Shown here piece by piece: positions 1 to 64,000 of a stretch of DNA of 64,000 nt (position 1 is the first letter of the stretch; every line of letters begins with the position of its first letter). This DNA comes from an uncultured Rhodospirillaceae bacterium (GTDB lineage: Bacteria; Pseudomonadota; Alphaproteobacteria; Rhodospirillales; Magnetospirillaceae), in assembly GCA_903941105.1 (NCBI GenBank), contig CAJANL010000235.1:1-64000 (forward strand), read 5' to 3'. The notes below the pieces were generated by a model. That model was given only the letters and a program-made list of their open reading frames with translations. It was not told the DNA's origin and did not search any database. The position numbers and the translations under genes were made by a program.

Positions 1-137
1 CCGGCCTGAGCGTCACGTCGGCACCTCGATCACAACGCTCCGCAGCGGCTTGATCCGAGCGTTGGCCCGACGATTACCTCGCTGCCCCTGCTGTCAGCGC
101 CCAACATCGCATGTCGCCTACTTATGACACAGTAAGA

Positions 138-317
138 TTAGAGGGGTGCGGAAAAACTCTTCCCGCCGCCCTTCATCTCGTCACCCCCGCGAAGGCGGGG
201 GTCCATGTTGGGGCAAGGACTGGCGTTTGCCCCCATATGCTGTGCTGCCGGACGCATGGATTCCCGCCTACGCGGGAATGACGAAAGGAAAGTTGAGTTT
301 TTCCGCACCCTGTTAGA
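138..317. mobile_element. MITE-like non-autonomous element: 16-bp perfect TIRs (GGGTGCGGAAAAACTC at 144-159, its reverse complement at 295-310), candidate TSD TTAGA (138-142, 313-317), two internal REP-like palindromes
   Basis: TIRs, TSD and hairpins CCCCCGC-GAAG-GCGGGGG (184-201) and ATTCCCGC-CTAC-GCGGGAAT (260-279) read directly. Confidence 0.7.
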
Positions 318-398
318 CACGGGGTTCCGACACGATCGTCCTGAAACTGCCGCGGGGCGAGGCGACGGTGCGAGGGCACTCCATTTCGCCGCTTCACA

Positions 399-424
399 AG
401 AACTGAACCGTCTGGTTTAGTTCT
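399..424. promoter_or_regulatory. Inverted repeat AGAACTGAACC-gtct-GGTTTAGTTCT, candidate TetR-family operator
   Basis: 11-bp arms with one mismatch, 27 bp upstream of the TetR start codon. Confidence 0.6.
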
Positions 425-450
425 GCCGGTTCGCCATCACAGGAAGCCGC

Positions 451-1059
451 ATGGTACAGACCGCCCGCAGCCCGCGTTCCGCCGCCAAGCGCGAGGCCAT
501 CCTCGATGCCGCCCAGGGGCTGTTCCTGGAGGCAGGCTATGCCGCCGCCGGTATGGACACCATGGCGGCGCGTGCCGGGGTATCCAAGGCCACCATCTAT
601 GCCCATTTCAAGGGCAAGGACGAGTTGTTCGCGGCGGTGATGCAGCGGCGCTGCGAGGCGTCGTACGCCTTCCAAGCGCCCGACGGCGGCCTCGATGCCC
701 GCAGCGCGCTGACCGTGATCGCCCAGCGCCTGACCGCCCTGATGATGTCGCCCGAGGCCCTGGCGCTCTATCGCGTGGTGGTGGCCGAGGCCTTCCGTGC
801 CCCCGACCTGGCGCGCGCCTTCTACGAGACCGGTCCGGCCCAGGGCAAGGCCAACATCGCCGCCGTGCTGAAGGCGTTGGAGCGGAAGGGTGAACTGGCG
901 GTTCCCGACCCGGCGCGGGCCACCGACCAGTTCATCGGCATGCTGCGGGCGGAATGCTATCACCGCATCCTGCTCGGCCTGCCCGCCGGACGCGATCTCA
1001 CCGCCACCATCGCCGACACGGTGGATACCATGCTCAAGACCTATGGGGCGCGCGAGTAG
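451..1059 (+). CDS. TetR/AcrR family transcriptional regulator
   Basis: N-terminal HTH: REAILDAAQGLFLEAGYAAAGMDTMAARAGVSKATIYAHFKGKDELF. Confidence 0.93.
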   Translation: MVQTARSPRSAAKREAILDAAQGLFLEAGYAAAGMDTMAARAGVSKATIYAHFKGKDELFAAVMQRRCEASYAFQAPDGGLDARSALTVIAQRLTALMMSPEALALYRVVVAEAFRAPDLARAFYETGPAQGKANIAAVLKALERKGELAVPDPARATDQFIGMLRAECYHRILLGLPAGRDLTATIADTVDTMLKTYGARE

Positions 1060-1118
1060 GACCCGGCCCCGCGAAGACACATTGCCGCCGCCCGCCGGCT
1101 GGCTTATAGGGTAGGCTG

Positions 1119-2660
1119 ATGGCGACCACCGAAACCAGGGAGGAGCGGCTCGCCCGCCTCAAGCAGTCCCTCGTTCGGGACAAGCAGAAGGCGGACGCGC
1201 CCGAGGCAGCACCGGCGCCGGCGCAGGCGGAGACACCGCCCGTCGCCCCGGTCAGGCGGTCGCGCCTGCTCGACGCCATCGCCCGCCTGCTGGGCGCCCC
1301 GCCATCCGATGCCCCCCAGGGACCCGCCGTGGTTGCCACGCCGCAGGACCCGCCCATCTTCACCGTGCTGGTGACGGCACTGGCCGGCGACGCCGACGGC
1401 ACCGCCGCCGCCTACCTGTTCCATGCCCTGCAGGGGCGGGCGGGCCTGGCGGTCAAGCCGCTGCCGAAAGCCTTCTTGCTCGACAGCATGGAGGACCCGG
1501 CGCAGGTCGCCGCCATCATGCTCAACACCCGGCACGCCGTCGTCGAGGAGACCGCCGACCTGCTGGTGTGGGGCGACAAGGGCAAGGACGGCTACCGCCT
1601 GCGCCTCGCCACCGCCACCCAGGCCGGCGATGACACGCTGGGCTCGTTCGGCCCCACCACCCGGGTCGAGCTGCCGTTCGACTTCGCCGAGGCGCCGGGC
1701 AACCTGCTCTATGCCGCCATCCTGGCCGCCGCCGAACCCACCTCGGAGGCGCAACGGGCCGGCGTCAGGAAGCTGCTGCCCGCCGCTGCCACCGCCGTCG
1801 AGGCCCTGGCCGCCAAGCCGCCGGTGCAGATGTCCATGCCGCAGCAGCGTGCCGTGCAGCAGGTCTTCGGCCACATCGCCGCCGCCACCGCCCTGGTGGC
1901 GGCCCAGCCGGAGCAGGCCAAGGCGTGGTTCGGCAAGGCGGTGGAGTCCTACCGCTCGGCCCAGCGCCGCCTGCGGCCCACCGATGCCGGCTGGGAGGCC
2001 GGGTTGATCCACAAGCACCTCGCCGCCGTGCTCACCGTCCAGGCCGAGCGCACCAAGGAGGCGGCGCCGCTGTTGGAAGAGGCGGTCAAGGAATGGCGCT
2101 CGGCGGCGGAAACCCTGACCCGGGCCATGATGCCGCAGGAATGGGCCGGGGCGCAGGTGCGTCTGGGGGTGGCGCTCTATCGCCTCGACCTCATCACCGG
2201 CCAGACCGAGCTGCTGCGTGAGGCGTTGCAGGTGCTGCAGGGCACGCTGCAGGTCTACACCCGCACCGAGACCCCGGCCCGCTGGGCCGAGGTCATGCAC
2301 ACCGTCGCCCAGGTGCTGGAGGTCTATGGCGACCAGATGAAAAGCGCCGAGGTCCTGACCCGTGCCGCCGACACCTGCCGCTCGGTGTGCGAGGTGCGCA
2401 CCCGCGAGCGCACACCGCTCGCCTGGGCCGCCACCCAGAACACCCTGGGCAGCGCCCTGTTCCTGCTCGACCGCCACGGCGGCGGAGCGGCGCATCTGAT
2501 CGAGGCGGAACAGGTGCTGGCGGCGGCGCTGGGCATCTTCCAGAACCACGGCGCCAAGGGGCCCGCCAAGGTGGCCGCCCGCAACCTGGCCCATGTGCGC
2601 AAGCTGATGGAAGCCCGCCGCAACCGCCAGATCGTCGATCCCCACTGGATGGACGGCTGA
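1119..2660 (+). CDS. Hypothetical protein with TPR-like helical repeats
   Basis: 513-aa ORF; repeated helical segments such as WAATQNTLGSALFLLDR and AEVMHTVAQVLEVYG. Confidence 0.75.
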   Translation: MATTETREERLARLKQSLVRDKQKADAPEAAPAPAQAETPPVAPVRRSRLLDAIARLLGAPPSDAPQGPAVVATPQDPPIFTVLVTALAGDADGTAAAYLFHALQGRAGLAVKPLPKAFLLDSMEDPAQVAAIMLNTRHAVVEETADLLVWGDKGKDGYRLRLATATQAGDDTLGSFGPTTRVELPFDFAEAPGNLLYAAILAAAEPTSEAQRAGVRKLLPAAATAVEALAAKPPVQMSMPQQRAVQQVFGHIAAATALVAAQPEQAKAWFGKAVESYRSAQRRLRPTDAGWEAGLIHKHLAAVLTVQAERTKEAAPLLEEAVKEWRSAAETLTRAMMPQEWAGAQVRLGVALYRLDLITGQTELLREALQVLQGTLQVYTRTETPARWAEVMHTVAQVLEVYGDQMKSAEVLTRAADTCRSVCEVRTRERTPLAWAATQNTLGSALFLLDRHGGGAAHLIEAEQVLAAALGIFQNHGAKGPAKVAARNLAHVRKLMEARRNRQIVDPHWMDG

Positions 2661-2663
2661 ACC

Positions 2664-3254
2664 TCACTCCACCGTGCAGGCCTCGGCGAACTCCAGACGC
2701 GGGTTGCGCGGGTAGAAGCCGGCGGGGTCGCCATAGCCGAGATTGATCAGGAAATTGGACCGCACCCGGCCGCCGGGAAAGAACGCCTCGTCCACCTTGG
2801 CATTGTCGAAACCGCTCATGGGGCCGCAGTCGAGGCCGACGGCGCGGCAGGCGATGATGAAATAGCCGCCCTGAAGGGTGCCGTTGCGGAACGCCGTGCT
2901 CTCGATCAGCGCCGGATTGCCGACGAACCAGGACCGCGCGTCGGCCTGGGGGAAGCTGCGCGGCAGGGTTTCGTAGAACTCCATGTCGTGGCCGATGATG
3001 GCGGTGACCGGCGCCGCCATGGTCTTGTCGACATTGCCCGGCGCCAGGGCCGGCTTGAGGCGCTGCTTGGCTTCGGCCGAGCGCACGAAGGCGATGCGCA
3101 TCGGCTGGCAGTTGGCGCTGGTCGGCCCCATGCGGGCGATATCCCAGGCCCGCTGCAGCACCTCGTCGCCCACCGGCCGATCCTGCCACTTGGTGGCGGT
3201 ATGGGCCGCAAGGAAAAGGGCGTCCAACGCCATCTGATCAACCACGCCGCTCAT
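2664..3254 (-). CDS. Nitroreductase family protein (RutE/malonic semialdehyde reductase-like)
   Basis: [51 protein letters not shown] before ATG at 3254. Confidence 0.88.
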
Positions 3255-3348
3255 GGAATATCTCCTCGTGCCACTTGGATTCACCGCACGGTTGCGGCAA
3301 AACTGTATGATGAATGTAGGCGTGGCGCGGATGAGGGGATAGTCGTCC

Positions 3349-4353
3349 ATGTGGAAACACCTTGTTTCCGTGCTGGTGATGCTGGCGGGGCTGGTCGCCG
3401 GAAGCGCGGCGCGGGCGGCCGAATCGGCGGTGGTGCTGCTCTATCATCGCTTCGGCGATGAGCGCGCGCCCGCCTCCAACACCCGGCTCGACCAGTTGGA
3501 GGCCCATCTGGCGGAGTTGAAGAGCGGCGGGTACACCGTGCTGCCGCTGCCCGAGATCCTCGCCGCCTTCCGCGACGGCCGGCCGTTGCCCGACAAGGCG
3601 GTGGCCATCACCATCGACGACGCCGCCGCCTCGGTCTATAGCCGGGCGTGGCCGCGGCTGAAGCAGGCCGGCTTACCGGTCACCCTGTTCGTCACCACCG
3701 ACGAGGCCGACCGCGGCGGCGAGGCGATGAACTGGACGCAGATCCGCCAGTTGGCCGAGGCCGGCGTCACCATCGGCACCATGGGGGCGCAGCGGCTGCA
3801 CATGGCCAAGGCCGGGCGCGAGCAGGTGGTCGCCGATCTGGCCCGCGCCCGTGCCCGCTTCGAGAAGGAGCTTGGGCGTGCCCCCGACCTGCTGGCCTGG
3901 CCTTATGGCGAGGCCTCGGCCGAGGCCATGGCCGTCGCCGCCGATGCCGGCTTCGTGGCCGCCGTCGGCCAGCAGTCCGGCGTCGCCCATGCCAAGGCCG
4001 GCGCATTTTTCCTGCCGCGCTTCGCCATGAGCGAAACCTATGGCGAGATCGACCGCTTCCGGGTGGCGGTGCGCGCCCTGCCCATCCCAGCGGTGGACAT
4101 CACCCCCGCCGACCCCTTGCTGCGGACCAATCCGCCGCATTTCGGCTTCACCCTGGCGGAAGAGGTCGGCGGCATCGACGGCCTCGCCTGTTTCGCCTCG
4201 CACGAGGGCAAGGTGCGGGTGGAACGCCTGGGGCCGCGCATCGAGGTGCGCATGGCCCGCCCCATCCCCGCCGGCCGCGGCCGGCTCAACTGCACCATGC
4301 CGACCCTGGAAGGCCGCTGGCGCTGGTTCGGCTGGCAATTCGTGGCGCCGTAA
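3349..4353 (+). CDS. Exported polysaccharide deacetylase family protein
   Basis: Signal peptide; [39 protein letters not shown]. Confidence 0.88.
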
Positions 4354-4425
4354 CGCTACCCGCCGCTGCCAATTCCGCGTTACTGTTTTGTGACGGCGTC
4401 ATGCCGACATGGGACAGGGGGGGCG

Positions 4426-6621
4426 ATGGGCGCGACAACGGGACGGCCGGCGAGGGGATCCATAGGGCCGGCGCTGGTGGCGGGCATGGTGACGGGCACC
4501 GTGGTGGTGATCCTGTCACTGTCCTTCGCGGTGCTGATCTTTTCCGGCAAGCTGGCCCCCTACATGGGAACCGCCATCGGCATGGTGCTGTTCACCGGCA
4601 CGGTGATCGGCCTGCTGGTGGCGTTGACCAGTTCGTACCCCGGCAGCATCGCCTTCCCGCAGGACAAGATCGCCCCCATCCTGGCCCTGATGGCCTCGCT
4701 GATCGTCGCCGAGGCACCGGCCACCGCCACCGCCGAAGCCATCTTCCCCACCGTGGTGGTGGCGCTGATCGTGGCTACCCTGCTGACCGGGGCGATGCTG
4801 TTCTGCCTGGGGCGCTACAAGCTGGGCGGGCTGATCCGCTTCGTGCCCTATCCGGTGATCGGCGGCTTCCTGGCCGGAACCGGCTGGCTGCTGGTCAAGG
4901 GCTCGCTGAAGGTCACCACCGGCCTGCCCGTCGCGCTCGACAGCATCGGCCTGCTGTTCGATCCGGCGGCGATGTTGAAATGGGTGCCTGCGCTGGCGTT
5001 CGGGCTGGTGCTGACGGTGGGGATGCGGCGCTGGCGCCACGTCGCCACCATGCCGGTCTTGCTGGCCACCGGCATCCTGCTGTTCCATGGCGTCAGGCTG
5101 GCGCTGGGCCAGTCGGCCGCCGACATCGAGGCCGGCGGCTTCGTGCTCGGCCACCTGCCGGCCGAGGTGGCGTGGCGGCCCACCGCCATCCTGGCGGTGT
5201 TCCAGGCCGACTGGGAGCTGGTGGCGGCACAGGGCGGCACCATCTCGACGGTGCTGCTGATCAGCGCCATCGGCGTGCTGCTGAACTCCAGCGCGCTGGA
5301 GGTGGCGGCCAACCAGGACATCGACCTCAATCGCGAGCTGAAGATGGCCGGCCTTGCCAATCTGGCCTCGGGCCTGGGCGGCGGCATCATCGGCTTCCAC
5401 ACCCTGTCCCTGTCCAGCCTGGTGCTGAAGATGGGGGTCAAGAGCCGCATCGTCGGCGTGACCTCGGCGCTGTGCTGCCTGGTGATGCTGGTGGTGGGCG
5501 CCGGCCCGTTGGCGCTGTTCCCCAAGGCCGTGCTGGGCGGGCTGCTGATGTTCCTCGGCCTGGGCTTCCTCATCGAATGGCTGTGGGACGGCCGCCACAA
5601 GATGACCCGCCCCGACTACGCCGTGCTGCTGATGATCGTCGCCATCGTCGGCACCTTCGGCTATCTGCACGGCGCCGCCGCCGGTATCGTCGCCTGCGTC
5701 GTGCTGTTCCTGGTCAACTACAGCCGGGTCGACGTCGCCAAGCACGAGCTGACCGGAATGGACGTCACCAGCAACGTCGACCGCTCGGCCGCCGAAGCGG
5801 AAATGCTGCACCGGCACGGCCGGCGCATCCTGGCGTTCAGCCTGCAGGGCTACATGTTCTTCGGCACCGCCAACAAGCTGCTGACCCGGGTGATCGGGCG
5901 CTGCGCCGCCGGCGAGGACGAGAGCGCCGACGCGCCGGCCTTCGTGGTGTTCGACTTCCGCCGCGTCACCGGCATCGATTCCTCGGCGGCCATGAGCTTC
6001 GCCAAGCTGCGCCAGTTCGCCGAGAAGCGCGGGCTGATGCTGGTGTTCGCCCACCTGCCCCCCGACGTCGCCCGCCTGATGGAGCAGGCCGGCTTCAAGC
6101 GCGGCAAGGGTCCGACCTACCGGGTGCTGGCCGACCTCGACCATGCCCTGGAGTGGTGCGAGAACGAATTGCTGGGCGACCTCGCCGATGACGACGACGA
6201 GCTTCCCCGCGACATTCTGGGTGACTGGGGCGGCGCCGCCGCGGCGGAGTATTTCGAGCGCCGCGAGGTCGCCGCCGGCGCCGTGCTGCTGCAGGAGGAC
6301 GACCCCTCGGACGAGCTCTATCTGCTGGACCGCGGCAAGGTGACGGTGCAGATCGCCGGCGACACCGGCAAGCCCATCCGCCTGCGCACCATGCAGGCCG
6401 GCACCATGGTGGGCGAGATGGCGCTGTATCTGGGCGTGAACCGCTCGGCCTCGGTGGTGACGGATCAGCCCTGCACCGTCTACCGCCTCAGCCGCGAGGC
6501 CCTGACCCGCATGGAGGCCACCGCTCCCGACCTCGCCGCCGCCTTCCACCGCCAGATGGCGCGGCGGCTGGCGGAGCGGCTGCGCAACACCGATCAGATG
6601 ATCAAGGCGCTGACGGAATAG
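4426..6621 (+). CDS. SulP family anion transporter with STAS domain and C-terminal cyclic-nucleotide-binding-like domain
   Basis: SulP membrane region; STAS (FVVFDFRRVTGIDSSAAMSFAKL); cNMP-like (DELYLLDRGKVTVQI...GTMVGEMALYLGVNRSASVVTDQPCTVYRLSREAL). Confidence 0.88.
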   Translation: MGATTGRPARGSIGPALVAGMVTGTVVVILSLSFAVLIFSGKLAPYMGTAIGMVLFTGTVIGLLVALTSSYPGSIAFPQDKIAPILALMASLIVAEAPATATAEAIFPTVVVALIVATLLTGAMLFCLGRYKLGGLIRFVPYPVIGGFLAGTGWLLVKGSLKVTTGLPVALDSIGLLFDPAAMLKWVPALAFGLVLTVGMRRWRHVATMPVLLATGILLFHGVRLALGQSAADIEAGGFVLGHLPAEVAWRPTAILAVFQADWELVAAQGGTISTVLLISAIGVLLNSSALEVAANQDIDLNRELKMAGLANLASGLGGGIIGFHTLSLSSLVLKMGVKSRIVGVTSALCCLVMLVVGAGPLALFPKAVLGGLLMFLGLGFLIEWLWDGRHKMTRPDYAVLLMIVAIVGTFGYLHGAAAGIVACVVLFLVNYSRVDVAKHELTGMDVTSNVDRSAAEAEMLHRHGRRILAFSLQGYMFFGTANKLLTRVIGRCAAGEDESADAPAFVVFDFRRVTGIDSSAAMSFAKLRQFAEKRGLMLVFAHLPPDVARLMEQAGFKRGKGPTYRVLADLDHALEWCENELLGDLADDDDELPRDILGDWGGAAAAEYFERREVAAGAVLLQEDDPSDELYLLDRGKVTVQIAGDTGKPIRLRTMQAGTMVGEMALYLGVNRSASVVTDQPCTVYRLSREALTRMEATAPDLAAAFHRQMARRLAERLRNTDQMIKALTE

Positions 6622-6664
6622 GCGGGAGATTTGATTTTCGCCCGGTGACGCCTATCCTTTGGTG

Positions 6665-9247
6665 ATGGCCGACCTGCATTGGCATTGCCTGGATATTGAG
6701 GAGGCCTGCCGCCGCCTCGACACCGACCCCGCCCTCGGGCTGGTCGCGCCCGAGGCCGCCCGCCGCCTTGCCCGCCACGGCCGTAACCGCCTGCCCGAGC
6801 CCGAATCACGTCCGGCCTGGAAGTGCATCCTCGACCAGTTCAAGAGCGTGCTGACCCTGGTGCTGCTGGCCGCCGGGCTGCTGGCGGGGCTGATCGGCGA
6901 CACCACCGACATGGTGGTGATCCTGGTGGTGGTCGCCTTCAACGCCATCCTCGGCTTCTGGCAGGAGCACCGCGCCGAACGGATCCTTGACGCGCTCAAG
7001 GGCATGCTGGCGCAGCAGGCGCGGGTGCGGCGCGATGGCGCCAGCCGGGATATCGCCGCCGAGGACCTGGTGCCCGGCGATCTGGTGCTGCTGGAAGCCG
7101 GCGACCGGGTTCCCGCCGACGGTCGGCTGGTGGCGGCACACCGTCTGGAGGTGGACGAGTCGAGCCTGACCGGCGAATCCCTGGCGGTGATCAAGGACGC
7201 CGCCGCCCTCGCCGACGCCAGCCTGGCGCTGGGCGACCGCGCCAACCTCCTCCACATGAACACGGTGATCACCCGTGGCCGCGGCGAGATGGTGGTCACC
7301 GCCACCGGCGCCGCCACCGAGATGGGCCGTATCGCCGACCTGCTGCGGAAGGCCGGCGACGTCGCCACGCCGTTGCAGAGCCGGCTCGACCAGTTGGGCC
7401 GCCGTCTCGCCGCCGCCGCCTGCGTCGTGGTGACGATCATCCTGGTGCAGGGGCTGCTGCGCGGCGAGCCCCTGGCCGAGATGGTGCTGACCGCGGTGGC
7501 GCTGGCGGTGGCGGCCATTCCCGAGGGGCTGCCGGCGGTGGTGACGGTGACGCTGGCCATCGGCATGTTCCGCATGGCGCGGCGCGGCGCCATCGTCAAG
7601 CGGCTGGCGGCGGTGGAGACCCTGGGCTCGACCACCGTCATCTGTTCCGACAAGACCGGCACCCTGACGCTCAACCGCATGACGGTCGAGGCCGGTTGGG
7701 CCGAGGGTGCCCGCTTTCGGGTCGAGGACGGCCTGCCGCCCGGACTGGCGCCGCTGCTGCGGCCGGCGGTGCTGTGCAACGATGCCAGGCTGGGCGCCGA
7801 CGGCGCCGTGGTCGGCGATGCCACCGAGGGCGCCCTGCTGGTCCTGGCCGACAAGGCCGGCACGCCGCCCGACGGCCCGCCGCGACTGGCCGAGCTGCCC
7901 TTCGAGTCCGCCCGCAAGGTGATGGCCACCCTGCACCGCGAGGCCGGCGGCCTGCTGCTGTGCGTCAAGGGTGCGCCCGACGTGGTGCTGGGCATGTGCG
8001 CCCTGTCCCCGGCCAGGCTCGCCGCCCTGCACGCCGAGATCGAGCACCTGGGCGGGCAGGCGCTGCGGGTGCTGGCGGTGGCGTCGCGCCGCCTGCCGGC
8101 CGACGCCGATCCCGACCCGGCCGCCCATCTCGACCGGCTGGAGCTGCACGCCCTGCTGGGCATGGCCGATCCGCCCCGGCCTTCGGCGGCGGCGGCGGTG
8201 GCGGCCTGCCGCTCGGCCGGCATCGCGGTCAAGATGATCACCGGCGACCATGCCGTCACCGCCGGCGCGGTGGCACACCGCCTCGGCCTCGCGGGCACTG
8301 TGCTCACCGGGGCGCAGCTCGATGCCATGGACGACGACCAACTGGCCCGCCGCGTCGACGAGGTGGCGGTGTTCGCCCGCGTTTCGCCCGAGCACAAGGT
8401 CCGCATTGTCGCCGCCTTGAAGCGCCGCGGCCATATCGCCGCCATGACCGGCGACGGGGTCAACGACGCCGCCGCCCTGCGCACCGCCGACATCGGCGTC
8501 GCCATGGGGCGCACCGGCTCCGATGTCACCCGCGAGGCCGCCGCCATGGTGCTGACCGACGATGACTTCGCCACGGTGGTGGGAGCGGTGCGCGAGGGCC
8601 GCACCATCTACGACAACATCCTGAAGTTCATCCGCTTCCAGCTCTCCACCAACATCGGCGCCCTGCTGGCGGTGTTCCTGGCGCCGCTGTTGGGCATGCC
8701 GGTACCGTTCCATCCCATCCAGATCCTGTGGGTCAACATCATCATGGACGGCCCGCCGGCCATGGCGCTGGCCTTCGATCCGCCCGCCAAGGGGGTGATG
8801 GACCGCCCGCCACGCCGCGCCGACGAGACCATCCTGTCGTGGCGGCGCTCGCTGCGGCTGTTGACCTACGGTGCCACCATGGCGGCCGGGACGCTCTACG
8901 CCTTCGCCCACGCCCTGCCCCATCTGCCGCTGGAGCAGGCCCGCACCCTGGCCTTCACCACCTTCGTGCTGTTCCAGTTCTTCAACCTGTTCAACGCCCG
9001 CGTCGGCCGCGAGTCGGCGTTCGGCCCCGGCGTGCTGGCCAACGGGAAATTGTGGCTGGCCCTGGCCGGCGTGCTGGCGCTGCAGGCGGTGGTGGTGCAT
9101 TGGGGACCGGCGCAGGCATTGTTCCACACCGCCGACCTCGCCCCGGAGCATTGGGGCATGGCGGCGGTGATCGCCGGTTCTGTGGTGGTGCTGGATGAGG
9201 CCAGAAAGGCGGTGGTCCGAAAAATGGCCTTCGGAGCTCCGGGATAA
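6665..9247 (+). CDS. Cation-translocating P-type ATPase (P2/Ca2+-like)
   Basis: CSDKTGTLTLNRMTV, MTGDGVNDAAALRTADIGVAMG, AAIPEGLPAVVTVTLAIG. Confidence 0.93.
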   Translation: MADLHWHCLDIEEACRRLDTDPALGLVAPEAARRLARHGRNRLPEPESRPAWKCILDQFKSVLTLVLLAAGLLAGLIGDTTDMVVILVVVAFNAILGFWQEHRAERILDALKGMLAQQARVRRDGASRDIAAEDLVPGDLVLLEAGDRVPADGRLVAAHRLEVDESSLTGESLAVIKDAAALADASLALGDRANLLHMNTVITRGRGEMVVTATGAATEMGRIADLLRKAGDVATPLQSRLDQLGRRLAAAACVVVTIILVQGLLRGEPLAEMVLTAVALAVAAIPEGLPAVVTVTLAIGMFRMARRGAIVKRLAAVETLGSTTVICSDKTGTLTLNRMTVEAGWAEGARFRVEDGLPPGLAPLLRPAVLCNDARLGADGAVVGDATEGALLVLADKAGTPPDGPPRLAELPFESARKVMATLHREAGGLLLCVKGAPDVVLGMCALSPARLAALHAEIEHLGGQALRVLAVASRRLPADADPDPAAHLDRLELHALLGMADPPRPSAAAAVAACRSAGIAVKMITGDHAVTAGAVAHRLGLAGTVLTGAQLDAMDDDQLARRVDEVAVFARVSPEHKVRIVAALKRRGHIAAMTGDGVNDAAALRTADIGVAMGRTGSDVTREAAAMVLTDDDFATVVGAVREGRTIYDNILKFIRFQLSTNIGALLAVFLAPLLGMPVPFHPIQILWVNIIMDGPPAMALAFDPPAKGVMDRPPRRADETILSWRRSLRLLTYGATMAAGTLYAFAHALPHLPLEQARTLAFTTFVLFQFFNLFNARVGRESAFGPGVLANGKLWLALAGVLALQAVVVHWGPAQALFHTADLAPEHWGMAAVIAGSVVVLDEARKAVVRKMAFGAPG

Positions 9248-9352
9248 TCTCGCGCACCGGGGTTGACCGCACTGCCTGGGAAATGCTGTCTTAGGAGAAC
9301 ACCGTTGGGGCGAATCGGGCAATCGAACCCGATTGGACAAGGAGGAACGACC

Positions 9353-9784
9353 ATGCTGATTGCGGACGTGCTGGCGAAGAAAGGCAACAAGGTCTTCAAG
9401 ATCCTCCAGGACAAGATGGTAATGGACGCGGTGACGGGCATGGCCAGCTTCAAGGTCGGTGCCGTGGTGGTCGTCGACCCCAAGGACGGCGTGCTGGGCA
9501 TCTTCACCGAACGCGACGTCACCCGCATTCTGGCCTCGCAGGGGGCGGCGGTGCTGCAGACCCCGGTGGGCGAGCACATGACCCCGAACCCCATCACCTG
9601 CACCAGCACCGATGACGACTCCGCCGTCTTGGCCCTGATGTCGAAGCACCGCTTCCGCCACATGCCGGTGCTGGACCACGGCACCCTGATCGGCATCGTC
9701 AGTATTCGCGACGTGGTCTCGCAGCGCCTGGAACGCGTCGAGTTCGAGGCCGAGGCCATGCGGGCCTACGTCACCGCCGGCTGA
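9353..9784 (+). CDS. CBS-domain protein
   Basis: Paired CBS motifs (GIFTERDVTRILA; GIVSIRDVVSQRL); strong RBS AAGGAGG. Confidence 0.9.
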   Translation: MLIADVLAKKGNKVFKILQDKMVMDAVTGMASFKVGAVVVVDPKDGVLGIFTERDVTRILASQGAAVLQTPVGEHMTPNPITCTSTDDDSAVLALMSKHRFRHMPVLDHGTLIGIVSIRDVVSQRLERVEFEAEAMRAYVTAG

Positions 9785-9861
9785 CCTTCACCCCTGGCAT
9801 TCGGGCGCGTGCTTCCCCAGATGAGCTAGAGTAACGGCTCAACACGCGCTCGGGAGGCCAG

Positions 9862-10188
9862 GTGGAACGCACGCTGCTGGTCTGCGGTACTTTCCGTATG
9901 AACTTGACGACGCCGTCCTGCGCCGCCGGCGGCGGCCTGCAATTGATGGATGCCTTGCGCAGCGAACTCTTGGCGCGCGGCCTCGGCTGGACGGTGGCAC
10001 GGAGCGTCTGCCTCGGCCACTGCACCATCGGCCCCAACCTCAAGGCGCGCGGCGGCCCGCTGCTGCATGGCTGCCGCCCCGAGACCGCCGCCGCCATTAT
10101 CGACCGCCTGCTGGTGGAATGGCCGGTGGAGGAGGAGCCGGCCGAAGTCGCCGCGGACGCCTGCGACTGGCCACCCCCGGGGAGTTGA
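9862..10188 (+). CDS. Small Cys-containing protein, DUF1636/(2Fe-2S) ferredoxin-like
   Basis: LLVCGTFRM...TTPSC...SVCLGHCTIGPNLKARGG...GCRPE. Confidence 0.6.
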   Translation: MERTLLVCGTFRMNLTTPSCAAGGGLQLMDALRSELLARGLGWTVARSVCLGHCTIGPNLKARGGPLLHGCRPETAAAIIDRLLVEWPVEEEPAEVAADACDWPPPGS

Positions 10189-10192
10189 CGTC

Positions 10193-10594
10193 ATGCCGAG
10201 AGACGGAGGAAAGGGCGGCGGCGGCGGCAGCGAGCGCCGTAACGTGCTGGGCGGGCCGTTGGCCGAATGCTCCACCGCGCCGATGACCGGGTTCTTCCGC
10301 AACGGCTGCTGCGACACCGCCGCCCAGGATCTCGGCAGTCACACCGTGTGCGTGGTGGTGACGGCGGAGTTCCTGGCCTATTCGAGGAGTTGCGGCAACG
10401 ACCTGTCGACCCCGCTGCCCGAGGCCGGCTTCGAAGGGCTGCGGCCGGGCGACCGCTGGTGCCTGTGCGCGCCGCGCTGGCAACAGGCACTCGCCCATGG
10501 TCACGCCCCCAAGGTGGTGCTGCGCGCCACCCACCACGCAGCGCTGGAATACTGCTCCCTGGCCGAGCTGCGGCGGCATGCGGTGGAGGAATAG
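10193..10594 (+). CDS. DUF2237-like protein
   Basis: RNVLGGPLAECSTAPMTGFFRNGCCDTAAQDLGSHTVCVVVTAEFLAYSRSCGNDLSTP. Confidence 0.75.
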   Translation: MPRDGGKGGGGGSERRNVLGGPLAECSTAPMTGFFRNGCCDTAAQDLGSHTVCVVVTAEFLAYSRSCGNDLSTPLPEAGFEGLRPGDRWCLCAPRWQQALAHGHAPKVVLRATHHAALEYCSLAELRRHAVEE

Positions 10595-10775
10595 CGGCGG
10601 CCGTCGCCCCTTCCGCCCGACCCGGGCTTCATCCGGGAAATAGACGCTGATCCGTTTGCCGGGATGCAGCGTCTTGCCGAACGTGGCCGAAATCCAGATC
10701 GCCAGGGATTCTCGTGTCCAGGTGCAGACCCCGTCCACCCTGGGGCTTCGGACCCTTGAAGATGGCGCCGGCCCA
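10595..10775 (-). pseudogene. IS630-family transposase remnant
   Basis: DGVCTWTRESLAIWISATFGKTLHP followed directly by GKRISVYFPDEARVGRKG (catalytic-DE block); FKGPKPQ in an adjacent frame. Confidence 0.65.
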
Positions 10776-10836
10776 GGGGCCTTGACGACCGCGCCCTCAA
10801 TGGGCGCCGGATACCCGCTTCAGGGATCAGAAGCTG

Positions 10837-11784
<948 letters not shown>

Positions 11785-11959
11785 CGGACTGCGCCCTCGT
11801 CGAATTGATAGACCTTCATAGACCGGACGCAGGCAATTCTCAAGCAAGCAGCAGCTTCAGGTCAGGGTCATCGCATTTGTGCGGCAGCCAGTCCAGGCTA
11901 ACGGGGCGGCAGGATGAGGGACGAGAGCAAGTTCGGGTTCCATCCCGCCGCCCTTTTTG

Positions 11960-12211
11960 GGCGTTCTTGATGGAGCGCTTGCCCCGAACCGAACCCAAGG
12001 ACCGCCGCCACACTGATACCCGCCACTACATCTCGTCTGCGCCCACTGGGGGCTCGACGTCGTCCTCGCCGACGATCAGGCCTGCCTGCGAACCGGTCAT
12101 GGCGCCATGAACATGGCCGTCGTCAAACGCTTCGTCATCAAGCTCAAGCGCAAGGCTGCCGGATGGGACCTCCGCTACCTTCAGTCCATTGTCGGCCTAT
12201 CGGCGCGGTAA
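11960..12211 (+). pseudogene. ISAs1-family transposase C-terminal remnant
   Basis: TDTRHYISSAP then, in another frame, HWGLDVVLADDQACLRTGHGAMNMAVVKRFVIKLKRKAAGWDLRYLQSIVGLSAR-stop. Confidence 0.75.
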
Positions 12212-12468
12212 CCCGAATCCGGAGCCCCGGCGGTCCAACGGGTTGACCGGCTGCCCATCCGTCATAGGCCATGAGCCTGATTCCGCCACCGGGATCGAGC
12301 GGGCATACTCGCGCTCATGGACCCCCCAATGCCGCCGCCCCCACGGCGGCTAGTTCCGAGACGAGGCCCGACCCCCCCAATCCCCCCTGGGTCGACTCTC
12401 GGACAGCAAGCGGGCCGCCCCGGGAAACCGTGGCGGCCCTACTTGCCTGGTTCATCGCGCTCCAAGGC

Positions 12469-15400
12469 CTATTCCGCCGCCATCGCGCGTCCCACCGGGT
12501 GCTCCAGGCGGGCCAGCATCTCCCTGGGCACCACCTGCCAGAAGCGGGGCAGCTCGCGGCCCCAGTCTGCCAGCAGCACGCTGGTGAAGGCCGATTGGGT
12601 CTCGGCGACATGCTCGGCCAGCAAGGCCTTCAGCGCGGCTTCCCAATGGGCGGTCTCGACCCGCTGGACATGCACCGATTCGGGATTGATCCGCATGGCG
12701 AAACTGTCGTCGGCGTCGTAGACGAAGGCCATGCCGCCAGTCATACCGGCGGCGAAATTGGCTCCCACCGCCCCCAGGATCACCACGGTGCCGCCGGTCA
12801 TGTACTCGCATCCGTTGGAGCCGCAGCCCTCGATCACCGCCACTGCGCCCGAGTTGCGCACCGCGAAGCGCTCGCCGGCCTGGCCCGAGGCGAACAGGCG
12901 GCCGGCGGTGGCGCCATACAGCACCGTGTTGCCGATGATGGTGTTCTCGTGGCTGCGCAGCGGGCTGGCCACCGGCGGCCGCACCACGATGGTGCCGCCG
13001 CTCAAGCCCTTGCCGACATAGTCGTTGGCGTCGCCGAACACTTCGAGCTTGAGGCCCTGCACCGCGAAGGCGCCGAGGCTCTGACCCGCCGAGCCGCGCA
13101 GCCGCACGGTGATCTGGCCCGGCTGCAACCCGAACATGCCGTATTTGCGGGTAATCTTATGGGAAAGCTTGGTGCCGATGGCGCGCTCGACGTTGCGGAC
13201 GTTGTAGGCCAGCTGCATCTTCTCGCCCTCGGCCAGGGCGGGCCGCGCGTCCTCGATCATGCGGGCGTCGAGGGTCTCGGGCACCTCGTTGCGTTCCTCC
13301 TGGGTGCAGTAGAGGGCATGTCCGCCGGAATCCGCCTGGGCCAGCAGCGGGTTGAGGTCGAGGTCGTCGAGATGGGGCGCGCCGCGGCTGACCTGCTTCA
13401 ACAGGTCGGTGCGGCCGATGATCTCGGTGAGGCTGCGCACCCCCAGCCCGGCCAGGATCTCGCGCACCTCCTCGGCGATGAAGGTGAACAGGTTGACGAC
13501 CTTTTCGGGGGAGCCCGAGAACTTGGCGCGCAGGGCAGGGTCCTGGGTGCAGACACCCACCGGGCAGGTGTTGGAATGGCACTGCCGCACCATGATGCAG
13601 CCCATGGCGATGAGGGACGTGGTGCCGATGCCGAATTCCTCGGCCCCCAGCATGGCGGCGATGACGATGTCGCGGCCGGTCTTGAGGCCGCCATCGGTGC
13701 GCAAGCGTACCCGGTGGCGCAGACGGTTGAGGGTCAGCACCTGATGCGCCTCGGACAGGCCCAGCTCCCAGGGCAGGCCGGCGAACTTGATGGAGGTCTG
13801 GGGCGACGCGCCGGTGCCGCCGACATTGCCCGAGATCAGGATGGTGTCGGCCTTGGCCTTGGCGACGCCGGCGGTGACGGTGCCGATCCCTGACCGGCTG
13901 ACCAGCTTGACCGTGACGCGGGCCTCGGGGTTGATCTGCTTCAGGTCGTAGATCAGCTGTGCCAGGTCCTCGATGGAATAGATGTCGTGGTGCGGCGGCG
14001 GGCTGATCAGCATGACGCCGGGGGTCGAATGCCGGAGCTTGGCGATCTCGGTGGTCACCTTGAAGCCGGGCAACTGGCCGCCCTCGCCGGGCTTGGCACC
14101 CTGGGCCACCTTGATCTCGATCTCGCGGCACATGTTGAGGTATTCGGCGGTGACGCCGAAGCGGCCCGAGGCGATCTGCTTGACCGCCGAATTGGCGTTG
14201 TCGCCGTTGGGGCGCGGCCGGTAGCGCTCGGGGTCCTCGCCGCCCTCGCCCGAGACGCTCTTGGCGCCGATGCGGTTCATGGCGATGTTGAGCGTGCCGT
14301 GCGCCTCGGCCGACAGGGCACCCAGGCTCATGCCGGGGGTGAGGAACCGCTTCCTGATCTCGGTGATGGATTCCACCTCGTCGACGCTGATGGGCTGCCC
14401 CGAGGCGCGGAAGTCCAGCAGGTCGCGGATGGTGATGGGCGGCAGCCGGCGGATGCCATCGGAATAGGTCTTGTAGGTGGCGTAGGAATCGGTGGCCACC
14501 GCCGTTTGCAGCAGATGGATCAGGGTGCCGTCGAAGGAGTGCGTTTCGCCCGACTTGCGCCAGCGGTAGAAGCCGCCCACCGGCAGCACCGGTGGTTCGG
14601 CGCCATAGCCCAGGCCGTGCTGCTCGATGGCGGTCTTCTGGATGCCCACCAGCCCGATGCCGGAGATGCGGCTGGTCATGCCGGGGAAGAATTCGGCCAC
14701 CAGGGTGCGCGAAAGCCCGATCGCCTCGAAATTGCAGCCGCCGCGATACGAGCTGATCACCGAGATGCCCATCTTGGACATGATCTTCAGCAGGCCCTGG
14801 TCGATGGCCTTCTTGTAGTGGCGCATGCATTCGGGCAGCGACAGGCCGCCCAACAGGCCGCGGCGCTGGCGCTCGGCGATGGCTTCCTGGGCGAGATAGG
14901 CGTTGACGGTGGTGGCGCCGACGCCGATCAGCACCGCGAAATAATGCACATCCAGCGCCTCGCCGGAGCGAACATTGAGACTGGTGAAGGTGCGCAGCCG
15001 CTCGCGCACCAGATGCGAGTGCACGCCGCCCGCCGCCAGGATCATCGGGATGGCGGCGCGGCCCGGGCCCACCGCCTTGTCCGACAGCACCATGTGGGTG
15101 CAGCCCGAGCGAACGGCGTCCTCGGCCTCCTTGCGCACCCGGTTGAGGGCCTCCTTCAGCGCGTGCTCGCCGGCCTGGGGGTCGAAGCTGCAATCGATCT
15201 CGGCGCAGGTGTCGCCCATATAGGCGCGCATGGCCTCGAATTCGGCATTGGACAGCACCGGGCTTTCCAATTGCAGCAGGTCGCACTGGCTCTCGTCCTC
15301 GTCGAGGATGTTGCCGAGATTGCCCAGGCGGGTCCGCAGGCTCATCACCCGGCTTTCGCGCAAGCTGTCGATGGGCGGGTTGGTGACCTGGCTGAAGTTC

Positions 15401-16977
15401 TGGCGGAAGAAGTGGTGCAGGCCACGATAGTGCTCGGACAGCACCGCCAGCGGCGTGTCGTCGCCCATGCTGCCGATGGCCTCCTTGGCCTCCTCGACCA
15501 TGGGCTGCAGGATCAGTTCCATGTCCTCCATGGTCAGGCCATAGGCGAGCTGGCGACGCTTCAGTTCCTCGGCCGACAACTCCACCGGCTCGGTAGCGCT
15601 GGCCTTGAGCAGGCTGTCCAACTCGGTGATGCGCTTGGTCCACAGGGGATAGGGCTTGCGGGCGGCCAGGGTGTCCTTGATCTCACCGTCACGGTAGAAG
15701 CGGCCCTGTTCCAGGTCGACGGCGATAGTCTGGCCGGGACCGACGCGGCCCTTCTCGACCACGTCAGCGTCGGCGACCCGCACCATGCCGGTCTCGGAGC
15801 CGACGATCAGCAGTCCGTCGCTGGTGACGGTGAAGCGAAGCGGGCGCAGCCCGTTGCGGTCGAGCCCCGCCACCACCCAGCGGCCGTCGGTGGCGCAGAT
15901 GGCGGCCGGGCCGTCCCACGGCTCGATCACCGCGTTGCAGTAGCTGTAGAAGTTGCGGTGGCTGTCGGGCATCAGGGCGTTCTGGCCGCCGCTTTCCGGA
16001 ATCAGCATCTGCTTGACCAGCGGCGCCGGGCGCCCCGCGCGCACCATGACCTCGAACACGTTGTCGAGCGCCGCCGAATCCGAGCCGCCGGCCTGGACGA
16101 TGGGCTTGATGTCCTCGATCAGTTCGCCGAATACCGCATGGCCCATGCGCGGCTCGTGCGCCTTCATCCAGTTGATATTGCCGGGAAGGGTGTTGATCTC
16201 GCCGTTGTGCGCCAGCATGCGGAACGGCTGCGCCAGCCGCCAGGTGGGGAAGGTGTTGGTGGAATAGCGCTGGTGATAGATGGCGAAACGCGACACGAAG
16301 CGTTCGTCGAGCAGGTCGGGGTAGAAGCTGGTCAGCTGTTCGGCCAGGAACATGCCCTTGTAGATCACCGAGCGGCAACTGAGTGTGCAGATGTAGAAGT
16401 CGGTGACATGCTCGGCCAGCACCCGCTTTTCGATGCGGCGGCGGATGATGTAGAGGTCGGCCTCGAAGCGCTCCTCGGGGGTGTTCTTCGAATTGGCCAC
16501 CATGATCTGCTCGATCTCGGGCCGGGTCGCATTGGCCTTCTCACCGATGACGCCCACATTCACCGGCACCTGCCGCCAGCCATAGATGGTGTAGCCGAAA
16601 TTGAGGATCTCGGTCTCGACGATGCAGCGACAGCGCTCCTGTGCCCCCAAATCGGTCTTGGGCAGGAACACCATGCCGATGGCCAGCCGTCCCGGCACCG
16701 GCTCGTGGCCCTGGTGGCGGACGTGGTCCTTGAAGAAGTCCTGCGGAATCTCGACGTGGATGCCGGCGCCGTCGCCGGTCTTGCCGTCGGCATCGACGGC
16801 GCCGCGATGGAACAGCACCTTCAGGGCCTCGATCCCCGCCACCACCACGTCGCGCCGGGCGCGGCCGTCGAGAGAAGCCACCAGCCCGACGCCGCAGGCA
16901 TCATGCCCGGACAAATCGACCCCGGCCGCGTCCAGGATGGCGGCGTTGGCACGGTAGTGGGCGACGTAGTCGGACAT
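12469..16977 (-). CDS. gltB: Glutamate synthase (NADPH) large subunit
   Basis: About 1500 aa; CGVGLVASLDGRARRDVV amidotransferase start, GEGGEDPERYRPR, GGLKTGRDIVIAAMLGAEEFG. Confidence 0.97.
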   Translation of the reverse strand: MSDYVAHYRANAAILDAAGVDLSGHDACGVGLVASLDGRARRDVVVAGIEALKVLFHRGAVDADGKTGDGAGIHVEIPQDFFKDHVRHQGHEPVPGRLAIGMVFLPKTDLGAQERCRCIVETEILNFGYTIYGWRQVPVNVGVIGEKANATRPEIEQIMVANSKNTPEERFEADLYIIRRRIEKRVLAEHVTDFYICTLSCRSVIYKGMFLAEQLTSFYPDLLDERFVSRFAIYHQRYSTNTFPTWRLAQPFRMLAHNGEINTLPGNINWMKAHEPRMGHAVFGELIEDIKPIVQAGGSDSAALDNVFEVMVRAGRPAPLVKQMLIPESGGQNALMPDSHRNFYSYCNAVIEPWDGPAAICATDGRWVVAGLDRNGLRPLRFTVTSDGLLIVGSETGMVRVADADVVEKGRVGPGQTIAVDLEQGRFYRDGEIKDTLAARKPYPLWTKRITELDSLLKASATEPVELSAEELKRRQLAYGLTMEDMELILQPMVEEAKEAIGSMGDDTPLAVLSEHYRGLHHFFRQNFSQVTNPPIDSLRESRVMSLRTRLGNLGNILDEDESQCDLLQLESPVLSNAEFEAMRAYMGDTCAEIDCSFDPQAGEHALKEALNRVRKEAEDAVRSGCTHMVLSDKAVGPGRAAIPMILAAGGVHSHLVRERLRTFTSLNVRSGEALDVHYFAVLIGVGATTVNAYLAQEAIAERQRRGLLGGLSLPECMRHYKKAIDQGLLKIMSKMGISVISSYRGGCNFEAIGLSRTLVAEFFPGMTSRISGIGLVGIQKTAIEQHGLGYGAEPPVLPVGGFYRWRKSGETHSFDGTLIHLLQTAVATDSYATYKTYSDGIRRLPPITIRDLLDFRASGQPISVDEVESITEIRKRFLTPGMSLGALSAEAHGTLNIAMNRIGAKSVSGEGGEDPERYRPRPNGDNANSAVKQIASGRFGVTAEYLNMCREIEIKVAQGAKPGEGGQLPGFKVTTEIAKLRHSTPGVMLISPPPHHDIYSIEDLAQLIYDLKQINPEARVTVKLVSRSGIGTVTAGVAKAKADTILISGNVGGTGASPQTSIKFAGLPWELGLSEAHQVLTLNRLRHRVRLRTDGGLKTGRDIVIAAMLGAEEFGIGTTSLIAMGCIMVRQCHSNTCPVGVCTQDPALRAKFSGSPEKVVNLFTFIAEEVREILAGLGVRSLTEIIGRTDLLKQVSRGAPHLDDLDLNPLLAQADSGGHALYCTQEERNEVPETLDARMIEDARPALAEGEKMQLAYNVRNVERAIGTKLSHKITRKYGMFGLQPGQITVRLRGSAGQSLGAFAVQGLKLEVFGDANDYVGKGLSGGTIVVRPPVASPLRSHENTIIGNTVLYGATAGRLFASGQAGERFAVRNSGAVAVIEGCGSNGCEYMTGGTVVILGAVGANFAAGMTGGMAFVYDADDSFAMRINPESVHVQRVETAHWEAALKALLAEHVAETQSAFTSVLLADWGRELPRFWQVVPREMLARLEHPVGRAMAAE

Positions 16978-17010
16978 GGCGCAAGCCTTTGTGGTCAACG
17001 GTTGGTTTTC

Positions 17011-17098
17011 AGACACAGATGAACACAGATAGACACAGATAGAATTTCACATTCCAATCATCTGTGTTCATCTGTGTTCATCTGTGTTCATCTGTGTC
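17011..17098. repeat. Decamer tandem repeats (GAACACAGAT/AGACACAGAT) arranged as a long inverted repeat
   Basis: Three decamers at 17011-17040; complementary ATCTGTGTTC units at about 17059-17098. Confidence 0.9.
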
Positions 17099-17107
17099 TC
17101 ATAACTC

Positions 17108-18523
17108 TTATTCAGCCGCCCGCGCGGCCTTCTCTTGTACCCAGGCCTGCATGGCCGCCGCGGCGTCGCGGCCGTCCTTGATGGCCCAGACCACCAGCGA
17201 GGCGCCGCGGACGATGTCGCCGGCGGCGAAAACGCCCGGCAGCGAGGTCATCTGGTTCCCGTCCACCGTGAGCGTGCCCCAGCGGCTGACCGCCAGCGCG
17301 GGCTCGCCGAACAGGGCCGGTACGTCCTCGGGGTCGAAGCCAAGCGCGGTGATCACCAGATCGGCCGGCAGGGTGAAGGCCGATCCGGCGATGGGCACCG
17401 GCGTCTGGCGGCCCGAGGCATCGGCCTGGCCGAGATGCATCCGCTGGGCGCGCACGCCCATCACCTTGTCGGCACCGAGCACCGCCTCGGGGGCGGCCAT
17501 CCAGACGAACTCGACGCCCTCCTCCTCGGCATGGGCCACCTCGCGCTGGCTGCCCGGCATGTTGGCGCGGTCGCGGCGGTAGAGGCATTTCACCGAGGCG
17601 GCGCCCTGGCGGATGGCGGTGCGGACGCAGTCCATGGCGGTGTCGCCGCCGCCGATCACCACCACGTCCTTGCCGCGGGCGTCGAAGCCCGTCACCGTAT
17701 CGCCCAGGTCGCGACGGTTGGAGGCGATGAGGTAGTCCAGCGCCGCCGCCACGCCGGGCAGCGTCGCTCCCGGCAGCTCCAGCGGGCGCGGCTTGTAGAC
17801 ACCGGTGGCGATCAGCACCGCATCGTGGCGGTGGCGCAGTTCGGCGAAAGAGATGGTGCGGCCGATCTCGACCCCGGTCTCCAGCCGGACGCCGGCCTCG
17901 GCCAGCAGGCGGGTGCGGCGTTCCACCACGGCCTTGTCGAGCTTGAAGCCGGGAATGCCATAGATCAGCAGGCCGCCCATGCGGTCATGGCGATCATAGA
18001 CGGTGACGGCGTAGCCCTGCCGGCGCAAGGCCTCGGCCGCCGCCAGCCCACCGGGGCCGCCGCCGACGATACCCACCGAACCGCCGTTCTCGGCGTGCGG
18101 CAGCGGCGGCTTGACCCAGCCGTTGAGGAAGGCCTGCTCGGTGATGTGCTTCTCCACCGCGCCGATGGTCACCGCGCCGTGTTGGGATTGTTCCAGGACG
18201 CAGGAGCCTTCGCACAGGCGATCCTGCGGGCAGATGCGGCCGCAGATCTCGGGGAAGCTGTTGGTGGCCGACGAGACGCCATAGGCTTCCTCCAGCCGCC
18301 CGGCCGCCGCCAGCATCAGCCAGTCGGGGACGTTGTTGGAGAGCGGGCAGCCGATCTGGCAATAGGGGATGCCGCACTGCTCGCAACGCGAGGCCTGCTC
18401 GCCGGCCCGCTCCAGAGCGAAGGGGTGGTAGATCTCGGCGAAGTCGCCGCGGCGCTCGGCGGCACCGCGCTTGTCGGGCATGCGCGGATGAAGATGGGTG
18501 AACTGCAGCATCTTGCGCGTCAT
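17108..18523 (-). CDS. gltD: Glutamate synthase small subunit
   Basis: CEQCGIPYCQIGCPLSNNVPDW, VGIVGGGPGGLAAAEALRRQGYAVTVYDRHDRMGGLLIYGIPGFKLDK. Confidence 0.96.
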   Translation of the reverse strand: MTRKMLQFTHLHPRMPDKRGAAERRGDFAEIYHPFALERAGEQASRCEQCGIPYCQIGCPLSNNVPDWLMLAAAGRLEEAYGVSSATNSFPEICGRICPQDRLCEGSCVLEQSQHGAVTIGAVEKHITEQAFLNGWVKPPLPHAENGGSVGIVGGGPGGLAAAEALRRQGYAVTVYDRHDRMGGLLIYGIPGFKLDKAVVERRTRLLAEAGVRLETGVEIGRTISFAELRHRHDAVLIATGVYKPRPLELPGATLPGVAAALDYLIASNRRDLGDTVTGFDARGKDVVVIGGGDTAMDCVRTAIRQGAASVKCLYRRDRANMPGSQREVAHAEEEGVEFVWMAAPEAVLGADKVMGVRAQRMHLGQADASGRQTPVPIAGSAFTLPADLVITALGFDPEDVPALFGEPALAVSRWGTLTVDGNQMTSLPGVFAAGDIVRGASLVVWAIKDGRDAAAAMQAWVQEKAARAAE

Positions 18524-18781
18524 CGCCGAATCGCCTCGGAGTCGAAAGGGGTGGTCACTATACGGCAGGCCCGCTGGCGAAAACCAGTGGTTTTCACTTA
18601 ATGGGTCAGTATTGCATACCATCATGTGGGGCGAATTCGCCTGCCATGGCACTCAATCGCCATCGTCCGCTTCGCCGATTGAGAATTAGTACCGATTTGC
18701 GACAATCCCAATGACACTTCCGATAGGGCATCGGTCGCTGTATATAGGGGCCTATCCCAACAGCCAGGGTGGGCGGGCGCC

Positions 18782-19579
18782 TTGACGATCCTCGACATGG
18801 TGGTGTTGTCCCTGATCCAGGGCCTCGGCGAAGTCTTGCCGGTCAGTGCCTCGGGACATCTGATGGCGCTGCCGGCACTGGCCGGCAGTCCGGAAGGCCG
18901 CGCCGCCATCACGGTAGCGGCCAATCTCGGCGTCGTGGCGGCGCTGATGCTGTATTTCTGGCGCGACATGGCGGCCATGAGCATGGGGCTGTGGAAGCTG
19001 GGCAAGGGGCGCCCCGACGCCGGCACCCGCCTGTTCATGCATGTGGCGGTGGGCTCGGCCCCGGCGTTGCTGGTGGGATGGCTCTATGTTTCCTACGGCG
19101 GCGGCCTCGGCAGTCCGACCACGGCGGTGGCGGCCATGCTGGTGTTCGGCCTGTTCCTGCTGGTGGCCGACCAGCTCGGCATGACGGTGAGCCGGGTCGA
19201 GCACATTTCCTGGGCGGCGGCATTCGGCATCGGTGTGCTGCAGGCGGCGGCGCTGATCCCCGGCGTGTCGCGGACCGGCATCACCATCACCGCGGCACGG
19301 CTGATGGGTTATGAGCGCCGGGCGGCGGCGCGCTTCTCGCTGCTGCTGGCCATCCCGGCCTTCGCCGCCCATGCCGTCTGGACTTTCCGCGGGTTGACGC
19401 GGAATACCGAGCTGATCCTGTCGCTCGATCTTGTCTACGCCGCCGCGACGGCGGGTGTGGCGGCATTGCTGGCGGTGGCGGCGATGATGGCCTGGGTGTC
19501 GCACCGCAGCTTCGCCCCCTTCGCCCTCTGGCGGGTGCTGTTCGGCGGTGCCATGCTGCTGCTGCTGTGGTGGAAGTAG
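18782..19579 (+). CDS. uppP: Undecaprenyl-diphosphate phosphatase (TTG start)
   Basis: LSLIQGLGEVLPVSASGHLMALP and IPGVSRTGITITAARLMG. Confidence 0.92.
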   Translation: MTILDMVVLSLIQGLGEVLPVSASGHLMALPALAGSPEGRAAITVAANLGVVAALMLYFWRDMAAMSMGLWKLGKGRPDAGTRLFMHVAVGSAPALLVGWLYVSYGGGLGSPTTAVAAMLVFGLFLLVADQLGMTVSRVEHISWAAAFGIGVLQAAALIPGVSRTGITITAARLMGYERRAAARFSLLLAIPAFAAHAVWTFRGLTRNTELILSLDLVYAAATAGVAALLAVAAMMAWVSHRSFAPFALWRVLFGGAMLLLLWWK

Positions 19580-19580
19580 T

Positions 19581-19604
19581 CCCTTCCCCGCAGGCGGGGA
19601 AGGG
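19581..19604. terminator. GC-rich perfect palindrome between convergent genes, candidate bidirectional terminator
   Basis: CCCTTCCCCGC-ag-GCGGGGAAGGG immediately after the uppP stop. Confidence 0.6.
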
Positions 19605-19610
19605 AGGCGC

Positions 19611-20621
19611 TCAGCCCCGTTGCGCCACGGCGTAAGGCACCGGATCGCGATAACGGGCCAGGTAGGTGGGCAGGATGGCCTCGGCGGCGGTGGGAACGAT
19701 GCCCATGTCGGCCAGGCCCGGCTTGCCGCCGCGCACCACGTTGTCCACCCTCAGCAGCTTGACCTGATCGGGGGTCAGCGGCGGATTGGGCAGGTATTTC
19801 AGGACGGCGGCCTGGATGCGGGCGACGAAGAACGGCAGCGGCACCAGCAGGCGCTTGCGGCCGGTCTCGGCCACCACCAGCTCCATGATCTCCTTCAGGG
19901 AATAGCGGCGCGGGCCGCCCAGCTCATAGACCTTGCCGGCCAGCTTGGGTGTCTCGGCGCTGCGGAGGATGGCCTCGGCCACGTCACCGACATAGACCGG
20001 CTGGAAGGTGCAGCCGCCCGAGCCGAAGAGGTTGACCGTCGGCAGCCCGTTGTCCTGCATCTCGGGCTTGAAACCGTCGGCGGTGTAGACCGGCAGCACC
20101 GGCGACAGGCGCGCCAGCGCGGCGAAGCGGTTGAAGAAGTTGTCCTCGGGGCCGAACACCACGCTGGGGCGGATGATGGTGGCGCCGGGGAAGGCCTGCG
20201 TTACCGCCTCCTCGCCGGCCGCCTTGGTCCGGGCATAGGCCGATTCCGAGGCCTTGTCGGCGCCCAGCGCCGAGACGTGCACATACCGCGCGACGCCGGC
20301 CGCCTTGGCGGCGGCGGCGACATGGGCGGCGCCGTCCACATGCACCGCCTCGAAGCTGCTGCGGCCGCGCTCGTAGAGGATGCCCACCAGATTGATCACC
20401 ACCTGCGCCCCCGACACCGCGGCGGCCACCGCCGTCGGGTCGTTGATGTCGGCGCGCACCGGATTGACCTGGCCGACATCGCCCATGGGCTTGAGGAATT
20501 CGGCCGCGATGGGGTCGCGCACCGCGGCGCGGACCACCCACCCCTTGGCGGCAAAGCGGCGCACCACATGCCGACCGATGAACCCCGACGCCCCGAACAC
20601 CGTCACCAACCGCCGCGTCAT
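19611..20621 (-). CDS. NAD(P)-binding protein, complex I NDUFA9-like family
   Basis: LVTVFGASGFIGRHVVRRFAAKGWVVRAAVRDP, YARTKAAGEEAV, PSVVFGPEDNFFNRFA. Confidence 0.87.
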   Translation of the reverse strand: MTRRLVTVFGASGFIGRHVVRRFAAKGWVVRAAVRDPIAAEFLKPMGDVGQVNPVRADINDPTAVAAAVSGAQVVINLVGILYERGRSSFEAVHVDGAAHVAAAAKAAGVARYVHVSALGADKASESAYARTKAAGEEAVTQAFPGATIIRPSVVFGPEDNFFNRFAALARLSPVLPVYTADGFKPEMQDNGLPTVNLFGSGGCTFQPVYVGDVAEAILRSAETPKLAGKVYELGGPRRYSLKEIMELVVAETGRKRLLVPLPFFVARIQAAVLKYLPNPPLTPDQVKLLRVDNVVRGGKPGLADMGIVPTAAEAILPTYLARYRDPVPYAVAQRG

Positions 20622-20793
20622 AACGAAGCCTCCACTGGCACAAGCACTTGCGGCTGAAAGCTAGACGGTTCCTCATGGGAACGCAACCACCGCAGGGCAA
20701 TTGCATCGAGTGCCGGCCCGGGCCGTGGTGCACTTTAACGCTCCGCTAACCGGATTCGTGCTTGGACATGGGAAAGCCTCGGGGAGAACCGTC

Positions 20794-21468
20794 ATGGCAA
20801 GGATCGCCGCCTTCGTATTTGCCCTTGCCGTGATGCTGTCGGCCGGCGGCGCCAGGGCCGAGACCGGTGTCGACGAGGCGCGCACGGTGATGCGGGCCTC
20901 TTCCACCATCGAGCGGCTGCGCGTCGACCCTAATCTGGGGCCGCGCCTGGCCAGCCTCCTTGCCCGGGCCCGTGCCGTGCTGATCGTGCCCGACCTGGTC
21001 AAGGGCGGCTTTCTGATCGGCGCCGAGTATGGCACCGGGGTGCTGCTGGCCCGCGACGGCAACGGACGCTGGAGCGGCCCCGCCTTCTACTCGGTGGCCT
21101 CGGGCAGCATCGGCCTGCAGGCCGGCCTCCAGGACGCCGAGACCGTGTTCATCATCATGAGCGAGGGCGGCCTGTCGGCGGTGATGAACAACCGTATGAA
21201 GCTGGGTGCCAGCGCCGGGGTGGCGGTGGCCACCGTGGGCGCCGGAGCCCAGGCCGCCACCACCACCAATACCGGTGCCGACATCTACGCTTTCGCCAAG
21301 GCGGTGGGATTCTACGGCGGTGCCACCCTCGACGGCGCCGGCATCCTGCCGCGTCATTCGTGGAACGCCAATTATTACGGCGGTGCCCCCCTCCCCGAGG
21401 CCATCGTGCTGAAGGGCGAGGTCGATAACCCCCAGGCCGACCGCCTGCGCGACATCCTGTCGAGATGA
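20794..21468 (+). CDS. Exported SYLF/Ysc84-like lipid-binding protein
   Basis: Signal peptide; [47 protein letters not shown]. Confidence 0.85.
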
Positions 21469-22913
21469 CACCCCGCCGCACCCCTGCCCTGATGCTGCAG
21501 GGCACCGGCTCGGACGTCGGCAAGTCGCTGCTGGCGGCCGGCCTGTGCCGCCTGTTCAGCCGGCGCGGGCTCGCGGTGCGGCCGTTCAAGCCGCAGAACA
21601 TGTCCAACAACGCCGCCGTCACCGCCGACGGCGGCGAGATCGGCCGCGCCCAGGCGTTGCAGGCCCGTGCCTGCGGCGTGGCGCCCCACTCCGACATGAA
21701 TCCGGTGCTGCTGAAGCCGCAGAGCGACACCGGCGCCCAGGTGGTGGTGCAGGGCCGCGTGCTGGGGACCGCCACCGCCGCCGATTATCACGCGTTGAAG
21801 CCCACCCTGCTGCCCGCCGTGCTGGAGAGTTTCCGGCGTCTGTCGGGCGGGGCCGATCTGGTGATCGTCGAGGGGGCGGGCAGCGCGGCCGAGGTCAATC
21901 TGCGCGCCGCCGACATCGCCAATATGGGGTTCGCCATGGCCGCCGACCTGCCGGTGGTGCTGGTGGGCGACATCGACCGCGGCGGCGTCATCGCCTCGCT
22001 GGTGGGAACGCATGCCCTGCTGCCCGAGGCCGAGCGCGGCCGGCTCAAGGGCTACCTGATCAACAAGTTCCGGGGCGACGTGTCGCTGTTCACCCCGGCG
22101 CTCGACATCATCGCCGCGCGGACCGGCATGCCCTGCCTCGGCGTGTTGCCGTGGTTCGCCGACGCCGCCCGGCTGCCGGCCGAGGATGCCGCCTCGCTGG
22201 GGGGCGCCAGCGCCGGGCGCGGCATCCGCATCGCCGTTCCCCGGCTGTCGCGCATCGCCAATTTCGACGATTTCGATCCGCTGGCGGCCGAGGCCGATGT
22301 CGAGCTGCTGATGGTGGCGGCGGGGCAGCCGCTGCCGGTGTGCGACGTGGTGATCCTGCCCGGTTCGAAATCCACCATCGCCGACCTCGCCTTCTTCCGG
22401 GCACAAGGATGGGACGTCGACCTGCGGGCGCATCTGCGGCGCGGCGGCCGGGTGGTGGGTATCTGCGCCGGCTTCCAGATGCTGGGCCGGCGGGTGAGCG
22501 ATCCCCTGGGGGTCGAGGGGCCGGCGGACGCGGTGGCGGACGGCCTCGGCCTGCTCGATATCGAGACCGAAATGGCCGGCGACAAGGTGCTGAGCGAAGT
22601 GGCCGGCGACTGGCAGGGCGTGGCGGTCAGCGGCTACGAGATGCACATGGGCCGCACCAGGGGGCCGGATTGTGCCCGTCCCATGCTGACCCTGGCCGGG
22701 CAGCCGGACGGTGCGGTGTCGGCCGACGGGTTGGTCCAGGGCTGCTATCTGCATGGCCTGTTTGCCTCCGACCCCTTCCGTGCCGGCTTCCTGGGACGCG
22801 GCGGCGGCGTCGCCTATGAGACCCAGGTCGACGCGGTGCTCGACCGCCTGGCCGACCATCTGGAGACCCATGTCGAGGTGGAGCGGCTGTGGGAGATCGC
22901 GGGCGGCCGCTAA
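21465..22913 (+). CDS. cobQ: Cobyric acid synthase
   Basis: [60 protein letters not shown]. Confidence 0.95.
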
Positions 22914-22945
22914 AGCGTGATGCCCTAAATATGCATCACGCTTTA
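22911..22945. terminator. Perfect 13-bp palindrome TAAAGCGTGATGC-cctaaatat-GCATCACGCTTTA shared by convergent genes
   Basis: Outer TAA of each arm is the stop codon of one flanking gene. Confidence 0.8.
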
Positions 22946-24253
22946 GCCTTTTATGATTTCGCCCTCGCCGGGCGTGGCGACCGCGGTCATCCACACCGCC
23001 AGAAGCCACAGGGTGGCCTGCCACCAGGACTGCCAGAAGCCGTAGCTGACAGCTGCGATCATCAGGCTGCTCATCAGCATGGTCATGGCGACGTTGCCGG
23101 TGAGCGGGTCGACCGTCGGCGCCGCCGCTAACCGCGTCAGTCGCCACAGCAGCAGGGCGAACAGGGTGGCGCCCACCGCTCCCAGCTCCAGCCACCATTG
23201 CAGGACGGCGTTGTGGGGATGCAGCGGCAGCATGGGCTCGGTCAGGGTGAACGGCGGCGTATTCTCCGGCACGGCGAACGAGACCACCACCTCGTCGTCG
23301 CCACCGGGGATGAACCGCGACGAATCCATGCCCCAGCCCAGCAGCGGCTTCTCGATGATCCGCTGGCTGGCGAAGGACCAGATGCTGAGGCGGTGGTGGG
23401 ACGAATAGGGGATGAACCGCCACTGCGCGGTTTCCTGCGGCCCCCCCAGCATCGCCGCGCCCAGCGGGATGGCGAAGATGGCCAGGACGATCGCGCTGCC
23501 CACCAGTCGCTGAGCGAGCCGACGGCGTCCGCCATAGACCAGCATGACGGCTAGGGCCATCACCATGGCGATCTTGGCGGCCAGGGTGACCGCGACCAGC
23601 GCCACGGTGCCGATGGCGGCGATCAGGGACCATGCCGCGACGGCATTCCCCCGTCGCGAGAGGATGATGAACCCCGGCCAGGCCAGCAGGACGAGCACGG
23701 TGACGCCGCGATTGAGGTGCCGCACGGAGAGCGAGAAGGCGTAGGTGTCCCGCTTCAGCACCGCCGCCAGATCGCCGACGAGCAGAACCGTGGCGGCGAA
23801 GACCAGGGCGCCGAGGATCACCCCGGCGACCAGGGCGGTTCCCACCCGCTCACGCCCGGCCGGATCAAGGCTCCTGGCGGTTCCCAGCAGCGTCATGCCG
23901 AGAAAGGTCTCGCCCGCCAGGATCAGTGCGGTGCGCAGGCTGCGCCAGGGATCCAGCGACCACGACGCCGACACCATCGCCCACGCCACGATGGCCAGTA
24001 GCGCCACCGCCAGGCCCAGTGGCAGGCGGGTCCAGGGCCGCTGCCGCCAACTCAGCGCCAGGCTCAGGATGGCGGTGACGATGAACAGCGGCGCGATGCC
24101 GAGCGGAATGACCAGCGCCAGGGTGGGGGCGATCAGCGTGGCCAGGGCGAGAAGATGAGAGACGCCGGGAGGTCCGGAAATCAGGCCCCGAAGGGCGTCC
24201 GCCACCGTTCCGCCCGACGCTGTTTCGCTGGCCGGGATGGGAGCGAGCCTCAT
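22943..24253 (-). CDS. O-antigen ligase/polymerase (Wzy_C-like) membrane protein
   Basis: Multi-TM; PYSSHHRLSIWSFASQRIIEKPLLGWGMDSSRFI...LPLHPHNAVLQWWLELGAVG. Confidence 0.85.
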   Translation of the reverse strand: MRLAPIPASETASGGTVADALRGLISGPPGVSHLLALATLIAPTLALVIPLGIAPLFIVTAILSLALSWRQRPWTRLPLGLAVALLAIVAWAMVSASWSLDPWRSLRTALILAGETFLGMTLLGTARSLDPAGRERVGTALVAGVILGALVFAATVLLVGDLAAVLKRDTYAFSLSVRHLNRGVTVLVLLAWPGFIILSRRGNAVAAWSLIAAIGTVALVAVTLAAKIAMVMALAVMLVYGGRRRLAQRLVGSAIVLAIFAIPLGAAMLGGPQETAQWRFIPYSSHHRLSIWSFASQRIIEKPLLGWGMDSSRFIPGGDDEVVVSFAVPENTPPFTLTEPMLPLHPHNAVLQWWLELGAVGATLFALLLWRLTRLAAAPTVDPLTGNVAMTMLMSSLMIAAVSYGFWQSWWQATLWLLAVWMTAVATPGEGEIIKG

Positions 24254-24269
24254 ATCCGGTTCGAGCCCT

Positions 24270-26174
24270 TCATTCGCCACCTTGGTCTCCAGGTCGGGCG
24301 GCGCGTCGGCGCAAGGCCCGCACCACCTCCGAACCGTCATAGACGGCGCCGCTGGGCGCCTCCATCAGCGGCGTCAGGGTCGCCACCAGCGGCAGCAAGG
24401 TAGCATCGAAGCGGTGCTTGGCGAATACAAATGCCTCGTCGCCGGGACCCACCGCCCGGGCGGCCAACACGAAGCGGACATTCTCCGCCTCCAGGCGCGC
24501 GGCGAGATCGGCCGGCGCCACCGCGGGCACGCCGGCGCGGGTGTAATAAGCGGGGGCTTCCTCGGGGGCGACGATCTGCATGGACACATTCTGCGGGCAA
24601 TAGAAGGATGGGGCGTTGACCAGACCCAGATAGCGCTCGCCGGGCCGCAGATGGCCTTCGATCCAGCGGCAGGGCCGGAACAGGCTGTAATGGTGGAACT
24701 CGGGGCCTTCCAGCCTCACCTCGGGGGCCTCCAGTCCGATGGCCATGGGCAGCCGGTAGAGGGCGGTGGATCCCAGAAAGGCGAACTGGACCGCCATGGT
24801 CGCAGCGGCCAATCCTGCCAGCCAGGCGCGGCCCCAGCGATACTCCCGACTGGCCTGCGCGGCGCTGGCGAGGCCCAATGCCGCCAACGCGGCGAGGATG
24901 CCCAGCACCGGCTGCAGGAACCGCAGCAGATGCGGCATCATCACCCACCATTCCACCAGGTAGGCGGCGCAGACCGCGAGGCACAGCAGGCGGGCGCGGC
25001 GCTGGATGCGGAAGGCGAAAGGCAGCCCGATCAGCAGGATGGGAAAGCCGAACTGGAGCCCATCATAGGCATGCTGATTGATGAAGATGGAGAGCGGCGC
25101 CAGCGCGAGCCCGCCGGGATAGGGCCGGGTCTTCGACGTGGCGAGGTAGCCGCCGAAAAGGTCGGCGTTGTCGCCGCCGAACAGGGCATGCAACAGCGGG
25201 AAAAACGGGTTGCCGGTCACCCAGGCATTGCGGGCGAGCAGCGGCAGGAACAGCAAACCGGCTACTGCCACCGCCCACAGTACCGGGGCGACGGCGCGGC
25301 GGCGGGCGATCCGGTCGGCCAGCAGGACGGTCAGCAGGGGCAAGCCGACAAAGGCGGCATGATACTTGGCGTTGAGGGCCGCCCCCAGCAACAGCCCCAG
25401 CAGGATGCCCTCGCGCCGCCCCGAAGCCGGGTCCCGGACCAGGTAAACCGCAATGGTCGCGGCCGCCGCGACGTAGCCGGTCAGGGCGAAATCCGCCGTC
25501 ACTCCGCCGGCCAGGTTGACCACCACCCGCTGCGACAGGAGCAGCAGGCCGGCCAGCGCCGCCGTGGTCACGCCGCCACCCAGGCGAACCGCCAGGGCCG
25601 CCGCCCAGGCCGCCGCCAGCACCATCCAGGCGACATTGATCAACTGCGCCGCCGCCGCGCCGCCCAGGGCATAGACGAGGCGGGTCAGCAACCCCGCCAG
25701 GGGCGGGAAGAATTCGTAGACGCTCCAGCCGTACTGGATGGCGATCCGGCCGTTCTCCAGGTCGCGCCGGGGCAAGGTCAGCAGATAGCGCAAGGTATCG
25801 TGGTCCGACGGCGGCGCGAAGGCGCTCAGTGCGGCGACGGCGACGAACGGCGCGGCGATGACGCAGATGACCCCGGCCAGCGGCTGGCGCGGCAGGCTCA
25901 GCCGCCAGCCCGGCCGCTCGACGGCCAGCAGTGCCGCGGCCAGGCACATGGCCGCCACGAGCAAGGCCGCCATACTGTCCGGCGTGTAGCTGCGGTTGCC
26001 GATGGCCAGGATCGCGGCCGCCAGCGGCAGGGCTCCCACCAGCGGCGCCGCCAGCCATTGCTCGACGGCGGAGAGGCGCGCGCCCACTCTGCGGACCAGC
26101 GGCAGGCCCAGTCCGGTCAGCGTGAACAGGGTGCCGAGCACGGCCGCCGGGGCGGTGATCACATCCCCGGCCAT
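24270..26174 (-). CDS. Multi-TM glycosyltransferase-39-like membrane protein
   Basis: About 634 aa multi-TM; DHDTLRYLLTLPRRDLENGRI and NAKYHAAFVGLPLL. Confidence 0.65.
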   Translation of the reverse strand: MAGDVITAPAAVLGTLFTLTGLGLPLVRRVGARLSAVEQWLAAPLVGALPLAAAILAIGNRSYTPDSMAALLVAAMCLAAALLAVERPGWRLSLPRQPLAGVICVIAAPFVAVAALSAFAPPSDHDTLRYLLTLPRRDLENGRIAIQYGWSVYEFFPPLAGLLTRLVYALGGAAAAQLINVAWMVLAAAWAAALAVRLGGGVTTAALAGLLLLSQRVVVNLAGGVTADFALTGYVAAAATIAVYLVRDPASGRREGILLGLLLGAALNAKYHAAFVGLPLLTVLLADRIARRRAVAPVLWAVAVAGLLFLPLLARNAWVTGNPFFPLLHALFGGDNADLFGGYLATSKTRPYPGGLALAPLSIFINQHAYDGLQFGFPILLIGLPFAFRIQRRARLLCLAVCAAYLVEWWVMMPHLLRFLQPVLGILAALAALGLASAAQASREYRWGRAWLAGLAAATMAVQFAFLGSTALYRLPMAIGLEAPEVRLEGPEFHHYSLFRPCRWIEGHLRPGERYLGLVNAPSFYCPQNVSMQIVAPEEAPAYYTRAGVPAVAPADLAARLEAENVRFVLAARAVGPGDEAFVFAKHRFDATLLPLVATLTPLMEAPSGAVYDGSEVVRALRRRAARPGDQGGE

Positions 26175-26299
26175 CGCGCCGCCAATTTTTCCAGCAGATA
26201 TTCGAGATTGACGAACAGAAACATCGCCACCACCGCACCGCTCCAGAGGACGAAGGCAGGGAAGCGCCAGCGGTCGGGTGGATCGAGGTCCGGGGTCAT
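26159..26299 (-). CDS. Possible 46-aa single-TM small protein
   Basis: MTPDLDPPDRWRFPAFVLWSGAVVAMFLFVNLEYLLEKLAARWPGM; overlaps the start of the downstream gene. Confidence 0.4.
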   Translation of the reverse strand: MTPDLDPPDRWRFPAFVLWSGAVVAMFLFVNLEYLLEKLAARWPGM

Positions 26300-26354
26300 G
26301 GCGGGGATATTTGCACCAAATGTTCGGGGCCGGCAACCCCGTGCCGGTCGCCGG

Positions 26355-27350
26355 TCATGCGCCGGCCCACAGGACCAGCACCACCAGCCCGGCGTTGATG
26401 ACGCAGGCGACGGTGAACAGGTGCAGCGCCCGGTCCATGTCGGCCACGGTGGCGCGGGCGCGGCCCTTGCCAATCCATTTCTCGTCCACCACCAGCCCGG
26501 GATAGCGGCGCGGCCCGCCCAGGGCGAGGTCGAGAGCTCCCGCCGCCGCCGCCTCGGGCCAGCCGGAATTGGGCGAGCGGTGGTGGCGGGCATCACGCAG
26601 CATGGTGGCCAGGGCGGCGACGGGGCGGCCCTTGGGCACGAAGGGGGCGGCGACGCACAGCATCAGCGCCGCAAGCCGGGCCGGCACCAGATTCAACACG
26701 TCGTCGAGCCGGGCCGCGGCCCAGCCGAAGGCGCGGTAGCGGTCATTGCGGTAGCCCACCATGCTGTCCAGGGTGTTCACCGTCTTGTAGACCAGGATGC
26801 CGGGCAGGCCGAACAGCAGGTACCAGAACACCGGCGCCACCACCCCGTCGGAGAAGTTCTCGGCCAGGCTTTCGATGGCCGCCCGCGCCACGCCGTGCGC
26901 GTCCAGCGACTGCGGGTCGCGGCCGACGATGCGCGACACGGCATAGCGCCCGGCCTCCAGTCCGTTATCGTCGAGGGCGCGGGCGACGTCGTTGACGTGT
27001 TCGAACAGGCCGCGCTGGGCCAGCAGGGTGGCGGCGAGGAACACCTCGGCCACCCAGGCATGCGGGAAGCTGCGCAGCAGAACCGCCGCCACCGTGCCCG
27101 CCGCCGCCGCCGCGAGGCATAGTCCCAGCACCATCAGCACGCCGCGCAGCCGCCGCGCCCGCTCGCTGCGCTCCGCCTTGTTGAGGCGGCGCTCCAGCGC
27201 CCCGATGGCGCGGCCGATGGCCACCACCGGGTGGGGGATGTGGCGGAACAGCCACGGCATCTCGCCCAGCACGCCGTCGAGACCGAGGGCGAGCACCAGC
27301 ATGAACAACGGATCGGGCGCGGTGCCGAAATGCCAGCCGATGGGAAACAT
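26355..27350 (-). CDS. cobD: Adenosylcobinamide-phosphate synthase, CbiB/CobD family
   Basis: LALGLDGVLGEMPWLFRHIPHPVVAIGR, ESLAENFSDGVVAPVFWYLLFGLPGILVYKTVNTLDSMVGYRN. Confidence 0.94.
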   Translation of the reverse strand: MFPIGWHFGTAPDPLFMLVLALGLDGVLGEMPWLFRHIPHPVVAIGRAIGALERRLNKAERSERARRLRGVLMVLGLCLAAAAAGTVAAVLLRSFPHAWVAEVFLAATLLAQRGLFEHVNDVARALDDNGLEAGRYAVSRIVGRDPQSLDAHGVARAAIESLAENFSDGVVAPVFWYLLFGLPGILVYKTVNTLDSMVGYRNDRYRAFGWAAARLDDVLNLVPARLAALMLCVAAPFVPKGRPVAALATMLRDARHHRSPNSGWPEAAAAGALDLALGGPRRYPGLVVDEKWIGKGRARATVADMDRALHLFTVACVINAGLVVLVLWAGA

Positions 27351-27504
27351 GGCGGCGAGGATGCGGGGCCGGCCGATGCGCGTCAAGACGCGCGTCTCGG
27401 CCCGCCAGTCCGGAACAGTGTGGCGTCCATGCGAGGCTGAATGTATATTTCGGCTATCAGCGGTTCCAAGATGATGGTCGCCAACCGGATTAATAGTTGA
27501 CGAA

Positions 27505-30051
27505 ATGTCGATGGTAAATCAGACGAATAAGCCGAGATATCGCCAGCCGGCCTCGCCATCGTGGTTCGTTGCAGCGTCAACAGTGTCTCTGTTTTTTGGG
27601 GCAATTGCGCTTTATGGTGCAGTCAGCTTTTTTATGGGACAGCCCGGAAGAGATTTCAGCCTTTACATTATTATTGGCTTATCCCGTGCGAACACGGTGG
27701 CTCTGTTTGCACTGTCAGTAGCCGCTACCCTTGTGGTGGCGATGTTCAAATATCCGAATTCGATATTTGCTCGGACGCTGTGGCCCCATCGGGATGATAT
27801 CACGCCGGAAGTGGCGGCAGAGACCGGCCCCGCCCCCCTGTCGCGGACGATTTACGCCGTCGCCGCTTTGGCCATTGTCGCGGCGGCGCTGCTGTCCATG
27901 GCCCGCTTTTGGCTCTTCGACGAATCTATCTACCACATGAGTTCGCTGGCCAGCAGCCCCATTGCCTTCCAGTTGATGCAGGTGGCGAAGCTCCGCGCCG
28001 GCGAGCTTATGCCGATGCAATGGCTGGCGTCATGGTTGGCGGGTGGGCCGGCACATGCTGGAGTGCCGGTGTTCAACCCCTTGATGTTGATGCTGGCACC
28101 ACTGAACACGTTCGGCCAGATGATGGCCGGGTACGAAATTCTGCTGAAGGTCATCGGCGGTGCCGGTGTGTTTCTGCTGCTGTGCCGTTTCGACTGGCGG
28201 GCGGCGACGATCGCCGCCATGTGGATGTCCTTTAACGGCGTGCATCTCGCCGCCGGTCAGGACAACTGCTATTCGCAGCCCCTTTTCCTTTTGCCCTGGG
28301 CGCTGCTGGCGATTGATCGCCTGATCCTCAGGCTCGACGGCGTATCTCTCGCCGTCACCGCTATTGTCATGACGGTGATTTGCCTGATGGCGGCGACGGT
28401 CTCCTACCTCGCTTTCTGTTTCATGTTCATGCTGCCGATCCTGGCGGTCCGATTCCTGCCGCCGGGTGACTGGAAGCGAGCGCTGCCGGTGCTGATGGCA
28501 GCGGGGGCGCTGCACGCCGGCATGGTCGCCTTCGAGATGGTTCCCCAATACCTCACGCTGAGCGGCGGCATCCGAAATGCGGAAGGCAACTCCACCGTCC
28601 GGCAATTCATACTGCTGGGCCTCGGGTTGGCTGCGGCCTCGGTGGCCCTGGCCTGGGCCATGACGCAGGCCCGCCCGTGGCCGCGACGAATAGCCGCCGC
28701 CCTCTGGCTGGGGTCACTTGTGTTGTGGCAACCCGCCACTTTCCATAATGTCGCCATACCGACGGCGCCCCTGATGATGGTCTGGGAGGCCTATATGGGG
28801 CCGGCGGTGGGGCCGGCGGACCTGATCTCCTATCAGCAGCCGTTGCGATATCTCGTTTCGGCGAGCGGAGTGTTGCTGCTGCTGTTGGCCATGCGGCGCA
28901 TATCTTGCCATCGGCTGCCTTTGAGTATCGTTGCCCCCCTGGCATTGTCGGCGGCATTTTTCCTGGTACCGACGTTGTCAGGCTTTTCCCAGACCTATTA
29001 CGACCGGGTGATGATGATCCCGATGATCGGTATCGTCCTTGCCCTGGGCCTTGGCGCGGTGGACCTTTTCGCCTGGCTGGACCGGAGGCTCTCGGTGTCC
29101 GGAGCGGCGGTGGCGGCGACGGCGATTGCCTTGGTGGTCATCGGCGACGTCGGCTTTGTCGCCTTCAAGCGCACTATATACTCCGACGGGCTGAAATTCC
29201 TCGATGCCCGACGGACACCGGAGACACGCTTTCTGGCCGAACTCGGGCTCGCCCATAGGACCATGGACGTGCACCAGGATGGCGACTATTCCGACTGGCG
29301 CCGCGAATTATCGCGGCCATCCTACATTCGCCACATCATGCCGATGTATTACGGTGCATCCACGTTCAGTATCGTCGGGATGTCGTCGATCCCATCCTAT
29401 GCCTCGGCTTATTATTACCGGGCGGTTCCCCAATTCTACGGGCCGCCGCCTGCGGCCCCCCGCAATCCGTTGCTCGACCTGGCGGCTGTCGAGTACATCC
29501 TTTCGGTTCCGCCGCTCACCGATCCGGCGCTTGAGCTGGTGCTGTCCGGCGAGGGCTCTCACATCTATCGCAATACCCTGGCGATGCCGCGGGTCTGGGT
29601 GACCGGGCAGGTCCGGACCGTGCCCGACGAGGTTGCCCTGGCCGCCATGGAAGCGGGCGAGGGGAGACGCGTCGCCTATGTGCCGCCAGGAACCTACGGG
29701 TTGCCCGAGGAGGCGACGGGCCAGGTCGGCAGCGCCCGGATCTCGGCGCTCTCCGACGAGGAAATCGTCATCGACTGCGACCTCCGACAGGCCGGCCTGC
29801 TCGTGGTGGCGGACCTGTTTACGCCCAACTGGAAGGCGACGGTCGATGGCGTGCCGGCCACCATCCTTCGGACCGACGTCACTTTCCGCGGCCTCGCCCT
29901 GCCAGCTGGCAGGCATCATGTCGTCATGCGCCACCAGCCGCCCTGGCGGTGGCCGGTTCTGGCCGTATCCATGGCGGCATTCGTCCTGACCCTGGGATTG
30001 GCGTTCCGGCGAGTGCCCCTTTCCCTTGACACTGCGGGCGGCGCGCGATGA
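27505..30051 (+). CDS. Large YfhO-like membrane protein
   Basis: Multi-TM; C-terminal ADLFTPNWKATVDGVPATILRTDVTFRGLALPAGRHHVVMRHQP typical of YfhO-like proteins. Confidence 0.7.
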   Translation: MSMVNQTNKPRYRQPASPSWFVAASTVSLFFGAIALYGAVSFFMGQPGRDFSLYIIIGLSRANTVALFALSVAATLVVAMFKYPNSIFARTLWPHRDDITPEVAAETGPAPLSRTIYAVAALAIVAAALLSMARFWLFDESIYHMSSLASSPIAFQLMQVAKLRAGELMPMQWLASWLAGGPAHAGVPVFNPLMLMLAPLNTFGQMMAGYEILLKVIGGAGVFLLLCRFDWRAATIAAMWMSFNGVHLAAGQDNCYSQPLFLLPWALLAIDRLILRLDGVSLAVTAIVMTVICLMAATVSYLAFCFMFMLPILAVRFLPPGDWKRALPVLMAAGALHAGMVAFEMVPQYLTLSGGIRNAEGNSTVRQFILLGLGLAAASVALAWAMTQARPWPRRIAAALWLGSLVLWQPATFHNVAIPTAPLMMVWEAYMGPAVGPADLISYQQPLRYLVSASGVLLLLLAMRRISCHRLPLSIVAPLALSAAFFLVPTLSGFSQTYYDRVMMIPMIGIVLALGLGAVDLFAWLDRRLSVSGAAVAATAIALVVIGDVGFVAFKRTIYSDGLKFLDARRTPETRFLAELGLAHRTMDVHQDGDYSDWRRELSRPSYIRHIMPMYYGASTFSIVGMSSIPSYASAYYYRAVPQFYGPPPAAPRNPLLDLAAVEYILSVPPLTDPALELVLSGEGSHIYRNTLAMPRVWVTGQVRTVPDEVALAAMEAGEGRRVAYVPPGTYGLPEEATGQVGSARISALSDEEIVIDCDLRQAGLLVVADLFTPNWKATVDGVPATILRTDVTFRGLALPAGRHHVVMRHQPPWRWPVLAVSMAAFVLTLGLAFRRVPLSLDTAGGAR

Positions 30052-31769
30052 ACATTCTTGGCATTGTCGCGCACACGTTGGGCTATGGCGACGCGGGCGC
30101 GGCCTTGATGACCGGGGGACGTGTGGCCGGCGTCGTCGAGGAGGAGCGGTTCTCCCGCATCCGTTACGACGACGGATTCCCCTGGCGATCCATCGCATGG
30201 CTTCTCGACCAGGGCCGGCTTGAGGCCGGCGACATCGACGAAATCGCCATCCATGTCGATCCGTGGCGGAACCTGCCAAACCGGCTGTTCTGGCTACTCC
30301 GTCACCCCATCGATACTGCGTTGAACATCGGCGAACAGCTGGACTATGCCCGGCGATGCGGCGACCTGGGCCGCACCTTCGCCTCTGTCTTCAACGGCGC
30401 CATGCCGCCCATCCGCCATTACGAGCACCACCTGTGCCACGCGGCGGCGGCATTCTACACCTCTCAATTCGAGCGCGCCGCCTACCTTACCCTGGATGGA
30501 ACCGGCGAAGGCGTGACGGGCACCATCGGCGTCGTCGATGCCGCCGCCGGGCCACGCACCCTGGTCAAGTCTTCATTCCCCCACTCACTGGGCTTCGTCT
30601 ATTCGGCCATTGGCGATTTCATCGGGTTCACTCCGCCCGAGGGACCTGGCAAAGTCATGGGCCTCGCTGGTTACGGTGACGCCGCCAGGTTCAGGGGGCT
30701 CATGCGCCAGGCGGTGGGGGTGCGGGACGACCGGTTGTGGGTCAATCTCGACGATTTCCTCTTTCATCGCAACCTCGCCACGCCGCTGTCCCGCAAACCT
30801 TGGGTCTCGCCGGCCTTTGCCCGCAAGGCGGGGTTCGCGCGTCGCTCGAAGGACCAGGAATTGACGCAGATCCACATTGATCTGGCTGCGGCACTCCAGG
30901 AGAGAACCAACGAGATCGGCGTCGAACTGGCGCGGCGGGCCGTGGAATTGACCGGCGAATCCAATCTGTGCATCGCCGGCGGCGTCGCATTGAATAGCGT
31001 CATGAACGGGAAGATTCACGACGCCGGCGTGTGCGAGGCATTGCATATCCAACCGGCCGCCGGCGATGCCGGCAACGCCCTGGGAGCCGTATTCCTGTCG
31101 TCACTGGCACGCGGGCGGGTGCCCGACCGCTTCGCCGATCTGCCTTACAGCGGACCCGGCTTTGGTCAGGACGAGATCGAGTCGGTGTTGCGGAGCCGGG
31201 GCATTCCGTTCGTGATTTCCGACACGGTCGCTCGGGACGCCGCGGAGGCGGTATCTCAGGGAAAGGTGGTGGGCTGGTTCCAGGGCAGGATGGAATACGG
31301 CCCGCGGGCCCTCGGTTGCCGCAGCATCCTCGCCGACCCGCGCAATCCGCAAATCAGGGACGTCATCAACAGTAAGGTGAAGCACCGCGAATGGTTCCGG
31401 CCGTTCGCCCCCTCGATTGCCGAGGAGGCTTTGTCCCGGTATTTCGGCGGCCCGACGTCAAACCCCTATATGCTGATTGTCGCCGAGGTCCGCGAGCAAT
31501 GGCGGGCGGTATTCCCCGCCGTCACTCATGTGGACGGCTCCGCCCGGGTCCAGTCGGTGAGCGCGAGTTCCAATGCGCGCTACCACGAACTGCTGCGTCA
31601 CATGGAAACCTTGACGGGCCATCCCATCGTTCTCAACACGTCGTTCAATGATCGCGAGCCGATTGTCTGCACGCCGGAAGACGCCGCCCGATGTTTCCTC
31701 GGAACCAACATCGACATGCTGTTCATGGGCGACTGCGTGGTCGACAAGGAAATGCTCGATCCGTCATGA
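30048..31769 (+). CDS. Carbamoyltransferase (NodU/CmcH family)
   Basis: EEERFSRIRYDDGFP, HHLCHAAAAFYTSQFERAAYLTLDGTGEG, GWFQGRMEYGPRALGCRSILADPRNPQIRDVINSKVKHREWFRPFAPS. Confidence 0.95.
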   Translation: MNILGIVAHTLGYGDAGAALMTGGRVAGVVEEERFSRIRYDDGFPWRSIAWLLDQGRLEAGDIDEIAIHVDPWRNLPNRLFWLLRHPIDTALNIGEQLDYARRCGDLGRTFASVFNGAMPPIRHYEHHLCHAAAAFYTSQFERAAYLTLDGTGEGVTGTIGVVDAAAGPRTLVKSSFPHSLGFVYSAIGDFIGFTPPEGPGKVMGLAGYGDAARFRGLMRQAVGVRDDRLWVNLDDFLFHRNLATPLSRKPWVSPAFARKAGFARRSKDQELTQIHIDLAAALQERTNEIGVELARRAVELTGESNLCIAGGVALNSVMNGKIHDAGVCEALHIQPAAGDAGNALGAVFLSSLARGRVPDRFADLPYSGPGFGQDEIESVLRSRGIPFVISDTVARDAAEAVSQGKVVGWFQGRMEYGPRALGCRSILADPRNPQIRDVINSKVKHREWFRPFAPSIAEEALSRYFGGPTSNPYMLIVAEVREQWRAVFPAVTHVDGSARVQSVSASSNARYHELLRHMETLTGHPIVLNTSFNDREPIVCTPEDAARCFLGTNIDMLFMGDCVVDKEMLDPS

Positions 31770-32647
31770 GGTCAGATCGTGCCGCCGATATCTTCGTATG
31801 CCCGCGCTGCCGAGGACGGCTGACGGCCGGTGAATCTGGATTTGACTGCGCGGATCACGGCCATTTTCCTTTGTGGAACGCCACCCCCTGCTTCGCCGGT
31901 GCGACCGAGTTCGACAATCATTGGCTGAGTAACGGGCCAGCCGAAATCCCCCACGCCAAAAAGGTAGTGGCGCGCGCGTTTCTCGAACCCGCCCGCCAAA
32001 TGCTTGCCGACGTGCCCTCGGTGCGAATTCTCGACTGCGGGTGCGGCGACGGCGTTCATGCCAGCGTCCTGATGGAGGGGGGCGGCCTCGATGTTGCAGC
32101 CTCGTACGGGGTCGACTTGGCGCGGGAGGCCGTATTTCTGGCGAGCCGGAGGGCGATCCCCGGCTGGCGCTTTTTTCAGGGTGACTTGCAGGGATTGCCG
32201 CTTCCCGAGTGCCACTTCGATCTGGCCTTCGCGTTTGGAGTGGTGGAATACACCTCCGACCCGGCCCAGGCGGTCGCCGAGCTTTGCCGCGTCGTCAGGC
32301 CGGGGGGGGTGGTGGGGCTGTGGATGCTGCCGAAGCCATCCGGAGTGACGGGAGTTGCGCTCTCGGTGTTGCGGCGGCTGGCACAGCTGAGCGGGGCTTG
32401 GGGGGCTCGTCTGATCGCCGACGGAGTGGTGCCATTCCTGTCCTTCGTTCCGAACAAGAGCGGACTGTCGTTACGCAATGCCAGTTGGCAACAATGCCGG
32501 GAAGCTGTCCTGGTCAACCTGTCGCCGCGACATCTATATTTCGGGGAGACTGAAACGGTCATTGGCTGGCTGCGACGCAACGGCGTGACCCCGGTTCATA
32601 TCGACCGGGCTAACCCGGTTACGGTGTGGGGACGCCGCGACTCCTGA
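31766..32647 (+). CDS. Class I SAM-dependent methyltransferase with N-terminal zinc-ribbon-like segment
   Basis: FVCPRCRGRL...CADHG; VRILDCGCGDGVHASVL; ATGA overlap with upstream gene. Confidence 0.85.
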   Translation: MRSDRAADIFVCPRCRGRLTAGESGFDCADHGHFPLWNATPCFAGATEFDNHWLSNGPAEIPHAKKVVARAFLEPARQMLADVPSVRILDCGCGDGVHASVLMEGGGLDVAASYGVDLAREAVFLASRRAIPGWRFFQGDLQGLPLPECHFDLAFAFGVVEYTSDPAQAVAELCRVVRPGGVVGLWMLPKPSGVTGVALSVLRRLAQLSGAWGARLIADGVVPFLSFVPNKSGLSLRNASWQQCREAVLVNLSPRHLYFGETETVIGWLRRNGVTPVHIDRANPVTVWGRRDS

Positions 32648-34058
32648 CCGCCCCGACCCGCAGGCCCAGCCAGAAATAGGCCAGCAGGGTCAGTGCCAGA
32701 AGCGGCACGCTGCCGGTCATCAGCGAGAAATTGGACTCCTGGAACGCCAGCGGAAACAGAATGCCGACGCCGACGGCCGCCTCTTCGCGGCGCATGGCAC
32801 CCGCGTTGAACAGTTGGTCGAGCAGGGCGAGGACCAGCCCGAACACCGCCATCCCCATCGTCACGCCTCCGGGGCCGAAATTGATGTAGAGCTCGGTCAG
32901 CCAGGGCACGTTGATGGTGGTGGGGTCCTGCTGCCAGGTGAAGCCGTAGCGGCGGGCGAATTCGGTGCCGAACCGCTCCTCGGGCTTGTTGGGATAAAGG
33001 ACGCGCGGAATCATCGCGGTCAACAGCGGGCGGTAGGTCTCGCCCTGTAGATACGGGTACTCCGCCGGGATGATCCGGGCAGCCTGGCTCAGGATCGGCA
33101 CCTGGCCGGCGCGGGAGGTGAACACCTCCAGCAGGTGACCGCCCAGGCCGAGCATCCCCTCGCGTGCGATGTCGCGATACTGCCCGGCCGTTGCCTGGAC
33201 GAATGACGACATCCCCCGATCGCTGACCTGCTCGACCCGCATCAGGGCGCCCCAGGTCAGGCTGCGATAGGCACCGATGACGGGATAGATCAACACCACC
33301 GCCAGCGCGCCCACCGCCAGACTCTTCCACGGCAGCCTCGACGTGGCCCGGGTCGCGACCAGGAACGCCACCAGGAAGAAATAGACCAGCGGGGTCAGCG
33401 TTCCAATGGACAGGCGAACGACCATGATCGCCGGAATCACAGCCGCGAAAAGCGCCACCGCCTGCCAGCGGGGAAGGCGGCCGTCGCACCACAGGGCATA
33501 CAGCACGGCGAACCCGACATAGCCGCCGGGCTGCAGCACTTGCCCCACCGACGACAGGTTCGAGATGCCGGGAATCAGGAAATAGGCCAGGTGACCGGCG
33601 ATCAGCAGCCAAGCCAGCGCCTCGACCCGACGCGGCGAATATGCCGCCGGCAGGCGCCAATAAAGGCCGCTGCCACGAAAGAGGCGCTGCCCCACCGCCA
33701 GGGCGAGCGCCAGCATCAGCACCCCGCCGGCGGCGAGGAACAGTGCCCGCTCGTCCAGCATCGTGCCGGGTCCGTCGAAGACGTAGCGGTAGACCACGTA
33801 TTCCGAGTCATAGTGCTTGTGGAAGCCGGCCAGGAAGACCGTCAATCCAAAACTGATGCCATAGAAGCTGATGGTCACCGGCACGAAGGGGGCGCCGGGG
33901 CGCCGCCGCCAGAAATAGTCGGCCCAGGCGGCACAGGCCAGCGCAACCGGAACCGCCGCCGCCAGTGCCCAGGTCAGCGGCATCCAGGCAGGCTTGCCGA
34001 GGACAAGGAGGGCCGGCAGTCCGAGGACCATCAGGAGGGGCACGGCAGGGCTGCTCAT
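32619..34058 (-). CDS. Polysaccharide polymerase-like (O-antigen polymerase) membrane protein
   Basis: Multi-TM; LTELYINFGPGGVTMGMAVFGLVLALLDQLF. Confidence 0.65.
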   Translation of the reverse strand: MSSPAVPLLMVLGLPALLVLGKPAWMPLTWALAAAVPVALACAAWADYFWRRRPGAPFVPVTISFYGISFGLTVFLAGFHKHYDSEYVVYRYVFDGPGTMLDERALFLAAGGVLMLALALAVGQRLFRGSGLYWRLPAAYSPRRVEALAWLLIAGHLAYFLIPGISNLSSVGQVLQPGGYVGFAVLYALWCDGRLPRWQAVALFAAVIPAIMVVRLSIGTLTPLVYFFLVAFLVATRATSRLPWKSLAVGALAVVLIYPVIGAYRSLTWGALMRVEQVSDRGMSSFVQATAGQYRDIAREGMLGLGGHLLEVFTSRAGQVPILSQAARIIPAEYPYLQGETYRPLLTAMIPRVLYPNKPEERFGTEFARRYGFTWQQDPTTINVPWLTELYINFGPGGVTMGMAVFGLVLALLDQLFNAGAMRREEAAVGVGILFPLAFQESNFSLMTGSVPLLALTLLAYFWLGLRVGAVRSRGVPTP

Positions 34059-34804
34059 GCTTCCCCGCGGAACTGCTTCCATCGCCGGGGCACCAGGCTG
34101 TTGGCGGCGGCGAGGCTGGGACGGTCATCGAGGAAGGCGATGATCTCGGCCAGGGTGAAGTCCCGCCGTGGCGCGAAATGGCCAAGGATCGCCTCGACGA
34201 TGCGGAAGTCCTCGGGTGCGTCGACCTCGACGCTGAGGTCGGGACGGTGGTGGGCTGCGGGCGCCTCGACGTTGCGGATGCGGTACAGCTCGGGGTGCTG
34301 GCGGATGAACAGGGTGCCGTGCTCGCGGATGGCTGCGTCGCGGCAGCGATCGCCCGCATCCGCCAGGGCCGCCACGCGAAACACCTCGACCTCCATGCCC
34401 GGGGGGTAGGTGGTCGCCAGGTCGTTGCCCAGCCAATCGAGTTCGCCGTTCGCCACGAAGGCGTCGATCATCTCATCGACCAGCCGCGGGTCGATCAAGG
34501 GACAGTCGCCGAAGATCTCGATGCCCAGCCCGGCATCGACCGAGCGTAGCGCGCCCAGCATGCGCCCAAGCACGTCGTCCTCGTCGCCACGGAAACACGG
34601 TACCGCCTCGGCGCGGCAGAAATTCGCGATGACATCGTTCTCGGGCAGGGTCGAAGTGGCGACGACGATCCCGGTCAGCGACCGGCTGCAACGCAGGCGG
34701 TCGAGCAGCACGCCCAGCAGCGGGCGTCCACCGAGATCCAGCATGACCTTGCCCGGCAGCCGGCTCGACCCCATGCGAACCTGGACGGCCGCAAAGGCTC
34801 GCAC
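34055..34804 (-). CDS. Cytidylyltransferase family protein, SpsF-like (GTG start)
   Basis: VQVRMGSSRLPGKVMLDLGGRPLLGVLLDRL, EIFGDCPLIDPRLVDEMI. Confidence 0.88.
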   Translation of the reverse strand: MRAFAAVQVRMGSSRLPGKVMLDLGGRPLLGVLLDRLRCSRSLTGIVVATSTLPENDVIANFCRAEAVPCFRGDEDDVLGRMLGALRSVDAGLGIEIFGDCPLIDPRLVDEMIDAFVANGELDWLGNDLATTYPPGMEVEVFRVAALADAGDRCRDAAIREHGTLFIRQHPELYRIRNVEAPAAHHRPDLSVEVDAPEDFRIVEAILGHFAPRRDFTLAEIIAFLDDRPSLAAANSLVPRRWKQFRGEA

Positions 34805-34805
34805 G

Positions 34806-36257
34806 TCAGCTCCGCCGCAGCTGGCGGAACAGGGGCCTAAGGCTGGCAACCACCTTGTGCAGCTTGCCCAGCTCGAAGGACAGCCCCAGTCGGACCGTCC
34901 GCCAGAGGTTCCGCTCGTTGTAGTAGTAGAACGTGTAGACGTGGCCGAGCCGATGAATCATCGTGTATATGGGATTTGGCGGCAGCTTGATCAGCAATCG
35001 CACCGCCGGGATAATCCAGGGCATGACCACGCAGAACAGCGCGAATTTGTGCAGATTGGCAAGCTGTCGGGCATCATCGGTCTTGATCAGCGATTGGCTG
35101 TGGCAGTCGGCCTGGAACTGTTCCGGATCGACCTGGGGGACGCCCAGCATGGACCGGCTGAGATCCTCCAACGAGGTGCTGGGGTAGGGCTGGAACACCG
35201 AGAACCATGGCATCTTCACCCCCATCCGGATGTTCATGCGGATGGTCTGAAAGCCCTCCTCCACCGTTTCACCGGGCAGGGCCAACATGTTGCAGGTGCC
35301 GATGGGGATGCCAGCCTTCTTCAATGAATCGGCTGAGTTCAGGTACTGTTGATTGGTGACGTTCTTCTTGAGGATCATGCCTCGGCGATTTTCGTCGCCG
35401 CACTCCAGGCCGGTGCCGAGAAACACGCAGCCGGCGTCCTTGAACAGCATGGCCAGATCGTCATCCATCAGCTCGGCCCGGAACGACGCGGCGAAAGGAA
35501 GTCCGATTTTTTCTTTATAGATCGGCAGGAACTCGCGAAGGAGCTTTCGGTTCAGCGCGAAAGTATCGTCGCCAAATTTTATATATTTAAGGCCGCCAAT
35601 CTCCACTCCGCGCTGAATTTCACTTATGACACGGTCTGTGGAGCGGTATCTGGTATATTTTACCTTGCCGAACTGTTCCTTCGACTTGACGTTGAAGCAG
35701 AATGCGCAGTCGAATGGACATCCGCGACCGAGAAAGAACTGATTGGAATAGGCCCCCGTGTACTTAAGGTACAGCTCCCGGTCACAATCGGGGAGCTCAT
35801 CGAGACTGGAGACGAACATGCCCGGCGCATTCTCATGGATGCCGGATTCGTCCTTGGCCCAAATGCCGGGAATATTGTTGGTGACGCCCCCTTCCGACAG
35901 CCGGCGCATCAGCACGGTGAGCGGCAGGTCGCACTCGTTGATGCCGACGAAATCGATGCCCGGCCTGTCGATGATCCGGGGGAAAAAGGTGGCATGCGGG
36001 CCGCCGAGAATGGTGCGCACCTGCGGCAACCTGCTCTTGATGGCCTGACAGGCCTCGACCGCGAAGGTCTGTTGGCCGGTGATGGTGTGGAAACCGACCA
36101 GGGCCGGCGCGTATTTCTCGACCGCGTCAACGATCTCCGTCACGTCCGGCGAGCAGACGATATCGACCTCGAAGCCCTCTCGCTTTAAAATGGCGGAAAG
36201 TGCACTCACGCCGTGCCACTCGAAGTTGTTCTCCTGAGCGAACAGCATCTTCATCAA
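34806..36257 (-). CDS. Radical SAM protein with N-terminal B12-binding-like domain
   Basis: RTILGGPHATFFPRI; FLGRGCPFDCAFCFNVKS (CxxxCxxC). Confidence 0.9.
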   Translation of the reverse strand: MMKMLFAQENNFEWHGVSALSAILKREGFEVDIVCSPDVTEIVDAVEKYAPALVGFHTITGQQTFAVEACQAIKSRLPQVRTILGGPHATFFPRIIDRPGIDFVGINECDLPLTVLMRRLSEGGVTNNIPGIWAKDESGIHENAPGMFVSSLDELPDCDRELYLKYTGAYSNQFFLGRGCPFDCAFCFNVKSKEQFGKVKYTRYRSTDRVISEIQRGVEIGGLKYIKFGDDTFALNRKLLREFLPIYKEKIGLPFAASFRAELMDDDLAMLFKDAGCVFLGTGLECGDENRRGMILKKNVTNQQYLNSADSLKKAGIPIGTCNMLALPGETVEEGFQTIRMNIRMGVKMPWFSVFQPYPSTSLEDLSRSMLGVPQVDPEQFQADCHSQSLIKTDDARQLANLHKFALFCVVMPWIIPAVRLLIKLPPNPIYTMIHRLGHVYTFYYYNERNLWRTVRLGLSFELGKLHKVVASLRPLFRQLRRS

Positions 36258-36284
36258 GGGAGGCTCCGATTACGTGCAGGGGTG

Positions 36285-38549
36285 TCATGGACCGGGAAGA
36301 TGATAGACGATGAAAGTTTCATTTTCATAGAGAATTGGCAGCGGCAGCGCGTGGCCCCGCTCGGTGAGAAGCGTGGTGTAGCCGGGAAATTCCGTCCGGA
36401 GGAGTGCCAATTGCTCAACCGTCATCGACAGGAAGTGCTGGCGGCCCTCAGGCCCGACATCGCCGAAGCGGAACCCTGGCGCCGTCATGAGGGCATCCGC
36501 GCCGGCAACGAGATCGAGGCGGCGGTAGCCTTTTTTGTAATATGCTGGCCGGTGATACATCATATGGTTGTCGATCTTGCCGTCCCAGAACCCGGCCCGC
36601 TGGGACAGCGACGTGAAACCGGGGAGGTAGGGTGGGGCGATGACGCCGTCGCGCTCGGGGACGTTCCTCTTGATCCAGCGAGTGGCGTCCCGATAGGCCG
36701 CCATGGGGATTTCCAGGCTGCGCCATCGTACGGCCGGCACCGTCGGCGGGTCGCACCGAAGCACCATGTCGCCCATCCATTGCCCCGCCAATTCGGGGGC
36801 GCCCTTCCAGCCCGCGGCCAGCCGTCGTTGCGCGCCGAGCATTCGGCTGTAGGCGGTGCCGTAATGCCCCTCGGCCATGTCCACCAGGGCATGGGCATTG
36901 GCGGCATGGGGCAGGGGGTCGATGACGCCCGGGGCAAGGGCGCCGGCGGCGTGCTCGAGCTCGCTGGCCGCCGCCCGTGCCGCGACAAGATCAAGACGCC
37001 GGATGTTGTCGATCACCGCATTCCGAGCGGCCAGGAAGCGGTCCGCCTCTGGGGAACAGACCTCGGCGTAGGCGTAACTCTGCGCCGGCCCGATCGTTCC
37101 GTCGGGTGCAAAAAGCCGACCTTCGAGCAGGGCGCTCGCCGTGGGTGAGACCACCGCGGCGACAATCGCCACCGCCAGGATCCGCGGCCACCATCGCAGT
37201 GTCCGCAAGGCGCCGGTCGCCAGGATGATGCCGGGCAGGGATACCGCCGCCACCGGTATCCACTCGCCCCCCCACGGCCGGACCAGCAGCAGCAGGATCA
37301 CCAGGCGATGCGGCGGCAGGTCGATCAGCAGGTGCTCGAACAGGTGGCTCCACCCGAGCGCCACGACCGCCAGGCCGTTGGCCACGAAAAGAGCCCATCC
37401 CAGCAGCCGCAGCCGGGAATCGCTCCCTTTGATCGCGAGTAATCCCGAGGCCAGCGCCCCGGCGGCGGCCGTCGCGAGGAATTGTGGCACGAAGGCGGCG
37501 GGGTCGCGAAAGGAGACAAACCAATCGTCCGGTTCATTTTTGATCAGCCATCCCAGCATGTGGACCAGCGGCTCGGCCTCGGGGGCGCGCAGGGCGGCCA
37601 GGATCGGCTCGATGCTGCTGTTGAGAAGCAGCATGGGGAGACAGGCTATCGTCGCCCCCAGTATCAGCATGAGGACCATATGGCCGAACCGTCCCATCCG
37701 GGGCCGGGTCGCCGGGATGGCATGGAGGACTGCCGCCGTCATTCCCACATAGGCGATGGCGCGCAGTCCGAACTTGAGGTGAAGGAGGCCGAGTACCCCC
37801 AGGGCAAGCCCGGACCACAGCCATCGATTGGCGGTCAGGGCGATGGCCACCGCCGCAACCGCCCCGGCCAGGAATACGCGCGGGGCGAACACCAGATTCA
37901 GCACCCAGGGATTGGTGCCCTCCAGGGCGTAGGGAATGGCTTTCGGAACCAACAACAGCAGGGTGATGGCCGCAACGACAGCTTCGGCGGGGGCCAGGCC
38001 ACAGCGGGTGAAGAAGACGGTGCACAGCGTCATCGCCAGTAGGAAGCCGCCGGCAATATGGATCGCCATGACCTTTGTACTGAGATAATAATCGACCGGA
38101 AAAATATTGTAATACAGCATGAGGCTCTTCGATGATGCCTCGCTGAACAGCGGGTGGAGATGTCCGACATCGAACAGCCGGGGAAACAGGGCCATGCTGT
38201 AGCCCTGCGACAGGTGCAGCGGATAGGGATCGAGATCCATCCCGCTGCGAAACACCGTCGCCAGCGCGACGATGGCGGCGACCGCGACCGCCCCGGCCAG
38301 TGAGATACGGCCGAACGCCAGGCCAAGCCGCCACTCCGGCCGCGTCATCAGGATCGCCGCGAAAATCCCCACCAGCGAATTGACGAACGCCGCGAGAAGG
38401 TCGCCGCGTGACAATCCGAGGTGGACATAGGGGGGAAACGCCGCGCCAGCACCTCCCTGCACCAGATCGGCGACGGCGTAGGCCGCCAGACCGGCAAGGA
38501 GGGCCGAGGTGCAAATCGACGCCAAGATGAGGGGATTTCGCATTCTCAC
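36285..38549 (-). CDS. Large multi-TM membrane protein, related in its N-terminus to the 27505 product
   Basis: 754 aa, many TM segments; FPPYVHLGLSRGDLLAAFVNSLVGIFAAILMTRPEW. Confidence 0.7.
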   Translation of the reverse strand: MRMRNPLILASICTSALLAGLAAYAVADLVQGGAGAAFPPYVHLGLSRGDLLAAFVNSLVGIFAAILMTRPEWRLGLAFGRISLAGAVAVAAIVALATVFRSGMDLDPYPLHLSQGYSMALFPRLFDVGHLHPLFSEASSKSLMLYYNIFPVDYYLSTKVMAIHIAGGFLLAMTLCTVFFTRCGLAPAEAVVAAITLLLLVPKAIPYALEGTNPWVLNLVFAPRVFLAGAVAAVAIALTANRWLWSGLALGVLGLLHLKFGLRAIAYVGMTAAVLHAIPATRPRMGRFGHMVLMLILGATIACLPMLLLNSSIEPILAALRAPEAEPLVHMLGWLIKNEPDDWFVSFRDPAAFVPQFLATAAAGALASGLLAIKGSDSRLRLLGWALFVANGLAVVALGWSHLFEHLLIDLPPHRLVILLLLVRPWGGEWIPVAAVSLPGIILATGALRTLRWWPRILAVAIVAAVVSPTASALLEGRLFAPDGTIGPAQSYAYAEVCSPEADRFLAARNAVIDNIRRLDLVAARAAASELEHAAGALAPGVIDPLPHAANAHALVDMAEGHYGTAYSRMLGAQRRLAAGWKGAPELAGQWMGDMVLRCDPPTVPAVRWRSLEIPMAAYRDATRWIKRNVPERDGVIAPPYLPGFTSLSQRAGFWDGKIDNHMMYHRPAYYKKGYRRLDLVAGADALMTAPGFRFGDVGPEGRQHFLSMTVEQLALLRTEFPGYTTLLTERGHALPLPILYENETFIVYHLPGP

Positions 38550-38587
38550 CAGGGGTATGGGTTGAGTCTCCGCGCCGGCGTCAGCCC

Positions 38588-39610
38588 TTACTGCAACGAG
38601 ATCTCGGCTCCCCCGCGGCGCATGGACTTCGACATTTCCTCAAGCACCCGCGTCACCTCAAGGCCATGTCGCCCATCGGTGCGAGGTGTCCTGCCGGTCT
38701 TGATGCAGTCGACGAAGTGCTGCATTTCGACGCCCAGGGGCTCTTTGAGTGCGATGTGGGGCATGACGATGTCCCCGCTTCGGATCCGCAACGAGAAATC
38801 GAAGGCGTCGACCGTGGGGCGCGTGTAGTCGAGCTCGGCGCCCTTGTCGTAGATCTGGATGTAGTGGCCGGGCGCGGTGTCGTCATAGAGCAACATTTTC
38901 CGGCTGCCGACCACCACCATCTGGCGGATTTTCTGCGGCGCCAGCCACGACATGTGGATATTGGCGGCCCTGCCGCCGGAATACGACGCATTTGCGAAGC
39001 AGACTTCGGCATGGTCTGGATCGCGGCCGGCGAAGGTCAGGCCGCGCGCACTGACCGAGACCGGGGTGCTTCCCATCCAGTAGTTCAGGATGGAGACGTC
39101 GTGCGGCGCCAGGGTCCACAGGACATCGCTGTCGCTTCTGAACTGCCCGAGGTTCAGTCGCTGGCTATACACATAATAAATGTCGCCAAGATCGCCGGAA
39201 TCGATGATGTCCTTAATCCGGGAAACGACGTTGTTATACAAAAACGTGTGGCCGATCATCAGTGTCAGGCACTTTTCCTCGGCGAGAGAGACCATTTGAA
39301 GGGCATCCGCCGCCGAATCGGCCATCGGCTTCTCGACAAAGACATGCTTGCCGGCGCGCAACGCAGCCATGACGTGGGCGAAGTGCTGCCCGGATGGAGT
39401 GGCAATGACCACGGCATCCACTTCGGAGTCGCCGAGCAATGCATCAAGATCAGAGTAGGGCCTGGCATTGAACTCGTCGCCGAGCGTCTTCACTTTGGCG
39501 ACATCCGCGTCGCAAACGGCAAACAGTTCCGCACCGGATGTCTTCCGGATGTTTCGGAGAAGATTCATGCCCCAACGGCCGACACCTATCTGAGCAATTC
39601 TCACCGTCAT
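38588..39610 (-). CDS. Gfo/Idh/MocA family oxidoreductase (WlbA/WbpB-like)
   Basis: VRIAQIGVGRWGMNLLRNIRK, GKHVFVEKPMADSAADALQMV. Confidence 0.9.
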   Translation of the reverse strand: MTVRIAQIGVGRWGMNLLRNIRKTSGAELFAVCDADVAKVKTLGDEFNARPYSDLDALLGDSEVDAVVIATPSGQHFAHVMAALRAGKHVFVEKPMADSAADALQMVSLAEEKCLTLMIGHTFLYNNVVSRIKDIIDSGDLGDIYYVYSQRLNLGQFRSDSDVLWTLAPHDVSILNYWMGSTPVSVSARGLTFAGRDPDHAEVCFANASYSGGRAANIHMSWLAPQKIRQMVVVGSRKMLLYDDTAPGHYIQIYDKGAELDYTRPTVDAFDFSLRIRSGDIVMPHIALKEPLGVEMQHFVDCIKTGRTPRTDGRHGLEVTRVLEEMSKSMRRGGAEISLQ

Positions 39611-39799
39611 TTTTTCCACTCGACGTGTCTGTTGCCGGGCAATATCCCGAGGCGACGCGCCAAAATCTAGCCAAATTGGGCGTCATGTCCAGATTTATCT
39701 CCGCGCGCGCGATAGCCATGTCCGGCCGCCCCGCCCTTGGCTGCCGCCTTTTGCCGGCGAACCTGACAACAGCGGAAGTATTAAGGTATTCTTTAGGCA

Positions 39800-39828
39800 T
39801 TGACTTGCGAAAGGCGGTTGCCTATTCA
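39800..39828 (+). promoter_or_regulatory. Candidate sigma70-type promoter TTGACT-17 nt-TATTCA for the rightward sugar operon
   Basis: -35-like TTGACT and -10-like TATTCA with 17-nt spacer in an AT-rich divergent intergenic region. Confidence 0.4.
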
Positions 39829-39936
39829 TGCGCGTCAACCGCAATCTCGGCTTGATGCTTCAAGAAGAGCTCGCTCCAGAGGCGGCAATGGCTGCGGCCA
39901 TCTCCGCAACCGAAATCGTAACGCGAGGGCCGGAGC

Positions 39937-41046
39937 GTGATTCCTCTTGTCGATCTGAAGGCTCAATATCAAGCGCACAAGGATGAATTCGACCGGGCAC
40001 TGTTCGATTGCATCGGGAATACCCGCTTCATCGGCGGGGCCGATCATGCCGGGTTCGAAACCGAGTTGGCCGAATTCCTCGGTGGCGGCCATGTGGCGCT
40101 GACCAGTTGCGGCACCCACGCGTTGGCCTTGACCTTGAGCGAGCTGCTCGGCCCGGGCAACGGCACCGAGGAGGTCATCACCGTCTCGCATACCTTCATC
40201 GCGACAGTCGAGGCTATTGTCCTGGCCGGCTACAAGCCGGTCTTCGTCGACATCGATCCGGTGACCTATTGCATGGACGTGGGTGCCCTGGCCGCCGCGG
40301 TGACCGCGCGCACGCGGGCGATCATGCCGGTCCACCTTTACGGCCAGATGGCCGACATGGACGGCATCATGGCCGTCGCACAACGCCATGGACTGGTGGT
40401 GGTGGAAGACGCGGCGCAGGCCCATGGTGCCGCGTGGAACGGTAAACAGGCCGGTCTCACCAGCCACGCAGCCTGCGTCAGCTTTTCCCCGGCGAAGAAC
40501 CTGGGCGCCTGGGGTGATGGCGGTGCCGTCTTTACCCGCGACGGCGACCTTGCCGCCAAGCTGCGGAAGACCGTCGATCACGCCCGCCTGTCCAAGTACG
40601 AACACGGCTATCTCGCCACCAATTCCCGCCTCGACGGCCTCCAGGCCGCCATTTTGCGCGTCAAGCTCCGGCACCTTCCGGTGTGGACCAGGGCGCGCCA
40701 GGAGAGGGCAGACTGGTATCGCGACCTGCTGGCCGATTGTGACGGCGTACAGTTGCCGGTTTGCGCCGAAGCCGCCGTCCACGTCTATCATCTGTTCGTC
40801 ATCCAGGTGGACCGGCGGGATGAGGTGCTGAAGACGCTCAACCATAACGGTGTCGGGGCAGGCATCCATTACCCCATCCCGGCGCATGAGCAACCGGCCT
40901 GCCGCCATCTCGGCTACGCAGCGGGGGACTTGCCGGTAACGCATGAGGTGTCCCAGAGAATCATCTCCCTGCCGTTGTTCCCCGAACTCAGCCGCGATCA
41001 GGCGGAGACGGTGGCGCGCGCCGTTCGCAGCGCGGTGACGGCGTGA
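39937..41046 (+). CDS. DegT/DnrJ/EryC1/StrS sugar aminotransferase (WbpE-like), GTG start
   Basis: IPLVDLKAQYQAHKDEFDRAL, VEDAAQAHGAAWNGKQAG, SFSPAKNLGAWGDGGAVFT (PLP lysine). Confidence 0.93.
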   Translation: MIPLVDLKAQYQAHKDEFDRALFDCIGNTRFIGGADHAGFETELAEFLGGGHVALTSCGTHALALTLSELLGPGNGTEEVITVSHTFIATVEAIVLAGYKPVFVDIDPVTYCMDVGALAAAVTARTRAIMPVHLYGQMADMDGIMAVAQRHGLVVVEDAAQAHGAAWNGKQAGLTSHAACVSFSPAKNLGAWGDGGAVFTRDGDLAAKLRKTVDHARLSKYEHGYLATNSRLDGLQAAILRVKLRHLPVWTRARQERADWYRDLLADCDGVQLPVCAEAAVHVYHLFVIQVDRRDEVLKTLNHNGVGAGIHYPIPAHEQPACRHLGYAAGDLPVTHEVSQRIISLPLFPELSRDQAETVARAVRSAVTA

Positions 41047-41055
41047 GTAACCGCC

Positions 41056-41670
41056 ATGAGTGAATGGGTCCGGGTCTATCCCAATGTAGAGATGGCCGGC
41101 GATGCCCGCCTCGGCGACTTCGTCGTCATCGGGTTGCCCCGGGACGACGCCGATCCGCCTTCCCTCCGCACGGTGATCGGTGCCGGGGCGGTGATTCGCT
41201 CGCACGCGGTGATCTATGCCGGAAGTTCCATCGGCGCCCGCTTCCACGCCGGCCACGGCACGCTGGTGCGGCACGACTGCACCATCGGCGACAATGTCAG
41301 CCTCGGCAGTCACACCGAGATCGCCTTCCGAGTGTCGTTGGGCGACGGGGTGCGAATTCATTCCGGCGTCTTCGTGCCTGAATTCTGCATCATCGAGACG
41401 GGCGCCTGGGTCGGCCCCCGGGTCGTGCTCACCAACGCGAAATATCCCGCCAGCCCCGCCGCGAAGGACAATCTCACTGGCGTGGTGATCCGGGAAGGCG
41501 CAAGAATTGGCGCCAACGCCACTTTGCTGCCGGGGGTCGTCATCGGACGGAATGCGCTGGTCGGAGCCGGGGCCGTCGTCACCAGGGACGTCCCGGAAGG
41601 AGCCGTCGTTCATGGCAATCCCGCCCGCGTCGCCGGGCAGGTCAGCGACTTTGGCGCCTATGCGGACTGA
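41056..41670 (+). CDS. Left-handed beta-helix acyltransferase (WbpD-like)
   Basis: Hexapeptide repeats: GARIGANATLLPGVVIGRNALVGAGAVVTRDVPEGAVVHGNPARV. Confidence 0.9.
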   Translation: MSEWVRVYPNVEMAGDARLGDFVVIGLPRDDADPPSLRTVIGAGAVIRSHAVIYAGSSIGARFHAGHGTLVRHDCTIGDNVSLGSHTEIAFRVSLGDGVRIHSGVFVPEFCIIETGAWVGPRVVLTNAKYPASPAAKDNLTGVVIREGARIGANATLLPGVVIGRNALVGAGAVVTRDVPEGAVVHGNPARVAGQVSDFGAYAD

Positions 41671-43597
41671 TACGCTGAAGATCGTCGTCGTCGTCGGGAC
41701 GCGGCCCAATTTCACCAAGCACTTCGCTCTGGAACACGCGTGCCGGAAGTTCGGGGTCGAGTGCGTCGTCGCCCACACCGGGCAGCACTACGACGACAAC
41801 ATGTCGGACGTGTTCTTCGACGAACTCGGTCTGACCCGGCCGGCCCATTCGAACCGCATCGAAAAGGGGACGCCGGCGCAGGTCCTGGGTCAGATCATGA
41901 CCTTTCTGGAAAATGTCCTCTACACCGAGCGGCCTGACGTCACCGTCGTCTACGGCGATGTCACCTCGACCATGGCGGGGGCGCTCGCCTCGGCACGGCT
42001 GGGCATTCCGGTCGCTCACATCGAGGCCGGCGTCCGGGCGGGCAACATCTACAATCCCGAGGAGCTGAACCGGCGCGTCACCGAGGTGAGTTCGTGCCTG
42101 CTGTTCGCCCATATCGAGGACGCCTACCAGAACCTGCTCCAGGCGGGTTTTCCGCGCAACCAGATCGTCCTGGCCGGGGACATCGTCCATGACTCGCTAC
42201 TGCTGGCCATGGAGCGGTTCAACATCGCGGTGACCGACGAAGGCTATGCCGTCGTCACCTTCCACCGGGCGGAGAACACCGACGATCCGGTCCGGCTGGC
42301 CCAGATTTGCCGGGCGTTGGTCAATTCGCGGCGGGAGATCCGGTTCCCGGTGCACCCCCGCACCCGCGACGCCCTTCGCCGGGAAGGGTTGTGGGATGGC
42401 CTCGCGGCCTGCGGCCACATCCGGCTGATGGAGCCTCTGGGGTTCATCGACAACGTCCGGCTTCTAGCCGGGGCCAACCGGGTCGTTTCGGATTCCGGCG
42501 GGCTTCGGCGCGAGGGCTATATCCTCGGCAAGCCGGTGGTTTCGCTGACCAGCATGGTCTGGGTGCCGGCCATGGTGGCGGCGGGCTGGGAACTGGTGGC
42601 CGATGTGGATGGCGACAAGATCCTGTTCGGCCTGCATGACTTCACCCCGCCGGCCAGCCGGCCCGCCATCTTCGGTGACGGAACGGCGGCAGAACGGGTG
42701 GTGCGTGTGCTGACCGGCCGTTTCGGCCGGGCCGGCCAGACCGCGCCGGTGATGACCGGCCTCGCCAACCAGAACAGCTTGGTATCGCGCGCCTTCCTGC
42801 CTCCGGCCGCGGATATGGCGGCGGCATCGGACGGGCGCGAAAGCGTGAGCGTCGTCATCCCCTGCTACAACGAGGAAGAGAGCCTTCCGACGTTGTTCGA
42901 GCGGCTTGATGCGCTGCGACACATTCTCGACAACAATACCCACCGGTTGGAATACATCCTGGTCGACGACGGCTCCACCGATGCGACGTGGCAGAAGCTG
43001 CAGGCCACGTATGGCGGATCGTCGCTGGTCAAGCTGATCAGGACCCCCCGCAACATGGGCTATGGTGGCGCGTTGAAGGTGGGGATGGTGGCGGCCGAGA
43101 CCGACATCGTCGTCACCGCCGACGCCGACACCAACTACGACGTCCGTGAAATTCCCAAGCTGCTGGCGGCGCTGACGCCCGGTGTGGACATCACCACTGC
43201 GTCGCCCTTCCTGCACGAGGGCGACTGGCATTATCCGGCGCATCGCTTCATCCTCAGCCGCGGCGTGGTGGTGCTCTACCGGCTCGCCCTAGGTCGCGCC
43301 GCGGGCGATCTGGTGACATTCACCGCCGGCTTCCGGGCCTACCGTCGGAATGTCGTCGCCGCCGTCCTCCCCGATGCCGACGACTTTCTGGCCAATGCTG
43401 AGATCATCTCGCGCGCTCTGCTGGCGGGGATGACCGTCGCCCAGATTCCGGCGACCATCTACGACCGCAAGTTCGGCCAGTCGAAGATGAAGACCTTCCG
43501 CATGATCTTCAGGCACCTGGACTTCATCGCCAGGCTGGCCTTGGGCCGCGTCAAGCCGCGCCCGGGTGGTTCGGTCCCGGGTGGCTCGGCCACGTGA
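41660..43597 (+). CDS. Fusion of UDP-GlcNAc 2-epimerase-like domain with family-2 glycosyltransferase
   Basis: HIEAGVRAGNIYNPEELNRR, TFHRAEN, VSDSGGLRREGYILGKPVVSL; then SVVIPCYNEEESLPTLF...ILVDDGSTDATW in the same frame. Confidence 0.9.
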   Translation: MRTDTLKIVVVVGTRPNFTKHFALEHACRKFGVECVVAHTGQHYDDNMSDVFFDELGLTRPAHSNRIEKGTPAQVLGQIMTFLENVLYTERPDVTVVYGDVTSTMAGALASARLGIPVAHIEAGVRAGNIYNPEELNRRVTEVSSCLLFAHIEDAYQNLLQAGFPRNQIVLAGDIVHDSLLLAMERFNIAVTDEGYAVVTFHRAENTDDPVRLAQICRALVNSRREIRFPVHPRTRDALRREGLWDGLAACGHIRLMEPLGFIDNVRLLAGANRVVSDSGGLRREGYILGKPVVSLTSMVWVPAMVAAGWELVADVDGDKILFGLHDFTPPASRPAIFGDGTAAERVVRVLTGRFGRAGQTAPVMTGLANQNSLVSRAFLPPAADMAAASDGRESVSVVIPCYNEEESLPTLFERLDALRHILDNNTHRLEYILVDDGSTDATWQKLQATYGGSSLVKLIRTPRNMGYGGALKVGMVAAETDIVVTADADTNYDVREIPKLLAALTPGVDITTASPFLHEGDWHYPAHRFILSRGVVVLYRLALGRAAGDLVTFTAGFRAYRRNVVAAVLPDADDFLANAEIISRALLAGMTVAQIPATIYDRKFGQSKMKTFRMIFRHLDFIARLALGRVKPRPGGSVPGGSAT

Positions 43598-44799
43598 TCC
43601 CCCGGATCTCCCCGCCTTTCGAACTGGACGACGTCCTGGCCCTGGCGGGGGGCGCCCTCGGGCGGGGCGGCGGCGTGGCCGCGTTCGAAGCCGCGCTGGC
43701 CGCCCATGGCGGAACCGGCCATGCCGTCGTCTTTCCCTATGGGCGAAGTGGGCTGTTCGCCCTGGCCAAGGTCCTGGGCTGGGAGGGACGGGAGATCATT
43801 CTGCCGGCCTATTCCTGCGCCGTGGTGCCTAATGCGCTGGTGACCGCCGGGGTCTGCCTGCGGTTCGTCGACGTGACCGCCGATGACTTCGCCATGGACC
43901 CGTTGTCGGTTCAAGCCGCTCTTGGGCCGGCCACCGCCGCCGTGCTCGCCACCCACATGCACGGCCTGCCGATGGATGTGGCGGGCCTGGAACGGGCGCT
44001 GGTGGGGCGGCCAGATGTCACGGTCGTCCATGATTGCGCCCTGGCCTTCGCGGCCGAGTTCGACGGCCGGCCGTTGGCGGCCATGGGCGCGGCCGGCCTG
44101 TTGTCGTTCAGCTTCGGCAAGCACCTGTCCACCGTCGAGGGCGGCGCCGTGGTAACGGGGGACGCGGGTCTCGCCCGCGACCTGCGCGACTACCGGGACC
44201 GCATGTTCCGAGCGCCGGGAGCCGCCAAGGCGTGGCGGCAATCGATCATGTTCCTTGCTGGCTGGATCGGGTTGACGCCCTGGCTCTATGGCATGGTCCA
44301 CCGCCTTGCCACGCAGACGCGCCTGCTCTCGTTTCTGACCGAATACTACGATCGCGGTGTCATCGTCGTTCCCGACGACCTGACCGGGCGACTGCCCGAG
44401 TGCCTGGGGTCGCTGGGGGTGTCCCAGGTCGTCAAGGCGGCGCGGCTGGTCGGGCGCCGGGTGGGCTACGCCCGCTACTATCGTCGAGAATTGGGGGATT
44501 GCCCCCAACTGCGCTGGCCATCGGCACGTCCCGGCGCCACCTTTTCCCACTGCGCCTGCCTGGTCGAAGACCGCGACTCCCTGCTGCACCATTTGCTGCG
44601 GCGCGGTATCCACGCCGGCAAGGAAGTGTTCGACTACGCCCTGACCGACTTCCCCGCCTATGGCGTCGAAAGCCCCGAGGCGTTCCCCGTCGCCCGCGCC
44701 ATCGCCCGCGAGGTGGTGCTGCTGCCCAACCATTCCCGGCTGGAGCACCGCGACGCGCACCGGGTCGTCCAGGCGGTCAGGGAATGGTGCGGACGATGA
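43594..44799 (+). CDS. Second DegT/DnrJ/EryC1/StrS-like PLP aminotransferase
   Basis: VFPYGRSGLFALAKVLG, LSFSFGKHLSTVEGGAVVT; GTGA overlap with upstream gene. Confidence 0.85.
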   Translation: MIPRISPPFELDDVLALAGGALGRGGGVAAFEAALAAHGGTGHAVVFPYGRSGLFALAKVLGWEGREIILPAYSCAVVPNALVTAGVCLRFVDVTADDFAMDPLSVQAALGPATAAVLATHMHGLPMDVAGLERALVGRPDVTVVHDCALAFAAEFDGRPLAAMGAAGLLSFSFGKHLSTVEGGAVVTGDAGLARDLRDYRDRMFRAPGAAKAWRQSIMFLAGWIGLTPWLYGMVHRLATQTRLLSFLTEYYDRGVIVVPDDLTGRLPECLGSLGVSQVVKAARLVGRRVGYARYYRRELGDCPQLRWPSARPGATFSHCACLVEDRDSLLHHLLRRGIHAGKEVFDYALTDFPAYGVESPEAFPVARAIAREVVLLPNHSRLEHRDAHRVVQAVREWCGR

Positions 44800-46217
44800 C
44801 CGCCCTGCGTCTGGTCATCCCGACCCTGCCGGCGCCGCCCTGGTTGGTCTACACGGCGAATCTCGCATCCGATCTTCTCGGCCTGCCGCAGCCGATGGTG
44901 ATCGTCGGCGCCGATGATGGCGGCCGCGCCGAGGGGCCGAGGATCGGCTACGGCGTTGCCACCCTCGATCAAGCCCCCCGGATTCCCCGGCTTCCCTGCG
45001 CCGCCGACGGGGCCATGGTTGGGGTCGATCTGGATTGCCTCGGGCTGGGGCGGCGCAGTGTCCTTGTCCTCCGCGACACCATCGAGGCCGGATCGGGCCG
45101 CGTCGACCTGCTGTTCAACCTGTTCTCGTATGTGTCCTGTCTGGCCGAGTGGGAGCACGAGCGGGCGAGCGGCTCGCGGCAGTCCTATGCCTGTCGCGTG
45201 CGCGGGGATGCGGCGCGGTACGATCGGCCGTGGGCCAACTATCTGCTGCTTGCCCTTGCCGAAGAAATCGAACGGGCGTTTCCCGGCAGCGTCGATTCCA
45301 GCCGCAAGCAAGCGCGTGTCTACCTTACCCACGATGTGGACGTGCTCGACAAGAAGTTGCCGACGCGCGCCAAGGATACCGCCCGCCATCTATTCAACGC
45401 GGCACGCGACCTGACGCGGGGGCGCATGGGCGATGCCGCCGGGTCCCTGGTGCAGGCCTGGCGGATGGTGGTCGATGACAACGACTATTTCGCCTTGCGC
45501 CACATCGCGGCCGTGGAAGAGGCGCGCCGGGTCAAGTCGGCCTTCAACGTGTTCACCGCGTGCCGGCCGAGCGGGTTCGGCGAGGCCTGGGTCAGCCGGC
45601 TGCTGGACCCGACCTATGATTCGGGCGACGACGCCAGGCTCAGGCCGGTGCTCGACGATCTCGTGGCCGGCGGATGGGAGGTGGGGAGCCACTTCGCCTT
45701 CCACAGCTGGCGTGATCCAGCCCGGATGACGGCCGAGATCGACGGCATGCGGCGCCGCTTCGGCCTGGAGCGGGTGCGGTCCTGCCGCCAGCACTGGCTG
45801 CGGTTCTCCCTCGGCGAGACCTGGGCGGCGCAGACGCAGGCCGGCATCGAGGTGGACACGACGCTCGGCTTCAACGACCGCCCCGGCTTCCGCGCCGGAC
45901 TCGCCGCCGCCTTCCGCCCCTACGACCACCAGCGGCAAGCGGCGCATGAGATCCTCGCCATTCCGACCATGCTGATGGACACCCAGCTCTATTACAGCCG
46001 CAAGATGTCGACTGCCGCCCGGCATGAGCGGATCGCCACGCTGCTCGACCAGTTGATCGAGGTCGGTGGCGAGGCCTGCGTGATCTGGCATACGCATGTG
46101 TTCTCGCCCGACCACGGTTGGGGCCAGGATTACGAGACGTTGCTCGACCTGATCGTCGCCAAGGGACTCGCCACGGCGCTGCCCGCCGACGTCTGTTCAG
46201 CCACCGGGAGGCGATGA
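44796..46217 (+). CDS. Polysaccharide deacetylase-like protein
   Basis: VYLTHDVDVLDKKLPTRAKD, GWEVGSHFAFHSWRD, VIWHTHVFSPDHGW; ATGA overlap. Confidence 0.75.
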   Translation: MTALRLVIPTLPAPPWLVYTANLASDLLGLPQPMVIVGADDGGRAEGPRIGYGVATLDQAPRIPRLPCAADGAMVGVDLDCLGLGRRSVLVLRDTIEAGSGRVDLLFNLFSYVSCLAEWEHERASGSRQSYACRVRGDAARYDRPWANYLLLALAEEIERAFPGSVDSSRKQARVYLTHDVDVLDKKLPTRAKDTARHLFNAARDLTRGRMGDAAGSLVQAWRMVVDDNDYFALRHIAAVEEARRVKSAFNVFTACRPSGFGEAWVSRLLDPTYDSGDDARLRPVLDDLVAGGWEVGSHFAFHSWRDPARMTAEIDGMRRRFGLERVRSCRQHWLRFSLGETWAAQTQAGIEVDTTLGFNDRPGFRAGLAAAFRPYDHQRQAAHEILAIPTMLMDTQLYYSRKMSTAARHERIATLLDQLIEVGGEACVIWHTHVFSPDHGWGQDYETLLDLIVAKGLATALPADVCSATGRR

Positions 46218-48154
46218 TGTGCGGCATTTGCGGCATGCGGCTGTCGGAGGCCAAGGTCGAGGTCCGCGACCTCGCCGCCATGACGGCCCGCCTCCGCCAT
46301 CGGGGGCCGGATGACGAGGGCTATTTTCTCGACCGTGAGTTCGGCGCTGGCCACACCCGCCTCAGCATCATTGACCTGTCCCGCAGCGGTGCCCAGCCGA
46401 TGGTCGACCCCTCCGGGCGCTATTGCATGGTCTTCAACGGCGAAATCTACAATGCGCCCGCCTTGCGCGCCCGGCTGGAGACGGAGGGCGAGCGGTTCCG
46501 GGGCCACAGCGACACCGAGGTGTTGCTCCGCCTGTTCGCGAGAGACGGGGCGGCTTGCCTTGCCCAGTTGAACGGCATGTTCGCCTTCGCGGTGTGGGAT
46601 CGTCGCGAGCGGTCGCTATTCCTGGCCCGTGACCCGTTCGGCATCAAGCCGCTTTATGTAGCGGAAACCCGGCATGGCGTCGCCTTCGCCTCGGAGATCA
46701 AGGCGCTGCTGACCTTCGACGGCCTGGAGGCGGCGCTGAACCCGGCGGGGCTCGCCGATTACCTCACCTTCCAGTATGCCCTTGGCGACAAGACCCTGTT
46801 CCAGGTTGTGCGGAAGCTTCTGCCCGGTCGGTGGCTGAAATTCGGGCCGGACGGTATGCGCCAGGAAGGCCGGTTCTGGTGCATCCGCTTCGACAGGCGC
46901 GACATGGCCCCCGAAGCCGCCGTGACCGAGTTGCACGCCCTTTTGGACGATTCGGTGCGAAGCCAGCTGCGCAGCGACGTGCCGGTTGGGTGCCACCTCA
47001 GCGGCGGCATCGACACCGGCACCATCACCGCCCTGGCGCGCCGGCATCACCCCGGCCGGATCGAGGCGTTCACTGCCCGGTTCGCGGGCGGCGGTCAGTT
47101 CGACGACAGCCACTTCGCCCGGATCAGCGCCGCTCACATCGGCTGCGATCTCCACGAGATCGTTCCCGATGCCGAGGATTTCCGGCGCGAGTTCGACCGG
47201 CTGATCTGGGCTTTGGATGAGCCGGTCGCCGCGCCGGGGTCGTTCGCCCAATACTTCGTCTCGAAGCTGGCCGCCACACGGGTCAAGGTGGTTCTCGGCG
47301 GCCAGGGTGCCGATGAGCTGGCGGGTGGCTATGCCCGATACCTGATATTCGCGCTCGACATGGCCCTCAAGGCAGACATTCACCAGAAAGACCAGGGTCT
47401 CGGGCTCGACCTCGCGGCGATCCGTCCCGGGCTGCCCCAACTGGCCAACTATTTCCCCCTGATGCAGCAATCCTTCGGCAGGGGGCTGTCGGAACGCCCG
47501 GCCGAGCGCTTCCTGTCGCTGATCCGCCGCCAGGACGATACCTGCGATCTGCTGAGGCCGGGGCTGGTTGACCCCCGCGACACCGTCGCCGAGTATGAGG
47601 CGCTGTTCGACGCGCCCGGCCCACAGGTGTCGCTGCTGGACAAGGTGCTGCATTTCGAGACGACCCAGTGGCTGCCGGCCCTTCTTCAGGTGGAGGACCG
47701 CACCTCCATGGCATGGTCGCTGGAGTCGCGGGTGCCATTCCTCGATACCCGCATCGCCGAACTGCTGTTTTCGTTGCCACCTGCCACCAAGCTGCGCGAC
47801 GGGCGCCTGAAACACCTCGTCCGCGCCGCGGCGGCGGATCTGCTGGCTCCAGAGATCGCCTCGCGCCGCGACAAGGTGGGGTTTCCTGTGCCGGTCAACC
47901 AATGGCTTGGCGGGCCGCTGTCGGGATGGCTGCGCGAGCGCCTCCTCGAGACGCCTGGGGGAAGCTTCGCCGGGTTCTTCCAGCGGCGGCAGGTCGAGAC
48001 GCAGGTGTCGGCCGGCAGCAAGTTTGGCCGCGAGGTCTGGGGGCTGTTGTGCCTTGAAAGCTGGTCGCGGCAGTTCCTCGATCAGCCCGCCGCCGGCTAT
48101 GGGGACTCCGTCGACCCGGCCAGGGTCGTCGATGTCGGCGGGACCGTCATTTGA
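46217..48154 (+). CDS. asnB: Asparagine synthase (glutamine-hydrolysing)-like amidotransferase
   Basis: MCGICGM, LRHRGPDDEGYF, FNGEIYNAPALR, VGCHLSGGIDTGTITAL. Confidence 0.92.
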   Translation: MCGICGMRLSEAKVEVRDLAAMTARLRHRGPDDEGYFLDREFGAGHTRLSIIDLSRSGAQPMVDPSGRYCMVFNGEIYNAPALRARLETEGERFRGHSDTEVLLRLFARDGAACLAQLNGMFAFAVWDRRERSLFLARDPFGIKPLYVAETRHGVAFASEIKALLTFDGLEAALNPAGLADYLTFQYALGDKTLFQVVRKLLPGRWLKFGPDGMRQEGRFWCIRFDRRDMAPEAAVTELHALLDDSVRSQLRSDVPVGCHLSGGIDTGTITALARRHHPGRIEAFTARFAGGGQFDDSHFARISAAHIGCDLHEIVPDAEDFRREFDRLIWALDEPVAAPGSFAQYFVSKLAATRVKVVLGGQGADELAGGYARYLIFALDMALKADIHQKDQGLGLDLAAIRPGLPQLANYFPLMQQSFGRGLSERPAERFLSLIRRQDDTCDLLRPGLVDPRDTVAEYEALFDAPGPQVSLLDKVLHFETTQWLPALLQVEDRTSMAWSLESRVPFLDTRIAELLFSLPPATKLRDGRLKHLVRAAAADLLAPEIASRRDKVGFPVPVNQWLGGPLSGWLRERLLETPGGSFAGFFQRRQVETQVSAGSKFGREVWGLLCLESWSRQFLDQPAAGYGDSVDPARVVDVGGTVI

Positions 48155-49667
48155 GCTTCAGCAGGCTCTGCTTGAACAGGTGCATGCCGATGCGTGCCTT
48201 GCGCACGAACTCGGTGGGGCTTTTCAGCTTCATCACTTCCCGCACCAGGTATTTTGGCCGGAAATAGAACGACCGCACCGCCTTCTGCTGCAATTGGCGA
48301 AGGGTGTCGAGCGAGACGTGGGTCTCGATGACTTCCTGTTGTAGGCTCTCCACCGGGTCGATGGCATGGTCGCGCCAATAGTCGCGCCGGATCAGGCCGC
48401 TGCCCAGAGCCTCCAGGTACATTTCGGTGCCGGCATAGGGAATGGTGATGGAGAACTCGGCGTAGTCGGCATTGATTGACAATGCAAAGGCGATCGTCTC
48501 CTCCATGTCCTCGCGGCTTTCGCCGTGGTTGCCGAACATGAAATAGGACAGCACCGTCAGCCCATTGCGCTTGGCCAGGTCGACCGCGGTTCGTGCCTGC
48601 TCGACGGTGATGCGCTTCTTCATCAACTCGATGACCCGTTGAACTCCGGATTCGATGCCGTAGTGAATGCGGCGGCAGCCGGCGCGATGCATCAGGGCCA
48701 GCAGTTCGTCTTCGACCGAACTGACCCGGTCGCGCACCGACCACGTCACCTCGCGATGCAGCCCGCTGTCTATCAAGCCGTGGCAGATTTCGCGGAGGCG
48801 GGTCTTCGACCAGGTGAAGGTATCGTCGTAGATCTCGACTTCCTTGATTCCCATCTGGTGGATCTGGCGGAATTCGGCGACGACGCTGGCGGCGCTGCGC
48901 GACAGGGTCTTCTGGAAGTTCAGCTTGCAGAAGGTGCAGCGGTGGGGACAGCCGCGGCTGGTGATCATCGTCGTCACGAACGCTTCCGAACTCAGCACCG
49001 ACTTGTAGTGCTTGTGCGGCAACAAGGTGCGGTCGGGGATGGGAAGCGAATCCAGATCGGCATGGATGTGGAACAGGTCATCGCCGGTCTTGAGCCCGCC
49101 TGCAACCTTGATGTGCAGGCCGGGGAAGTCGTTGTCCAACCGGTCGTTGGCGACCATGTTGCACAGATACAGGAACGGCACCTCTCCGTCGCCGACGACG
49201 ACTGAATCTACAAAGGGGTGGTCCAGGGTCTCGCCGGGGAAGATGCTGACATGGGGGCCGCCATAGGTGAGGTGTGCGTGGGGCAGCCTTTCCTTGATCA
49301 GCCGGCCGGTCTTGTGGGCGGGGAACCAGAAGTCGGTCCAGGCCGATATCCCCACCACGTCCGGGGCGAACGCAGCCACCTGTTCGACCACGGCGGCGAA
49401 GTCGAGCCGCTCGGCGATGGCGTCGATGACGAGCACCGTATGGGGGGAGTGGGTCTTGACCATGGTGGCGACATAGAGCACCCCCAGGGGCGGCTTGTAG
49501 CCCAGTTCCTCCATGCCGTTTTCGTAATGGGGCAGCAGGGTCTTGACGCCGCCCGATTCAGGCGGCTGGATGACGCAGACCCGCAGCGGCCGCTGGGCGT
49601 CGGTCATATGGGCCGGGGCGCTTTCGGCGCTGGCGCGGCTTCGAAGCAGGAAATCCTTGGTACTCAT
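48147..49667 (-). CDS. Radical SAM protein with N-terminal B12-binding-like domain
   Basis: LTYGGPHVSIFPGETLDHPFVDSVVVGDGE; ITSRGCPHRCTFCKLNF (CxxxCxxC). Confidence 0.92.
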   Translation of the reverse strand: MSTKDFLLRSRASAESAPAHMTDAQRPLRVCVIQPPESGGVKTLLPHYENGMEELGYKPPLGVLYVATMVKTHSPHTVLVIDAIAERLDFAAVVEQVAAFAPDVVGISAWTDFWFPAHKTGRLIKERLPHAHLTYGGPHVSIFPGETLDHPFVDSVVVGDGEVPFLYLCNMVANDRLDNDFPGLHIKVAGGLKTGDDLFHIHADLDSLPIPDRTLLPHKHYKSVLSSEAFVTTMITSRGCPHRCTFCKLNFQKTLSRSAASVVAEFRQIHQMGIKEVEIYDDTFTWSKTRLREICHGLIDSGLHREVTWSVRDRVSSVEDELLALMHRAGCRRIHYGIESGVQRVIELMKKRITVEQARTAVDLAKRNGLTVLSYFMFGNHGESREDMEETIAFALSINADYAEFSITIPYAGTEMYLEALGSGLIRRDYWRDHAIDPVESLQQEVIETHVSLDTLRQLQQKAVRSFYFRPKYLVREVMKLKSPTEFVRKARIGMHLFKQSLLKLK

Positions 49668-50184
49668 CGGTTGACCAGCCCCCGGATGGCGGCAAAGGCG
49701 TTCATCGTACACTCACTGCCGTCACCATCCCGCCGCATGTAGGACAGCATGGGGCGGCGATCGTGGTCGACGGTGCCATAGAGAACGCCCCCCACGCCGG
49801 CCGTCAGCCGGTCGGTCCACGCCGTGTCCTGGTAGGATGCCTTGATCACCACACAGCCGCGGCGGAACAGTTCAACGCATTTCGGTAAATGCCGGATGAA
49901 GCCGAAGTCCACATACACGCAGGGCACTCCCGCCGTCAGGCAATCCATGAAGCCGAAACCGAACAAGTCACTGACCACAATGTCGGCCGTGGGCAGGACT
50001 TCGGCAAGGGGCGCGGACGACATCGTCGCCCCCGGACATTCCAGATGTTCGATCTGCTGCGGCCGCAGGGGAAGCTTTCCCATCTCTCCCCGGTCGTTGG
50101 GGTGGCATTTGTATAGGACCTCGGCACCGGGTATCCGCGTCAGCGCTCCGACCTGTAGCAGGTGGCCGTGCCATTCGGCAAGAT
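49664..50184 (-). pseudogene. 5'-truncated glycan-type gene (resembles C-terminus of CDP-glycerol glycerophosphotransferase/UDP-GlcNAc-epimerase-fold proteins)
   Basis: EVLYKCHPNDRGEMGKLP...LPTADIVVSDLFGFGFMDCLTAGVPCVYVDFGF; upstream sequence becomes a transposase-like remnant. Confidence 0.5.
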
Positions 50185-50283
50185 CGTCAGATCGGCGACC
50201 ACTTCCTTCAAGTCGCGCATCTCGCGGCGCAGCTCCCTGACCTCGCAGGTGCTGGCCTGATCGGCTGCGGATTTCGGCGCCAT
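50140..50283 (-). pseudogene. IS3-family OrfA-like remnant
   Basis: MAPKSAADQASTCEVRELRREMRDLKEVVADLT breaks off at about 50185. Confidence 0.5.
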
Positions 50284-50527
50284 GGATTTCTGTCTCATCT
50301 TCGCTTTCTTCGGTCATTACGATGAGCCAGAAATTTGCCGTTACGCAAATGCCCCGATTTGTCCCACGGGTGCTGACGTCAGACAATCGCGCATACGTGT
50401 CCAGAGGCGGCGCTCGATTAGGTTGGGTCGAACGCTGTTTATTCTGCTGACATTGAATGGGGTCATCACCGGAGAAACCCCTAAGTAGGGCACCCGCAAG
50501 GGCGCAGCCCAACAGGAAGCTGGCGCC

Positions 50528-51358
50528 TCATCCGCAGCCCGGGACTTGGCTTAGCAATTCTCGCCAGCGTTCCTTCCACCCCGTCTCGTGGGTTGCACCG
50601 GGCACCGTTCTGGCCGTGACACAGGCCGATCCGGCGGCTTGCCGGAACCGTTCGGCGATGGCCGGGGGCACGGTCCTGTCCGCCATGCCGCTCCAGTGTA
50701 TTTGCGGTATGCGGGCAACCTGTGAGGCAACGTCGACGGCATTAAGCGACCCGGACAGGGGCGAGACCTTGTTGAGGCGATTGACCTCCGCATGATCCAG
50801 GTTTCCCGCCACGGTCCGAATGGAGGCCACATCCTTGCGGCTGGCCGCGACCAGCACCGCCACGGCCCCGCCGCCGGAATAGCCGACGAGATTGATCTTC
50901 TGGCCGGGGGCCTGGGTCAGGACCTGGTCGATCGCTTGCCCCATCGACGCGATGACTTCCGGCGCGAACCGCTTGCCGGTCCAATAGGGGGTGCCACAAG
51001 TGGGATTCTTTGCCCTGGCGGTGAACTGGCAGGGCCGGGCGAGATAGACGACGTTCGCCCCCTGATCGACCGAGGCCAGTGCCAACCCCAGTGCTTCCCT
51101 CGGAGTCGGGTCGAGCGAGACCTCGGTACGCGACAGCCATGCCAGCCCGTCGCCCTCGATATAGATGGTGACGGGCTGCCCCGGATCGCGGATGCGGGCA
51201 AACGTGGTCAGCGCGAACGGATCGGTCTTGATCAACATCCGCTGGAGGCCAGCCGGTCTCGCCAGCGCGTCGGCATTCGCATCACGGTCGATGGCGGCGC
51301 ACCCGGCGAGCCCCGGGAATGCTGCGGCCAATAGCGTAAACAGCCGTGTCTTTTGCAT
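50528..51358 (-). CDS. Alpha/beta-hydrolase-like putative lipoprotein
   Basis: Signal with lipobox-like LAGC; NLVGYSGGGAVAVLVA nucleophile elbow. Confidence 0.75.
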   Translation of the reverse strand: MQKTRLFTLLAAAFPGLAGCAAIDRDANADALARPAGLQRMLIKTDPFALTTFARIRDPGQPVTIYIEGDGLAWLSRTEVSLDPTPREALGLALASVDQGANVVYLARPCQFTARAKNPTCGTPYWTGKRFAPEVIASMGQAIDQVLTQAPGQKINLVGYSGGGAVAVLVAASRKDVASIRTVAGNLDHAEVNRLNKVSPLSGSLNAVDVASQVARIPQIHWSGMADRTVPPAIAERFRQAAGSACVTARTVPGATHETGWKERWRELLSQVPGCG

Positions 51359-53445
51359 CAGAAGCCCTGCTTTATCGTTAGCAATCCGGTATGACTGGTG
51401 TAGCCGGTCCGTAGGTCACCCTGGTATTCGAGCCGCAGGGACAGATCATCGCTACGTTGCAGGGTGCCGCCAAGCACTACCTCCGCACCGTTGGATGGAA
51501 GACGGGCAGTATTCAGTACATAGCCTGCGCCGCTGAGATTGGCGACGGTGACGATGGGGCTATGGACATAGTCATGGTGCCAGCCAGCCTGGGCATCGCC
51601 GGTCAGCGGCCCCCAAGCCGTGTCGATGCGGCGTGCCAGCTTGACGCCCAGCACATTCTCGACATTGTTGAAGCTCTGCCCCTCCACGTTCTGGTTCACC
51701 GAGCTGCCGGTCTCGGTATAGCCCTGGTTCCATACCCGAGAGGCGCGGAGGCTGCCCATGGGGGTGACGGTGAGGGCCTCGTTCATCGCGAGGTCATATC
51801 CGGCGGTCAGCTTTGCCTGCCCCTGCCAGCCGTGATACTCGGCGTTCGCCGTCTCGCCCAGAAAGCTGATGCCGCGCTTCTGGTCGTAATGATTGAACCC
51901 AACCGAGGTCAGTCCCTGCAGCCATAGCGCCTCTGCCGAGGGGCGCCAGGTGGCGTAGAGGTTCAGTTGGTAAGTGTCGGTGACGCTGGAATTGCCCGAG
52001 GCGCTGTCGCGGCCCTTGGCGGCGTTGCGCAGCCAATTGACGGTGGCGCCGGCCACCACGTTGTCGGAGGCATGCACGTCGGCACCGAACAGCAGGCCAT
52101 AGGCGTTGGATGAAAAGCCGCTGCCCGCCGACGAGGTGTCCAGATTGGTGTGGTTGCCCAGCACCTGTCCCCACAGCGCCCCCTTGTTATAGCCGTTACC
52201 GGTCGAGACGCCCGTGGTGGTGCCCTGGCCGTCGGAATTTCGGCTCATGCGGCCGCTCAGATGGTTGCCGATTGCGGCATTGCTGGGAGTGGTGGTCGAG
52301 CCGCTGGCCGCTACCGAAGCGGACAGGCTGGTGGCGCCCAACTGGCTCATGGCGCGCTGCTGCTCCGATCCCGACAGGACGGCCAAGCCCGACAACTGGT
52401 TGGCCAGGCCGCCCTGGGCGGCGATCTGGTCGAGGGTCTGACCGAGGGCGATGCCGTTTCCCCCCATCGGCCGGCCAACCACGGCCCAGGCGGAAGACCT
52501 GATGGTTAGGTTGTAGCAGTAGGTCGAAACGCCACAACTGCCGCTCAGCCCCAAGGCGTAGGTCATGCCGCCCACCGTCACATAGCTGAAGGTCAGCGGC
52601 GAACTGGAGGCGATGACGTCGGCATAGGTGCTGGCGGCATAATTGACGCCGCTGGCCTTGGCGAGGCCGTAGGTCAGGTTGGTGTCGGTGGTGGTGAAGA
52701 CCACCGTGCCGGGGGAGGCGGCGCTGCTGAAATAGGTGTTGTAGGTACCGGGCAGAGTTCCATTAAAGGTAAGGCCGCGCTGGGCGTTGGTCAGGGTGCC
52801 GATGGTGCCGGTGTTGTCGATGCCGTATGAACCGCCACCGCCGGTGATGGTGCCGGTATTGGTCAGGGTGCTGATGCCAAGTTCGACGTTTAAAATGGCG
52901 CTGCCGTTGCTGCTGGTGATGATGCCGGAATTGATTAGAGCATCAGTGGAAAATATATATACAGCTTGGCCCCAATTGCCGGTGTTGGAGATGGTCCCGG
53001 TGTTAGTCAGGGTGCCCATGAAACCGGTGTGTATGGTGTAGGTCGTAAAATTGGCACCGCTGATGATGGTGCCGCCATTGCTCAGGGAGGTAATGTTGCC
53101 TTTATTGTCGACCGCAGTATCGTGACCGCTAATTGTACCGGTGTTGATAAGGGTGCCTATAGTGGCAAGTGGGTCATTATAGATGCCGCGTGTGTTTGAT
53201 CCGCTGCCAATGATGGTGCCATCGTTAGTCAATGCACCGATATTCTAAAAATTTATTATGGCGTGGCCGTGGTTATTCGTGTTCTCCACCCTCACTCCGC
53301 TGGCGACACTGAAATCCCCATCCGCAGGAATGGTGTAGGCGGTGTTGGTGCTCGGGATTGCCGTCTCGGCCCAGGCGGCACTTGCCGCCATCAAGGCCGG
53401 GAACGCCACGGCGGAGCACAGGAGGACGCGAAGGCGCACGATCAA
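51358..53445 (-). pseudogene. Autotransporter (type Va) interrupted by an in-frame TAG at 53245-53247
   Basis: 53445..53248 encodes signal peptide (SAAWAETAIPSTNTAYTIP...HGHAIINF); after TAG the same frame continues NIGALTNDGTIIGSG... through the barrel to 51358. Confidence 0.85.
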
Positions 53446-56213
53446 AATTCCATGCGGGCCTGTAACGATCCGGTATGGCTGACAAAGCGGTCGCTCAGGC
53501 CCGCGTCGTACTTGGCCGAGATCGTCATGTTGCGGACGGAGGCCATGTCGACGCCGATACCCAGGGTGAAGGATTCGCGAGCAACCTCTGAGGCTGCGGT
53601 GGTGAAGGACGAACCACCATCGACATAGCTCGAGGTCTGATTCTGGGCTGAGGTGTTGAACTCGTGCTGCCAGATGGCCCGCGCGTTCGGCTTGATATCC
53701 CAGTCGCCGATCTTGGCCATGGTGGTTGAAACCTTGGCCCCCAGGCCGGATTTGATCGAGTCGGTCTCCGAACTTCCGACCGACAGGGCAGCAGCCGCCC
53801 CGGTTTCGGTATAGGCGTCCTGACTAAGGTGGTTGTAGGCCAGTGACAGCAGCGGTGTGACGGTGGTCTTGCCGACCGGCAGGGGCACGCCCAATTCCGC
53901 CTTGGCGCCGTACTGCTGTCCCGCATACGAGGACTTGGCGGTCTGCCGGCTGGCCCCCGAGATGTTGATCACGCGGGTGCCGTCATAGTCGTGCACGCCG
54001 TAGGTGAGCGCTCCGTCCACATGCCAGCGCTCGGCGGAATAGGTGCCATAGAGGCTGGCGATATAGGAGCTGATGTCCTGGCCCGAACCGTCGCGCGAAC
54101 CCGAATCGGCGACGTTGGTCCGGGCATAGGCAAGCGACAGCCCCAGGCGCACCGCGTCCAGCACCTTGGCATCGGCGCCAAAGGCGAGGCCGTAGGTGTC
54201 GGCCGAATAGCCGTCTACGTCCTGGCGACGATCCTGGGTGGCGGTCGAGCCGAAGCCCTGCCCCCACACCCCCAGCCCACGCAGCATTTCACCCGACGAG
54301 ACGCCGGTGCCGCCGGTGTCGGCCGAGGCGGCCCGCACGCTGTCGGTGCGGATCGAGATGGTGTTGACGGCCTGCCCGACCGCGCCCAGCGCCGCCTGGG
54401 TGGTGCCGCCGTTGGTCGAGGGGCGCAACTGGGCCGCCGCCTTCTCGATATCCTTGCTGTCGGTCAGGTTGTTGACCGCGCTGGACAACGACATCATGGC
54501 GGCGTTGGAGCCGGAATAGGTCGCCAGGGTGCTGAGGCCCTTGCTGTTTACCGCCGTCGTGGCGGCGGCGGCGTTGGCCCCGGCCGAAGTCAGAATCACG
54601 TTGGTGTAGCCGGTGCCATAGGAAACGCCATCGGTGTCGGTCTCACCGGCGCCGGTGACCGAACTGACCGTCCAGCGGACGCCTCCGGAATTGACCACGG
54701 TGGGCATATTGACGATGGTGCGGCCCACAGTGTCCTGAACGATCACGTATTTTGCCCCGGTCGCCACTGATCCGACAATGGTAGGCGTAATGACGGGGAC
54801 ACCACTATTCAACATCGTGCCCGCCGGCATGTCGTTGAAAACCCAATATCCATGTCCACCGGAAGTCGTGTTGATGGTGGTCTTCAGAATATATGTTTGG
54901 CTCAGATTTTCGCTTCCACCGGCAACATAATTCCAGGTCAGCTTTGATGTCCCAAGGTCAAATGTACTGTTGCTGTAGAGCGTTATGCCTTGCGAATATA
55001 TCTGTGAGTCGCCACCGAGAGTGAGAGTTGATCCATTGGCAATAGTTACGGACTGGCTTTCCGTAATGTTTCCGGTAAAGGTAGTCGTTCCACCTTGGAA
55101 TCTAATGGAAGAGGATGTTCCCGACCCTTCACCGGTAATATTGCCGGTTGCCGTGTTTCCGCCCTGACTTCCATCAAATATGAAGGTGTCGCCAAAAGCA
55201 GACGCCTTGATCCTGCCGGTGATGGTTCCGTAGTTGGTTAACGTCGAGGCGCCAGTGCCAGAGTGATAGGAGACGGCGGTATCGTTTGTTCCGTTCGTCG
55301 ATTTCGAAATAGTACCGTAGTTGACAATCGACGTTCCGGTTCCACTGCTCTTTATTGTTGGTGTGTCATTCTGTGACGTGGCGGATGAGATTGTTCCGTA
55401 GTTAGTGATGGTGGTGGAGGCAATTCCACTCCCAATCTCGATGGCTGGATAGGCATTGCCGGAAGTGGCTATTGTTCCCCGGTTAGTAATGCTCGCGTTG
55501 GCAGCCCCAACAGCGATACCAATTCCACCAGCTCCGATGATCTGGCCGGTACTGTAGTTGTTTATCGTTGCGCCGGTAGCCGCGCTGCCAATAGCAACTG
55601 CCGCATTGTTGATATTGTAGGTGGCTGGTGTGCCCCCATTGGCGCTTCCGTTCGTTCCTCTCGTACCGGATTGAACTGTTCCCGCATTGGTCAGCGTTGC
55701 GTTGGCGCTTCGAATGTCCACGCCGGAAGCACCGCCATTTACACCCGCCGTGCCTCCGGTGCCACCAGCCGCTCCACCATTGCCGCCCGTGCCTCCCTGA
55801 ACAGTCGCCCCTTGTGAAATGGAAATAGTCGCGGGATTAACGCCATAGTTCACATAAATACCTGCGCTGTCGCCGCCATCCCCACCATTAAAGGCTCCTG
55901 CACTCCCGTCACCGCCATTGCCGCCGGTGCCACCGGTAACCGTGCCACCAGTGACGTTCACGACCGTGCTGCTGGCATTCATATTGATGCCGGCACTATT
56001 GTTGCCGTTACTGCCGTTGCCAGGAGATCCGTTGCTGCCGTTGGAAGCTGTCGGCCCTGTGACTGTTCCAGAACTGGTATAGGGTGTATTTCCACCGTTC
56101 ACAGTCACGTTCGCGTCTGCGGCGAATTGCGCCCACGCAGACCCCGCCGTCATGACCAAGATCGCCAGGGGGGACACGCTCGCCAACAACGCACGATTAA
56201 TCGACCACTTCAT
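53442..56213 (-). CDS. Autotransporter domain-containing protein with Gly/Asn/Thr-rich passenger
   Basis: Signal peptide MKWSINRALLASVSPLAILVMTAGSAWA; MLRGLGVWGQGFGSTATQDRRQDVDGYSADTYGLAFGAD; terminal F. Confidence 0.92.
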   Translation of the reverse strand: MKWSINRALLASVSPLAILVMTAGSAWAQFAADANVTVNGGNTPYTSSGTVTGPTASNGSNGSPGNGSNGNNSAGINMNASSTVVNVTGGTVTGGTGGNGGDGSAGAFNGGDGGDSAGIYVNYGVNPATISISQGATVQGGTGGNGGAAGGTGGTAGVNGGASGVDIRSANATLTNAGTVQSGTRGTNGSANGGTPATYNINNAAVAIGSAATGATINNYSTGQIIGAGGIGIAVGAANASITNRGTIATSGNAYPAIEIGSGIASTTITNYGTISSATSQNDTPTIKSSGTGTSIVNYGTISKSTNGTNDTAVSYHSGTGASTLTNYGTITGRIKASAFGDTFIFDGSQGGNTATGNITGEGSGTSSSIRFQGGTTTFTGNITESQSVTIANGSTLTLGGDSQIYSQGITLYSNSTFDLGTSKLTWNYVAGGSENLSQTYILKTTINTTSGGHGYWVFNDMPAGTMLNSGVPVITPTIVGSVATGAKYVIVQDTVGRTIVNMPTVVNSGGVRWTVSSVTGAGETDTDGVSYGTGYTNVILTSAGANAAAATTAVNSKGLSTLATYSGSNAAMMSLSSAVNNLTDSKDIEKAAAQLRPSTNGGTTQAALGAVGQAVNTISIRTDSVRAASADTGGTGVSSGEMLRGLGVWGQGFGSTATQDRRQDVDGYSADTYGLAFGADAKVLDAVRLGLSLAYARTNVADSGSRDGSGQDISSYIASLYGTYSAERWHVDGALTYGVHDYDGTRVINISGASRQTAKSSYAGQQYGAKAELGVPLPVGKTTVTPLLSLAYNHLSQDAYTETGAAAALSVGSSETDSIKSGLGAKVSTTMAKIGDWDIKPNARAIWQHEFNTSAQNQTSSYVDGGSSFTTAASEVARESFTLGIGVDMASVRNMTISAKYDAGLSDRFVSHTGSLQARMEF

Positions 56214-56615
56214 TGCATCCCCCAGTCCCACAGTGCGGGACGGCTAACTCGGTTTCTGATCGTCCCTGCGTTCCGTCGGGGACGGCCATTGGCGTGGGCC
56301 GGTTTCACTCTCACGGATAACTACGCGGCAGACTTGCAGCCCCGCGCGGCTATGCGCAATCAATGAGAAATGTTTCCAGAGAGTTCATCGCGCTTAGCTA
56401 GGCTCTGTCTCGCGCTTGGACTCGTCCTCATAGATTTTCCTGGCGGATTCCTCTCCGCATGTCCCGCATCCAGAAGTGCGGCGCAATGAGCGGGGCGAGA
56501 AGCGACAACTCCAACCTCACCGGCACGTTTTTCCACTTTCGCGTACGGTATCCGTCACCACATCGGCCGCAAGTTGGCATTTTTACCCAGTGCGGTCGGG
56601 GCGCCCCCAGCCTCG

Positions 56616-57044
56616 TCATGCCTGGATAAGCCCAAGGTCCAGGGCCGTGGCGATTGCCTGGCTGCGGCCACGGGCCTTGAGTTGCCGGGCGGCGGCGGTG
56701 AAGTGGTGCTCCACCGTCCGCACCGACAGGCCCAAGCGGGCGGCGATTTCCTTCGAGCGCAACCCCTGGGCGGCGAGGCCCAAAATCTCGCGCTGCCGCG
56801 GTGAAAGCGTCAGGGGCAGACCGCCCTTTTTCTTGGCCGCCACCTGTCGGCAAAGTTCCAGCGCCCGTGCCATGTGGGGGATCAGGAGCCTGAAGGCGGC
56901 CCGCGCCTCCTCGGTGAAGTGCGGTGCGTCATCGAACTGGACGGTCTCGATGCGCGTCACCACGTCGTGCTTCCCTTGAGTCACGGCGGCGTACAGTCGG
57001 GCGGTCAGATCCAGGACCTCTTGCAGATCGAACGGCCTGGTCAT
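56616..57044 (-). CDS. Short LuxR-type HTH transcriptional regulator
   Basis: LTLSPRQREILGLAAQGLRSKEIAARLGLSVRTVEHHFTAAARQL. Confidence 0.9.
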   Translation of the reverse strand: MTRPFDLQEVLDLTARLYAAVTQGKHDVVTRIETVQFDDAPHFTEEARAAFRLLIPHMARALELCRQVAAKKKGGLPLTLSPRQREILGLAAQGLRSKEIAARLGLSVRTVEHHFTAAARQLKARGRSQAIATALDLGLIQA

Positions 57045-57101
57045 TTCCTCGCTTCCGGTACATGGCGCCTTCGGGATTCACCATGCGCCCCCCAAGAATT
57101 T

Positions 57102-57143
57102 GTCCCACAACAATCGGATGGGACGCGTCCCAGCCGATGGGAG
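57102..57143. promoter_or_regulatory. Near-perfect 26-bp palindrome ATCGGATGGGACGCGTCCCAGCCGAT (57113-57138) with flanking GTCCCA/TGGGA half-sites
   Basis: Only one mismatched pair; core TGGGACGCGTCCCA perfect; upstream of the LuxR gene. Confidence 0.65.
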
Positions 57144-57432
57144 GGCACGCCACAGCCTCCCTTATCAACGCGCACAGTAGCGGGGGCGTCCCTCGCCACA
57201 AGTTGTCAATTTTTCCTAGGCAGACGCACAGAACCACTCTTTCGGGTGGGGAAAAAGCGACGGGTTGAGGTGGCGCCGCGGTATTGGCAGACTGCCAGCG
57301 CTAAACCGTGGCAATAGGAAGCGCCCAACCGCTGCGGTTGATCAGGGATTTGCGTTGCCGCGCTGCCCGTTATAGGGTCGTTGTCGAGGTTGAAACTCTG
57401 CCGCTATAGGTGGCCAAAGTACGGGGAATGGT

Positions 57433-59766
57433 ATGTTGCGACGGGTTTTAGGTTTTGCCGGCGCATTACTGACGGTCCTGTATGCGGCCAATTGCTACGC
57501 CCAGTTCGGTGGCGGCTTTTCGGGGGTTCAGACTCGCATCCTCGAACGCTCCATCAGCCGCAATCTCGACCGCATCTTCAAGCCGAAGCTGATCATTTCG
57601 AAAGGTGCAACCGGCCCGGTCACCGCCGTGGGGTTGAGTGACGATGAGCACTACCTGGTCTCGGCCGTCGGCGACAACACTGTCCGGGTCTGGGACCTGT
57701 GGGTTGGACGCGAGCTGGCGCGCCTTCCCGCCCATGGCGACCGGATTACAGCAGTTGCCGTCGGCCATCGGGGCAATTTCTTTGCGACCGCCTCGCAGGA
57801 CCGAACGGTGAAAATCTGGAGCCTCAGGCGTCTCGGGCCGCCCGTGACCCTCGGGGCGCCAAACGCCGAAATTACCAGCCTGACATTTCTGGGCGATGAC
57901 AGCCGATTGGCGACGGTTGGCGTCGATGGGGGGGTGAAGGTCTGGTCTTTGTCCGATAAGCGGGTCTTGTCCGACTTTCAGGCCCATGGCGCCGGCCGGG
58001 CGGTGATCGCCGCGCCGCCGGATGGCACCCGGATCGTGAGCGCCGGGGCCGACGGCTTTGTTCGTGTGTGGAATTCCGCGTCGGGGGAACGGATGGCCGA
58101 GATCGGCTCCGGCGGGGCGGCGACGGCCCTGAGCCTCAATCGCGAAGACGGACGAATTGCGGCGGCCCTGCTTGATGGGTCGATCGTGCTGCTTCAGGCC
58201 GATGGGGCGCGGATCGGGCAGTTGGTCGGGCATGACGGCAAAGTCTCGTCGGTCGCCTTCGTCCCCAAGACCGGGCGGCTATTATCCGGCGGAATCGACG
58301 GGACGGTACGGCTGTGGGACGCGCAGGCGCCTGGGCGGGAACCACGGGTTTTCGGGCGGCACGATGGTCCGGTAACCGGCGTGGAAGTGAGCCATGACGG
58401 CGCCTTTGCCATGTCGGTGTCCGAGGATGGAACCACGCGCTTGTGGAATGTGGCAACCGGAGCCCAACTCCTGACGTTGATTTCCACCACTTCGGGTTGG
58501 GCGGTGATTGACGCCAAGGGCCGTTATGACGGCAATGAGCCCGCTCTCTCGGGGATTGATTGGCGGTCCGATGATGCGGTGGCCAATATCGACGATTTTG
58601 CGGAGACCCATTACCAATCGGCGCTGCTGCCCAGGACACTCAAGGACGGGGAGGCCATCGCCGATGCCAAGACCATCGTCGATGGCGTGGCCTATCCGCC
58701 GAAAATCCGGATTGTCTCCGAAACCGGGCGAGCAGAGACCAAGTCGGTGGTCGTCGAGATCACGGCCGAGGATAACGGTGGCGGCGGCGTCTCGGAAATC
58801 CGCCTGTATCGAAACGGCAAGCTGGTGCGCGCGAGCGCCGGCCAGATGCGACGGGACGACCCGAAGCGGCTGGTGGGGCGGTATGAGTTGGATGTCGAGA
58901 GTGGGCAGACGGTCGTTTCCGCCACCGCAATCAACAATGAACGCCTGGAGAGCCGTCCCGAGACTATCACCGTGGCGAGCGGGCGGCCGCAGCGCCGGGG
59001 CAAAATCCATCTTCTTACCGTCGGCATTAACAAATATCGGGACCGCAGCCTCGATCTTTTTTACGCGAAACCCGACGCTCAGAGCATCGATGGCTATTTC
59101 GCTGCCGGCAAGGCGGCCTTGCCCGTGGCGGCCCAGGTCGCACTACGCGACGGACAGGCCACCCGGGACAATATCCTGGCCGCGATACGCACGTTCCGGG
59201 ACGTGCCGCAGGAGGATATGGTTGTCGTTTACCTCGCTGGCCACGGGGTGAGTGCGGGCGACCAATGGTATTTCATCAGCCATGACGCCCAGCTTTCGGG
59301 TGACGTCCAAGATGGCGCCATCGGCGTTCTCTCGTCGTCGGAGATCAAGGCTGAAGTTGAAGCGCTGAATGCCGATCGAATCCTGCTTTTGATCGACACC
59401 TGCCATTCAGGGTCTCTGGTGGAGCCGATCAAGGATTACCGCGGAATGAAGGCGTTGCGGCTGTTGGCCCGAACCGTCGGAACTCATGTGCTTGCGGCCA
59501 CCGATCGCACCCAGTCTGCGATCGAACTGCAAAAGCTTGGCCATGGGATATTTACCTACGCGCTCCTCGATGGCCTGAAGGGCAATGCCGATTACATCGG
59601 TAATGGCGTCGTCTCCGCAACCGGCTTGGTTCGCTATGTCGAAGAGGCGGTCCCGCTTCTGGCAAAGCAATACGCCGAGGATGATCAGTACCCAACGGGC
59701 CTCTCGCGAGGAATTGACTTTCCCGTTTCAGTTGCTGAGCAGTCCAGAGTCTTAACAGGTCGCTAA
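57433..59766 (+). CDS. Exported WD40-repeat protein with C-terminal caspase-like (peptidase C14) domain
   Basis: Signal peptide ending CYA|QF; WD repeats (NTVRVWDLWVG, RTVKIWSLRR, GTVRLWDAQ, GTTRLWNVATG); VVVYLAGHGVS and RILLLIDTCHSGS dyad. Confidence 0.92.
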   Translation: MLRRVLGFAGALLTVLYAANCYAQFGGGFSGVQTRILERSISRNLDRIFKPKLIISKGATGPVTAVGLSDDEHYLVSAVGDNTVRVWDLWVGRELARLPAHGDRITAVAVGHRGNFFATASQDRTVKIWSLRRLGPPVTLGAPNAEITSLTFLGDDSRLATVGVDGGVKVWSLSDKRVLSDFQAHGAGRAVIAAPPDGTRIVSAGADGFVRVWNSASGERMAEIGSGGAATALSLNREDGRIAAALLDGSIVLLQADGARIGQLVGHDGKVSSVAFVPKTGRLLSGGIDGTVRLWDAQAPGREPRVFGRHDGPVTGVEVSHDGAFAMSVSEDGTTRLWNVATGAQLLTLISTTSGWAVIDAKGRYDGNEPALSGIDWRSDDAVANIDDFAETHYQSALLPRTLKDGEAIADAKTIVDGVAYPPKIRIVSETGRAETKSVVVEITAEDNGGGGVSEIRLYRNGKLVRASAGQMRRDDPKRLVGRYELDVESGQTVVSATAINNERLESRPETITVASGRPQRRGKIHLLTVGINKYRDRSLDLFYAKPDAQSIDGYFAAGKAALPVAAQVALRDGQATRDNILAAIRTFRDVPQEDMVVVYLAGHGVSAGDQWYFISHDAQLSGDVQDGAIGVLSSSEIKAEVEALNADRILLLIDTCHSGSLVEPIKDYRGMKALRLLARTVGTHVLAATDRTQSAIELQKLGHGIFTYALLDGLKGNADYIGNGVVSATGLVRYVEEAVPLLAKQYAEDDQYPTGLSRGIDFPVSVAEQSRVLTGR

Positions 59767-59883
59767 TGTCGTTGATCCGGCACATGATACCCCTTATCAT
59801 AGAGATATGAATTCAGATATTATCCCATCTATAGATGGCCGTTAGGCTGCTTCCAGATGCGGACTAGAGAGGGGGCGGGTTTA

Positions 59884-60930
59884 ATGCGGTATGGATATGC
59901 AGTGTTCGCGGGGGCAATGATGCTTGCCTCCCCATTTGGCGCGGCTTATGCCGCAAGCAGCAGCGAGACAGTTCCTACCGCAGTGGCGACGACGACCGCA
60001 GTCTCGCAGACCTCCACACAAAACGTCGTCCGCACGATCTCAAACGCCATCAGTGGCAGCTTGGCGCGTGTGTTCAATTCAGGAGGCATGTTCAAGTCCG
60101 GTCCCTCCAACAAGCGTACCAGCATGGCGGATGGGGAGACCGGAATCTCGGCGGGCGAGGGTGGAGCAACGATCGGCACATGGGGTAGCCTCGATTACAC
60201 CTATCTCCGCGTCGTTCCTGATGGGAACTCGGATCAACGCCGATTGACCGACATCTACACCGGGGTCGCGGGGGCGGATTACGCCTTCGATGATCATTTG
60301 CTTGGGGGGGTGGCGGTGAGCTATGCCAGAGCAAACACAGACGGGCGCAAGACAAAGACAAATGGCGCCAAACTTAATCAGGAATCAGACTCAATAACCG
60401 TGTCGCCGTATTTAGGCTATTCTCCATTGGAGAATCTAACCATTGACAGCATGATCGGATACACCCATTCTTTTATTCGGACTCACGATTACAGCTCGTC
60501 AACCGTGGCAACCGGCAGTAATGATTCTGATACATATTTCGCTGCGGTCAATGCAGGTTATGTATTTGGGCTGACGGACCATTTGGCCTTTAAAGTTTTT
60601 GCCGGCTTCAGCGCCCAACATGCCGAGGTAGACAGCTATCGCGACAGCCAGAATAATGACATTCAGGGGGATACTTCCGAGCATTGGCAGGCTCGGGTTG
60701 GAGGAAAACTGATGACTGCCTTGGCAGACACCTCCCAGGGTTACCTCTCCGCTGCCTACGAGCGCGATAAGTCCATGGTTGCGATCTCCGAGAGTTCGCT
60801 CCGGCTTTCTGCTGGAACAGCGACGGACATATCCTCGGCTCTGAACTTTAACCTCGAGGCGACGGCAAACGTTGGTCGTGAGACCCAGCAGGAGTATGGC
60901 CTCGCCGCCAACCTCCGCCTGGCGTTCTGA
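59884..60930 (+). CDS. Autotransporter beta-barrel protein with minimal passenger
   Basis: Signal peptide SPFGAAYA|ASSS; WGSLDYTYLRV...GVAGADYAFDDHLLGGVAVSYARANTDG...YGLAANLRLAF-stop. Confidence 0.85.
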   Translation: MRYGYAVFAGAMMLASPFGAAYAASSSETVPTAVATTTAVSQTSTQNVVRTISNAISGSLARVFNSGGMFKSGPSNKRTSMADGETGISAGEGGATIGTWGSLDYTYLRVVPDGNSDQRRLTDIYTGVAGADYAFDDHLLGGVAVSYARANTDGRKTKTNGAKLNQESDSITVSPYLGYSPLENLTIDSMIGYTHSFIRTHDYSSSTVATGSNDSDTYFAAVNAGYVFGLTDHLAFKVFAGFSAQHAEVDSYRDSQNNDIQGDTSEHWQARVGGKLMTALADTSQGYLSAAYERDKSMVAISESSLRLSAGTATDISSALNFNLEATANVGRETQQEYGLAANLRLAF

Positions 60931-61030
60931 CGCAAAGCTGCTGTGGCTGGCGTTCGAACTCGGCTATTGACGCCCCGGTTCGCGTCCACTCATCCTATTT
61001 ATAGTTGGGCTATCTGACGGGGGCGTGAGC

Positions 61031-61471
61031 ATGAACATTCGCACCGGACTGGTGATTTTTGCCGTGGCGTTGATCCAGGGGGGGGTGCCGGCCATCGCGG
61101 ACCCCTTAATCACGGACGAAGAGGCGATGCTGCCGACACCGTCGGCCGTCAAAAATGCCCGTGGCATCTCGCGCGGGCCATCCATTCGCTATGAGATGCC
61201 AGAACCTGTTGCTGCCCACAAACCCTTCACCTTCAAAATAGAATTCGAGCCGCATGGCAAGGCAACGATTGATCCGGCGAAGGTGCAGGTCACCTATCTC
61301 AAGCTTCCCAGCATCGACCTGACAACGCGCATCCGGCCGTTCATTACGCACAAAGGTATTGATTTCCCAATGGCCGAGGTGCCGGCTGGGCGTCACCCGC
61401 TAAGGATCGACATTGAAGACAGCAGTGGCAGAACTAGCCAGGCGACCCTTGTCTTGGTCGCCGAAAAGTAG
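61031..61471 (+). CDS. Exported hypothetical protein
   Basis: Signal peptide (GVPAIADP); possible beta-sandwich: PVAAHKPFTFKIEFEPHGKATIDPAKVQVTYLKLPSIDLT. Confidence 0.65.
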   Translation: MNIRTGLVIFAVALIQGGVPAIADPLITDEEAMLPTPSAVKNARGISRGPSIRYEMPEPVAAHKPFTFKIEFEPHGKATIDPAKVQVTYLKLPSIDLTTRIRPFITHKGIDFPMAEVPAGRHPLRIDIEDSSGRTSQATLVLVAEK

Positions 61472-61484
61472 CTTCCGTTGGATG

Positions 61485-62249
61485 TCAGCTGTAGAATTTT
61501 GACAACGCGGCACCAACGGCAGCCATTGCTGTTGTCCCGGTCATGACGGCGTAAATCCACCCGGCAATCGTGGCGATACGACGGTGGATGTCTGCCCGGC
61601 TTTCAAGGGGGCCCGCCGAACTGTTGGCAAGAATGGTAGCCAACTCGCGGGTGAGCGATCCCATGGCTTTGGATGGATGCTGGCGCATCTTGATGCGCCG
61701 GCCAATCATGCCGCTTGCCAGGTAAGCTAGGGCAATACTGGCGAAGTATTGAATCGTCTCCACCCATTCGCGGCTCCCCTGCGGCATGAACGGAACATGG
61801 TCGATCAGGGCGGTGGTTGCCAACATTCCAGACACGCTCGCGACGCCAATCAGAATGCCTGTCCAGAGTATCGCTGTCAGGGAATGTGTATATCGGAGGC
61901 CGAATGCCAGGGGGATAGCAATGGATATTGCGCGAAGGGCGCGGGTATCCATGTCGAGTAGTCCAACAATTGTCCAATGCGCGAAAACAAGCAGAAGCAC
62001 CGGCAGTGCCAACCAAGCAACCATTGCGCCCGCGGTCACCCACCTTTTCTGCGGCTTGGCCGCGTGCCCTGAAGCCTCGACATGGCTTCCCAACTCATGG
62101 ATTGCCGCTTCAACGGCGGCCAGACGGGCGACTATACCTTCCTGCTGCGACAAAATTGCGCGCATGACCAGGAACGAGACGTCGCGACCGCAGAAAGGGC
62201 AGGCGACCGCATGATTGCTGATCTCTTTAGTGCAAAATGGGCAGTCCAC
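61485..62249 (-). CDS. Hypothetical membrane protein with N-terminal double-CxxC zinc ribbon
   Basis: MDCPFCTKEISNHAVACPFCGRDV followed by several TM segments. Confidence 0.7.
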   Translation of the reverse strand: MDCPFCTKEISNHAVACPFCGRDVSFLVMRAILSQQEGIVARLAAVEAAIHELGSHVEASGHAAKPQKRWVTAGAMVAWLALPVLLLVFAHWTIVGLLDMDTRALRAISIAIPLAFGLRYTHSLTAILWTGILIGVASVSGMLATTALIDHVPFMPQGSREWVETIQYFASIALAYLASGMIGRRIKMRQHPSKAMGSLTRELATILANSSAGPLESRADIHRRIATIAGWIYAVMTGTTAMAAVGAALSKFYS

Positions 62250-62267
62250 GAGGTGCTCCGCGCTTGG

Positions 62268-62489
62268 CTATTGCTTCACAGGTCCGCAGCAGTTTTTCAT
62301 GCGCTCGATTAAAGCCTTTTGGGCATCTGGGTCGATGGTCCGGTCGCGCCGCCCAACCACCGTCCCATCGATTGCGATTGGTGCGATGTCCTGCTCGATC
62401 GGCGACGCGTTATCGATGGGGCCTGTTGGGGGTGTTGAACATCCAGCGAGTACAAATGCAAATAAAACGGCCAAGGAAATTCCGTTCAC
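62268..62489 (-). CDS. Small putative lipoprotein (GTG start)
   Basis: Lipobox LAGC in MNGISLAVLFAFVLAGCSTPPTG. Confidence 0.55.
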   Translation of the reverse strand: MNGISLAVLFAFVLAGCSTPPTGPIDNASPIEQDIAPIAIDGTVVGRRDRTIDPDAQKALIERMKNCCGPVKQ

Positions 62490-62511
62490 GCCCCCTCCCT
62501 TCCGGCCAGCT

Positions 62512-63114
62512 TCATCCAGCCATAACGGCATTTGTGATGTGCGCTAAATGTTGGCGATAGTAACCTTCAATCGCTCCAGTGGACACTATTATTACTTGCC
62601 CGACGTTTATGCGTTCAAAAAGGCCACCATTAGCTACGGCAACAAGGGTCTTACGGCAAGTCTCCGGGGAGATAAGTGGGGCGAGGAAGCGCCCAATGTC
62701 CGATTGATCAAGACGTAACCGCCCGCCGACGGTGTTTTCAACTACTTTCGCCTTCTGTTCGGATGAGAACATTGCCTCAATCAAACGTGCCCGTTGAACC
62801 CCCTGAAGTTGCATTTTGTCAGGGGTGTTTAACAAGGCATCCATATCTTGGTTGTGCTTGTCAATGAAACTGGCGATGCGCTCTGGGGTATTTAACCGGA
62901 ATTCATCCACCAAATAATAGAATTCCGCCACCTGAAAGGCATTGTCGCTCCGCAGCAAGGCCACAGGGGCGTCCTGTGCGATTTTTCCCGTGGCGGCAAG
63001 GGATTTTTTGTGCCGTTCAGCATGGGACACAATCGCGTCGAAAAACATCGACCGCGCCGTCCGGATGGCGTCGAGGCAGGCAAGTTCACGCCCCCCGGAA
63101 CACGTATGAGCCAT
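62512..63114 (-). CDS. Hypothetical protein
   Basis: MAHTCSGGRELACLDAIRTARSMFFDAIVSHAERHKK... Confidence 0.55.
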   Translation of the reverse strand: MAHTCSGGRELACLDAIRTARSMFFDAIVSHAERHKKSLAATGKIAQDAPVALLRSDNAFQVAEFYYLVDEFRLNTPERIASFIDKHNQDMDALLNTPDKMQLQGVQRARLIEAMFSSEQKAKVVENTVGGRLRLDQSDIGRFLAPLISPETCRKTLVAVANGGLFERINVGQVIIVSTGAIEGYYRQHLAHITNAVMAG

Positions 63115-63184
63115 CCCGACACTCCCCCAGGACGTTGAAGTGCGACTATAGCGGGCGGAAGGCAAGCCGCCAACCCACAGCAGC

Positions 63185-63604
63185 CGGTCGTGTCCCGCCG
63201 AGCGGCGGATGGAGTTGGAGGTGGCGACGCTGACCGGCGCCGGCCACGGCGAGCGCAAGCCGGATCAGCGCCTCACTCACCGTAACGGATACCGCGAGCG
63301 AGACTGGGAGACCCGGGCCGGCACGGTGGAGTTGCGCATCCCGAAACTCCGGACCGGCAGCTTCAAGAGCCAGGTCTCGCGCCTATGCGGCAAGATCGCC
63401 ACCTTCCTTGACAGCCCGCTGGAAGCCGACTGGCCCTATGTCTGGCTCGACGCCACCTATGTGATGGTGCGCCGGGGTCTGCGCGGCGTCAGGCTGGTGA
63501 TCTCCGACGCCCACGAGGGTATCAAGGCCGCCATCACCAGGCTGATCGGCGCCATCCTGCTCGAGCAGAACGATGAATGGACCGTACAGCGCGCCCGCTA
63601 CATC
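63185..63604 (+). pseudogene. IS256-family transposase remnant with several in-frame internal deletions
   Basis: [52 protein letters not shown] / [11 protein letters not shown] / [24 protein letters not shown] / [21 protein letters not shown] / [24 protein letters not shown]. Confidence 0.85.
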
Positions 63605-63628
63605 ACCCGATCGAAACGTTGGGTCCCG

Positions 63629-63874
63629 CTATTTGGCGTCCTTGGGGCCCGGTGTCGGCGTTGTCGGTCTGGCGGCCTCGGCGGCATTCTTGTCGGCCTT
63701 CCTGGCCTCCTCGACGGCCTGCTGGGCGGCCCGCTGGCTTGCCTCGGCGGCATTGCGCGACGCCTGCGTGCCCGCTTCCATCGAAGCAGACGAGCCGGTA
63801 TTGGGGGAAGTCTGGGCCATGGCGGGGCCGCCCACGAGCAGGGCCAGGGCGGCTGCGGTGATGATTGTCTTCAA
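63629..63874 (-). CDS. Small exported Ala-rich protein (TTG start)
   Basis: Strong RBS GAGGAGG; signal peptide [26 protein letters not shown]. Confidence 0.55.
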
Positions 63875-64000
63875 GTCATCCTCCTCTGTTTGATCCGGAC
63901 CGGCCGTCCTTCGGCCAGCCGGGTATTCCCGCCAATGCGGGATGGTGTGAAAGATTCTTCCATTCGTCGGCCCAGCAACAGACGTGTCCGAAGCCAGCAA

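Follow-up and report, generated by a model that had tools for sequence, protein, structure and literature searches.

Discussions of caspase homologues in bacteria usually treat them as enzymes that act in the cytoplasm, in cell death or in defence against phages. The protein described here is encoded in the window, a 64,000-nucleotide stretch of DNA from an uncultured Rhodospirillaceae bacterium, and its closest described relatives are the bacterial orthocaspases and metacaspases of family C14 (GSU0716, structure 3bij; MaOC1). It has in common with them a p20-type core, a His-Cys dyad and two S1 aspartates, and differs from them by an export signal, an N-terminal WD40 and Ig-like domain and a neighbourhood of barrel, cyclase and lipoprotein genes. 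The NACHT-WD40 (STAND) metacaspases also combine a caspase with WD40 repeats, but the window's protein lacks an NTPase, as the Pfam scan revealed no NACHT or STAND ATPase between WD40 and caspase, and it carries its caspase at the C-terminus instead of the N-terminus and is predicted to be exported. The paracaspase MALT1 has an Ig-like domain beside its caspase domain and an Arg-type S1 pocket, but it is a cytoplasmic eukaryotic signalling protein with neither WD40 repeats nor export.

In the metacaspase survey of Asplund-Samuelsson et al. from 2012, WD40 was the commonest extra domain (73/671), 46 metacaspase-only proteins had an N-terminal helix that is possibly a signal peptide, and OmpA was found in 14 operons (PMC3501461). 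The exported YS pseudo-orthocaspases of cyanobacteria, reported in 2019, resemble the window's caspase in their export signal and acidic S1 pocket (PMC6426788). However, they have lost the dyad (Tyr/Ser) and are Tat-like, while the window's caspase retains H604 and C657 and has a Sec signal and WD40 repeats. Exported caspase homologues as such are thus not new, having been suspected already in 2012. On the other hand, the 2012 text does not mention the autotransporter-barrel and cyclase neighbours or the single-cysteine pattern found here. In the open-access literature we found no report of the barrel/hydrolase/CHASE2-cyclase cluster or of the single-cysteine pattern in dyad-intact WD40 forms, nor any of a caspase with an autotransporter, CHASE2 or FecR.

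Domain architecture of the caspase protein

The open reading frame at 57433-59766 on the plus strand starts with ATG and encodes a protein of 777 amino acids. From the N- to the C-terminus it comprises a signal peptide, a WD40 propeller, an Ig-like linker and a Peptidase_C14 domain. Its features are as follows.

57433..59766, plus strand: exported-type WD40/Ig-like/caspase protein, 777 aa (ORF call, Pfam matches, codon positions)
57433..57501, plus strand: Sec-type signal peptide, residues 1-23, with cleavage predicted before Q24 (sequence and conservation in homologues)
57601..58482, plus strand: WD40 beta-propeller, about residues 57-350 (PF00400; AF2)
58684..58977, plus strand: Ig-like beta-sandwich linker, about residues 418-515 (PF17957 Big_7; AF2 strands)
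58993..59727, plus strand: caspase (Peptidase_C14) domain, about residues 521-765 (PF00656; PDB profile matches; Foldseek)
59074..59076, plus strand: D548, predicted S1-pocket acid (invariant in 22 homologues; metacaspase alignment)
59242..59244, plus strand: H604, predicted catalytic residue (invariant; aligned to the metacaspase catalytic His)
59395..59397, plus strand: D655, predicted S1-pocket acid two residues before the Cys (invariant in 22 homologues)
59401..59403, plus strand: C657, predicted catalytic residue and sole cysteine of the mature protein (aligned to AtMC4 C139)

A preliminary description of this DNA had claimed the reading frame, the WD40 repeats and the C-terminal caspase domain, and had placed the codons of H604 and C657 at 59242 and 59401; all of these were found, and the codon positions are exact. 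The HMM search that it proposed matched both families. In the Pfam scan of the whole protein, PF00400 matched six stretches (E 6.7e-46), and the propeller core was modelled by AF2 with pLDDT values of mostly 70-90. The linker matched PF17957 Big_7 under the family cut-off (E 0.0027), and its strands are present in the AF2 model. Peptidase_C14 ranks beneath the WD40 families in the full-length listing, but when the C-terminal half was scanned alone, PF00656 scored 38.1 bits against a cut-off of 21.4 (E 1.8e-9). The PF00656 scan of the window's genome missed the gene, although the domain is above cut-off when scanned alone, and genome counts based on PF00656 may therefore understate the caspase family. 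Against the model for EACC1-associated caspases (NF047832) the protein reached 71.5 bits, under the cut-off of 140.

Active site and predicted specificity

The predicted dyad lies in the motifs GHG (H604) and DxCxSG (C657), and both residues are invariant in 22 of 22 aligned homologues. When a profile of these 22 caspase domains was compared with the PDB, it matched GSU0716 (1.8e-5), Arabidopsis metacaspase-4 (3.8e-5) and yeast metacaspase-1 (9e-4). In the alignments, H604 and C657 fall on the catalytic residues of the solved C14 structures, and C657 is also aligned with the Cys that was mutated to Ala in entry 6w8r. Structure prediction was less informative. The caspase half was poor in the full-length AF2 model, which was built from two sequences, and the model of the domain alone, built from three sequences, had low confidence (pLDDT 55.7, pTM 0.62). 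When the low-confidence domain model was submitted to Foldseek, the best matches were 3bij, which the profile search had also found, followed by MALT1 and caspases, with a probability of 1.00. Juxtaposition of H604 and C657 is thus predicted from the alignment to solved structures together with a low-confidence model that Foldseek assigned to C14.

The acidic residues D548, in α1, and D655 are likewise invariant in the 22 sequences. D548 occupies the α1 position of TbMCA2 Asp95 and MALT1 Asp365, and D655 corresponds to TbMCA2 Asp211. The two TbMCA2 residues have been implicated in substrate binding, and MALT1 Asp365 and Asp462 line its Arg S1 pocket (PMC4357240; PMC6426788). Because the dyad and both acids are invariant, and the acids match those that accept a basic P1 residue in TbMCA2 and MALT1, cleavage after Arg or Lys is predicted for the caspase domain. 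The position of TbMCA2 Ser156 is occupied by Ala (A602) in the window's caspase, which we count against the explanation favoured below.

The domain might instead serve as a non-catalytic scaffold or receptor, like the pseudo-orthocaspases of cyanobacteria, and exported relatives that carry a Tat-like signal and have lost the dyad are indeed known (PMC6426788). Nevertheless, not one of the 22 aligned homologues departs from the His, the Cys or the S1 acids, and we regard such a role as very doubtful. An intact protease is the reading that we prefer.

Export signal and cysteine content

The preliminary description had also proposed a Sec-type signal peptide and export, and several observations support this. 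First, the N-terminus, MLRRVLGFAGALLTVLYAANCYA followed by Q, shows the n-h-c pattern of a Sec signal. Second, all 21 full-length sequences in the order set have an N-terminal export signal, and so do the class-level homologues. The order-set signals mostly end at a small-x-small site directly before Q, while their h-regions are unrelated to each other, and two homologues, in G176 and G256, have Tat-like starts (SRRQF and SRRKF). Third, 17 of the 21 full-length order-set homologues have no cysteine besides the catalytic one after the signal peptide, and of the 9 readable homologues from other orders, 8 likewise have a single mature cysteine. Other proteins of 450-1100 aa encoded at these loci provide a comparison: their median is about 7 cysteines per 1000 residues, and a few of them lack cysteine altogether. 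Such a scarcity of cysteines other than the catalytic one would fit a cysteine enzyme in an oxidising compartment. Based on the retention of a signal peptide in divergent homologues, two of them Tat-like, and the near absence of non-catalytic cysteines, the prediction that the caspase leaves the cytoplasm is well supported. If the hydrophobic N-terminus were an uncleaved anchor or an annotation error, the protein would be cytoplasmic, but the n-h-c pattern, the cleavage site in homologues, the two Tat-like signals, the cysteine depletion and the envelope neighbours all argue against this, and it appears extremely improbable.

The preliminary description had set this export against bacterial caspase homologues of which many are cytoplasmic. 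The export itself stands, but the contrast needs care, because metacaspase export had been suspected as early as 2012 (PMC3501461) and several further caspase homologues in the window's own genome begin with signal peptides. In this genome, 13 further matches to Peptidase_C14 were obtained. The four that were read in frame (L001, L002, L004 and L007; contigs C64, C196 and C103) have signal-peptide-like N-termini and the motif FYYAGHGI, and by eye the C-termini of two of them resemble FGE-sulfatase-type domains.

Distribution of homologues

The window's genome is a 4.48-Mb draft of the family Magnetospirillaceae (order Rhodospirillales), to which Paramagnetospirillum also belongs, and the host is related to the magnetotactic spirilla. 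Close orthologues with 41-56% identity over the full length were found in G027, G024, G003, G017, G145, G157 and G059, the one in G024 being located on a Paramagnetospirillum caucaseum SO-1 contig. G148 has a partial orthologue, and in G054 the gene is broken, being split into several frames (L062, contig C64), apparently as a pseudogene or through a draft-assembly error. A strong match to linker plus caspase was obtained in about 20 of the 317 genomes of the order and any match at 1e-30 in 35 of them, and the corresponding figure for the class sample was 13 of 385. More distant exported caspase homologues adjoin OmpA-family genes (L107-L110, L113, L114 and L065), and a glycine-zipper gene is also nearby in L065 and L104, forming a differing envelope neighbourhood.

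Genes surrounding the caspase

The genes around the caspase in the window are as follows.

50528..51358, minus strand: alpha/beta-hydrolase lipoprotein, lipobox LAGC, nucleophile elbow GYSGG (PF12146/PF00561 weak; homologues)
51358..53232, minus strand: second autotransporter, 624-aa ORF (PF03797 E 4.7e-49)
53442..56231, minus strand: autotransporter, 929 aa (PF03797 E 6.4e-60)
56616..57044, minus strand: LuxR-type (GerE) regulator (PF00196 E 2.1e-15; 56% homologue in the G157 cluster)
59857..60930, plus strand: short autotransporter-type beta-barrel with signal peptide and C-terminal Phe, without passenger (PF03797 E 4.3e-26; 13-barrel alignment)
61025..61471, plus strand: 148-aa exported protein without Pfam match (54% homologue in the G157 caspase cluster)
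61485..62249, minus strand: membrane protein with N-terminal zinc-ribbon-like motif (PF13240 under cut-off; 45% homologue in the G157 cluster)
62268..62531, minus strand: predicted lipoprotein, 87 aa (both G027 and G157 have a homologue next to the caspase)
62512..63258, minus strand: conserved protein of the cluster, ORF of 248 aa (G027 and G157 have homologues of 56-62% identity next to the caspase)

The autotransporters that had been noticed beside the caspase are real, with PF03797 matching three window genes. The short barrel of 357 aa begins 90 bp downstream of the caspase, although its start may be the Met at 59884, and a counterpart with 54% identity adjoins the caspase in G027. The arrangement differs from a Type Va autotransporter in that the caspase has no barrel and the adjacent barrel has no passenger. 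In G157, the homologue of the 929-aa autotransporter is immediately upstream of hydrolase and caspase on the same strand, and relatives of the hydrolase directly adjoin the caspase in G003, G017, G148 and G157. Similarity of the 62512-63258 ORF to its relatives begins only near residue 57, suggesting that its start may have been replaced by an insertion. From 63209 to 64000 and onward on contig C235, broken IS-type transposase-like fragments were seen by eye at the edge of the conserved cluster. At L066:4880-7279 (about 63.9-66.3 kb of C235), a second alpha/beta-hydrolase, 37% identical to that at 50528-51358, is divergent from a fourth autotransporter barrel, so that the hydrolase-barrel pairing is repeated.

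Conservation of the neighbourhood

Of 14 genomes, 9 have an autotransporter beta-domain no more than 10 kb from the caspase and 6 have a CHASE2 protein at such a distance, where a random-placement statistic that ignores shared ancestry predicts 0.15 and 0.16, respectively. This result of the proposed synteny check on caspase and barrel strengthens the envelope link suggested in the preliminary description. Autotransporter domains are scarce in these genomes (0-6 per genome): G027, G003 and G148 have one each, and it is the one linked to the caspase, while G017, G145 and G157 have two and G024 has six. The window's genome has four, all of them less than 9 kb from the caspase (51.4-66.2 kb of the contig). 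In an alignment of 13 barrels, those adjoining caspases are mostly 318-361 aa long and consist of a signal peptide, a short linker, the barrel domain and a terminal Phe, without a passenger.

The CHASE2 proteins combine CHASE2 with an adenylate/guanylate cyclase and usually have as companion an exported protein, about 240 aa long, in which two cysteines are invariant. In the window's genome such a pair lies 23 kb downstream on the same contig (82708, 83459). The exported family (L057:13614-14342, L142:10709-11401 and homologues) has no Pfam match over cut-off and carries an invariant Arg in G-x-x-R. Members were found in 56 of the order's 317 genomes, usually encoded next to a CHASE2 adenylate cyclase. 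The family is common without this caspase, since only 10 of the 56 partner-bearing genomes have the caspase. The G-x-x-R of this partner was considered as a caspase site and rejected: all 30 homologues have the Arg, but it is just as invariant in genomes without the caspase, so it gives no reason to name the caspase in particular as the enzyme that cuts there.

These neighbourhoods could merely be synteny inherited within one lineage, with the caspase acting as a stand-alone exported house-cleaning protease that has no ties to barrel or cyclase. Barrel-linked caspases are mostly in one clade, several homologues have no barrel nearby (relatives G059, G176, G256 and G153), and the barrel link needs at least two gains or losses on the tree, and no more. 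No cyclase was found nearby in relatives G003, G017, G145, G148 and G157. Against this view, order, strand and barrel sequence diverge strongly and yet the set stays together, and an adjacent barrel is also present in a distant second clade (29% identity) and in loci outside the order. For example, G157 has nearly the full window set in another order (barrel, zinc-ribbon protein, 148-aa protein, LuxR, autotransporter, hydrolase, caspase, 62512 protein and lipoprotein), with a hydrolase 75% identical to that of the window. Outside the order, G611 (L133) has a CHASE2 cyclase, a barrel, a hydrolase, the exported partner, the caspase and a second CHASE2 cyclase within about 9 kb. Gene content that is kept while order and strand vary argues for function over mere inertia, and we consider simple inheritance unlikely, while still giving it some weight. 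A functional tie to the envelope set is the reading that we retain.

The protein might also be a secreted effector against neighbouring cells or a surface-acting self-killing protease. Extracellular death or fratricide has been proposed for exported metacaspases (PMC3501461), and the caspase domain matches the PADLOC caspase model weakly (E 1.3e-10). However, we noticed neither an immunity gene nor a secretion tag nor a defence partner in the conserved neighbourhoods, and the protein contains no NACHT or STAND ATPase, making an effector of this kind improbable. An anti-phage defence role was set aside as well, as the PADLOC match is weak and partial and no defence partner was seen among the scanned neighbours. 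Instead, the neighbourhood of the caspase in its relatives suggests a protease working in the envelope and not the usual cytoplasmic death or defence role.

Proposed role in the envelope

We give about an even chance to the following explanation. An intact orthocaspase- or metacaspase-like C14 enzyme would be exported by Sec, fold in the periplasm and act in that compartment or at the outer membrane. Docking of a partner or substrate would probably fall to the WD40 propeller, and the caspase domain at the C-terminus would cut after a basic residue, Arg or Lys. Around the gene stands a recurrent envelope set: a short barrel and an alpha/beta-hydrolase lipoprotein, joined in many relatives by a CHASE2 transmembrane adenylate cyclase with its exported partner. 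The likeliest job of the caspase would be regulated processing of an envelope protein from this set, and the envelope state may be read out via the CHASE2 cyclase.

Two observations concern how caspase and barrel might be related. For a split-autotransporter arrangement, the N-terminal helix of the caspase was compared with the pore helix of the neighbouring barrel, and it beat shuffled sequences in only 3 of 7 pairs, which does not firmly support such an arrangement. A conserved Arg/Lys site in the barrel linker is missing in G157.

The explanation could be extended to a more specific module, which we hold to be rather unlikely. Here a single-cysteine, Sec-exported caspase would be docked by its WD40 propeller to the passenger-less barrel, and its cut after Arg or Lys in the exported partner would be read by the CHASE2 cyclase, leading to cAMP. 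If this were true, caspase activity outside the cytoplasm would set cAMP inside, an envelope protease-signalling module new to biology. The caspase cluster supplies named partners and residues with which the role of exported caspases can be tested. A conserved, dyad-intact family outside the cytoplasm, tied to barrels and to a cyclase that senses the periplasm, would indicate that the caspase fold can function in the envelope.
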